From the IMG/VR virus record IMGVR_UViG_3300042889_000925, positions 1 to 35,133 of that record: DNA of 35,133 nt, one strand, 5' to 3'. The notes beneath the pieces are model-generated. The model saw nothing but the letters and a program-made list of their open reading frames with translations, made no database searches and was not told the origin of the DNA. A program made the translations under genes and the position numbers. Positions 1 through 35,133 of the stretch are shown here, piece by piece (position 1 is the stretch's first letter; the number at the start of each line of letters is the position of its first letter). This DNA is from a virus.

Positions 1-198
1 ATAATTTTAAAAGATTTTTAGAAGTAAACAACTTTTTTAAATGCAAACCAAATGATCAAAGTTCATTTAACATTATTAAAAAGAATGATATATTTTTAGA
101 GATAAAAGATGATTTTGAGGTTAAAGATTTTGTATTAAATTACGTTGAGAATGAAATACAAAGTAAACCTGTTTATAATTTGATGACTTCAAAAACTA
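1..198. repeat. Terminal direct repeat, left copy (circle closure)
   Basis: These 198 bases match 34936-35133 with one difference, C at 71 against T at 35006. The repeat lies inside one open reading frame that continues correctly across the join, so it is best read as overlap of a circular or circularly permuted genome rather than a separate element. The single difference changes AAC to AAT, both asparagine. Confidence 0.95.
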
Positions 199-1376
199 AT
201 ATCTTTAAACGTGATTTTTTATCTATGATACAAAGTAAAGAAATTTCATTACTTAGAGATAAAAAAGATACTTGTTATTTATTCTATGAAAATGGAGTTG
301 TTGAAGTTAAAAAAGATACTCAAAAATTAAAACCTTATAGCGATTTTGGTTTAAGTATATGGAAGGATCAGGTTATAAAAAGAGATTATATAGAAAGTGA
401 TCATCATCAAAGTAAATATAGAGAGTTTATTTGGAAAATATCAGGTGAAAATGTAGATCGTTACAATACTTTTCAAACTGTTATTGGTTATTTAGTTCAC
501 TCATATAAATCAAAAAGTGAAAATAAAGCTATTGTTTTAAACGATGAGATGATAAGTGATGAGCCAAACGGAAGGAGTGGAAAAGGTTTATTTTGGAATG
601 CAATTAAACAACTAAAAAAAGTTCAATCTATAGATGGTAAAAAGTTTTCATTTAACGATCCTTTTCCTTATCAAGGAATAAAGACAGATTGTCAAGTATT
701 AGTTTTTGATGATGTAAAACCAAACTTTCAATTTATAAATCTTTTTTCTGTAATTACTGAGGGTATAGAAATTACTTATAAAGGAAAAGATACTATTAAA
801 TTGCCAGTTGAGGACAGTCCAAAGATTTTAATTACTACTAATTATGTTTTAAAAGGAACAGGAGGTTCTCACGATGCTAGAAAGTTTGAGGTTGAATTAA
901 GTTCATTTTTTAATGCAAATTATACACCTAAAGACTATTTTAAACATATGTTTTTTGATGATTGGGATGCTGAGGAGTATGCTAGATTTGATTGTTATAT
1001 GATTGAATGTTTAAAAAAGTATCTTAAAAATGGTTTAATGTCTTATGAAAGTATTTCTTTACCATTTAAAAAGTTAGAAGTTGAAATAACTAAAGAATTA
1101 ATTGATTGCATTAATCAAATTAAATCAGATGAATGGATTGAGTCAACTTGGTTTTATACTTTTTATGAAAATCAATTAGTAAATAAATTTGATCGTAATA
1201 AATTATCTAAAAATAAAGTTACAAGTTCAATAAAAAAGTATTGTGATTTTTTTAATTATCAATATGAAACAGTTTCTCCTGGTGGAGTTAAAAAGTTTAA
1301 AATAATCAAAACCAAAGTAGATCCAAAAACATTGGATATTTGGGATAAAATTGAAAAAGATGCAGGAATTAACTAG
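1..1376 (+). CDS. SF3/D5-like phage (primase-)helicase, C-terminal part; continues from 34869
   Basis: The frame is open from base 3 and continues from the ATG at 34869 across the circle join, giving a 480-residue protein (82 residues precede the TTG at 180). In full-length numbering there is a Walker A GRSGKG at 213-218, a Walker B VLVFDD at 255-260, a sensor-like ILITTNY at 298-304 and an arginine-finger candidate in HDARKF near 313-318. This order is typical of superfamily 3 helicases of the D5/primase-C class that unwind DNA at phage replication forks. I cannot recognise a primase active site in the N-terminal part, so primase activity is unproven. Its last bases overlap the next gene by 17 nt. 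The SF2 helicase and VRR-NUC nuclease downstream support a replication module. Confidence 0.82.
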   Translation, partial: NFKRFLEVNNFFKCKPNDQSSFNIIKKNDIFLEIKDDFEVKDFVLNYVENEIQSKPVYNLMTSKTNIFKRDFLSMIQSKEISLLRDKKDTCYLFYENGVVEVKKDTQKLKPYSDFGLSIWKDQVIKRDYIESDHHQSKYREFIWKISGENVDRYNTFQTVIGYLVHSYKSKSENKAIVLNDEMISDEPNGRSGKGLFWNAIKQLKKVQSIDGKKFSFNDPFPYQGIKTDCQVLVFDDVKPNFQFINLFSVITEGIEITYKGKDTIKLPVEDSPKILITTNYVLKGTGGSHDARKFEVELSSFFNANYTPKDYFKHMFFDDWDAEEYARFDCYMIECLKKYLKNGLMSYESISLPFKKLEVEITKELIDCINQIKSDEWIESTWFYTFYENQLVNKFDRNKLSKNKVTSSIKKYCDFFNYQYETVSPGGVKKFKIIKTKVDPKTLDIWDKIEKDAGIN

Positions 1377-1722
1377 ACCAAAAGGAGTAATTTTAAACAC
1401 TCCGTTTATTTCGATAAAAAAAGAGTTAGTAAATCAAAATATTACTTTATCAAAAGATGAGATAATAAATTACAATTTACGTTCAGAAATTGATGTTAAC
1501 GTGGCTTTTCATTATTTAAAGAATTTAGCATTTAGAACCGAAGCTACTATCTTAAATCAGGAAGCTAAAGGAATAGATACAAAACTATCAGAAAACACTT
1601 TAAAACGATTGCTATTTATTCAATATCAATTTACTGAACTAGATATTAAAGTTCAAACATTGAAGCGAGATAATTTATTATTAGAAGAAAAATTAAAATA
1701 TTTTAAACAAAATTTTAAATGA
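1360..1722 (+). CDS. Hypothetical protein with C-terminal coiled coil
   Basis: I do not recognise this 120-residue protein. The ATG at 1360 is preferred over an in-frame TTG at 1351. Either start overlaps the end of the helicase gene, and the stop overlaps the next start in the ATGA style common here (1719-1722). The C-terminal third is rich in leucine, lysine and glutamate with heptad-like spacing (LLFIQYQF to LEEKLKYF), suggesting a coiled coil. Its place between two helicases suggests a replication accessory role such as a loader or adaptor, but nothing in the sequence proves that. Confidence 0.7.
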   Translation: MQELTRPKGVILNTPFISIKKELVNQNITLSKDEIINYNLRSEIDVNVAFHYLKNLAFRTEATILNQEAKGIDTKLSENTLKRLLFIQYQFTELDIKVQTLKRDNLLLEEKLKYFKQNFK

Positions 1723-2924
1723 ATTTAAGAGACTATCAAATAGAGATATCAGAAAAAGCAGTTGAAATATTACAATCTAAAAAGATAGTTTATTTAAATA
1801 TGCAACCGAGAACAGGCAAAACATTAACGGCTTTAAATACAGCTAAGTTATTCAATGCTAAGAATGTTTTATTTATAACTAAAAAGAAAGCTATTAGTTC
1901 AATTCAAGACGATTATAACAACTTTAATTTCTTATTTGATATAACTATCATAAATGCAGAATCATTGCATAAAATAGAGGGTAACTTTGATTTAATAATT
2001 TCAGATGAACATCACGGTAATGGAGCTTTTCCAAAACCTAGCAATAGAACAAAACTATTTAAATTAAAATATTCGTATTTACCTATGATATTTTTAAGTG
2101 GTACAATGTCAACTGAAAGTGGATCACAAATTTACCACCAATTTTGGGTATCTTATTATTCTCCATTTAAAGAATATGGTAATTTTTATAAATGGTCGAA
2201 AACATTTGTAAACGTAACTGAAAAGCATTTAGGATATGGAGTTGTTAAAGATTATTCAGATGCTAAAATGGATTTAATCAATCCAATTATTGATGAATAT
2301 ACAATTAAATATACTCAGGAAAATTCAGGGTTTAAATCAAAAGTAAATATCAATGTTTTATATTGCAAATCAATAAACGAAATATTGATTAAAAGACTTA
2401 AAAAAGATAAATTAATAGAGGGCAAAGATGAGTTAATTTTAGCAGATACAGGAGCAAAATTAATGCAGAAATTACACCAATTAGAAAATGGAACGATTAA
2501 GTTTGAAAGTGGTAATATAAAAGTTTTAGATTATTCAAAGGCAAACTATATTAAAGATAAATTCAAAGATAAAAAGATAGCTATTTTCTATTATTACATT
2601 GCAGAATTTGAACTATTAAAAGAAATATTTACAAATTATACAACTGATATAGATGAGTTCAATAATTCAAATAAAACATACATAGGTCAACAATATAGCT
2701 CGGCAATGGGTATTAATTTAAGTTCAGCAGATTGTTTAGTATTCTATAATTTTGGTTATTCTGGAACTAATTACCTTCAATCGATAGATAGATTAACAAC
2801 AATAGACCGTAAAGAAAATAATATTTATTTTATTTATCCAAAAGGTAGTTTAACTGAAAAAATACATAATGTGGTAAAAAATAAAAAGAATTTCACAGAA
2901 AAACAATTTTTAAAATTAATATAA
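1719..2924 (+). CDS. SF2 DNA helicase, DEHH box
   Basis: This 401-residue protein has the superfamily 2 helicase layout. There is an N-terminal RDYQ motif (Q7), Walker A QPRTGKT at 29-35, a DEHH box at 96-99 within LIISDEHHG, a motif III-like SGTMS near 128-132, and a C-terminal motif VI-like QSIDRLTTIDR. It is shorter than full SNF2 ATPases and resembles the compact phage helicases that often sit beside a VRR-NUC nuclease, as here. The likely role is ATP-driven remodelling of branched or stalled DNA during replication or recombination. The start overlaps the upstream stop (ATGA), and the stop shares one base with the next start (TAATG), so translation is probably coupled. Confidence 0.85.
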   Translation: MNLRDYQIEISEKAVEILQSKKIVYLNMQPRTGKTLTALNTAKLFNAKNVLFITKKKAISSIQDDYNNFNFLFDITIINAESLHKIEGNFDLIISDEHHGNGAFPKPSNRTKLFKLKYSYLPMIFLSGTMSTESGSQIYHQFWVSYYSPFKEYGNFYKWSKTFVNVTEKHLGYGVVKDYSDAKMDLINPIIDEYTIKYTQENSGFKSKVNINVLYCKSINEILIKRLKKDKLIEGKDELILADTGAKLMQKLHQLENGTIKFESGNIKVLDYSKANYIKDKFKDKKIAIFYYYIAEFELLKEIFTNYTTDIDEFNNSNKTYIGQQYSSAMGINLSSADCLVFYNFGYSGTNYLQSIDRLTTIDRKENNIYFIYPKGSLTEKIHNVVKNKKNFTEKQFLKLI

Positions 2925-3163
2925 TGGCAAGCAAACTACAAACAAAAGTTATTAAAGACCTAGAGAAACAAGGTTATTTTGTGATTAATCTTACACGTAC
3001 AAACAAAAATGGTATTTCAGATTTACTAGCTTTAAAGGAAAATGAGAAACCTTTATTCATAGAATGTAAAGAAAAAACAGATACTGTTAAACCTTTGCAA
3101 TTATTCAGAGGAAAAGAAGTTACAAAATATGGTTGTGAATTTATGATTATTAAAGATAAATAG
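2924..3163 (+). CDS. VRR-NUC domain nuclease
   Basis: This 79-residue protein is one VRR-NUC (PD-(D/E)xK superfamily) domain. Visible active-site residues are G30 and D33 in NGISDLLAL, E47 and K49 in FIECKE, and Q59 in the following helix (KPLQLF). The length is that of a single-domain phage nuclease. Such enzymes are thought to cut branched DNA and are commonly encoded next to an SF2 helicase, matching the upstream gene that overlaps it by one base. It may act as the phage's structure-specific or Holliday-junction nuclease, since no RuvC or Hjc homologue is seen. The exact substrate is inference. Confidence 0.87.
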   Translation: MASKLQTKVIKDLEKQGYFVINLTRTNKNGISDLLALKENEKPLFIECKEKTDTVKPLQLFRGKEVTKYGCEFMIIKDK

Positions 3164-3193
3164 TTATATTAGCCGAACAAAACTAAATAGATT

Positions 3194-3490
3194 ATGAAAA
3201 ATATAAAAGAAAAGGTATTAGAGTGGGCAGAATTAAGAAACCTTCTACACAACGAAAATGCCTTAAAACAATATAGCAAGTTACAGGAAGAAAGTAACGA
3301 ACTTTTATTATCAATTCTTAATAAAGACCCGTACGAACAAATAGATGCAATAGGCGATTGTGCAGTAGTTTTAATCATTTTAGCTAATCAATTAGGACAT
3401 GATTTTGATAAGTGTTTAGAAAGTGCTTATGATGAGATTAAAAATAGAGCTGGTAAAACGGTTAATGGTAATTTTATAAAGGACATATGA
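3194..3490 (+). CDS. MazG-like nucleotide pyrophosphohydrolase
   Basis: This 98-residue protein carries the all-alpha NTP pyrophosphatase signature: EESNE at 32-36 and the second metal-binding helix D51-A-I-G-D55, then a helix ending in EIKNRAGKTVNG, typical of phage MazG-like proteins. The family hydrolyses (d)NTPs to monophosphates and pyrophosphate. In phages it is proposed to adjust nucleotide pools or alarmone signals. The ATG follows a 30-nt gap after the nuclease gene with an A-rich leader, and its end overlaps the next gene by ATGA. In a phage with predicted modified DNA, pool sanitation is also possible, but the modification here is predicted to act after replication. Confidence 0.8.
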   Translation: MKNIKEKVLEWAELRNLLHNENALKQYSKLQEESNELLLSILNKDPYEQIDAIGDCAVVLIILANQLGHDFDKCLESAYDEIKNRAGKTVNGNFIKDI

Positions 3491-3684
3491 ATATTATTGC
3501 AACATCAAAAACAACAGAATTAATAATTCAAGTAAACTACATTGATGATTTTATTATTAAAGGGCAAGTTTTGGTAGGTGACCAGTATAACCATATTGGT
3601 AAAGTAGACTACTGGTCCACAAGTACATTTAACATATCAAAAATAAATTATGATAATAGACCCAATATTAAAACTGCCAAATAG
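3487..3684 (+). CDS. Hypothetical protein, beta-rich
   Basis: I do not recognise this 65-residue product. It starts by ATGA overlap with the MazG-like gene and its end overlaps the next start by 35 nt, so it belongs to the same tightly packed operon. The sequence alternates hydrophobic and polar residues (ELIIQVNYIDDFIIKGQVLV), consistent with a small beta-sheet protein. No catalytic motif, membrane segment or signal peptide is visible. Confidence 0.6.
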   Translation: MNIIATSKTTELIIQVNYIDDFIIKGQVLVGDQYNHIGKVDYWSTSTFNISKINYDNRPNIKTAK

Positions 3685-3832
3685 AAGAAATATAGTTACT
3701 AAACATGGTGTCCTAAGCGACTTACATAAAGTAACTATTGAATGGTTTAAACATGAGAATGACAGCGTATTTATGCGAGAATTTGTCAACTATATTGTAA
3801 ACAATTATAGTAACTTCAAAACTAAAAAATGA
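3650..3832 (+). CDS. Hypothetical small protein
   Basis: This is a 60-residue protein of unknown function. The ATG lies 35 nt inside the preceding gene, a long overlap but the only ATG near the frame's beginning. The stop overlaps the following micro-ORF by ATGA (3829-3832). The central part reads as an amphipathic helix (SDLHKVTIEWFKHEND) followed by VFMREFVNYIVNNY. A - strand frame across this region lacks context and is treated as a shadow. Confidence 0.5.
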   Translation: MIIDPILKLPNRRNIVTKHGVLSDLHKVTIEWFKHENDSVFMREFVNYIVNNYSNFKTKK

Positions 3833-3924
3833 CTGAACTATTTGAGTATATTGAAATAATAGTATACTATGATATAAGATGCAAAAAATATGACTATATT
3901 TATCAATTAATATGTTACAATTAG
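3829..3924 (+). CDS. Possible 31-residue micro-protein
   Basis: A 31-codon frame begins with an exact ATGA overlap of the upstream stop and ends 13 nt inside the next gene. The product is rich in tyrosine, isoleucine and glutamate (EYIEIIVYYDIRCKKYDYIY). The double overlap copies the coupling used by neighbouring genes and fills what would be the only gap in this operon segment. It is too short for composition to be decisive. Confidence 0.35.
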   Translation: MTELFEYIEIIVYYDIRCKKYDYIYQLICYN

Positions 3925-4124
3925 AGAAGTTAGAGAAGTACTGTAAAGACAGAAACATAGAAGCCACTTTTATAAATGGTGTTCTTATCGAGCCTTTGCC
4001 AATAGTGAAATATAACTATAGAGTTAAAAAAGATGCTTGGTTTTTAGAGATAGCAGTAAATAAATACGGTTGCAAAACAGTTGTAGAAGCAATGTTTAAT
4101 AAAAAAATGACACTAATATTATGA
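3912..4124 (+). CDS. Hypothetical protein
   Basis: This is a 70-residue protein of unknown function. An N-terminal helix (LQLEKLEKYCKDRNIE) is followed by beta-like stretches. Its stop overlaps the start of the ParB-like gene by ATGA (4121-4124), placing it directly upstream of the base-modification block and in the same transcript. I see no family signature and therefore assign no role in modification. Confidence 0.6.
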   Translation: MLQLEKLEKYCKDRNIEATFINGVLIEPLPIVKYNYRVKKDAWFLEIAVNKYGCKTVVEAMFNKKMTLIL

Positions 4125-4687
4125 AATATTTGAAAATAAATGAGATAAAACTCAACCCAAATAACCCTAGAATAATTAAGGATGATAAGTTTACAAAACT
4201 AGTTCAGTCTATTAAAGACTTTCCTGAAATGTTAGATATTAGACCTATTGTAGTTAATCAGGATATGATTATTCTAGGTGGAAATATGAGATACAAGGCT
4301 TGTAAAGAAGCAGGTTTAAAAGAAATACCTGTTATTGTAACCGATTTAACAGAAGAACAACAAAAGGAGTTCTTAATAAAAGATAATGTTTCAGGCGGGG
4401 AATGGGATTGGGATTTATTAAATGAATGGGACACTGAACAATTAGAAGATTGGGGGTTAGATGTTTGGGAACAACCTGCTGAAGTAGATTATTCTATTCT
4501 TGACGACGATGATATATCTGAACAATTAGAGGATATGACTAACGGAGTTAAAAAAGCTATACAAATTGAATTCGAAGCTGAACATTATAATGAAGCGTTT
4601 GAACTTGTAAAGTTTTGGAGAGATAATAAAGCCTATGTTGGTGGTATGATAATGGAATATTTAAAAGCTGAAAAAGAAAAAATATGA
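4121..4687 (+). CDS. ParB/Srx-like domain protein of the DNA modification block
   Basis: The 188-residue product begins with a ParB-type N-terminal domain: a conserved opening INEIKLNPNNPR at 7-17 and the core GGNMRYKAC at 53-61, followed by KEIPVIV. The segment GEWDWDLL at 93-100 is typical of phage ParB-like domains, which are often fused to or encoded beside DNA methyltransferases and other base-modifying enzymes. The C-terminal 70 residues are acidic and unassigned. There is no partner ParA, so plasmid-type segregation is unlikely. It overlaps the glycosyltransferase gene by ATGA. As ParB-fold proteins can bind DNA or CTP and act as nucleases, the plausible role is a DNA-binding or regulatory partner of the modification enzymes. 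That is inference from context. Confidence 0.8.
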   Translation: MKYLKINEIKLNPNNPRIIKDDKFTKLVQSIKDFPEMLDIRPIVVNQDMIILGGNMRYKACKEAGLKEIPVIVTDLTEEQQKEFLIKDNVSGGEWDWDLLNEWDTEQLEDWGLDVWEQPAEVDYSILDDDDISEQLEDMTNGVKKAIQIEFEAEHYNEAFELVKFWRDNKAYVGGMIMEYLKAEKEKI

Positions 4688-5415
4688 TTTGTTTTATACC
4701 AACAAAAGGTAGGTTAAATACAAAAACTTATAAACTTTTTGAAGATGTAGGTATTGATGTGAAACACTTTATAGAACCACAAGAAATAGAAAAATATCAA
4801 GTACCTAACAAAATATCTATTTTAGAAAATAACAAAGGTATTGGTTATGTTCGTAATTTTATGTTGAATTATGCAAGGCAAAATGATTATGAATGGGTTT
4901 TAATTTGTGATGATGATGTTACTTCTTTTGGTATTTATAATGGAAAAACAATAAAACAAGATGCGTCAATTTGGATTAATATATTAGAAAAAGCAAAGAA
5001 ATTACCTTTTGAATTGATAGGGATAAACTACACTCAACACGCCTGGCACGAAAAAACAAGTTATTCAATTAATAAAAAATTTGCAGAAGTTTGTGTATTA
5101 ATGAATGTATCTAAAATTAAATGGAATTATAGACCAGAATTTAATTTAAAAGAGGATAGAGATTTTGCACTTCAAACAATACAAAAAGGAAACGGAATTT
5201 TAAGATTTAATCATTTTTGGTTTTCTTGTCCTGATGTTGGTTCAAATACTGGTGGGTTACAAGATGAATACAAAGCGAAAAAAGACGAGGAAAGTGCTAA
5301 AAAAATGTGTAGAGAATGGCATCCATTTGTTACTTTAAAAAAGAAAGGTGATAGAATAGATATGAAAACAGATTTAAAATCATTATCTATGCACTATAAA
5401 AAACAAATAAGATGA
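4684..5415 (+). CDS. TET-associated glycosyltransferase (TAGT-like), DNA base glucosylation candidate
   Basis: The 243-residue product looks like a GT-A fold glycosyltransferase. It opens with FIPTKGR at 4-10, then GIGYVRNFML at 52-61, a DDD metal-binding motif at 76-78 in LICDDDVTSFG, and an acidic pair E157-D158 in LKEDRDF. The match to the TAGT family is by motif pattern and by the gene immediately downstream, a TET/JBP dioxygenase with ATGA overlap (5412-5415). The predicted reaction is transfer of a sugar from a nucleotide sugar to the hydroxyl of 5-hydroxymethylpyrimidine in DNA. The sugar and the base cannot be read from sequence. No signal peptide or membrane segment is seen, so it should act on cytoplasmic phage DNA. 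A generic family 2 glycosyltransferase is the main alternative. Confidence 0.8.
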   Translation: MICFIPTKGRLNTKTYKLFEDVGIDVKHFIEPQEIEKYQVPNKISILENNKGIGYVRNFMLNYARQNDYEWVLICDDDVTSFGIYNGKTIKQDASIWINILEKAKKLPFELIGINYTQHAWHEKTSYSINKKFAEVCVLMNVSKIKWNYRPEFNLKEDRDFALQTIQKGNGILRFNHFWFSCPDVGSNTGGLQDEYKAKKDEESAKKMCREWHPFVTLKKKGDRIDMKTDLKSLSMHYKKQIR

Positions 5416-6218
5416 AACGTATAGATTTAATTGAAGTAAAGCACAACCGTAAAATTGGTGAACCTTGTGAATATATTGAGCCTAATGTTACTGAAGATTG
5501 TATTTTTTATGTAAATAATGAGCCTATAGGTTTTTACTTAAATAAAATGCCTGAAAAAATGTGTAAATTAGCAGACTTGGCAAATTCAGAATTTAATAGT
5601 AAAAATGTTCCAAAAACAAAACTAGATAGGTCAGACGTTTTAAAGGCTCAAATTGATAATCCTGGTATGTCAAGGTCAGATGCGAGAAAGGTTGGAACAA
5701 GTCAAATGTCAGTAATACTTGGTAGCGTCCCACCAAAGCCACAGTTTATGAGATATTACGGAACAACGTCAAGTGTTCATTCAGTTAAAACAGCGCAAAC
5801 ATTTATTAAAGCAATGTTATTATTAGCTAAAGAAAGTGAGTTGTTAATAAAAGAATTATTGCCAAAACAATATGAACAACAAATTGAATTATTTAAAGAT
5901 GTTAATGAAAAATGGAGGTTTGGAAACTTATTTACAAGTTCAATTTCTAACTATAATATTTCAGCACCTTTTCATAGAGATACAGGTAATATAGTCGGGG
6001 CGGTTAATGTAATAATTTGTAAACAAAAGAACTCAAAAGGTGGAGATTTACACGTTCCCGATTATAATGCCACAATTGGTCAAGTTGACAATTCTATTTT
6101 AGTTTATCCTGCTTGGAAAAATATACATGGAGTTACTCCGATAATACCAATTCACAAAGATGGATATAGAAATTCACTTGTTTTTTATCCTTTAAAAGCT
6201 TTCAAAAATTTAGATTAA
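5412..6218 (+). CDS. TET/JBP-family 2-oxoglutarate/Fe(II) dioxygenase acting on DNA
   Basis: The C-terminal half of this 268-residue protein is a double-stranded beta-helix dioxygenase. Iron ligands are H188 and D190 in APFHRDTGN and H239 in NIHGVTP; R253 in YRNSLVFYP is placed to hold 2-oxoglutarate. GGDLHVPDY at 210-218 is typical of the TET/JBP branch. The N-terminal half (KLADLANSEFNSK, SDARKVGTSQM) is less conserved. TET/JBP enzymes oxidise the methyl group of 5-methylpyrimidines in DNA to hydroxymethyl. The upstream glycosyltransferase and the phage cytosine-C5 methyltransferase at 32912 give a full methylate-oxidise-glycosylate route. A thymine-directed JBP-like activity is the alternative. 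It is the last gene of its unit: its stop lies within the terminator hairpin. Confidence 0.87.
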   Translation: MKRIDLIEVKHNRKIGEPCEYIEPNVTEDCIFYVNNEPIGFYLNKMPEKMCKLADLANSEFNSKNVPKTKLDRSDVLKAQIDNPGMSRSDARKVGTSQMSVILGSVPPKPQFMRYYGTTSSVHSVKTAQTFIKAMLLLAKESELLIKELLPKQYEQQIELFKDVNEKWRFGNLFTSSISNYNISAPFHRDTGNIVGAVNVIICKQKNSKGGDLHVPDYNATIGQVDNSILVYPAWKNIHGVTPIIPIHKDGYRNSLVFYPLKAFKNLD

Positions 6219-6239
6219 ATAATTGCAATCTAAATTTTT
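6204..6239 (+). terminator. 13-bp hairpin terminator ending the TET/JBP operon
   Basis: The arms 6204-6216 (AAAAATTTAGATT) and 6227-6239 (AATCTAAATTTTT) are perfect inverted repeats around a 10-nt loop, and the right arm runs into a T-rich tail. The left arm includes the end of the dioxygenase gene, whose TAA begins at the last base of the arm. Such AT-only stems are plausible in this AT-rich genome. The -33 element of the next promoter lies in the loop. Confidence 0.7.
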
Positions 6240-6251
6240 ATTTTATATTTG
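6223..6251 (+). promoter_or_regulatory. Bacteroidota-type promoter for the late (RadC-terminase-structural) unit
   Basis: TTG at 6223-6225, 18 nt, then TATATTTG at 6244-6251 fits the Bacteroidota housekeeping consensus TTG-N19-TAnnTTTG. The expected start of transcription is near 6258, 14 nt before the RadC ATG. It sits inside and just after the terminator hairpin, so transcription termination and initiation are interleaved. Confidence 0.7.
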
Positions 6252-6271
6252 TTTAAACTAAAATATTAATT

Positions 6272-6706
6272 ATGAAAACAGCAACACTTTACGAATTAAG
6301 AAAAAATCAAACTGATTTCCCTAAAAAGAAAATAATTAGTTCATCTACTTCAACTGAATTTATAAGACAATTTTATTCAGATGACATTGAAATTTATGAA
6401 AGTTTTTTTTTATTACTTTTAAATAATCAAAATCAAACATTAGGATATGCTAAAATAAGTCAAGGAGGAATAACAGGAACGGTTGTAGATGTTAGAATAG
6501 TTGCTAAATATGTAGTCGATAGTTTAGCAACTGGTATTATTTTAGCTCACAATCATCCTAGCGGAAACTTAAAACCAAGTCAACAAGATATTGATATAAC
6601 AAAAAAAATAAAAGAAGCTATGAAATTATTTGATGTAACTGTATTAGACCATATTATTCTAACAGTTGACAATTTTTATTCATTTGCTGATAACGGAACG
6701 ATATAA
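6272..6706 (+). CDS. radC: RadC-like JAB/MPN domain protein
   Basis: This 144-residue protein is one RadC/JAMM domain without the N-terminal helix-hairpin-helix of cellular RadC. The metal site is clear: E43 early in the domain, then H93 and H95 in AHNHPSG at 92-98, S103, and D106 in PSQQDID. The tail VLDHIILT...YSFAD is characteristic. Phage and mobile-element RadC proteins are widespread. Their biochemical role is unsettled, and a direct repair function has been questioned. It is the first gene of the late unit, 14 nt after the expected transcript start, and shares one base with the next gene (TAATG). Confidence 0.88.
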   Translation: MKTATLYELRKNQTDFPKKKIISSSTSTEFIRQFYSDDIEIYESFFLLLLNNQNQTLGYAKISQGGITGTVVDVRIVAKYVVDSLATGIILAHNHPSGNLKPSQQDIDITKKIKEAMKLFDVTVLDHIILTVDNFYSFADNGTI

Positions 6707-7110
6707 TGGCATACGACAAACAAAAGATATTTGAACAGGCGAAGGAAGTTATAGTTAAACATAAACTATTTTTCATTGAAGATATAGTTGCTTTTATTCC
6801 AATTTCAAAACCTACTTTTTACGAGTATTTTCCTATTCAATCTAACGAAGTTAACGAGCTAAAAGGATTGCTAGAAACAAATCGTATTGAATTAAAAGTT
6901 TCTATGCGGTCTAAATGGTATAAATCAAATGCACCAGCTTTGCAAATGGCTTTAATGAAATTGATTGCAAGTCCTGAAGAACTAAGAAAACTATCAATGA
7001 ACCACCAAGTAACAGAGGAGGTTGAAAAACCTATTTTTAACGGAATAAATATCAATGTTACAAGAAACGACAGCACAGCAGAAGATAGCGAACCTACTAA
7101 AGAGGATTAG
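6706..7110 (+). CDS. Putative terminase small subunit
   Basis: This 134-residue protein lies directly upstream of the terminase large subunit and overlaps it by 56 nt. Its N-terminal part forms a helix-turn-helix-like segment (FIEDIVAFIPISKPTFYEYF, about 22-41), then a helical region with NRIELKVSMRSKW. The last 25 residues are acidic and low in complexity. Position, size and DNA-binding pattern fit a small terminase that recognises packaging sites, but I see no diagnostic motif, so the call rests mainly on context. Confidence 0.62.
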   Translation: MAYDKQKIFEQAKEVIVKHKLFFIEDIVAFIPISKPTFYEYFPIQSNEVNELKGLLETNRIELKVSMRSKWYKSNAPALQMALMKLIASPEELRKLSMNHQVTEEVEKPIFNGININVTRNDSTAEDSEPTKED

Positions 7111-8224
7111 AGTTGTAAGGGGTGGAACTTCAGCAAGTAAAACCTTTACAATTATACCTTTTTTAATAGATTATGCCGTTAAGAACCCAAAGAAGGAAAT
7201 ATCAGTTGTTTCAGAAACTATACCACATTTAAGAAGGGGTGCTATTCGTGACTTTCTTAAGATAATGGATATGATAGGAATGTACAACGATAATAATTGG
7301 AATAAATCGTCGTTAACTTATAAATTTTCAAACGGTTCTTATATTGAATTTTTTAGTGCAGACCAACCTAACAAGTTGAGAGGTGCAAGACGTGATGTTT
7401 TATTTATAAACGAGTGCAACAATGTAGATTGGGAAAGTTACTATCAATTAGCCATCCGTACACGTGATTTCATTTATTTAGATTATAACCCAGTCGCAGA
7501 ATTTTGGGTAGACAAGGAGTTAATAGGTCATGAAGATACAGACTTTATTGTATTAACTTATAAGGATAACGAAGCATTAGAACAATCAATTATTAAAGAG
7601 ATAGAAAGTGCAAGGGAGAAAGCTAAAACGTCTTCATATTGGGAGAACTGGTGGAAAGTTTATGGATTAGGGCAAATTGGTAATTTAGAAGGTGTAATTT
7701 TTAAAGAGTGGAAGCAACTTGACAAAATACCTTTAGATGCTAAACTTGTAGGAAGAGGAATGGATTTCGGTTATACAAACGACCCTACCACAATAACTGA
7801 TATTTATCAATGGAATAACGAATATATTTTTGATGAACGAATATATCGTACTGGTTTAACCAACCCCGAAATATGGAGAGAATTTAAGTCTTTAAATATT
7901 GATAATTCAATTTACACTATTGCGGATAGTGCCGAGCCAAAATCAATACAAGAATTATCTAGTTTAGGTATGAAAATAATCGGTGCAACTAAGGGAGCTG
8001 ATAGTATTATGTATGGTATTCAAAGAATGCAAGAGAATAACTTTTACGTTACCTCAAATAGTTTGAATATAATAAAAGAATTAAGAGCTTATACGTGGGC
8101 GGTTGATCGTGAAGGGAATAAGTTAAATAAACCGATTGATAATTTTAACCACGCAATCGACGGAATTAGGTATTTCTTTACCTCAAAACCAAAAGCAAAA
8201 GCACCTCGAAGCCGTTTATTATGA
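7055..8224 (+). CDS. terL: Terminase large subunit (PBSX-like)
   Basis: The 389-residue product is a DNA-packaging motor. The ATPase domain has Walker A GGTSASKT at 23-30 and Walker B VLFINE at 115-120, with E120 as catalytic candidate. The RNase H-like nuclease domain has D237 in MDFGYTNDP, D291 in IADSAEP and D369 in NHAIDGIRY, the usual acidic triad. It pumps DNA into the prohead through the portal and cuts it. The portal gene is about 13 kb away rather than adjacent. The ATG at 7055 lies inside the small terminase gene; the stop overlaps the next gene by ATGA. Confidence 0.95.
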   Translation: MLQETTAQQKIANLLKRIRVVRGGTSASKTFTIIPFLIDYAVKNPKKEISVVSETIPHLRRGAIRDFLKIMDMIGMYNDNNWNKSSLTYKFSNGSYIEFFSADQPNKLRGARRDVLFINECNNVDWESYYQLAIRTRDFIYLDYNPVAEFWVDKELIGHEDTDFIVLTYKDNEALEQSIIKEIESAREKAKTSSYWENWWKVYGLGQIGNLEGVIFKEWKQLDKIPLDAKLVGRGMDFGYTNDPTTITDIYQWNNEYIFDERIYRTGLTNPEIWREFKSLNIDNSIYTIADSAEPKSIQELSSLGMKIIGATKGADSIMYGIQRMQENNFYVTSNSLNIIKELRAYTWAVDREGNKLNKPIDNFNHAIDGIRYFFTSKPKAKAPRSRLL

Positions 8225-8871
8225 TAAAATTTAAAACACAAATAAAGGATTTCAATTTACCCACTAGCTGGAGTGATATTAAATTCAAAGATTATTTGAA
8301 ACTACAAAGTTCAAATGAAATTCAAGCTATTCAGATATTGACAGGTTTAAATGAGGTTGAAATATTGATGTTAGATATTGAGGTAATTACTCCATATTTA
8401 GAATTTTTACAAGACGACCCTACAAAGTTTGAAGAAAGTAATTATATAGATAATATTGAACTACCTTTTGATCTAGGTGAACAAAGCTATGAAAAAAAGA
8501 TATTAGCTTGTAGGGACATTTCAAACGTCTATGAGGTTATCAAATTGTATTCTGGTGTAGATTGTTTAGAATTAGATTGCGAGGTCGTATTTCAAGCGTA
8601 TTGCTATTTATTAAACCGATTAACAAAGATTATTGAACGAGATAATGAACGGTTAAAATCCGAAATAACAATAGAGCAAAAGATGGCCGGTATTGATAGC
8701 TTCAATGAGTTGGGCGATTTCAATACAATTGACATGATCGCAGAAAAATACAATTATACTCATGAACAAGTTGAACAATTACCGTATAATTTAATCTTTT
8801 TAATACTACTTAAACAAAATATTAGCACTAAATTTGAAAAAAACTATTCAGAAATAATAAAAGACAAATGA
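8221..8871 (+). CDS. Hypothetical late protein, possible tail assembly factor
   Basis: I do not firmly recognise this 216-residue, mostly helical and acidic protein. The opening (LPTSWSDIKFKDYLKL) and the C-terminal motif (IAEKYNYTHEQVEQLPYNLI) recall small assembly proteins of Bacteroidota siphophages, but this is from memory of the pattern only. It is packed between the terminase and tail-region genes with ATGA overlaps on both sides, which implies a morphogenesis role. Confidence 0.6.
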   Translation: MIKFKTQIKDFNLPTSWSDIKFKDYLKLQSSNEIQAIQILTGLNEVEILMLDIEVITPYLEFLQDDPTKFEESNYIDNIELPFDLGEQSYEKKILACRDISNVYEVIKLYSGVDCLELDCEVVFQAYCYLLNRLTKIIERDNERLKSEITIEQKMAGIDSFNELGDFNTIDMIAEKYNYTHEQVEQLPYNLIFLILLKQNISTKFEKNYSEIIKDK

Positions 8872-9308
8872 CAATAAAACAATTAGTAAAGGGTCACGTT
8901 GATAATATGACATCCAATAGTGAAAGTTATACCTTTCTACATAGCGAAACACAATTTCAGAACTTAATGGCTGATGAACAAATATTACCCGCTGTTTATT
9001 TAGATATGCCTATGAAGTATACGCCCAAAATAATGAATACTGGAGCGTTTCAAAGAACTTATATTTGTGTCGCTTTATTCTTATTTAAAAGTGAATTAGA
9101 TGACAACGATACACAACAAGAAAGTATATTTATTAAGGCTGAAAATGCACAACGTGAATTTCAAATAGCACTTGAAAATGATGTCGATAATGTTAGAGAT
9201 TTAAGCGTTGATACGTGTGTACAAGTTCAAAATCTATTTGATACAAATATGAGTGGTATCATGATGCCGTTTAGCTTAAGAATGATAAATTCAGACGGAG
9301 TATGTTAA
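8868..9308 (+). CDS. Hypothetical late protein
   Basis: This 146-residue protein has no family signature I can name. Its length and position (after the terminase, before a 158-frame protein of tail-completion size) resemble the neck or tail-terminator proteins of siphoviruses. It starts by ATGA overlap with the upstream gene, and its last seven bases overlap a small membrane-protein ORF at 9302. No membrane segment or signal peptide is visible. Confidence 0.6.
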   Translation: MTIKQLVKGHVDNMTSNSESYTFLHSETQFQNLMADEQILPAVYLDMPMKYTPKIMNTGAFQRTYICVALFLFKSELDDNDTQQESIFIKAENAQREFQIALENDVDNVRDLSVDTCVQVQNLFDTNMSGIMMPFSLRMINSDGVC

Positions 9309-9388
9309 AATATAAAAAATATCTTTGGATAATTACTATAGTTAGTTGGTTATTAATTGGGTCAATTATTTGGTATGTCAACAAATAA
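9302..9388 (+). CDS. Possible 28-residue single-span membrane peptide
   Basis: An ATG at 9302, seven bases before the upstream stop, opens a frame for a peptide with two basic residues, one hydrophobic span (YLWIITIVSWLLIGSIIWYV) and a short polar tail. The end overlaps the next gene by 14 nt if that gene starts at 9375. The charge pattern is that of a small inner-membrane peptide. It could be real, or it may simply reflect AT-rich DNA. Confidence 0.4.
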   Translation: MLKYKKYLWIITIVSWLLIGSIIWYVNK

Positions 9389-9833
9389 AGAAATATTTGA
9401 CCAATTTACCAACACTATTGTTCCTGAACTTCAAAAGGTAGCTGGTTCTTTTTTTGGTAAGTCTATTGAGGTTGAAAGTACTGAGAATAGCATGACTATT
9501 TATGCTAGTCCTTTTATATCGGTTCTATGGAATGGTAGAAAACCGACATCATTTGGAGCTAAAAAAGGTAATCCTACATTGCAAAAGTCTATTTTAGATT
9601 GGATCAATAAGAAAGGTATAAGCGGTAAGGCGAATAAAGATGGCAATGTACCAACAAGCGAGCAATTAAGTTGGGCGATTTCAAAATCTATTCACCTTCA
9701 TGGAACTAAATTATATCAACAAGGTGGAAAACAAAATATTTTTGATACGATTTTGACATCTAATCGTATAGATAATTTAGTATCTTTAATAGCGGACAAG
9801 TATTACACGCAAATAATTAGCATAACAAAATGA
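9375..9833 (+). CDS. Hypothetical late protein, possible tail-completion factor
   Basis: The frame is open from a TTG at 9357, but the ATG at 9375 is the more likely start, giving 152 residues. The segment LWNGRKPTSFGAKKGNPTLQ and a later SWAISKSIHLHGTKLYQ suggest a compact alpha/beta protein of the size of HK97 gp10-like or tail-completion proteins. That comparison is weak. It overlaps the next gene by ATGA (9830-9833). Confidence 0.6.
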   Translation: MSTNKEIFDQFTNTIVPELQKVAGSFFGKSIEVESTENSMTIYASPFISVLWNGRKPTSFGAKKGNPTLQKSILDWINKKGISGKANKDGNVPTSEQLSWAISKSIHLHGTKLYQQGGKQNIFDTILTSNRIDNLVSLIADKYYTQIISITK

Positions 9834-10927
9834 TTTCAATAACTAAAAATCCAAGTATTTCAATTAACGGCCATAAGTCAAAATGGTTTCCGGCACATCA
9901 ACCGATTACATTTGAAGTTCAAAGAATTGACGCTACTGTTATTCAGAAATATAAAGTTGGTAACGAAGTACATTTTAAATTTAATGCAAATATACCTTCA
10001 AGTGTTAAGGTAGGGCAAAAACTTAATTATATTCAGGGAAACGCCTTAAAAACATTAACGGTTAAAGGTGTAGATGGAGCTATTTTAAAGTTTGAATTTA
10101 TCGCTAGTTTGAACTTAATAGGTGGGACAAATGGTTTTGTAATATTTACAGACGCTTATGCAAGCTATTTTATTGAAACAAAAGTTTACTACATTAGATC
10201 AACGGCTTATGAAGAAATTGGTACTTTAAAAAATAAAACAAATAATTTTGGAATTGCTAAAATATCCGTTCAAGAATTACTTTCAACAAAATGTATTAAT
10301 CAAAATAACTTTGTTTACGATGTAATTAATCAATCTCAAACAGGTGAGGGAACTAAATTTAACATACAAATTAGAGAGGTTATAAATGGAGTTGCTGGTA
10401 ACTACACTTCAATGGTAGATGATAACGTCCTTTATTTTACAAATTCATCTAATCAAATTCAAGACAAATACGGTTACAACATGGGTAGCTATGTACCGAC
10501 CTATGACAATGCAAGAACTGATAAAGCTAAGTTTCAAAGCGTATTTAAACGCCCTACTTATTTTGTTGGTTATCCATTTAGTTTAAATTTCATTTATTCC
10601 GATAACATGACAAATTCACAATTAACTAGAAAGGAGCAAACTAAAGATATTAATGGAAATACTATATCAAATACTACCGATAATATGAACATGGCGTTTA
10701 GGTTTACGGCTAATCGTTTAATGTTAAAACAAGGGTATACTAGCAATGTCAAAACTGTTGATATATGGCTAGATGCTGGGGCACCTCAACCAGTTCCAGT
10801 AGTACCTAAATATTCAGCCGATCCAAAAGGTAGCTGGTCGGTTGGTAATACATTTGATGTTGGATTTAAAACAACAGAAACATACATTAGAGCTACTCAA
10901 GGCTATACAAAATTACTTTTCCAATGA
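9830..10927 (+). CDS. Putative tail structural protein
   Basis: The 365-residue product is beta-rich, with many N/T/S residues and few charged clusters, as in virion structural proteins. Repeated GYP/GYT turns and a C-terminal half with PVPVVPKY suggest modular beta domains. It is coupled to both neighbours by ATGA overlaps and lies in the run leading to the tape measure gene. A tail tube or distal tail role is possible. I see no motif that decides between them. Confidence 0.6.
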   Translation: MISITKNPSISINGHKSKWFPAHQPITFEVQRIDATVIQKYKVGNEVHFKFNANIPSSVKVGQKLNYIQGNALKTLTVKGVDGAILKFEFIASLNLIGGTNGFVIFTDAYASYFIETKVYYIRSTAYEEIGTLKNKTNNFGIAKISVQELLSTKCINQNNFVYDVINQSQTGEGTKFNIQIREVINGVAGNYTSMVDDNVLYFTNSSNQIQDKYGYNMGSYVPTYDNARTDKAKFQSVFKRPTYFVGYPFSLNFIYSDNMTNSQLTRKEQTKDINGNTISNTTDNMNMAFRFTANRLMLKQGYTSNVKTVDIWLDAGAPQPVPVVPKYSADPKGSWSVGNTFDVGFKTTETYIRATQGYTKLLFQ

Positions 10928-11364
10928 TAGTAACAGAGAAAAAAACAATTAAGATAGATAGGGAATGCAAAGAAAATCCAATCTTTATTTCATGGTTAAA
11001 TACTTACGGAGGTCGTGAACATTGGTTATTTCACAAAGTTCAAACAAAAGGAATAGTAACTCAAAATGCTGGAACTTATGAAAATTATATTTCAGACTTA
11101 TCAAATTCACGTGGTCAAATAAATGATATTTCTAAGAATGCAACTCCTTTATTAATCGTTAATGCTATGGTAGATATTGAAGACATTGAGGGAATAAAAA
11201 CGATGCTTTATTCACCCTGCGTTGAATGGTTAATTAGTCAAGCTCCTATTAAATGGCAAACGGTACGACCTCAAGTGGGCTCATTTAAGTTGTATGATAC
11301 AACCGATTTAAAGGCTACAATTCAAATAACATTAGAATTACCTTACATTAATATTCAAGGTTAA
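10924..11364 (+). CDS. Hypothetical tail-region protein
   Basis: This is a 146-residue protein of unknown function. It contains GGREHWLFHKVQTKG early and a beta-rich second half. It is coupled to its neighbours (ATGA upstream, TAATG downstream) and precedes a large tail protein and the tape measure. Tail assembly chaperones often occupy this position, but I see no programmed frameshift arrangement, so I leave it unassigned. Confidence 0.58.
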   Translation: MIVTEKKTIKIDRECKENPIFISWLNTYGGREHWLFHKVQTKGIVTQNAGTYENYISDLSNSRGQINDISKNATPLLIVNAMVDIEDIEGIKTMLYSPCVEWLISQAPIKWQTVRPQVGSFKLYDTTDLKATIQITLELPYINIQG

Positions 11365-13307
11365 TGAACGAGCTTATAATTAATGATAGAAGAGTAGATT
11401 TAAGTGATCTAACCAATATTGGACTAACTTTTTGCGCAAATAATATAGGTGAACTTCAAAATAGACAGGGCAACTTTTCGAATACTTTTAAGCTACCAAT
11501 TACAAAGAATAATAGGGAAATATTTGAATGGTCACATTTGCAAACTTCGGCTAGTTTGATGGCTTATAAAAAGTTAAAAGCTACTTATATTCAAAATGGA
11601 GTTGAAATAGTTACTGAAGGAGTAGCTGAAATTTCAAGCGTGGATAATAACTATTTTTATATAAATGTTTACAGTGGAAATGTAGATTTAACCGATGCAA
11701 TAGGTGACATAACAGTAGGTGAGTTATATAAGAATGATAGCTTAGTGCTTTGGGATATAGTGTCCGCCTATAATTATGGTAGTCAATTTTTCATATTTCC
11801 TTTAATTGACTGGAGGAAGGACATTGATACTTTTTTTTCAACCGATACTATAGATGTAAGGCAAATGTTACCATGTGCTGTCATTCCTAAAATGTTTGAT
11901 AGATTGTCAAGTAAAATAGGTTTTAATTTCACAGGTAATTTTTTAAATTCTGTTAATTTTAAATCAATGATTTTAACGCCTGATAGTTTTACAATTCCTT
12001 CAAGTGATGCGATTAAAAATGCAGAGGTTGTAAAAGGTGAAAATACTCCTTACACTCAAGTGCCAGAGGGTGGTGCAATGACTATAATAACTAGTTTTCC
12101 AACTTTTAGAAATGTTAATAATAACCCTGATTTTGCATTAGGAATTTTTAAACCTTTGGTAAATAAAATAGGAAAATTAAGATTTACGGGTAATTATTAC
12201 TTATATTTTGGTCATAGTAATACACCGACTTGGAAAACACTAAGTAAGAAACAAGCTTATATAGATGTAGCAATAACAGATGTCACAGGTACCGTAAATA
12301 TTTATGGGCCAATTATGTATGGGCCATATGACTATTCCTTCAAGCCATTAACCTTAGATATTGAAACCCCTGAAATGACTTTTTTATCAAATACGGAATA
12401 CAAAGTTAAAATAAGAACATATGTAGCTCAAACAAATAAAGTTCAGCAATTAAATTTAATCGACTACGATTACCCAAACGCCACAGCTACAAGTCAAATA
12501 TCATTAAGTAGATTTCAAGAATTTACGCCAAGTCCTAAAATTGCATATAATACACATATTGATTTCACAAAGATTTTTAAGATGAAAGTTAAAGATGTTT
12601 TAAAAGATATTTTTAACATGGAGGGTGTAATTATTCAGACTAATAATTATTCAAAATCTATTCAGTTTAACAAATTTGACGATGTAATTTTAAATAAATC
12701 AATAGCTAAAGATTGGTCAAATAAATTACAAAATTCAAAGTCAATGGGTTTTAAATTTGGGAACTTCGCAAAGAAAAATAATGTAAAATTTAAGACAGAA
12801 AGTGAAAATGATAGTTACTTTAATTTAACAGATGAAAATTTAGAAGTTGAAAAAGATGTTATTAAATTGGGACATGATGCCACCTTAAAAACTAATAAAT
12901 ATAATGGTTTTATCATTCCCAAAATAGATGCCTTAAAAGATGGTAGTAATGAATGGAATAATCCTGGGTGGCGGTTATTATACACGAAAATACAACCTAC
13001 AGCATTCAATGTTGTATACACAGATGGAGTTGGATTGCATGTTCAAATTAACCCAGTTCCTTTTTGTGATTTTAAAAATGCAAAACAATTGATTGATGAA
13101 AATTATACTAATATCGTTAACATTCTAAAAAATCCAAAGGTTATTAAAATAGTTGCAAAATTAGATGTTACTGATATAAGTGATCTAGATTTTTCAATAC
13201 CGATACAAATACAGCGTCCAGACTTAAATATAAGCGGGTACTTTTACATTAATAAAATTGAAAATTACAAAGGTGGCTTAACAAGTTGCGAAATTATAGA
13301 GATATGA
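11364..13307 (+). CDS. Large tail/baseplate-type structural protein
   Basis: This 647-residue protein has an N-terminal domain with NRQGNFSNTFKLPIT near 33-47, a pattern I associate with tail proteins of Bacteroidota phages, then long beta-rich segments. The C-terminal portion (IPIQIQRPDLNISGYFYINK) resembles domains that end baseplate or distal tail proteins. No enzymatic motif is seen. It lies immediately upstream of the tape measure gene and overlaps it by ATGA, which is unusual because distal tail proteins normally follow the tape measure. It likely forms part of the tail tip or tube-associated complex. Confidence 0.62.
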   Translation: MNELIINDRRVDLSDLTNIGLTFCANNIGELQNRQGNFSNTFKLPITKNNREIFEWSHLQTSASLMAYKKLKATYIQNGVEIVTEGVAEISSVDNNYFYINVYSGNVDLTDAIGDITVGELYKNDSLVLWDIVSAYNYGSQFFIFPLIDWRKDIDTFFSTDTIDVRQMLPCAVIPKMFDRLSSKIGFNFTGNFLNSVNFKSMILTPDSFTIPSSDAIKNAEVVKGENTPYTQVPEGGAMTIITSFPTFRNVNNNPDFALGIFKPLVNKIGKLRFTGNYYLYFGHSNTPTWKTLSKKQAYIDVAITDVTGTVNIYGPIMYGPYDYSFKPLTLDIETPEMTFLSNTEYKVKIRTYVAQTNKVQQLNLIDYDYPNATATSQISLSRFQEFTPSPKIAYNTHIDFTKIFKMKVKDVLKDIFNMEGVIIQTNNYSKSIQFNKFDDVILNKSIAKDWSNKLQNSKSMGFKFGNFAKKNNVKFKTESENDSYFNLTDENLEVEKDVIKLGHDATLKTNKYNGFIIPKIDALKDGSNEWNNPGWRLLYTKIQPTAFNVVYTDGVGLHVQINPVPFCDFKNAKQLIDENYTNIVNILKNPKVIKIVAKLDVTDISDLDFSIPIQIQRPDLNISGYFYINKIENYKGGLTSCEIIEI

Positions 13308-16126
13308 GCGAAGAAAAAACAATATTATTATCCATAAAACTGGATACAGGGGATTTAAAAAAGAATGCGGACATAGCTTCAGCAAAGTTAGAAGAACTTA
13401 AGATTAAACAAGCTATTCTAAAAGGTGAAAATAAACAAGGTACGGTTGAGTATGCTAAATTAAATGCTGAAATTAAAGCACAAACATTAGTTTTAAATCA
13501 ATCCTCAAAATCATTAGAAATAAATGAACGTTTAGGAAATAAACAAAATTTAAGTTTAAAAGAACAAGGGGAGCTTTTAAGTGCTGGTAAAACTGCATTG
13601 CGTAATTTAACGGCTGAACAAATCGCAAATACAGATAGTGGTAAACAATTAAATAAAGAAGTAAACGATCTAAACGAAAGTTTAAAAAAATCAGAAGCTG
13701 GGTACGGTGTTCACGTTAGGGAAGTAGGTAATTATGACAAAGGAATTAGAGGGTTAAAAGCTGAATTAAAAGACCTTAAATCTCAAATGGTAGGTTTGGA
13801 CGCTGGCTCTGAAGAATACCAACAAGCAAGCGAGAAAGCTGGTGAATTAGGCGATAAAATCAAAGAAGTTAACGAGAATGTTAAGGCTTCTAGTGGTGGC
13901 ACAGGGTTTGAAAAACTATCCAATAACTTAGAGTTAGTTCAGGGCGATTTAATGAACTTAGATTTCGCTGGAGTTTCTGAAAAAATGAAACAAATGGCTG
14001 TTATTTCTAAGGGAATGACATTTAAAGAGGTTTTAGGAAGTCTTAAAAGCATGGGAAGTGCTTTGATTTCATTAGGTAAAGCAATATTAATGAACCCTTT
14101 ATTTTTATTAGCTGGTGTTATTATAGGTATTGTTGGGGCTCTAAAAATGTGGAGCGATTCGGTTAAACAAAGCGCTATAAAAGCTCAAGAAAATCATACA
14201 GCATCAATACTTAGAACTATTGATGCCATGCAAAGGCAAAGAAAATTAAGCGAGAAAATAACTGAATTAACAATTAAACAAGCTGAACTTGAAGGAAAAT
14301 CACTTGAAGCGGTTGGTAAGTTAAAATTAAAAGCATTGGAGAAATCGCAATCTGATGATGTTAAGGAGCGATTAAAATACTATGAAGCTATTAAAAGTGC
14401 TAAAAAAAGCTATGACTTAGCGGATGATGAAGAAACTAAAAAGAAATATAAAGACGAAATAAAAGGATTAAGAGATCAACATTCTGAATTAAAAGATAAA
14501 GCAAAAACTTATGGACTTGAAAAAAAGAACCTTGAAACTGAAATAAATAACGGTATTCGTGATGAACAAAAAGCAAATAATGAAAAAATTATAGCGGATG
14601 ACAAAACGGCCACCGATAAAAGAACAGCTAAACAAATTGAAGCTGAACAAAAAAGATTAGACTTCTTAAATAAGTTAGCAGACCTACAATTGGCAAATGA
14701 AGATAAATCAAATCAAGCTAGATACGATGCAATTGAAACAAAGTATAATGCAATTTCTGAATTGACATCCAATAGTGCTGAGGATTTAATTAATATTGAA
14801 AAACAAAAGAACGCTGAATTAGACGCTTTGGACGTTGAAGCAAAAGATGATGCTTTAAATAGGGCTAAAATTGAGTATGATCGTTCGATAAAAGACGCTG
14901 ATGGCAATAAAAAATTGATAGTTGAAATTGAAAGAAGCTACACACTTGAAAAAACAAATATTAATACCGACTACGAAAATAAGAAAAAAGAACGTGATGC
15001 AAAATCGGTAACTGATACAGAACAATTTACAAAGGCGAAATTAGAAAGTGAAAGAAAAGCAAGTCAAGAATTAAAATCAATAAATGCAGAATTAGCTTAT
15101 GTAAAGGCAAAAGGTACGGATGAAGAAAAGGCAATGTTTGAAGCGTTTCAACAAAGCAAAATTGACACGTTAAGGGTAAATGCTGAAGAAGAAATAAGGC
15201 TGAATAAATTAACTGGTGATGCGAAATTAGCCGTTGAAGGTAAACTAGCATTAGACACAGAAAAAATAACGGGTGAAAAATTTAAGAAAACTGAAGAGAA
15301 AGAAACTGAAGAAACAGAAAAAAAGCTAACCAAAGAACAAGAGAAAGCACAAAAAACAGCAGAAATTACTTTACAAAGTGCTACACAGTTGACGGATGCC
15401 CTTTCATCTATTACACAGAATAGAATAGCTAAGGAGTTAGCAGATGAACAAAATAAGAACGATGAAAATCAAAAACAATTACAATCTCAATTAGATGCTG
15501 GTTTAATTACTGAAGCTGAATTTAAAACTAAGAAAGCCGAATTAGATGCAACATTTAAGGCGACTGAAAGTAAGTTGAAAACCGAAGCATTTCAAAAGGA
15601 AAAACAAGCTAATCTTATTAAGGCGGTTATGAATACTGCATTAGGCGTTACTGGTGCTTTGCCAAATGTTCCCTTATCTATTTTAGCAGGTGTATTGGGA
15701 GCAGTTCAAATTGGTTTAATTGCTAGTCAACCAGTACCGAAATTCTCAAAAGGGGGTTTATTTGGTGGTCAAAGTCACGCAAATGGTGGAACGAAAGGAG
15801 TGTTTTCAGATGGTACACAAATTGAAGTTGAAAAGGATGAAAGTTTCTTTATTTTAAACAAAAGAGCTACTCCGTTAATTAGTCAATTATCTAACTTAAA
15901 CACTTCTACGGGTGGTGTACCTTTAATGGCTAACGGTGGCACATTGAAATTTCAAAACGGTGGAGCGGTTGCGAGTAGTTTATCCAACAATTTAGACAAT
16001 CAATTGAACGCACAAAACCAATTGCTTAGAATGATTGAATTGATGCCTAAGCCTGTTGTAGTAGTTCAAGACATAAACGATGCTCAAGGAAATTTGGCAA
16101 GTGTGGAAAATAGAGCAAATTTTTGA
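13304..16126 (+). CDS. Tape measure protein
   Basis: The longest gene here encodes 940 residues from the ATG at 13304, preferred over a TTG 18 nt earlier because of the exact ATGA overlap with the upstream stop. Long charged coiled-coil stretches (roughly 20-200 and 300-770) flank a hydrophobic segment near 266-283 (LFLLAGVIIGIVGAL). A second hydrophobic region lies near 780-810, followed by a glycine-rich tail (FSKGGLFGGQSHANGG). This is the classic tape measure build. It sets tail length and is ejected with the DNA. Its presence without a sheath gene supports siphovirus morphology. Confidence 0.92.
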   Translation: MSEEKTILLSIKLDTGDLKKNADIASAKLEELKIKQAILKGENKQGTVEYAKLNAEIKAQTLVLNQSSKSLEINERLGNKQNLSLKEQGELLSAGKTALRNLTAEQIANTDSGKQLNKEVNDLNESLKKSEAGYGVHVREVGNYDKGIRGLKAELKDLKSQMVGLDAGSEEYQQASEKAGELGDKIKEVNENVKASSGGTGFEKLSNNLELVQGDLMNLDFAGVSEKMKQMAVISKGMTFKEVLGSLKSMGSALISLGKAILMNPLFLLAGVIIGIVGALKMWSDSVKQSAIKAQENHTASILRTIDAMQRQRKLSEKITELTIKQAELEGKSLEAVGKLKLKALEKSQSDDVKERLKYYEAIKSAKKSYDLADDEETKKKYKDEIKGLRDQHSELKDKAKTYGLEKKNLETEINNGIRDEQKANNEKIIADDKTATDKRTAKQIEAEQKRLDFLNKLADLQLANEDKSNQARYDAIETKYNAISELTSNSAEDLINIEKQKNAELDALDVEAKDDALNRAKIEYDRSIKDADGNKKLIVEIERSYTLEKTNINTDYENKKKERDAKSVTDTEQFTKAKLESERKASQELKSINAELAYVKAKGTDEEKAMFEAFQQSKIDTLRVNAEEEIRLNKLTGDAKLAVEGKLALDTEKITGEKFKKTEEKETEETEKKLTKEQEKAQKTAEITLQSATQLTDALSSITQNRIAKELADEQNKNDENQKQLQSQLDAGLITEAEFKTKKAELDATFKATESKLKTEAFQKEKQANLIKAVMNTALGVTGALPNVPLSILAGVLGAVQIGLIASQPVPKFSKGGLFGGQSHANGGTKGVFSDGTQIEVEKDESFFILNKRATPLISQLSNLNTSTGGVPLMANGGTLKFQNGGAVASSLSNNLDNQLNAQNQLLRMIELMPKPVVVVQDINDAQGNLASVENRANF

Positions 16127-16138
16127 TTAACTTTGAAT

Positions 16139-16366
16139 ATGTCTATAAAATTACTCGAAAAATTACATGATAGCGGAGAGCTTCATGACTTATTACGGTC
16201 AGGTTTAATATCTGTAAACGTCTTAACTTGGTATAAGATTTACAAAGCATTCCAATTTCAGATGCAAAAAGGAGTTAAAAAAACACAAGCAATTACAGAT
16301 GTCTCGGATGTCTTTGGAGTTAGTGAAAGAATAGTATACAGAATAATAAAACGATTTGAACAATGA
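16139..16366 (+). CDS. Small helix-turn-helix protein
   Basis: This 75-residue protein is all-helical. Its C-terminal part (about 50-72, QAITDVSDVFGVSERIVYRI) reads as a helix-turn-helix, and the rest is basic and helical. An in-frame TTG six bases earlier is less likely than the ATG. It sits between the tape measure and the first fibre gene and overlaps the latter by ATGA. It could be a late-gene DNA-binding regulator or an assembly factor that reuses the fold. The sequence does not decide. Confidence 0.62.
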   Translation: MSIKLLEKLHDSGELHDLLRSGLISVNVLTWYKIYKAFQFQMQKGVKKTQAITDVSDVFGVSERIVYRIIKRFEQ

Positions 16367-18069
16367 AAATCTACAAAAAGGGTAACTACATTTACCTAGT
16401 AAATGCTAGCGGTGACATCAAACAAGACCACGCTAACGAGGTTAAGATAACCAAAACAAATGTATCAAATGAAACGTATAGTATCTATTCAGATGACTTA
16501 GGTGTAAATAATGTAACATTTAGTGAATTAACTCAAGAGAATGGAACGGCTTATGCTAGTGTTCAAGCCTTTGAACTTTGGTACGCTGAAAATACGGGTT
16601 TTAATCCAGCCTCAGGAGGTAGTGGGGCGGGAACGGTAATTAATACTGTTTCAAATTATGCAAGTTTGCCAGACCCTACACTAGTTTCAAATGATTTCTA
16701 TTGGTGTGAAGCTAGTCAAGGTACAAAGTGGCTACCATTTTCAGTTGGTGGAACTTACTACCCTTTGGGAATGTACTATTCAAACGGTGTAACGTGGGAA
16801 TATTCTGAAAGCCCTTATCAAGCAACTTTAAGCGAAGTAAATACGGGAACTAATACTGATAAATTCGTTTCTGCTTCGACCTTTGCAAATGCTACTAAAT
16901 GGAATAATTATCAGAATAAAACGAATGAATTTATATTTGTTTCAAGCAAATCAGACCTTCCAATTGCTATAAGTAATGTTATAACCTTATTAGATAGTGT
17001 AACCTACTTTTTCACAACAACAGTAGATTTAACTGGAGATAGATTAGTATGTGGATTAAATACTGTTATACTAGGTGCAAGTTCTGAAAACTGTTACATA
17101 AAATCTACGGGTTTAAATTCAGCTACTGCATTAATTACTTCGGTTTATTCATTACCTATTCGTAACATCTCATTCACTCACGGTACAGTTTTTAATTTAG
17201 ATGGTGATGGAACAACAACCGCTATTGATTGGTTCGGTATCAACTTTGTAGATTGTGCAACGATAGGAACAATTAAAGACTATACTAACTTTGTGATGGG
17301 TGATAGTGCATTCCTTAATTCAAGCGGAATGACATTTGATGGTTCTATTGGTACAATTGCTTTTGGTAACTGTTTGTTTGATTCTTCTACGGGTGGAACT
17401 GCTATAACATTAGCAAGTACATTAACGGTAACAAGACGTTTTAGAATAATTTACAGTTCATTCGTTACTTTGTCGGGTGAAACTTCTTTAAATGTTTCAG
17501 CAAGTGCGACTATCTCAGACGAGAGATACATTTTAGATACTGTCAATTTTAGCGGTGGCGGTTCTTATATTTTAGGAGTAGACCAAACATCAAATAAAAC
17601 TTTATTTACTAATTGTGTAGGTATTCAAAATACAACAACAAGAGGTTTTTATTATATGGTTAATAATGCAACTGATACAATTATTGGAGGGCCTAATGTT
17701 AATGTATGGGTAAAGGCTTTAGGTACTACAACTGCTGATTCAAATAATTCTAAATTTTCACATTCAAATAATAGACTAACTTATTCAGGTGCTTTTAATA
17801 CGTCGTTTTTAATTACTGTAAATACTGCAGTAAGGTCGGGAGCAAGTAACCAAAATATAAGTATTGGAATAGCAAAGAATGGAACGATATTGACTAACTC
17901 AGAAATGACGATTAGAACATCCACAAGTAATCAAGAACATCCAGGAAGTACTCAATATCAAATTGATTTAATAACAAACGATTATGTAGAGTTGTTTGTG
18001 AAAAACAGTCAATCAACAGATATAAGAGTTTCAGATTTAAATTTTTCAGTCGTTAAAATATTAGTATAA
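16363..18069 (+). CDS. Tail fibre/spike-like protein with beta-helix-type body
   Basis: The 568-residue protein has an N-terminal virion-binding-like region, a glycine-rich linker (PASGGSGAGT), a short segment resembling fibre repeats (SEVNTGTNTDKFVSASTF), and a long body of short repeated beta strands rich in N, T, S and G, as in parallel beta-helix or pectate-lyase-like spikes. No catalytic residues are evident. It probably contributes to host recognition, and its C-terminal 110 residues may form a trimerising cap. A 54-bp gap follows before the head genes. Confidence 0.68.
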   Translation: MKIYKKGNYIYLVNASGDIKQDHANEVKITKTNVSNETYSIYSDDLGVNNVTFSELTQENGTAYASVQAFELWYAENTGFNPASGGSGAGTVINTVSNYASLPDPTLVSNDFYWCEASQGTKWLPFSVGGTYYPLGMYYSNGVTWEYSESPYQATLSEVNTGTNTDKFVSASTFANATKWNNYQNKTNEFIFVSSKSDLPIAISNVITLLDSVTYFFTTTVDLTGDRLVCGLNTVILGASSENCYIKSTGLNSATALITSVYSLPIRNISFTHGTVFNLDGDGTTTAIDWFGINFVDCATIGTIKDYTNFVMGDSAFLNSSGMTFDGSIGTIAFGNCLFDSSTGGTAITLASTLTVTRRFRIIYSSFVTLSGETSLNVSASATISDERYILDTVNFSGGGSYILGVDQTSNKTLFTNCVGIQNTTTRGFYYMVNNATDTIIGGPNVNVWVKALGTTTADSNNSKFSHSNNRLTYSGAFNTSFLITVNTAVRSGASNQNISIGIAKNGTILTNSEMTIRTSTSNQEHPGSTQYQIDLITNDYVELFVKNSQSTDIRVSDLNFSVVKILV

Positions 18070-18071
18070 TC

Positions 18072-18091
18072 TTTGACGTTTTAAAGTCAAA
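18072..18091. repeat. Small inverted repeat in the gap between tail and head genes
   Basis: TTTGAC at 18072-18077 and GTCAAA at 18086-18091 form a 6-bp stem around an 8-nt loop. It follows the stop of the fibre gene by two bases. There is no T-run after it, so it may be an RNA processing site, weak attenuator or chance hairpin. I found no good TAnnTTTG promoter in the gap 18070-18123. Confidence 0.3.
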
Positions 18092-18123
18092 TTAACACAA
18101 AAACAATAACTTATTTTTACAAT

Positions 18124-19257
18124 ATGATAGGAAATGTCTACATAAAAGGTCAAATTGGTAATTCATACGATGAAAACGGTATAATTACTAAAACTGGTAT
18201 TGAATTAATTGATGTCGTTTCGCAAGTTCAAGGGCTTGGAGAAGTAGATACAGTTAATGTACATATTGATAGCGAGGGCGGTTATGTCGAAGTAGGTCGT
18301 TCAATTGCTCAATTTCTTAGTTCACTTGGTAACGTTAACACAATAGCCGAAAATCTTTGTGCTTCAATAGCTACTGAAATACATTTATCTGTTCCATTAA
18401 ATAATCGTTTCATTCAAGAAGGTACGTCTTATATCATTCACAATCCATTCTTAATGAATGTTACGGGTGATGCAAACGCACTTGAAGAAATGTCTAAAAA
18501 CATTAAGGAAACTGAAAGCGAAATGATTAACAACTACGCAAAAGCGACAGGAGTTAGTAAAGAGGCTTTGAGTGGTTTGATGAAAATCGAAACTTCATTA
18601 ACTGTTGACCAATGTTTGAAATTGAATTTTGCTTCTGCAATAGTTCCAAAACAGCAACAAAGAGCGGTTGCTCTAATTTATAATAAACAACAAACAAATA
18701 TGAAAAAACCATTAATGGAGCGTGTTGCCTTAGCAATGTCGATTTTAAAAGGTGAAGAAATTGTTGCTACGGTTGAACGTAACCAATTAGCAATGATGGT
18801 TGAAACGGATAAGGGTAATTTAGAATTACCATTTGATGACATTCAAGTAGGAGATGCAGTTTTATTGGAAGATGGAACAGTTCCAACAGATGGAACTTAC
18901 TTAACTATTGAAGGAGCTACAATCGTTATTTTAAACGGTCTAGTTTCTGAGTATATGGAAGCTCCAGAACAAGAAATTGAATTGGAAGTTGAGCTTTCTG
19001 CAATGCCTACTCAAGAAGAAATGGATGCTTTAACAGCAGAAAATGAAAGTTTAAAAGCTGAAATTGAAGCTTTAAAATTGGAATTGGATAAAGCAAATGG
19101 AGTTGCTGAAACAGTTGTGGCTAAAATGGAGGAACTAGCAAAAGTTGGGAGTAATTATACACCACCTGCTCAAGCGACTGTATTTAGAGAAATTGAAACT
19201 CCGAAGACTATCAAAGAACAAATGAAAGAAAGAAAATTAATTAGTAAAAACAAATAA
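18124..19257 (+). CDS. ClpP-like prohead protease with C-terminal scaffold-like region
   Basis: The N-terminal 175 residues of this 377-residue protein match a ClpP-fold prohead protease: HIDSEGGYVEVG at 48-58, nucleophile candidate S81 in LCASIAT, and catalytic H106 in YIIHNP. E156 sits about where the usual aspartate is expected, so the third residue is uncertain. From M193 the sequence changes to a charged region ending in a coiled coil (TAENESLKAEIEALKLELDK), as in scaffold proteins. An in-frame ATG at 18700 follows an A-rich tract and begins ATGAAAAAACC, so a separate scaffold may be made by internal initiation. The major capsid gene follows. Confidence 0.83.
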   Translation: MIGNVYIKGQIGNSYDENGIITKTGIELIDVVSQVQGLGEVDTVNVHIDSEGGYVEVGRSIAQFLSSLGNVNTIAENLCASIATEIHLSVPLNNRFIQEGTSYIIHNPFLMNVTGDANALEEMSKNIKETESEMINNYAKATGVSKEALSGLMKIETSLTVDQCLKLNFASAIVPKQQQRAVALIYNKQQTNMKKPLMERVALAMSILKGEEIVATVERNQLAMMVETDKGNLELPFDDIQVGDAVLLEDGTVPTDGTYLTIEGATIVILNGLVSEYMEAPEQEIELEVELSAMPTQEEMDALTAENESLKAEIEALKLELDKANGVAETVVAKMEELAKVGSNYTPPAQATVFREIETPKTIKEQMKERKLISKNK

Positions 19258-19274
19258 TAAATAAATAAGTAAAC

Positions 19275-20351
19275 ATGGCTTTAATAGACGTAACAGATTT
19301 AACATTTAACGGCGAAGAAATCAAAGCAGTATCGGAAGCGGTATTTGAAAGTGCATTTTCTAAACCAGAATTAACAAAATTCCATTCAGTAGTAAATGGA
19401 ATTGTAGCAAAAAAACAAATTGCAATCTTAGGTAGATTGAATGGATTAGTTGGAAAAGGTACAGGATCATGTGACCCTTCAAGTGCAACTAACGCAATCG
19501 TTAACACTGAGAAATTCTGGAATCCTGCAGTAGTTTCAGATCGTTTCGAAAGTTGTTGGTCCGATTTAAAAGAAACTTTCTTTTTGTACGGAACTAAAAA
19601 AGGAATTGAAAAGTATGATTTAACAGGAACAGATTTCTTGAACTTTGTTGAAGAATTGGTAACTGATGCTATTCAAGAAGCTATCTATAGAATTGCTTGG
19701 TTCGGAGATACAACTGCAGAAAATGTTGTTGACGGTGGTGTTATAACTAACGGAACGGACTTAGCTTATTTCAACAAAATCGATGGTTTTTGGAAACAAA
19801 TTTTCGCTATCGTTTCAGCTGATGCAACAAGAAAAACAACTGATTTAGCTTCTAGAAATGGTCAAGCTTCATTTGCTCTTCAAAATTTCACATCTACGGA
19901 TACAACAAACAAAGTAGTTTCAAATGCATTACAAAATTTACGTTTTGGTGCTGATTACAGGTTACGTGAACAAGCTGGTCTTGTATATGTAGTTACTCAA
20001 TCGGTTGCTGATCAATACGAAAGAGAATTGTTAGCTTATAACGTAGCGTTCACAACTGAACGTTTAGAAAACGGTATCACTTTACTTAAGTCTGGTGGAA
20101 TTGAGGTTTACTCTTTCAATCTTTGGGATAGAATTATTCGTTCTTACTATTCAGATGGAACTAAGTATTTCTTACCTCACAGAGCTTTATTGGTTACTCC
20201 AACAAACTTACAAGTAGGTACTGAAGAGGTAACAGCAATGTCAGGAATGGACGTTTTCAACGATAAGAAATCTAAGAAAAACTTTATTGATTTTGCATTT
20301 AACATTGATGCAAAAGTAGTATTGGATTACGAAATTCAAGTTGCTTACTAA
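19275..20351 (+). CDS. Major capsid protein, HK97-fold type
   Basis: The 358-residue product follows the protease/scaffold gene after 17 A/T-rich bases and is followed by a strong hairpin, the standard place for the major capsid gene. It has the helical N-terminal arm, a long middle helix region (LTGTDFLNFVEELVTDAIQE) and a C-terminal beta-rich portion (SGMDVFND, FIDFAFNIDAKVVLDYEIQ) seen in HK97-fold capsids of Bacteroidota phages. Codon use in this gene favours C-ending codons such as AAC and TTC more than its neighbours, consistent with high expression. No catalytic motif is present. Confidence 0.8.
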   Translation: MALIDVTDLTFNGEEIKAVSEAVFESAFSKPELTKFHSVVNGIVAKKQIAILGRLNGLVGKGTGSCDPSSATNAIVNTEKFWNPAVVSDRFESCWSDLKETFFLYGTKKGIEKYDLTGTDFLNFVEELVTDAIQEAIYRIAWFGDTTAENVVDGGVITNGTDLAYFNKIDGFWKQIFAIVSADATRKTTDLASRNGQASFALQNFTSTDTTNKVVSNALQNLRFGADYRLREQAGLVYVVTQSVADQYERELLAYNVAFTTERLENGITLLKSGGIEVYSFNLWDRIIRSYYSDGTKYFLPHRALLVTPTNLQVGTEEVTAMSGMDVFNDKKSKKNFIDFAFNIDAKVVLDYEIQVAY

Positions 20352-20357
20352 ATAACT

Positions 20358-20386
20358 AAGGGGGGCGTTAAAACTCCCTTTTTTTT
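20358..20386 (+). terminator. Hairpin terminator/attenuator after the capsid gene
   Basis: AAGGGGG at 20358-20364 pairs with CTCCCTT at 20374-20380 (one G-T wobble) around a 9-nt loop, followed by a run of Ts to 20386. It is a GC-rich stem in an AT-rich genome and lies between two late genes, so it probably trims or attenuates the late transcript. Confidence 0.72.
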
Positions 20387-20410
20387 ACTCACTTTTAAAA
20401 ATATAAAAAT

Positions 20411-20986
20411 ATGTCAGTAGTATGTGGAGCAATTGCTTCAAACATTTTAATAAGTTGCGACAATCCGATGCAAGGTGGTACTCGTGACAGAGCGGTTATC
20501 TTTAATTACGATGATATTTCATCAATAGTTTTCGATGCAGTTAACACGGCAACAGTTGAGGACATTGTTTTGGCATCTGGTAAATTTGCTTACCAAATAG
20601 ACGGTAAAAATAATTCAATTGCACCAAAAGCAATGATGGTAAAAGTTGGATTTAACAATATGTTCGACCATTCTGTGCAAATGAAAGGTTTTGATTTATC
20701 TCCAGAGATTAAAGAACAATTGAACTCAATGAAAGACGGTCGTTTTGTGATCATTACAGAAAACTACTTTAAAGGAGTGGCTGGAAATTCAGCATTTGAG
20801 ATATACGGCTTAACAACAGGATTGGAAATGTCGGTTTTAGAACGTGATCCAAATAATGCAGATACTCAAGGAGCGTTTGACTTTACTTTCACAACAATTA
20901 ACAATAAAGAGCCTAGACTTCCTAACTCTTTATTTATTACTTCTTATGCTTTATCAAAAGCAGTTGTTGATAGTTTATTGGATTAA
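20411..20986 (+). CDS. Putative virion structural protein between two terminators
   Basis: I do not recognise the family of this 191-residue protein. It is a beta-rich sequence with few cysteines and the opening SNILISCDNPMQGGTRDRAV, a style seen in structural proteins of Bacteroidota phages. It is the only gene enclosed by hairpins 20358-20386 and 21009-21040, so its mRNA level may differ from its neighbours. Candidate roles are capsid decoration or major tail tube protein. Position favours the head and length suits either. Confidence 0.6.
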   Translation: MSVVCGAIASNILISCDNPMQGGTRDRAVIFNYDDISSIVFDAVNTATVEDIVLASGKFAYQIDGKNNSIAPKAMMVKVGFNNMFDHSVQMKGFDLSPEIKEQLNSMKDGRFVIITENYFKGVAGNSAFEIYGLTTGLEMSVLERDPNNADTQGAFDFTFTTINNKEPRLPNSLFITSYALSKAVVDSLLD

Positions 20987-21008
20987 TTCAAAAATAATAA
21001 CTAAATTT

Positions 21009-21040
21009 AAGGGTGTCATTTATTTGGCACCCTTTTTTTT
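21009..21040 (+). terminator. Hairpin terminator/attenuator before the portal cluster
   Basis: AAGGGTGTC at 21009-21017 pairs with GGCACCCTT at 21026-21034 with one wobble, around an 8-nt loop, followed by Ts to 21040. The next ATG is only 7 nt later, so the downstream genes probably depend on read-through or on ribosomes reinitiating on processed RNA. Confidence 0.75.
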
Positions 21041-21046
21041 TAAGAT

Positions 21047-21511
21047 ATGCAAGAACAAATTGATAAAGTTTTAAGCTACGAAAAAACAAAACATTTATGG
21101 AGGGGTAACCACCTTTCTATTGAATGGCAAGAAGCTAATAAATTAAACATTACCTTATTTGGAATAAGTCTAAATAAGGCTCAAAAGTGCGAATGTATAG
21201 AGGATTTATTTTTCGCTTTAAAACGTCCAAACATAACAAATAAAATAATAGAGAAAATGGAAAAAGAATTTCACGTTAAAAAGGGAGCGGTTATAATGTC
21301 GTTCGGAGTAGACACTATTACTGAACACTCAACTGATAAACAATGTATTTCGGCATTAAAACACAATCCTGTATTGATTAAGTTTTTTGATAAAGTACCC
21401 GAAAATTGGAAAAAAATAGTAGGTATTAAAGAGGACATTAAAGAACTAGCTGACGAAATAAAAGAAGTAGTTCAGGCGGTTAAAAGAACTAGAGCTAAAC
21501 GTAAAGCATAA
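21047..21511 (+). CDS. Hypothetical protein upstream of portal
   Basis: The 154-residue product is unassigned. The first two thirds are mixed alpha/beta, and the last 40 residues form a charged helix (IKEDIKELADEIKEVVQAVK) ending in a basic cluster (RTRAKRKA). The stop shares a base with the portal ATG (TAATG), so it is translationally coupled to it and may be a head-assembly or portal-associated factor. Confidence 0.6.
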   Translation: MQEQIDKVLSYEKTKHLWRGNHLSIEWQEANKLNITLFGISLNKAQKCECIEDLFFALKRPNITNKIIEKMEKEFHVKKGAVIMSFGVDTITEHSTDKQCISALKHNPVLIKFFDKVPENWKKIVGIKEDIKELADEIKEVVQAVKRTRAKRKA

Positions 21512-22848
21512 TGGCTAAAGTAAAAAGTACAGCTCAAAAAGTTACGCAAAGAATTGATGTTATTGATAACATTGGTTTTTTTGTAAAGAAATACGACTTT
21601 GATAATAAGTACCCGCAAAGGGTTACTGATATTGTCAATGATAGCGGAACTGCAAAAACTTGTTTAAAATTACACGAAAAATTTTGTTTTGGTGGCGGTT
21701 TAAAAGATACCGATTTTTACAAAAGTAAGATTAACTCAAAAGGTGAAACTACTGATAAATTTTTACGTAAATTATTTAAAGACTTCGTTAAATTTGGTGG
21801 AGTTGCTATTCATTTAAATTATAATGGTTTAAATCAAAAAAGAGAGGTTAGTTTAATTCCTTTTGAGTTTTGTCGATTAGTTCCCGAAGGTGACGAACGC
21901 TATGGGATGATTGAAGTTTACGACGATTGGGGCATGACTAAACATAAGAAATTCGATAAGACTGACATAGTTTACATAAATCCATACAATCCTGCAAATG
22001 TAGAACAAGAGGTTGAAGAAGCTGGAGGTTGGGAAAACTATAAGGGTCAAATCTACTATTCACCAATGAACGAATATCCTTTAGCTCCATTTGATGCTGT
22101 TTTAGAGGATATGCTTACAGAAGGTCAATTAAAGAAATTCAAACATTCTACGGCTACGGATAATTTTTTGGCTTCTCATTTATTGGTTATGGGTAAAACA
22201 GAAAGTGATGAAGACGCTGAATTGTTTGATGAAAATATGCGAGCTTTTCAAGGTGGCGAAGGTGCGGGACGTATAATGGTTATTGAACGTGAAAGTAACG
22301 AAGAGGCAATTGAACTGAAAAAATTAGACATTCAAAATTACGACGGTTTATATGAATATACTGAAAATAGTTCACGTGATGCTATAATTAAAATGTTTTT
22401 AATACCTCCAGTTTTATTATTGCGTGTGGCTGGTAGTTTAGGAACGTCAAAAGAGATTAGCGATGCCTTCGATTATTATAATGGTATAACTTCAGATGAT
22501 AGGCTAGTAGTTGAAGAAATTTTAACTGAAATATTTAGTAATTATTATTATAATATTTGCCCTTCAAATGACTATTCTATTTTACCCTTGAAATATAGCA
22601 AAGCAATTGCACCAGAATACCTATCATACTATACAAAAAATGAAATTCGTATAGCAAATGGAGACGAAGAAGCAACTGATTTAAAAGCAGATACTACTTT
22701 ATTAGCTGTTACTTTGGGAGTTGGTGGAACACAAGCCTTAACTAGTATTTTAAGCGACCCATTATTAACAATAGACCAAAAGAAAGGTACTTTAAAAGTA
22801 TTATTCGGTTTAAGTGATGAACAAACTAATCAAATGCTTTCATTATGA
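21511..22848 (+). CDS. Portal protein
   Basis: The 445-residue product has the portal layout. The N-terminal wing contains FGGGLKDTDF and IPFEFCRLVPEGDERYG; the middle has LTEGQLKKFKHSTATDNFLA; a stem/crown-type region ends in DAIIKMFLIPPVLLLRVAG, LGTSKEISDAF and later PEYLSYYTKNEIR. The pattern of an aromatic- and proline-rich segment near IPPVLLL before a helical domain is typical of siphovirus portals. Twelve copies form the DNA entry ring in the capsid and dock the terminase. The next gene, overlapping by ATGA, is a connector. Confidence 0.84.
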   Translation: MAKVKSTAQKVTQRIDVIDNIGFFVKKYDFDNKYPQRVTDIVNDSGTAKTCLKLHEKFCFGGGLKDTDFYKSKINSKGETTDKFLRKLFKDFVKFGGVAIHLNYNGLNQKREVSLIPFEFCRLVPEGDERYGMIEVYDDWGMTKHKKFDKTDIVYINPYNPANVEQEVEEAGGWENYKGQIYYSPMNEYPLAPFDAVLEDMLTEGQLKKFKHSTATDNFLASHLLVMGKTESDEDAELFDENMRAFQGGEGAGRIMVIERESNEEAIELKKLDIQNYDGLYEYTENSSRDAIIKMFLIPPVLLLRVAGSLGTSKEISDAFDYYNGITSDDRLVVEEILTEIFSNYYYNICPSNDYSILPLKYSKAIAPEYLSYYTKNEIRIANGDEEATDLKADTTLLAVTLGVGGTQALTSILSDPLLTIDQKKGTLKVLFGLSDEQTNQMLSL

Positions 22849-23372
22849 TAACAACAAAATTAATAACACTCGCAAATATTCAAGACGTTAAGTCAATTTC
22901 TTTGAATGTTAATGAAACTAAACAATTAAGTCCTTACATTTTAGAAGCTCAAAACTTTGATTTAAGGGAATTGATAGGGGATGCTTTCTATTTAGATTTA
23001 ATAGCTGATTTTCCAATTTTAACCCTCTATTCTGAATTGTTTAACGGTGGTCAATATACTTATCAAAATGAGGTGTACTATTTAGATGGAATAAAACAGT
23101 ATTTAGTTTATTCAACTTACGCAAGATATTTAGCTAATTCAAACGTGATTAGTACGGCAACTGGACTAGTTCACAAGACTAACCAATATAGCGACAAAGT
23201 AGAGGAAAAAACAATTGCTAGATTAGTTTCCCAAGCACGTTCTGGAGCTACATTTTGCGAAGAAAATATAAAGAAATATTTAGAAAGAAATAAAGCTAGT
23301 TATCCGTTATATAAATGTGATAAAAATAGTAACTTTACTAATGGTATTAAAATAAGAAATATAGGGAGCTAA
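22845..23372 (+). CDS. Head-tail connector/adaptor protein (DUF6712-like)
   Basis: The 175-residue protein follows the portal gene by ATGA overlap. Its features, LSPYILEAQNFDLRELIGDAF, then GIKQYLVYSTYARYLANSN and STATGLVHKTN, resemble the small helical adaptor proteins of Bacteroidota phages that bind beneath the portal. The family name is recalled from pattern, not searched. Helical content and length suit a connector ring. It shares one base with the large fibre gene downstream. Confidence 0.68.
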   Translation: MITTKLITLANIQDVKSISLNVNETKQLSPYILEAQNFDLRELIGDAFYLDLIADFPILTLYSELFNGGQYTYQNEVYYLDGIKQYLVYSTYARYLANSNVISTATGLVHKTNQYSDKVEEKTIARLVSQARSGATFCEENIKKYLERNKASYPLYKCDKNSNFTNGIKIRNIGS

Positions 23373-25930
23373 TGAATAGTGATAATTTAATTTTACGAGA
23401 AACGGACAATTTACCGTTAATAAATAAGGATGACACGTTGACAAATGCCGAAATCGATGGTAATTTCATAAACATTTATAACGATTTTGTAGCTTTAAGT
23501 CAAGCAAATGACCCAACTTTAATGTATGATGTCGATAGAAGCTATTCAATAGGTGAATTTGCTACCTATGATGGCCGTATGTGGGTATCGATTGAAGCTT
23601 CTACTGGTGTAACTCCTATAATTGGAAGTGCTGACTGGAACGATGTTTTTCCAACGGTTTTAGCACACGAAAAAAACAAAGATACAATACTAGACGAAGG
23701 CGGAACTAATGAAACTACGGTTGCTGAAATTAGAGCTTTTATAGATGCTGGGTTAACTAGTACAACTAATTTAAGTTTATCTACAAAAACAGGTACAAGT
23801 TTTAAGATTGAAAGTTCTACGGGTTCGGATGTTACTATCCCACAGGCTACAAATATAGAGGCTGGTTTACTTAATGCTGAAGATAAGGTTAAGCTAGATA
23901 ATACAAGCGGAATAAATACGGGTGACCAAACATTGATTTCTTTAAATGCTGAAGATGTCGACAATAAGGTAACTGATTTCACTACGATTAACGATACACT
24001 TTACCCAACAACGCAAGCGGTTGACACTTATATAACAGCGGTTGTGCCTGACTTAGTAGATACGTTTATTGGTGGCTTAGTAGCACAGGATTTACAAGAC
24101 GTTACAACGGTTGGTAATACAACTACTGATAACATTGAGTTTACGGGTGGTGTTGGTGTTTTATTCGATAATACATCTACATTAAGAAAGGGAACTATCG
24201 ACGCTGGTTATGGTGGTGCTAAAGGTATTGCTCAAATATGTTCAGTTGGTTATGAGTTGAAATGGGAAGCGGGTCGTTTATATGTAATGGGTGATGGTGG
24301 CACAACAATTAGAGAAGTATCTCACAATTTCACAACTACTCCTGGTGCTACAGATGACAACACAAAAGGCTTTATCGTTGGGAGTAGATGGATATTAGAC
24401 GATGGTAGCTTATACATTTGTTCAGATGTAACAACGGCGACTGCGGTTTGGACATTGCAATCTATTGATGCCGTTCCAACAGATGGAAGTAATAAGGCAG
24501 TAGAATCTAACGGAGTATTTGATGCTTTAGCTTTGAAAGTTGACACAGTTGTAGGTAGTAGATTAATTACAAGTGCTGAATCTACTTTATTAGGCAATAC
24601 AAGTGGAACAAATACAGGCGACCAAACAATATCAGATGCTACAATTACAACAACTGATATAACGACAAACAATTTCACAACTGCAAAACATGGTTTCGTC
24701 CCCAAAGGCACAAATGTAGGTAACTATCTTAAAGATGATGGAACGTGGGGAACTCCTGCAAGTGGTTCATCAGGTGGTATATGGGGCATTGCAAATTCAA
24801 GCGGTGTTTATACATATTACGCAACTTATCAATTAGCTGTAGCGGCAGCTGTAGCAGGTCAAACTATTGAAATGTTTGGCTCACAGACTGAAAGTATAGC
24901 AGACCATATATTAAAAAATGGTGTGAACATTAACTATAACGGATATATCTTAACTTTTGCATCAGGATTTAGAATGATTGACAATAGTGTGGCTTGTGAA
25001 GTTCAACTATTAAATGGTGAAATAAAAAAAGGTGTAAGCACTCAAATTGCAATTTACATAACAAATTCATCCACTATATTAAGAGGTAATGCTTTAATTA
25101 ACTCATCTTTAGCTGGAGCGGGTGGAACTGGCTCTTATGGTTATGTTGGTAGGGGGAAAATTTACGGGTTAAATTTTAAAGGTAATGATTGTGTAACCTT
25201 ATCTATTTCTGGGGACAATCTTGGCGAGGCTTATGGTATAACTGTTAATTGTACAAGTGGTTTTGCTGTATCTAGCGGAACTGTATTAATGAACTCAACA
25301 ATTAACTCAACGGGTACATCTTCAACAATATCTGGTACTACTTTAATTTCTAGTTGTGCCATTAGGTCTAACGGTGCTTCAAGTATAACATCAGCCAATA
25401 GAGTAGTTAATTGCTCAATTGTTAACTTAACATCCTCAATTATATCTGGTGACCCAAACTTAACTAGTGTGGAAAATTGTTATTTAGACGCAAGAGCAAG
25501 TTTTGTATATAATTTTGGTGCTGGTGTAGCCGACCCAACAAGTTCAGTTTTAATTGATTGCACGTTAAGGTCAGGTACTCAATATGTAAATGGATATGGT
25601 TCTGTGGGCAATTTAATTAATTGTACAGTTACAGCGGAAGCAAGTGTATGTGTAGCAAATGCCTATGGTATCTATAATGGCACTAAGTTTTATTCAAAAT
25701 TAAATACTACATCAGGTCATTGTGTTACATATCCAAATACTGGCAATAAATATATTGGATGTCATTTTGAAACTAGAAATGCAAGTGCTGTGGCTCTTTG
25801 GTCAGATGGAACGCCTACTGTGTATGCTACTAATAGTACGATTGCAAGAACAACAACTTTTAAAAGTGCAGGCATAGTAAACGGTCAAACAAATACAGCA
25901 GATGCACAAGGAAATGTAATTTTACAATAA
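23372..25930 (+). CDS. Long tail fibre / receptor-binding protein with NTGDQ repeats
   Basis: This 852-residue protein is a typical fibre. Two copies of NTSG-NTGDQT occur near residues 178-187 and 409-419, a repeat common in phage fibre shafts, and GFVPKGTNVGNYLKDDGTWG (about 434-453) is a common linker before the tip. From about 470 it becomes a repetitive beta-rich region with TIST/SSI repeats, probably a beta-helix receptor-binding tip. No catalytic residues are visible. It lies between the head and lysis genes, away from the tape measure. Three - strand frames inside it are shadows. Confidence 0.82.
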   Translation: MNSDNLILRETDNLPLINKDDTLTNAEIDGNFINIYNDFVALSQANDPTLMYDVDRSYSIGEFATYDGRMWVSIEASTGVTPIIGSADWNDVFPTVLAHEKNKDTILDEGGTNETTVAEIRAFIDAGLTSTTNLSLSTKTGTSFKIESSTGSDVTIPQATNIEAGLLNAEDKVKLDNTSGINTGDQTLISLNAEDVDNKVTDFTTINDTLYPTTQAVDTYITAVVPDLVDTFIGGLVAQDLQDVTTVGNTTTDNIEFTGGVGVLFDNTSTLRKGTIDAGYGGAKGIAQICSVGYELKWEAGRLYVMGDGGTTIREVSHNFTTTPGATDDNTKGFIVGSRWILDDGSLYICSDVTTATAVWTLQSIDAVPTDGSNKAVESNGVFDALALKVDTVVGSRLITSAESTLLGNTSGTNTGDQTISDATITTTDITTNNFTTAKHGFVPKGTNVGNYLKDDGTWGTPASGSSGGIWGIANSSGVYTYYATYQLAVAAAVAGQTIEMFGSQTESIADHILKNGVNINYNGYILTFASGFRMIDNSVACEVQLLNGEIKKGVSTQIAIYITNSSTILRGNALINSSLAGAGGTGSYGYVGRGKIYGLNFKGNDCVTLSISGDNLGEAYGITVNCTSGFAVSSGTVLMNSTINSTGTSSTISGTTLISSCAIRSNGASSITSANRVVNCSIVNLTSSIISGDPNLTSVENCYLDARASFVYNFGAGVADPTSSVLIDCTLRSGTQYVNGYGSVGNLINCTVTAEASVCVANAYGIYNGTKFYSKLNTTSGHCVTYPNTGNKYIGCHFETRNASAVALWSDGTPTVYATNSTIARTTTFKSAGIVNGQTNTADAQGNVILQ

Positions 25931-25944
25931 TAAATAAATAAATC

Positions 25945-26112
25945 ATGATAGAAATAGGACAGATAATTGCACAGTTGAAAATGACTGAAAACATGAGAAT
26001 AATAACTCAAGATTTAAACGGTAATAACGTGAAAGTCTTAGTTTGGGAAGATTTCACAGTTGAGGAACAAGCACAACTGAATGCTTGTGTTGAAATGATT
26101 AAATTGAAATGA
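25945..26112 (+). CDS. Hypothetical 55-residue protein
   Basis: An ATG at 25945 after an A/T-rich leader (AATAAATAAATC) opens a 55-codon frame that ends in ATGA overlap with the next gene. The protein contains QDLNGNNVKVLVWEDFTVEE and is acidic, of unknown function. The exact overlap and leader support it as a real gene, either fibre-associated (such as a small chaperone) or the first gene of the lysis group. Confidence 0.6.
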   Translation: MIEIGQIIAQLKMTENMRIITQDLNGNNVKVLVWEDFTVEEQAQLNACVEMIKLK

Positions 26113-26717
26113 ACAATATAAAATCAATACTTTCAGAATTACGGAAAATGAAAAATATAGCTCTAATCCTTCTATTCGTGGGGTTAGTGCTATTTTATTA
26201 TAAATCTTTAATTACGCAAGTTGTTGAAAGAAAAATAAACGACCCCGTTAAAGAGGACATTAATAACAACGTTCTAATTCAGCAAATGTTAAATAATTTG
26301 ATGTTTAAATATGGAGCTGATAGGTCATATATTTTCCAATTTAGCAATAGTATAATGTACTATGATAACACTCATAGAAATCACACTTCGATGTCCTTTG
26401 AAGTTTGCGCAAATGGGATAAGTTCAGAAGCTCAAAACTTGCAAAATTTACCTGTTTCTTTATTCCCGAATTTTCTTCAACAAGTTATGTTAGATAGAAT
26501 GATTTATTCAGATATTAAAGACATTAAAGAAACGAGTACATATATAGCACTTAATCGACAAGGAATAAAAAGCGTGTATATAGCTCCATATTTTAAGGAT
26601 GGTAAATTCGTGGCATATTTGGGCTTAGATTTTGTAAGAAATAATAATGATTGTGATTTTGATTATAAAGAATTTAAGAATTTAACAAATGAGATTGGTA
26701 ACATTTTAGTACAATAA
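26109..26717 (+). CDS. Membrane-anchored protein with GAF-like domain
   Basis: The 202-residue product has an N-terminal transmembrane helix (about 15-31, NIALILLFVGLVLFYYK), a charged stalk, then an alpha/beta domain. Segments such as ADRSYIFQFSNS, MSFEVCANG, GIKSVYIAPYF and AYLGLDF follow the order of strands in GAF-like sensor domains. GAF assignment is from pattern alone. The protein sits just before the holin candidate and endolysin, so it may tether to the inner membrane and influence lysis timing or sense membrane state. It could also be a superinfection-exclusion protein. Confidence 0.58.
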   Translation: MNNIKSILSELRKMKNIALILLFVGLVLFYYKSLITQVVERKINDPVKEDINNNVLIQQMLNNLMFKYGADRSYIFQFSNSIMYYDNTHRNHTSMSFEVCANGISSEAQNLQNLPVSLFPNFLQQVMLDRMIYSDIKDIKETSTYIALNRQGIKSVYIAPYFKDGKFVAYLGLDFVRNNNDCDFDYKEFKNLTNEIGNILVQ

Positions 26718-26732
26718 TTAATAAATATAATA

Positions 26733-26921
26733 ATGAGAGAATTGAAAAAAAGATGGAATTCGGACACGCCTGTATTTTTTAAGAAAATAATACATATAGG
26801 TATAATTTTAGGTTTAATTGGGGGTGGATTAGTAACTATTCCTGCTACTGTAACAGTTGGAACAGCTTTGATAACAATAGGAGCAACCGCAACGGCAATC
26901 AGTAAACTAACTAAAATTTAA
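26733..26921 (+). CDS. Candidate holin
   Basis: This 62-residue protein has a short basic N-terminus (MRELKKRW), then two hydrophobic spans, about 19-35 ([16 protein letters not shown]) and 39-57 ([17 protein letters not shown]), and a basic end. The size, charge pattern and place directly before an M15 endolysin gene fit a class II holin that opens the inner membrane for the endolysin. Holins are not conserved in sequence, so this rests on topology and context. Confidence 0.7.
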
Positions 26922-26925
26922 GGTT

Positions 26926-27393
26926 ATGTTAACTACACAACAAGCGATAAAAAAATACGGCACTCCAAACATTACAGGAGCTGGATATTTAGAAACTATA
27001 ATTATTCCTTATCCTTTGCGAATAGCGTGGGACTTAGATACGACAACCTCAAAAGTAAGATGTCATAAACTTATCGCTCCTAATTTAAAGGCCGTATTTA
27101 ATGACTTATTAGCTCATTACGGATATGATAAGATAAAAGAACTAGGAATTGATCTTTACGGCGGTTGTTTTAATTATAGAAAGATGAGAGGTGGCTCTTC
27201 ATGGTCAAAACACGCTTGGGGTATTGCTATTGACTTAGACCCTGCGAGAAATACACTTCATGAAACTTCAAGAACTGCTAGATTTGCACGTCCCGAATAC
27301 AAACCTATGATTGATATATTTTACAAACATGGATTTATTTCACTAGGAATTGAAAAGAATATGGATTTCATGCATTTTGAGATAAAAATTTAA
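26926..27393 (+). CDS. M15-family peptidase, endolysin
   Basis: The 155-residue protein is a D-Ala-D-Ala/L-Ala-D-Glu peptidase-like domain. The zinc ligands are H96 and D103 in [12 protein letters not shown] and H150 in DFMHFEI, with a basic cluster near R85/R88 that probably binds substrate. The family cuts peptide crosslinks or stems in peptidoglycan. There is no signal peptide, so release depends on the upstream holin candidate. It ends the late unit; the terminator is 44 bp downstream. Confidence 0.9.
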
Positions 27394-27436
27394 TTATCTT
27401 TATAATTCATAATATTTTAGTTTTAGTTAATAGTTT

Positions 27437-27471
27437 AAAAGTGAGGTACTTAAAAAATAGCTCACTTTTTT
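27437..27471 (+). terminator. Terminator of the late transcript
   Basis: AAAAGTGAG at 27437-27445 pairs perfectly with CTCACTTTT at 27461-27469 around a 15-nt A-rich loop, then T residues continue to 27471. It follows the endolysin gene and precedes the next promoter by 24 bp, marking the end of the late unit. Confidence 0.78.
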
Positions 27472-27495
27472 ATTTAAAATAATTTAAATTTACTG

Positions 27496-27525
27496 TTGTA
27501 TATTAAAAAAGAGTTTGTATATTTG
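27496..27525 (+). promoter_or_regulatory. Bacteroidota-type promoter with shared leader
   Basis: TTG at 27496-27498, 19 nt, then TATATTTG at 27518-27525 matches the Bacteroidota consensus with ideal spacing. Transcription should begin near 27532, giving a short leader (ACGAAACAATAACTAAAAAA) to the ATG at 27559. The same promoter and leader are duplicated at 30161-30227. Confidence 0.8.
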
Positions 27526-27558
27526 TGGTAACGAAACAATAACTAAAAAACAAAAATT

Positions 27559-27819
27559 ATGAAAACTGAAAAAATTAACTACAGAGGTACTGAAATAAAC
27601 AAAATAGATTTCTATGAATTAGAGGATTTCTTAGAAGAAAAAGGACTTTATAAAAAAGTATTTAATAATTGTTTAAATGAAGAAAATGGTTGTGTTTATA
27701 TTTCAAATGGTTTTTTATTAGGTTTAAAAACCGAAGAAAATACACCTAATGAATGGCATCACTATTTCGTTAAACAATTAGACGGATCATTTGAATGCGA
27801 AAAATTAAATTTTAACTAA
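27559..27819 (+). CDS. Hypothetical protein, first gene of the recombination unit
   Basis: This 86-residue acidic protein, about one third charged, lies 27 nt after the predicted transcript start. It has helical N-terminal halves (FYELEDFLEEKGLYKKVF) and a beta-like segment (GCVYISNGFLLGLK). I know no family. First-gene position in an early-type unit suggests an immediate-early role such as host takeover, but there is no motif to support more. Confidence 0.65.
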   Translation: MKTEKINYRGTEINKIDFYELEDFLEEKGLYKKVFNNCLNEENGCVYISNGFLLGLKTEENTPNEWHHYFVKQLDGSFECEKLNFN

Positions 27820-27831
27820 AAATAAATAAAA

Positions 27832-28035
27832 ATGGAAGTACAAGTAGAATTTAGAGAATTAAAATTGATCTGTGAAATTGAGTTCACGGCCCCAACATTT
27901 GAGGAGGAGTATTTAAACCTTAACGGAAACTTTGAGGTTGATAGTATTAAGTTAGAAGATAGTGAGATTGATATACTAGACTTATTATTCGACAAAATAG
28001 ATTATATAAAAATGTTAATATCAGAACAATTATGA
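27832..28035 (+). CDS. Hypothetical acidic protein
   Basis: This is a 67-residue, strongly acidic protein of unknown function (FTAPTFEEEYLNLNGNF, IKLEDSEIDILDLLFDKID). It is preceded by AAATAAATAAAA, the A/T-rich start context used throughout, and its end overlaps the ERF gene by ATGA. DNA-mimic or ERF-partner roles are possible for such an acidic neighbour, without direct evidence. Confidence 0.6.
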   Translation: MEVQVEFRELKLICEIEFTAPTFEEEYLNLNGNFEVDSIKLEDSEIDILDLLFDKIDYIKMLISEQL

Positions 28036-28544
28036 AAATTTACGCAAAAATACACGAGGCAAAAAAAGAAATTGGAGTGGTAAAGAAAAATGCAAAAAAT
28101 CCACACTTCAAAAATACTTATGCCGATTTAAACGCTTTAATAGAAGCAGTTGAGCCGATACTACTCGAGAAAGGTTTAATAATGTTACAACCGATAAAAG
28201 ACGGTAAAGTATTCACTCAGATAATTGACATTGATACATTTGAAAGTGTTGAAAGTTGTATTGATTTATCGCCTAACTTAACTGCACAGGCTCTCGGAAG
28301 TCAAATAACTTACTACCGTAGGTACACGTTGCAAAGTCTGATGAGCCTTCAATCTGACGACGATGATGGTCAAAAAGCAAGCATACCAACACCAACAGTT
28401 AAAGAAATATTACAAGTTGGTTCGACTAACTTTATTCGTTGCGTAGATGCTTTAAAAGAAGGCAAGGGAACGATTGAGCAAATCAAAGCTAAGTACAATG
28501 TAAGTAGTGAAGTAGAAAAATTATTAATCGAAAAAAGTAAATAA
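28032..28544 (+). CDS. erf: ERF-family single-strand annealing protein
   Basis: The 170-residue product matches the ERF (essential recombination function) family: KNPHFKNTYADLNALI at 22-37 and the strongest signature ALGSQITYYRRYTLQSLM at 87-104, followed by an acidic SDDDDG. ERF proteins form rings that anneal complementary single strands during phage recombination and end-joining. It belongs to a recombination/single-strand module with the SSB-like protein at 29544. The start overlaps upstream by ATGA. The product is a little shorter than P22 Erf and lacks a long C-terminal domain. Confidence 0.9.
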   Translation: MKIYAKIHEAKKEIGVVKKNAKNPHFKNTYADLNALIEAVEPILLEKGLIMLQPIKDGKVFTQIIDIDTFESVESCIDLSPNLTAQALGSQITYYRRYTLQSLMSLQSDDDDGQKASIPTPTVKEILQVGSTNFIRCVDALKEGKGTIEQIKAKYNVSSEVEKLLIEKSK

Positions 28545-28546
28545 TC

Positions 28547-29047
28547 ATGGAAAATTTAAACGACATAGACAAACAAGATCAAATGCATTGGGAAAATACA
28601 CCAACGGAAAATCCATTCCATTTATCAGTAGTTACCGAAGCAACTGTTATAACACTACAAGATCATTTTGAAATGATGGTTAACGCTGTTAGAAATGGAG
28701 AACTAGACGCTTTGAGCCTATACACTATTTCTAAGGAGGTAAAAGATATAGCCGACAAAGTTAATAGAGAGGTGCAGGAACTAGCAATTGAAGAAGCTGA
28801 AAACCGTACGGAAAAAAGTTTCAAATATGGATCTAAAATGATAACTAAAATTGAAGGCCGTAGATTAATTGACTATTCAGATATTGAGGAGTGGCAAATT
28901 GCAAAGGATAATTTAAAAGAAATTGAAGACAAATATAAGCAAGTGGCACTTTCGAAAGTATCTAGTTTAGATGAAAGTACAGGCGAAGTTTTGAAACGTC
29001 CGATCATAACATTTAGTAAATCTTCAATAATGGTTAAAAATGTTTAG
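28547..29047 (+). CDS. Hypothetical recombination-module protein
   Basis: The 166-residue product is acidic and helical (LSLYTISKEVKDIADKVNRE, VQELAIEEAENR), followed by KMITKIEGRRLIDYSDIEEW and a helix of lysine and glutamate. I do not recognise the family. It is two codons from the ERF gene and upstream of the SSB-like gene, so it may be an ERF accessory or a nuclease inhibitor of the Gam type, a possibility only by position. Its last codons overlap a small membrane ORF at 29040. Confidence 0.6.
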   Translation: MENLNDIDKQDQMHWENTPTENPFHLSVVTEATVITLQDHFEMMVNAVRNGELDALSLYTISKEVKDIADKVNREVQELAIEEAENRTEKSFKYGSKMITKIEGRRLIDYSDIEEWQIAKDNLKEIEDKYKQVALSKVSSLDESTGEVLKRPIITFSKSSIMVKNV

Positions 29048-29123
29048 GATAATTTTAGGTTTTGGAATTGTAACGATAGGATATTTAATCATGAATTTTT
29101 TTATAAAATGTTTAGGATTTTAA
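29040..29123 (+). CDS. Possible 27-residue membrane peptide (MFRI type, copy 1)
   Basis: An ATG eight bases inside the previous gene opens a 27-codon frame. The product begins MFRI, then has a hydrophobic span (ILGFGIVTIGYLIMNFF). Its end overlaps the next small frame by 16 nt. The two adjacent frames share the first ten bases (ATGTTTAGGA), suggesting a duplication. It is too short for secure calling. Confidence 0.4.
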   Translation: MFRIILGFGIVTIGYLIMNFFIKCLGF

Positions 29124-29194
29124 TTATACCATGTATCGGAGTAGTGTTAATTTTACTACTCCGACACCCAAAACAACAAAAGCGTGAAAGTTAA
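29108..29194 (+). CDS. Possible 28-residue membrane peptide (MFRI type, copy 2)
   Basis: This frame starts 16 nt before the end of copy 1. It encodes MFRI, a hydrophobic span (LIIPCIGVVLILLL) and a basic tail (RHPKQQKRES), a charge pattern that suits an N-out/C-in or toxin-like membrane peptide. The middle of the frame contains the 10-bp inverted repeat 29136-29164, so the DNA may instead be a regulatory structure. The remaining gap to 29258 holds only a weak 20-codon GTG frame at 29184 and an A/T-rich leader. Confidence 0.4.
   Translation: MFRILIIPCIGVVLILLLRHPKQQKRES
29136..29164. repeat. 10-bp perfect inverted repeat
   Basis: TCGGAGTAGT at 29136-29145 and ACTACTCCGA at 29155-29164 are perfect inverted repeats around a 9-nt loop. 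The stem is GC-richer than its surroundings and lacks a downstream T-run, so a classic terminator is unlikely. It could be an RNA stability hairpin, an operator or a recombination signal. Confidence 0.6.
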
Positions 29195-29258
29195 TTTTAT
29201 ATTGATACAGCAGGAACAATTGAGGAGTATATTAACAAACAAATAATAAATAATAAAT

Positions 29259-29519
29259 ATGATTAAATTAATTAAAAAATACTTTGAATTAGGTATTAAA
29301 AAAATAGAAATTGAAACAGAAGTTTTACAAAAAATGAAAATTAATAATTTGCTTTATGAAAAAACTTTAAATAACTCAGTTGATTGGCATAATTTCAAGG
29401 CAATAGAGCAACGTATATTTAATGAAGAAAATTTAAAGTATTTGACTAATAAAACTATTTTAAATGAACAGGAAAATGTTGATTTAAATGTCTTAAAAAG
29501 ACTTGAAAATAAAATATAA
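29259..29519 (+). CDS. Hypothetical helical protein
   Basis: The 86-residue product is lysine- and glutamate-rich and helical along its whole length (IKLIKKYFELGIKKIEIETE, then NEQENVDLNVLKRLENK), with coiled-coil potential. The ATG follows AATAATAAATAATAAAT, the start context used by several genes. I know no family. Its neighbours (ERF upstream, SSB downstream) hint at DNA metabolism only. Confidence 0.58.
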   Translation: MIKLIKKYFELGIKKIEIETEVLQKMKINNLLYEKTLNNSVDWHNFKAIEQRIFNEENLKYLTNKTILNEQENVDLNVLKRLENKI

Positions 29520-29543
29520 ATAGTAATCCAATAATAAATAAAT

Positions 29544-29882
29544 ATGAATATTGAAATCAAAGGTAGAATCGTAGCAATTAATGAAACAGAGGTTAAGAGT
29601 GAAAAATTTAGTAAAAGAGAATTCAAAATAAAAACAGATGGACAATATCCTGAAATCTTTAAAATTCAAGTGACTAACGACAAATGTCCTTTATTGGATA
29701 AGTTCAAAATAAATGACAGTGTTAATGTACATTGCAACCTTAAGGGACGTGATTGGACCAACCCAACTACTCAAATAGTAAGTAACTTTGTTTCTTTAGA
29801 TGCCTGGAGAATTGAGCCAGTAACAAATGATGTTAAAGTTGAGAATACAATTTTAGAGGACCCAAAAGATTTACCATTTTGA
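29544..29882 (+). CDS. DUF3127-type single-stranded DNA-binding protein
   Basis: The 112-residue protein looks like the OB-fold DUF3127 family common in Bacteroidota phages: SEKFSKREFKIKT at 19-31, a middle strand region, NLKGRDW at 65-71 and LDAWRIE at 85-91. The end, EDPKDLPF at 105-112, is an acidic hydrophobic tip like that of bacterial SSB proteins, which recruits replication partners. This is an independent argument for SSB function. The unit also contains ERF, and the two would work together on single-stranded DNA. It is preceded by an A/T-rich leader (AATAATAAATAAAT). Confidence 0.82.
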   Translation: MNIEIKGRIVAINETEVKSEKFSKREFKIKTDGQYPEIFKIQVTNDKCPLLDKFKINDSVNVHCNLKGRDWTNPTTQIVSNFVSLDAWRIEPVTNDVKVENTILEDPKDLPF

Positions 29883-30094
29883 AGTTATTAGTAGATCAAA
29901 ACAAGTGTGACGAGGTTAGAAATAGCTTCGTTACACTTGAATTTCAACAAAGAATAATAGTAGGGTTGAAATCAAAATCTCCATTAAGGGAGAAAGTATT
30001 AGAAAGTATCAATAGAGTGACTTATAACAAATTCATTATTTATAAGATGCCTGTAAGCGAGAAAGTGTTAAATGTCTTTAAATGTTATTTATAA
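29879..30094 (+). CDS. Hypothetical basic protein, TTG start
   Basis: A 71-residue frame starts with TTG at 29879, overlapping the SSB stop as TTGA in the same way other genes here use ATGA. No ATG occurs until residue 57, so the non-standard start is needed. The protein is basic (LREKVLESINRVTYNKFIIY) and of unknown function. It ends just before the hairpin 30098-30133, and is the last gene of the recombination unit. Confidence 0.5.
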   Translation: MKLLVDQNKCDEVRNSFVTLEFQQRIIVGLKSKSPLREKVLESINRVTYNKFIIYKMPVSEKVLNVFKCYL

Positions 30095-30097
30095 TAT

Positions 30098-30139
30098 AAA
30101 ATTAACTATCTTGATAATCAGGTAGTTAATTTTTATTTT
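30098..30139 (+). terminator. 13-bp hairpin terminator of the recombination unit
   Basis: AAAATTAACTATC at 30098-30110 pairs with GGTAGTTAATTTT at 30121-30133 (one wobble) around a 10-nt loop, followed by a T-rich tail. It lies 4 nt after the stop of the 29879 gene and 28 bp before the next -33 element. Confidence 0.75.
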
Positions 30140-30160
30140 ACATTTATTTTAAATAAACAG

Positions 30161-30190
30161 TTGTATATTTAAAAAAAGTATGTATATTTG
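30161..30190 (+). promoter_or_regulatory. Bacteroidota-type promoter, second copy with shared leader
   Basis: TTG at 30161-30163, 19 nt, then TATATTTG at 30183-30190. Expected transcript start is near 30197. The leader (GGAAACAATAACTAAAAAAT) and promoter closely match those at 27496-27558, so the two units are probably controlled together. Confidence 0.8.
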
Positions 30191-30227
30191 TATCACACAA
30201 GGAAACAATAACTAAAAAATAAAGATT

Positions 30228-30446
30228 ATGAACGCAGAATTTACACAAAAAGATCAAGAGCAATTAGAAAACTTAATGATGTTTGCTAAATTAAATAACT
30301 ACATTTTAGAAACTGAAGAAGATATGAAACAATTATTAAAAGACTGGGTTAATAATGGTTTAAAATTAATGAAAAAAGTAACTGAAAATAAACAATGTAT
30401 GGATATGATGTTTGATGACTATATGACACAACAAGGTTTAAACTAA
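30228..30446 (+). CDS. Hypothetical acidic helical protein
   Basis: This 72-residue protein is the first gene of the accessory unit. It is helical and acidic (QKDQEQLENLMMFAKLNNYI) with methionines spaced through the C-terminal half (KKVTENKQCMDMMFDDYM). Function is unknown. The leader ATTATG is the same as at 27559. Confidence 0.62.
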   Translation: MNAEFTQKDQEQLENLMMFAKLNNYILETEEDMKQLLKDWVNNGLKLMKKVTENKQCMDMMFDDYMTQQGLN

Positions 30447-30481
30447 ATAAAATCAGGGGTGCGACTGTAACGCACAATATT

Positions 30482-30682
30482 ATGAATACACAATCAAAAG
30501 CCTTTCACATATATTTTAGCATAATTAGAGATATTATTGCAAATGATGAAAAAGCAAAATTAATTACAAATAAAATAGTAGATGAAATAATAGAAAGTCA
30601 TTTATTTATTTATGATACAAAAAGCATAGTAAAAACTATTGAATATTGGAAAGAAGTAAAAGAACAAATCAATAAACTTTAA
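30482..30682 (+). CDS. Hypothetical protein
   Basis: This is a 66-residue helical protein of unknown function (FHIYFSIIRDIIANDEKAKL). A short GTGCG/CGCAC hairpin (30459-30475) lies immediately before its ATG and might slow or protect translation, though five pairs are weak. No motif is visible. Confidence 0.58.
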   Translation: MNTQSKAFHIYFSIIRDIIANDEKAKLITNKIVDEIIESHLFIYDTKSIVKTIEYWKEVKEQINKL

Positions 30683-30694
30683 AAACTAGAAATT

Positions 30695-30856
30695 ATGAAA
30701 ACTTTAAGAATTAGCAAAACAATTTTTCCAAAAGATAAGCCGAAAGATTTTAACGAGTGGGCAATGTACTTTTGGGGATTATATGGTAAAGAAATGGAAA
30801 GACAAAAAAATATTAAAAACTGGGACAGAAATACTTACACAATTAAAACAAAATAA
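30695..30856 (+). CDS. Hypothetical 53-residue protein
   Basis: A 53-codon frame lies between 30682 and the ATG at 30858, filling what would otherwise be a gap. The protein has an internal aromatic segment (FNEWAMYFWGLYGKEMER). It is preceded by ACTAGAAATTATG, similar to other starts. Because the +1 frame at 30783 could use an ATG inside it, I treat the 30695 frame as real and the downstream ATG as the next gene's start. Confidence 0.52.
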   Translation: MKTLRISKTIFPKDKPKDFNEWAMYFWGLYGKEMERQKNIKNWDRNTYTIKTK

Positions 30857-30857
30857 G

Positions 30858-31091
30858 ATGAAAACGAATTTAGACTTAGCAACGAAATTGCACTACGAAT
30901 TAAATTTAGACAATTTTTTTAACGTAGAAATAACTAAACAAAAAGTATTGTTAATTGGTTATTATAACAGTCATTTAGAACGAATACTATTTGATAAAGG
31001 TTACCAATTATTATGGAGTGATGAGATGAAAAATTATAGATTTCAAAATGAAATAATATCAATTGTTTTAGCGGAGCCTTCGATTATATGA
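30858..31091 (+). CDS. Hypothetical protein
   Basis: This is a 77-residue protein of unknown function, starting one base after the previous stop (TAAGATG). A longer frame to an ATG at 30783 would overlap the upstream gene by 74 nt in another frame and is less likely. The sequence mixes helices with a beta-like stretch (KQKVLLIGYYNSHLERILF). It overlaps the zinc-ribbon gene by ATGA. Confidence 0.58.
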   Translation: MKTNLDLATKLHYELNLDNFFNVEITKQKVLLIGYYNSHLERILFDKGYQLLWSDEMKNYRFQNEIISIVLAEPSII

Positions 31092-31396
31092 CTAGACAAT
31101 GCACACAATGTAAGACGGTTAAAAATTTAAATGTACTTAACTTTTTACAAGGAAAAAATAGACATAATACAGGTGAAAAACAATATTTCTCATATAGATG
31201 CCGAAAATGTCACTATAAAAATGAAGTACAATTACGCAAAGATAGAAGGAATGTAATTAAACCTAGTAAAGGAATGCACTACATTAGGCAAGCTGTTATA
31301 GGTCATAAGGAAGAACCTTATTTTGAAGGAGAAAATTATGAATATATTGCACCAACATTAACAGAAATACTTAAAGAATATGAATTACATAACTAA
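31088..31396 (+). CDS. Zinc-ribbon protein
   Basis: The 102-residue product has two CxxC pairs, C5/C8 (CTQC) and C38/C41 (CRKC), separated by about 30 residues, a four-cysteine zinc site. A basic segment (NEVQLRKDRRNVIK) follows. It resembles the zinc-binding N-terminus of phage HNH endonucleases but lacks an HNH motif in the remaining 50 residues, so it may be a DNA-binding adaptor or a truncated nuclease. Confidence 0.66.
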   Translation: MTRQCTQCKTVKNLNVLNFLQGKNRHNTGEKQYFSYRCRKCHYKNEVQLRKDRRNVIKPSKGMHYIRQAVIGHKEEPYFEGENYEYIAPTLTEILKEYELHN

Positions 31397-31514
31397 ATTA
31401 GTGGAAGAATTATTTGTCTACAAAACAAATGAAAATATTTTAAAATATATAAAAGAACAAAAAATACTATCATTAATTCAAAATCCAAAATTTAAAACAG
31501 ATGAAAACAATTAA
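31380..31514 (+). CDS. Hypothetical 44-residue protein
   Basis: An ATG 17 nt before the upstream stop opens a 44-codon frame ending 14 nt inside the next small gene. The product is lysine-, glutamate- and isoleucine-rich (VEELFVYKTNENILKYIKEQ), likely helical, unknown. Overlap on both sides supports coding. Confidence 0.45.
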   Translation: MNYITKLVEELFVYKTNENILKYIKEQKILSLIQNPKFKTDENN

Positions 31515-31614
31515 AATAGACAAGACAACTTACTACATTCACTATGAAAGCCTTGAATATTATTTAGTAAGTATAAAAAAAGATAGTAGTAAATTTAAAA
31601 TAGATAAAAAATGA
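31501..31614 (+). CDS. Hypothetical 37-residue protein
   Basis: This 37-codon frame starts inside the previous small gene and ends in an exact ATGA overlap with the exported-protein gene at 31611. The peptide is basic and tyrosine-rich (KTTYYIHYESLEYYLVSIKK). The ATGA junction is the main reason to call it. Function unknown. Confidence 0.48.
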   Translation: MKTIKIDKTTYYIHYESLEYYLVSIKKDSSKFKIDKK

Positions 31615-32060
31615 AAAGAATAATTTTAACAGTAGGAGGATTAATTTTGGCGAACGTGTCAATAGCACAATGGACAAATAAAAGTGTAAATAATGGATTT
31701 GATGACCCATATAAAATATGTCACACCAAAGAAAATAATGGAGCGATTTTAAAACTTGAAAATGTAGATGGTGAAGTTTCTTTATATTTACAAGGTGGTT
31801 ACTTTTGTGATGAAAACCCTTCCGTAGATATTTCATTAATGGTTAATAGTGAATGGAAAAAATATAGTACAGTAGGAACAAAAAGCGAAGATAGTAAAGC
31901 AATTTTTTTAATTGATGACATAAATATAAGTAATGCAATTTTAGACTTTTTAAATGCAACCTCTATTAAAATTAGAGTAAATGAAAGTTACTGCGAAAAT
32001 GAATACTATCAATTCAATATGTCAGGTAGTACATCAGCCTATAATTTTATTAAAAACTAA
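31611..32060 (+). CDS. Secreted protein with signal peptide
   Basis: This 149-residue protein begins with a classical Sec signal: basic MKR, a hydrophobic core (IILTVGGLILANV) and an A-x-A-like end at SIA (17-19), with cleavage expected before Q20. The mature part is beta-rich and contains cysteines at the end of KICHTK and near YFCDEN and SYCENE. I do not recognise the fold. An exported phage protein in a Gram-negative host may alter the envelope, for instance to block infection by related phages, but no receptor or inhibitor motif is visible. Confidence 0.7.
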   Translation: MKRIILTVGGLILANVSIAQWTNKSVNNGFDDPYKICHTKENNGAILKLENVDGEVSLYLQGGYFCDENPSVDISLMVNSEWKKYSTVGTKSEDSKAIFLIDDINISNAILDFLNATSIKIRVNESYCENEYYQFNMSGSTSAYNFIKN

Positions 32061-32063
32061 GAA

Positions 32064-32393
32064 ATGACTAAGCAAGAAAAAAAACTAAAAAAGCAAATTG
32101 AAACGGAATTAAGAAACAAAGAATTTGCCAAAAATAAAGAATATTACGATAGTTTAATGGGTATAATTGTGACTTGGACACCTTTGTATTTAGAATACTT
32201 TGAGGAGCTTAACAGCGTAATGCCAGAGTTTTTTACAAATGACGTGATTAAAGTAGTTGAACGAAATGCAAATAGTTTATATTGGAGAAATTCAAAGGAA
32301 GACAAAGCGGAATTAGCTCAGGAACATACAGACAATTTAAAAGAATTTAGAGCAATTATAGAGCAATCATTTAAACTAAAAGCAAAAATATAA
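32064..32393 (+). CDS. Hypothetical helical protein
   Basis: This 109-residue protein is mostly helical and highly charged (KKLKKQIETELRNKEFAKNK), with a central aromatic stretch (TWTPLYLEYFEELN). Function unknown. It starts 3 nt after the exported-protein gene and shares its last base with the next start (TAATG). Confidence 0.62.
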   Translation: MTKQEKKLKKQIETELRNKEFAKNKEYYDSLMGIIVTWTPLYLEYFEELNSVMPEFFTNDVIKVVERNANSLYWRNSKEDKAELAQEHTDNLKEFRAIIEQSFKLKAKI

Positions 32394-32503
32394 TGGAAAC
32401 AATAACAAAAATAAAATCATACTATAAAGATTATAAAGATTATGATAAATTTATAGATGCTTGTTTTAAGCTAAAAGAAAAAGGAAATGTAAATGACATT
32501 TAA
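32393..32503 (+). CDS. Hypothetical 36-residue peptide
   Basis: The ATG overlaps the upstream stop (TAATG) and the frame runs 36 codons. The peptide contains a repeat-like KDYKDYDKF. The reading frame stays open beyond the TAA for another 66 codons, so this could be the first part of a longer disrupted gene, but the frameshift reading described for 32493-32704 fits better. Confidence 0.4.
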   Translation: METITKIKSYYKDYKDYDKFIDACFKLKEKGNVNDI

Positions 32504-32704
32504 ATTAGAAGATTTATCTACTATCATTTTAAAAACAATATTTTTTTATATCGAAATTGTGATTTTCAAACATTAAAAAAAAGATTTAAAATTGAACTTA
32601 GAAATTCTGAAGTGCAAGTTTTAAATTATGACTATGAAAATTATGTAAAATCAATAAAAAATGCAAGTAAATATAGAATGATATTAATGGAATATAAATT
32701 ATGA
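32493..32704 (+). pseudogene. Frameshifted gene at a T7 run (about 70 residues if repaired)
   Basis: The ATG at 32493 opens MTFKLEDLSTIILKTIFF but stops after 27 codons. The -1 frame then reads on through coding-like sequence (FQTLKKRFKIELRNSEVQVL) to a TGA at 32702-32704, which overlaps the next ATG at 32701 in the genome's usual ATGA style. One added T in the seven-T run at 32541-32547 would join the two into a continuous protein. This may be a sequencing indel, a real mutation or programmed slippage. Confidence 0.55.
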
Positions 32705-32925
32705 CACTATACCAAGAAATTAAATACGAAAATTACGTCAAACGTAAATCATTAATTACAAATAAACATAGACTAGCTTATATGCGAAATAAAGACTTTA
32801 AAACTTTATTCTGTAAGTCAAGTATGATAAGAGCTAGAATAGTCTTAAAACATTGTAAAAAGGAATACTTTGGCTATTCAATAAGTAATTACAGAAAAAA
32901 ATATGTGAATAATGAAGAAAATTAA
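32701..32925 (+). CDS. Hypothetical basic protein
   Basis: This 74-residue protein is strongly basic (FKTLFCKSSMIRARIVLKHC, YRKKYVNN), suggestive of nucleic-acid binding, with no named motif. It starts by ATGA overlap with the frameshifted gene and overlaps the methyltransferase start by 14 nt, so its translation may be coupled to that of the enzyme. Confidence 0.6.
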   Translation: MTLYQEIKYENYVKRKSLITNKHRLAYMRNKDFKTLFCKSSMIRARIVLKHCKKEYFGYSISNYRKKYVNNEEN

Positions 32926-33556
32926 AGTATTAAATTTATACGCTTGTTTAGGTGGTAATAGATTGCTTTGGAAGGATTGCGATGTTACAGCGGTTGAATT
33001 AGATCCAGAACTAGCAAGAATGTATCAAGAACGTTTTCCAAATGATAAAGTAATTGTAAAAGATGCTCATCAATATTTGTTAGATCATTACAAAGAATTT
33101 GACTTTATATGGAGTTCGCCACCCTGCCCTACTCATAGTAAGATCAATATTAGCCAATATACACGTGAAAGTTGGAAGCCTCATTTTCCTGACATGAAAT
33201 TATATGAAGAAATACTTTTTTTAAAACATTATTTTAAAGGTAAATTTGTTGTTGAAAACGTTATACCGTACTATGAACCTTTAATACCTGCTACTAAAAG
33301 AGGTAGACATTTATATTGGTCTAATTTTAACATACCAAATTTCAAAGAAAGAGATGCTAAAATAAGAGAATGGCAATTGCCACAATTAGAAGCTCATCAT
33401 AAAATTGATTTAAGTAGTTATAATGGTAAACAAAATAAACGTAAAATAGGAAGGAATTTAGTAGACTATGAAGCTGGAAATACTATTTATAATTCTATGA
33501 GAGGAATTGAAGAAAGTAATAAAAATAACCAAGTTTCAATTTTTGATCAATTATAA
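32912..33556 (+). CDS. Cytosine-C5 DNA methyltransferase
   Basis: This 214-residue protein has the C5-methyltransferase motifs in order: a SAM-binding LNLYACLGGNR at 7-17 (motif I, replacing the usual DxFxGxG), AVELDPELA at 27-35 (motif II), the catalytic SSPPCPTHS with nucleophile C72, VVENV at 113-117 (ENV motif VI), and RGRHLYW at 130-136, the place of motif VIII. A closing EAGN/SMRGI segment (188-199) fits motif X. It is shorter than restriction-type enzymes, leaving a small target-recognition region, so sequence specificity is unclear. It would supply the 5-methylcytosine used by the TET/JBP enzyme. No restriction partner is adjacent. Confidence 0.84.
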   Translation: MKKIKVLNLYACLGGNRLLWKDCDVTAVELDPELARMYQERFPNDKVIVKDAHQYLLDHYKEFDFIWSSPPCPTHSKINISQYTRESWKPHFPDMKLYEEILFLKHYFKGKFVVENVIPYYEPLIPATKRGRHLYWSNFNIPNFKERDAKIREWQLPQLEAHHKIDLSSYNGKQNKRKIGRNLVDYEAGNTIYNSMRGIEESNKNNQVSIFDQL

Positions 33557-33577
33557 TTTATAAACGAATAAACATTC

Positions 33578-33607
33578 AAGCCAGTCATTAATTTGATTGG
33601 CTTTTTT
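33578..33607 (+). terminator. Hairpin terminator after the methyltransferase
   Basis: AAGCCAGTCA at 33578-33587 pairs with TGATTGGCTT at 33594-33603 with one wobble, around a 6-nt loop, followed by Ts to 33607. It ends the accessory unit and precedes a lipoprotein frame by 17 bp. Confidence 0.78.
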
Positions 33608-33623
33608 ATTACCTTTACATTCT

Positions 33624-33782
33624 ATGAAATACCTTATACTTTTACTACTATTTTCCTGCTCAACTTTGCCAATTCATCAAGCTAATTTAGTTCAACAACA
33701 AAAAACAATGCTACAATTTGACCAAAAAAGTAGGAACGAACAGCAGAAAATTAGAGATAGCAGAAAAAAACACTATTTATAA
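33624..33782 (+). CDS. Small lipoprotein (candidate outer-membrane protein)
   Basis: From the ATG at 33624 the protein is 52 residues. A hydrophobic signal segment (LILLLLF) is followed by a lipobox-like L-F-S-C with C12, then a short polar tail rich in Q, K and R. Small phage lipoproteins may act as outer-membrane spanins, superinfection-exclusion factors or lysis regulators. No i-spanin partner is evident. Only a poor promoter-like TACCTTTA lies 14 nt upstream. An in-frame TTG at 33597 lies inside the terminator and is unlikely. Confidence 0.55.
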   Translation: MKYLILLLLFSCSTLPIHQANLVQQQKTMLQFDQKSRNEQQKIRDSRKKHYL

Positions 33783-33815
33783 TTAATCTAAATAAGAAAA
33801 GAAAAAGGTACATTT

Positions 33816-34143
33816 CGTAAAAAGTTTAGTAAAAACGTAAAAAGTTTTAGCTATTTATAAAAAAGATTTTACGGTCTCAAACTCAATGATAGTAAGTGTT
33901 TAGATACAAAACGTAAAAAGTTTAACAAAAAAAAGGTATATTAGTTTTTTTCTTTGTGAAAATATTTTTCTAAAAAAAATCAAAAACTTTTTACGTTTTG
34001 GCTTTAATACATTGTAAGTCAATTACTTAATACCGTAAAAAGTTGTTTTTAAGATTTTACGGTAAAAAACATAAGTAACTATAAATTAACATTTTAACCC
34101 GTAAAAAGTTACGTAAAAAGTTTAAGTAAAAACGTAAAAAGTT
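33816..34143. repeat. Iteron-like array, candidate replication origin
   Basis: CGTAAAAAGTT occurs on the + strand at 33816, 33836, 33912, 34034, 34100, 34112 and 34133, and once on the - strand at 33985-33995. Shorter TTTTACGGT segments occur at 33867-33875 and 34055-34063. Two pairs form inverted repeats: 33907-33923 with 33984-34000 (17 bp perfect), and 34031-34040 with 34055-34064 (10 bp). The stretch 33783-34316 has no gene before the lipoprotein at 34317. Iterons in AT-rich DNA next to the replication helicase unit suggest a replication origin. A repressor-operator or packaging site is possible. Confidence 0.65.
33907..34000. repeat. 17-bp perfect inverted repeat within the iteron region
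   Basis: CAAAACGTAAAAAGTTT at 33907-33923 is the exact reverse complement of 33984-34000. The 60 nt between are very A/T-rich (runs of A8 and T7). Each arm holds one iteron core, so the site could form a cruciform or bind a dimeric initiator. Confidence 0.72.
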
Positions 34144-34177
34144 CTTATTTAGAATTAATATAAATAACAAATAAATG

Positions 34178-34207
34178 TTGTAGATTAAATATATTTGATT
34201 ATCTTTG
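34178..34207 (+). promoter_or_regulatory. Bacteroidota-type promoter for the replication/hypermodification unit
   Basis: TTG at 34178-34180, 19 nt, then TATCTTTG at 34200-34207. A second -7-like TATATTTG overlaps at 34190-34197 but has no suitable -33. Transcription should start near 34214, just before the structured leader. This promoter appears to drive the genes to 6218 across the circle join. Confidence 0.75.
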
Positions 34208-34213
34208 TTAACG

Positions 34214-34316
34214 GAACGGTCAAATCCATATAAAGAAATTTTTAGAAAATCCTTATTAAAGAAGCTGTTTGACCGTGGCTTTTTAATAGGGATTTTCGCA
34301 TTTTAAACGGTTAAGT
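34214..34316 (+). ncRNA. Structured leader RNA with interleaved helices (possible translational switch)
   Basis: From the predicted start, ACGGTCAAA (34216-34224, A1) can pair with TTTGACCGT (34268-34276, A2). A2 lies in the 12-nt loop of a long hairpin whose arms are 34245-34265 and 34278-34297: 20 pairs, one G-T and one bulged G. A third segment, ACGGTTAAG (34307-34315, A3), just before the ATG at 34317, can also pair with A2 (9 pairs, two wobbles). A1 or A3 could thus compete for the loop, exposing or hiding the start codon. This is inference from complementarity. A DNA-level role or an H-type pseudoknot is also possible. Confidence 0.6.
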
Positions 34317-34484
34317 ATGAAAAAAGTAGTAGTAGTAGTAGTATTAACAACTTTATCTAGTTGTTATAAAAGAGAAACCAATCCAATGGTTTTAAAAAAT
34401 GTATCGTACACAATTGAAACAACAGTTTTAAATGATGGAACGACATTAACAGTAGTAAATAACCCTAAAGTAAAAAACAATTAA
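34317..34484 (+). CDS. Small lipoprotein with valine repeat signal
   Basis: This 55-residue protein starts right after the structured leader. Its signal segment has six valines encoded by (GTA)6 at 34326-34343, followed by LTTLSSC with lipobox L-S-S-C and C16. The mature part is about 40 residues (YKRETNPMVLKNVSYTIE). It is probably an envelope lipoprotein, a typical superinfection-exclusion candidate, at the head of the replication unit. The trinucleotide run may vary in length without shifting the frame. It is one base from the next gene. Confidence 0.65.
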   Translation: MKKVVVVVVLTTLSSCYKRETNPMVLKNVSYTIETTVLNDGTTLTVVNNPKVKNN

Positions 34485-34485
34485 G

Positions 34486-34860
34486 ATGGAAGAAAGTAAA
34501 GAAAAAAGTATTAATGAGTTTGGTAAATTAGTATTTGACGTATTATGGAATAAAAAATCTAAAAATAAAAAAGTATTAAATAAATTAAAAGATTTAATAA
34601 ATAACAAAACAAAATTAGATTTCAAAAAGGAAGAGTTTATAAATGCATTTTTCTTTGATGACAGTTTGTTTCAACCAAAACTAATTGAACATTTTGATCA
34701 TATAGAAATGTTTGAATTAACATTTTTTGAAGATAGTTATGATGCAGTTATAATGGATAATGATTTTACAGTAATTATTTTATTAGAAGAAAGAATAGCT
34801 GATTTTCATTTATTATTAGATAATAATTATGGAATTGATAATGTTGTAAGTTATAAATAA
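34486..34860 (+). CDS. Hypothetical acidic protein
   Basis: This is a 124-residue protein of unknown function. An N-terminal basic helix (NKKSKNKKVLNKLKDLINNK) is followed by an acidic, aromatic C-terminal half (EMFELTFFEDSYDAVIMD, LLEERIADFHLLL). It starts one base after the lipoprotein stop and precedes the replication helicase by 8 nt, so it could be a helicase partner. Confidence 0.62.
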   Translation: MEESKEKSINEFGKLVFDVLWNKKSKNKKVLNKLKDLINNKTKLDFKKEEFINAFFFDDSLFQPKLIEHFDHIEMFELTFFEDSYDAVIMDNDFTVIILLEERIADFHLLLDNNYGIDNVVSYK

Positions 34861-34868
34861 TAAAAGAT

Positions 34869-35133
34869 ATGAACGATAATAATTTAGAGCCATTTTACAC
34901 CGCAAGTCAAGACGGTAAATTATCCTTAGACAACTATAATTTTAAAAGATTTTTAGAAGTAAACAACTTTTTTAAATGCAAACCAAATGATCAAAGTTCA
35001 TTTAATATTATTAAAAAGAATGATATATTTTTAGAGATAAAAGATGATTTTGAGGTTAAAGATTTTGTATTAAATTACGTTGAGAATGAAATACAAAGTA
35101 AACCTGTTTATAATTTGATGACTTCAAAAACTA
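34869..35133 (+). CDS. SF3/D5-like (primase-)helicase, N-terminal part; continues at base 1
   Basis: This ATG opens the N-terminal 88 codons of the helicase described at 1-1376. Joining 35133 to base 199 of the circle gives one uninterrupted 480-residue frame. The N-terminal sequence (NNLEPFYTASQDGKLSLDNY) is typical of the start of phage D5-like proteins. It lies 8 nt after the preceding gene. Confidence 0.88.
   Translation, partial: MNDNNLEPFYTASQDGKLSLDNYNFKRFLEVNNFFKCKPNDQSSFNIIKKNDIFLEIKDDFEVKDFVLNYVENEIQSKPVYNLMTSKT
34936..35133. repeat. Terminal direct repeat, right copy
   Basis: Same 198 bases as 1-198, with T at 35006 in place of C at 71. See the left copy. Confidence 0.95.

Follow-up and report, generated by a model that had tools for sequence, protein, structure and literature searches.

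A constant ParB-TET gene pair and an exchangeable enzyme slot in a probable phage system of DNA hypermodification

The DNA analysed here (the window) is the whole of the 35,133-nucleotide virus record IMGVR_UViG_3300042889_000925 from IMG/VR. The first approximately 198 bases of this 35.1 kb record are repeated at its end, so the window probably represents the complete genome of a phage. Three genes that follow one another through ATGA overlaps (at 4684-4687 and 5412-5415) lie upstream of the terminase genes, and a gene for a C5-cytosine methyltransferase is found elsewhere in the window. The features are:

3912..4124, + strand: 70-aa ORF of uncertain membership in the cluster; ATGA overlap with the ParB start; 69% in the related locus L003; no family match in Pfam or PHROG
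4121..4687, + strand: ParB_N (ParB/Srx-like) protein, 188 aa, constant partner of TET; PF02195, E 1.5e-11
4684..5415, + strand: TAGT GT-A glycosyltransferase, 243 aa, in an exchangeable slot; PF20691, E 1.2e-14
5412..6218, + strand: TET/JBP Fe(II)/2OG dioxygenase, 268 aa; PF12851, E 2.7e-9; pocket residues N193, Y259 and L261
6706..7110, + strand: probable small terminase, 134 aa, a downstream landmark named by position (5' of the large subunit gene and overlapping it); no family match in Pfam or PHROG
7055..8224, + strand: terminase large subunit (TerL), a downstream landmark; 58% identical to TerL of Flavobacterium phages
32912..33556, + strand: compact C5-cytosine methyltransferase, 214 aa, probably outside the system; PF00145, E 1.5e-8

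The ParB-like, TAGT and TET/JBP identities had been proposed from short motifs in the original prediction, and a profile search bears them out, all three proteins matching Pfam families above the curated cut-offs: 44.6 bits against 26.3 for ParB_N (PF02195), with the GG-x-x-R box present as LGGNMRYKAC, 55.1 against 27.5 for TAGT (PF20691), and 36.9 against 34.9 for Tet_JBP (PF12851). The TAGT protein also matches phrog_842 with an E-value of 1.2e-25. Searches of the single proteins against the PDB with phmmer returned nothing useful, and structures were predicted with AlphaFold from alignments of relatives. The TAGT model (pLDDT 83) has a GT-A fold, with Z-scores of 15.4 to GalNAc-T2 and 13.8 to SpsA, and D77 and D78 of the acidic metal motif are invariant across 23 TAGT proteins of the slot described below. 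The TET model (pLDDT 92) is a double-stranded β-helix that aligns best with TET2 (PDB 7ne3; Z 19.2, rmsd 3.4, 246 residues) and NgTet1 (5cg9; Z 19.0), with lower scores for FTO and AlkB. Both folds on which the original prediction had staked itself are therefore present in the predicted models, and the residues that it singled out in the dioxygenase, H188, D190 and H239 of the HxD...H iron triad and the 2OG-binding R253, are invariant wherever the sequence is present among 162 family members. Its general idea of DNA oxidation combined with glycosylation is likewise supported by the predicted identities of the proteins, and most likely the locus serves post-replicative DNA hypermodification of a known kind, phage TET/TAGT systems having already been described.

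A Bacteroidota host, also proposed originally, is plausible, given the identity of TerL to its Flavobacterium phage counterparts and a related ParB-TAGT-TET cluster carried by a Flavobacteriaceae MAG. The terminase is located 3' of TET in most relatives of the locus, and relatives of the putative small terminase are present at many of these loci. In the window, a RadC-like JAB gene (6272-6706) separates TET from the putative small terminase; this gene is shared with the near copy L002 and is missing at that place from L003 and the remaining relatives.

The cluster recurs far beyond chance. With the patterns used, IMG/VR yielded at least 217 TET relatives, of which the best 80 were taken for analysis of their loci; a further 80 loci near the TET of Prochlorococcus phage MED4-184 were added. 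A ParB gene stands just before the slot in each of the 82 loci whose upstream sequence spans 3 kb or more. ParB also adjoins TET in actinophages, where the pair lies beside genes for ADDT, a P-loop kinase and the terminase, and in Pelagibacter phage HTVC112P, where the gene order is ParB-TET-FkbM. Among named phages with recorded hosts, P-HS2/MED4-184, P12024L, HTVC112P, Matzah and LilMcDreamy have this core or a TET locus related to it; the gene order in P-HS2/MED4-184, a cultivated phage with a class I TET (see below), is ParB-FkbM-TET. No relatives of the Tonitrus TET were found in the IMG/VR scan.

The pairing of ParB with TET is constant, and the gene between them occupies an exchangeable slot. 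Across 162 loci, the slot holds an FkbM methyltransferase in 90, TAGT of type 1 in 27, one of four other TAGT-like types in 22 (6 of them with a sulfotransferase), an ADDT/P-loop module in 6 and a 301-aa protein without Pfam or PHROG match in 5; it is empty in 7 and cut off in 5. The slot TAGTs fall into at least four subtypes, subtype 4 being recognized by PHROG only and subtype 2 scoring below the Pfam cut-off. In the sulfotransferase version, a TAGT-like protein is followed by a Sulfotransfer_2 protein (E 3e-15), and the ADDT module comprises ADDT (E 2.6e-12), a weak P-loop match, a glutamine-amidotransferase-like protein and a weak GNAT match. The original prediction identified the TAGT correctly, and the exchangeable nature of its position lay beyond the reach of a single genome.

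Pairs of loci with closely similar flanking proteins, among them neighbours whose DNA is more than 90% identical on either side, differ in the slot alone. FkbM in one member corresponds to TAGT3 in the other for L057 and L062 (TET 97%, ParB 93%), to TAGT1 for L234 and L265 (91% and 97%) and to an empty slot for L232 and L239 (94% and 95%), and TAGT1 corresponds to the ADDT module for L044 and L053 (95% and 89%). At the DNA level, L234 and L265 share 93.5% identity as far as the ParB end and 93.3% from the start of TET onwards, with no similarity in between, and the breakpoints of the exchange are the ParB stop and the TET start; the window and L026 show the same pattern with flanks at 78–80% DNA identity. 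On a tree of 81 TET proteins, the slot label requires at least 34 changes (minimum 9; mean 42.2 for shuffled labels), a count possibly inflated by recombination inside TET; the evidence from the near-identical pairs is independent of the tree. For most types, the distribution of slot labels on the tree is close to random.

Probably, the constant ParB-TET core and the exchangeable slot for a decorating enzyme together make up a DNA hypermodification system, an assessment that applies to the mechanism and not to the choice of substrate. We infer the following chemistry. The TET/JBP protein would act on a pyrimidine that is already part of the DNA and hydroxylate its 5-methyl group, yielding a 5-hydroxymethyl base, to which TAGT would attach a sugar through the new hydroxyl, hiding the DNA from host nucleases. 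The constant linkage suggests joint action of the ParB-like protein and TET on DNA, the former in targeting or loading. In the relatives, another finishing enzyme in the slot would follow an unchanged first step, and a different slot enzyme would thus give a different final base.

As to the pyrimidine that is oxidized, the enzymes acting on 5mC read the base through an Asp or Asn at N4 (N1387 in TET2) and a His at N3 (H1904 in TET2, H297 in NgTET1), with Y1902 stacking on it (PMC7854593). The counterparts of TET2 N1387, H1904 and Y1902 in the window are N193, L261 and Y259. The Leu is found in all 159 members with the residue present, so the N3-reading His is not kept. The pockets of phage TETs separate into two clean classes: Asn-Leu in class I, which comprises the family of the window and the actinophages, and Asp-Arg in class II, represented by P12024L, Cr30 and HTVC112P and resembling the 5mC enzyme CMD1; the Asn-Arg pocket of S-CBWM1 is between both. 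An Asn able to pair with O4 of thymine, together with a Leu that removes the N3 contact, would fit thymine as the class I substrate. Pocket residues were not accepted as proof of thymine, because the CMD1-like Asp-Arg class is also found without C5-methyltransferases; neither the pocket nor the absence of such a methyltransferase is by itself more than suggestive. The ADDT and P-loop kinase genes beside TET in actinophages count in favour of thymine, these being enzymes of the 5hmdU route (PMC6449724), as do the lack of PF00145 in named TET phages and complete relatives and the lack of PF00303, both detailed below. The C5-methyltransferase encoded in the window and in 4 of the 20 further class I IMG/VR records of 30 kb or longer counts against it. 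With Leu where TET2 has His1904, and with the ADDT/kinase partners of the relatives, 5mC is no likelier a substrate than thymine. We give about an even chance to thymine, which would be converted to 5hmU and then to a glycosyl-5hmU like base J; 5mC is a possible but more doubtful substrate, and some other base is unlikely. The fuller reading, held tentatively and at somewhat less than even, is that class I TET/JBP proteins are thymine hydroxylases working with ParB, and that the slot yields a family of new bases from a single 5hmU intermediate, namely a phage base J (glycosyl-5hmU), amino-acid conjugates, a form with a methyl group and one with a sulfated sugar.

According to the original prediction, the route runs through cytosine: the C5-methyltransferase would make 5mC, TET would convert it to 5hmC and TAGT would glycosylate the product. 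The window encodes all three enzyme types, the methyltransferase at 32912 being genuine, with SPPC, ENV and KRGR motifs in addition to its Pfam match. Phage systems of this type are known (Iyer et al. 2013; Burke et al. 2021, as represented in a citing paper), the phage TETs assayed elsewhere acting, in that account, on 5mC from co-occurring C5-methyltransferases (Burke et al. 2021, via PMC12730594). Cytosine derivatives are also substrates for TAGT enzymes of T6-like phages, the proposed reaction being the transfer of a second glucose onto glucosyl-hmC (PMC13390438), and in L005 and L075 a related C5-methyltransferase is present approximately 0.8–0.9 kb upstream of ParB. Yet a role of the window enzyme in the pathway is not upheld. 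Its gene is about 5.5 kb off the cluster and belongs to a free-standing family: no TET was found near its relatives in 80 loci (tblastn) or in 25 long records (Pfam), the latter search being weak by itself since no control genome gave a match either. PF00145 was found in none of 13 named TET phages, a search that could miss distant C5-methyltransferases, and in none of G006, G008 and G023, three relatives with overlapping ends like those of complete genomes. On these co-occurrence counts, a C5-methyltransferase was rejected as a fixed part of the system, and the enzyme of the window is probably not in it. With most TET relatives devoid of the enzyme and a Leu where 5mC TETs have His, the cytosine route is an alternative to be taken seriously, albeit one that we doubt. 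As a separate observation, a compact C5-methyltransferase (65% to that of L087) lies just 5' of a class II (Asp-Arg) TET in L298 (1883-2533, 2755-3618), the only such neighbour pair among 111 class II loci within the flanks covered.

A different methylated base as the TET substrate seems improbable, as do 5-methylpyrimidines incorporated into DNA from the nucleotide pool. A methyltransferase adjoins TET-TAGT in Nonlabens phage P12024L; considered as a C5 enzyme, it was rejected, being of N6/N4 type with a DPPY motif, and among the solved structures of the fungal relative CcTet is one with 6mA DNA. Against these points, no methyltransferase of whatever type constantly accompanies the ParB-TET core in the loci read, and supply from the pool finds no counterpart in PF00303, absent from all 17 records searched, the window included; Cr30 was the only one among the other TET phages tested with a match. 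Still less probable is that the slot genes are unrelated cargo beside a packaging gene, with no role in DNA modification. The locus adjoins the terminase genes, whose vicinity is a common site of accessory genes, and sugars or other metabolites are the usual substrates of the FkbM and sulfotransferase families. However, almost every slot enzyme that could be identified transfers a chemical group, DNA modification is the known role of the TAGT and ADDT families, and the associations recur at a distance: TET with FkbM in HTVC112P, with TAGT in P12024L and S-CBWM1, and with ADDT in actinophages.

TET, TAGT, their pairing and the replacement of glycosyltransferases in T-even phages are already known. 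The locus resembles the phage TET/C5-methyltransferase/glycosyltransferase clusters of Iyer et al. (2013) and Burke et al. (2021), in which, as represented in the citing paper, Tet_JBP likewise stands beside TAGT and DNA oxidation and glycosylation are predicted. It differs from those clusters, as they are represented there, in that the C5-methyltransferase is outside the cluster and missing from most relatives, a single slot exchanges its enzyme, and the TET of the window has Leu for the N3-reading His of TET2 and NgTET1. As in the kinetoplastid base J pathway (JBP1/2 and JGT), a TET/JBP hydroxylase is combined with a separate glucosyltransferase, and methylation beforehand would be unneeded if T were the substrate; unlike its kinetoplastid counterparts, the phage enzyme is a single-domain protein of 268 aa without a J-binding domain, and thymine hydroxylation is here a prediction. 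Glucosylated 5hmdU had not been reported from phages as of 2019 (PMC6449724). The thymidine hypermodification of phages M6, ViI and phi W-14 employs a 5hmdU kinase and an amino-acid:DNA transferase, and ADDT and a P-loop kinase are present in the slot or beside TET of relatives. In contrast to that type, PF00303 (dUMP hydroxymethylase-type) was not found in the records searched, TET would form the hydroxymethyl group in DNA, and the kinase/ADDT module is confined to the relatives, the slot of the window holding TAGT (slot and neighbouring genes checked). The T-even phages that glucosylate hmC share the TAGT family and the replacement of a DNA glycosyltransferase by a different one in a syntenic position, T6-like phages having TAGT where T4 has beta-GT (PMC13390438), but their hmC comes from the nucleotide pool, whereas here unrelated enzyme families alternate in the slot next to TET. 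The open-licence papers searched, which did not extend to Iyer et al. (2013) and Burke et al. (2021), contained no description of a fixed ParB-TET slot taking unrelated enzyme families. If the proposed mechanism is correct, phages would diversify their DNA chemistry by swapping a single cassette beside a fixed oxidation core, a simple change of immunity to host nucleases in which the DNA disguise is exchanged one cassette at a time. The old question of phage counterparts of the thymine-oxidizing JBP-type enzymes and of base J would also become testable.

Public labels mask the TET/JBP family: it appears as 'queuine tRNA-ribosyltransferase' and its ParB partner as 'DNA methylase' (phrog_6059; CPAG_00035 and CPAG_00033 of NC_020847.1), and class II TETs are annotated as 'SNF2 DNA repair protein'. 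Several named phages carry further genes in a row with TET. Synechococcus phage S-CBWM1 (L305:3302-7494) encodes TET, then TAGT, phosphoheptose isomerase and glucose-1-phosphate thymidylyltransferase, as would a phage that produces its own sugar donor. The row of TET, a TAGT-like protein and a PIG-L de-N-acetylase in Arthrobacter phage Prairie (L275:5728-7999) suggests an amino sugar on DNA. In Mycobacterium phage LilMcDreamy (L276:1784-4333), TET is followed by ADDT, an Asp/Asn beta-hydroxylase-like protein and a P-loop kinase, and it is possible that the added group is oxidized further.
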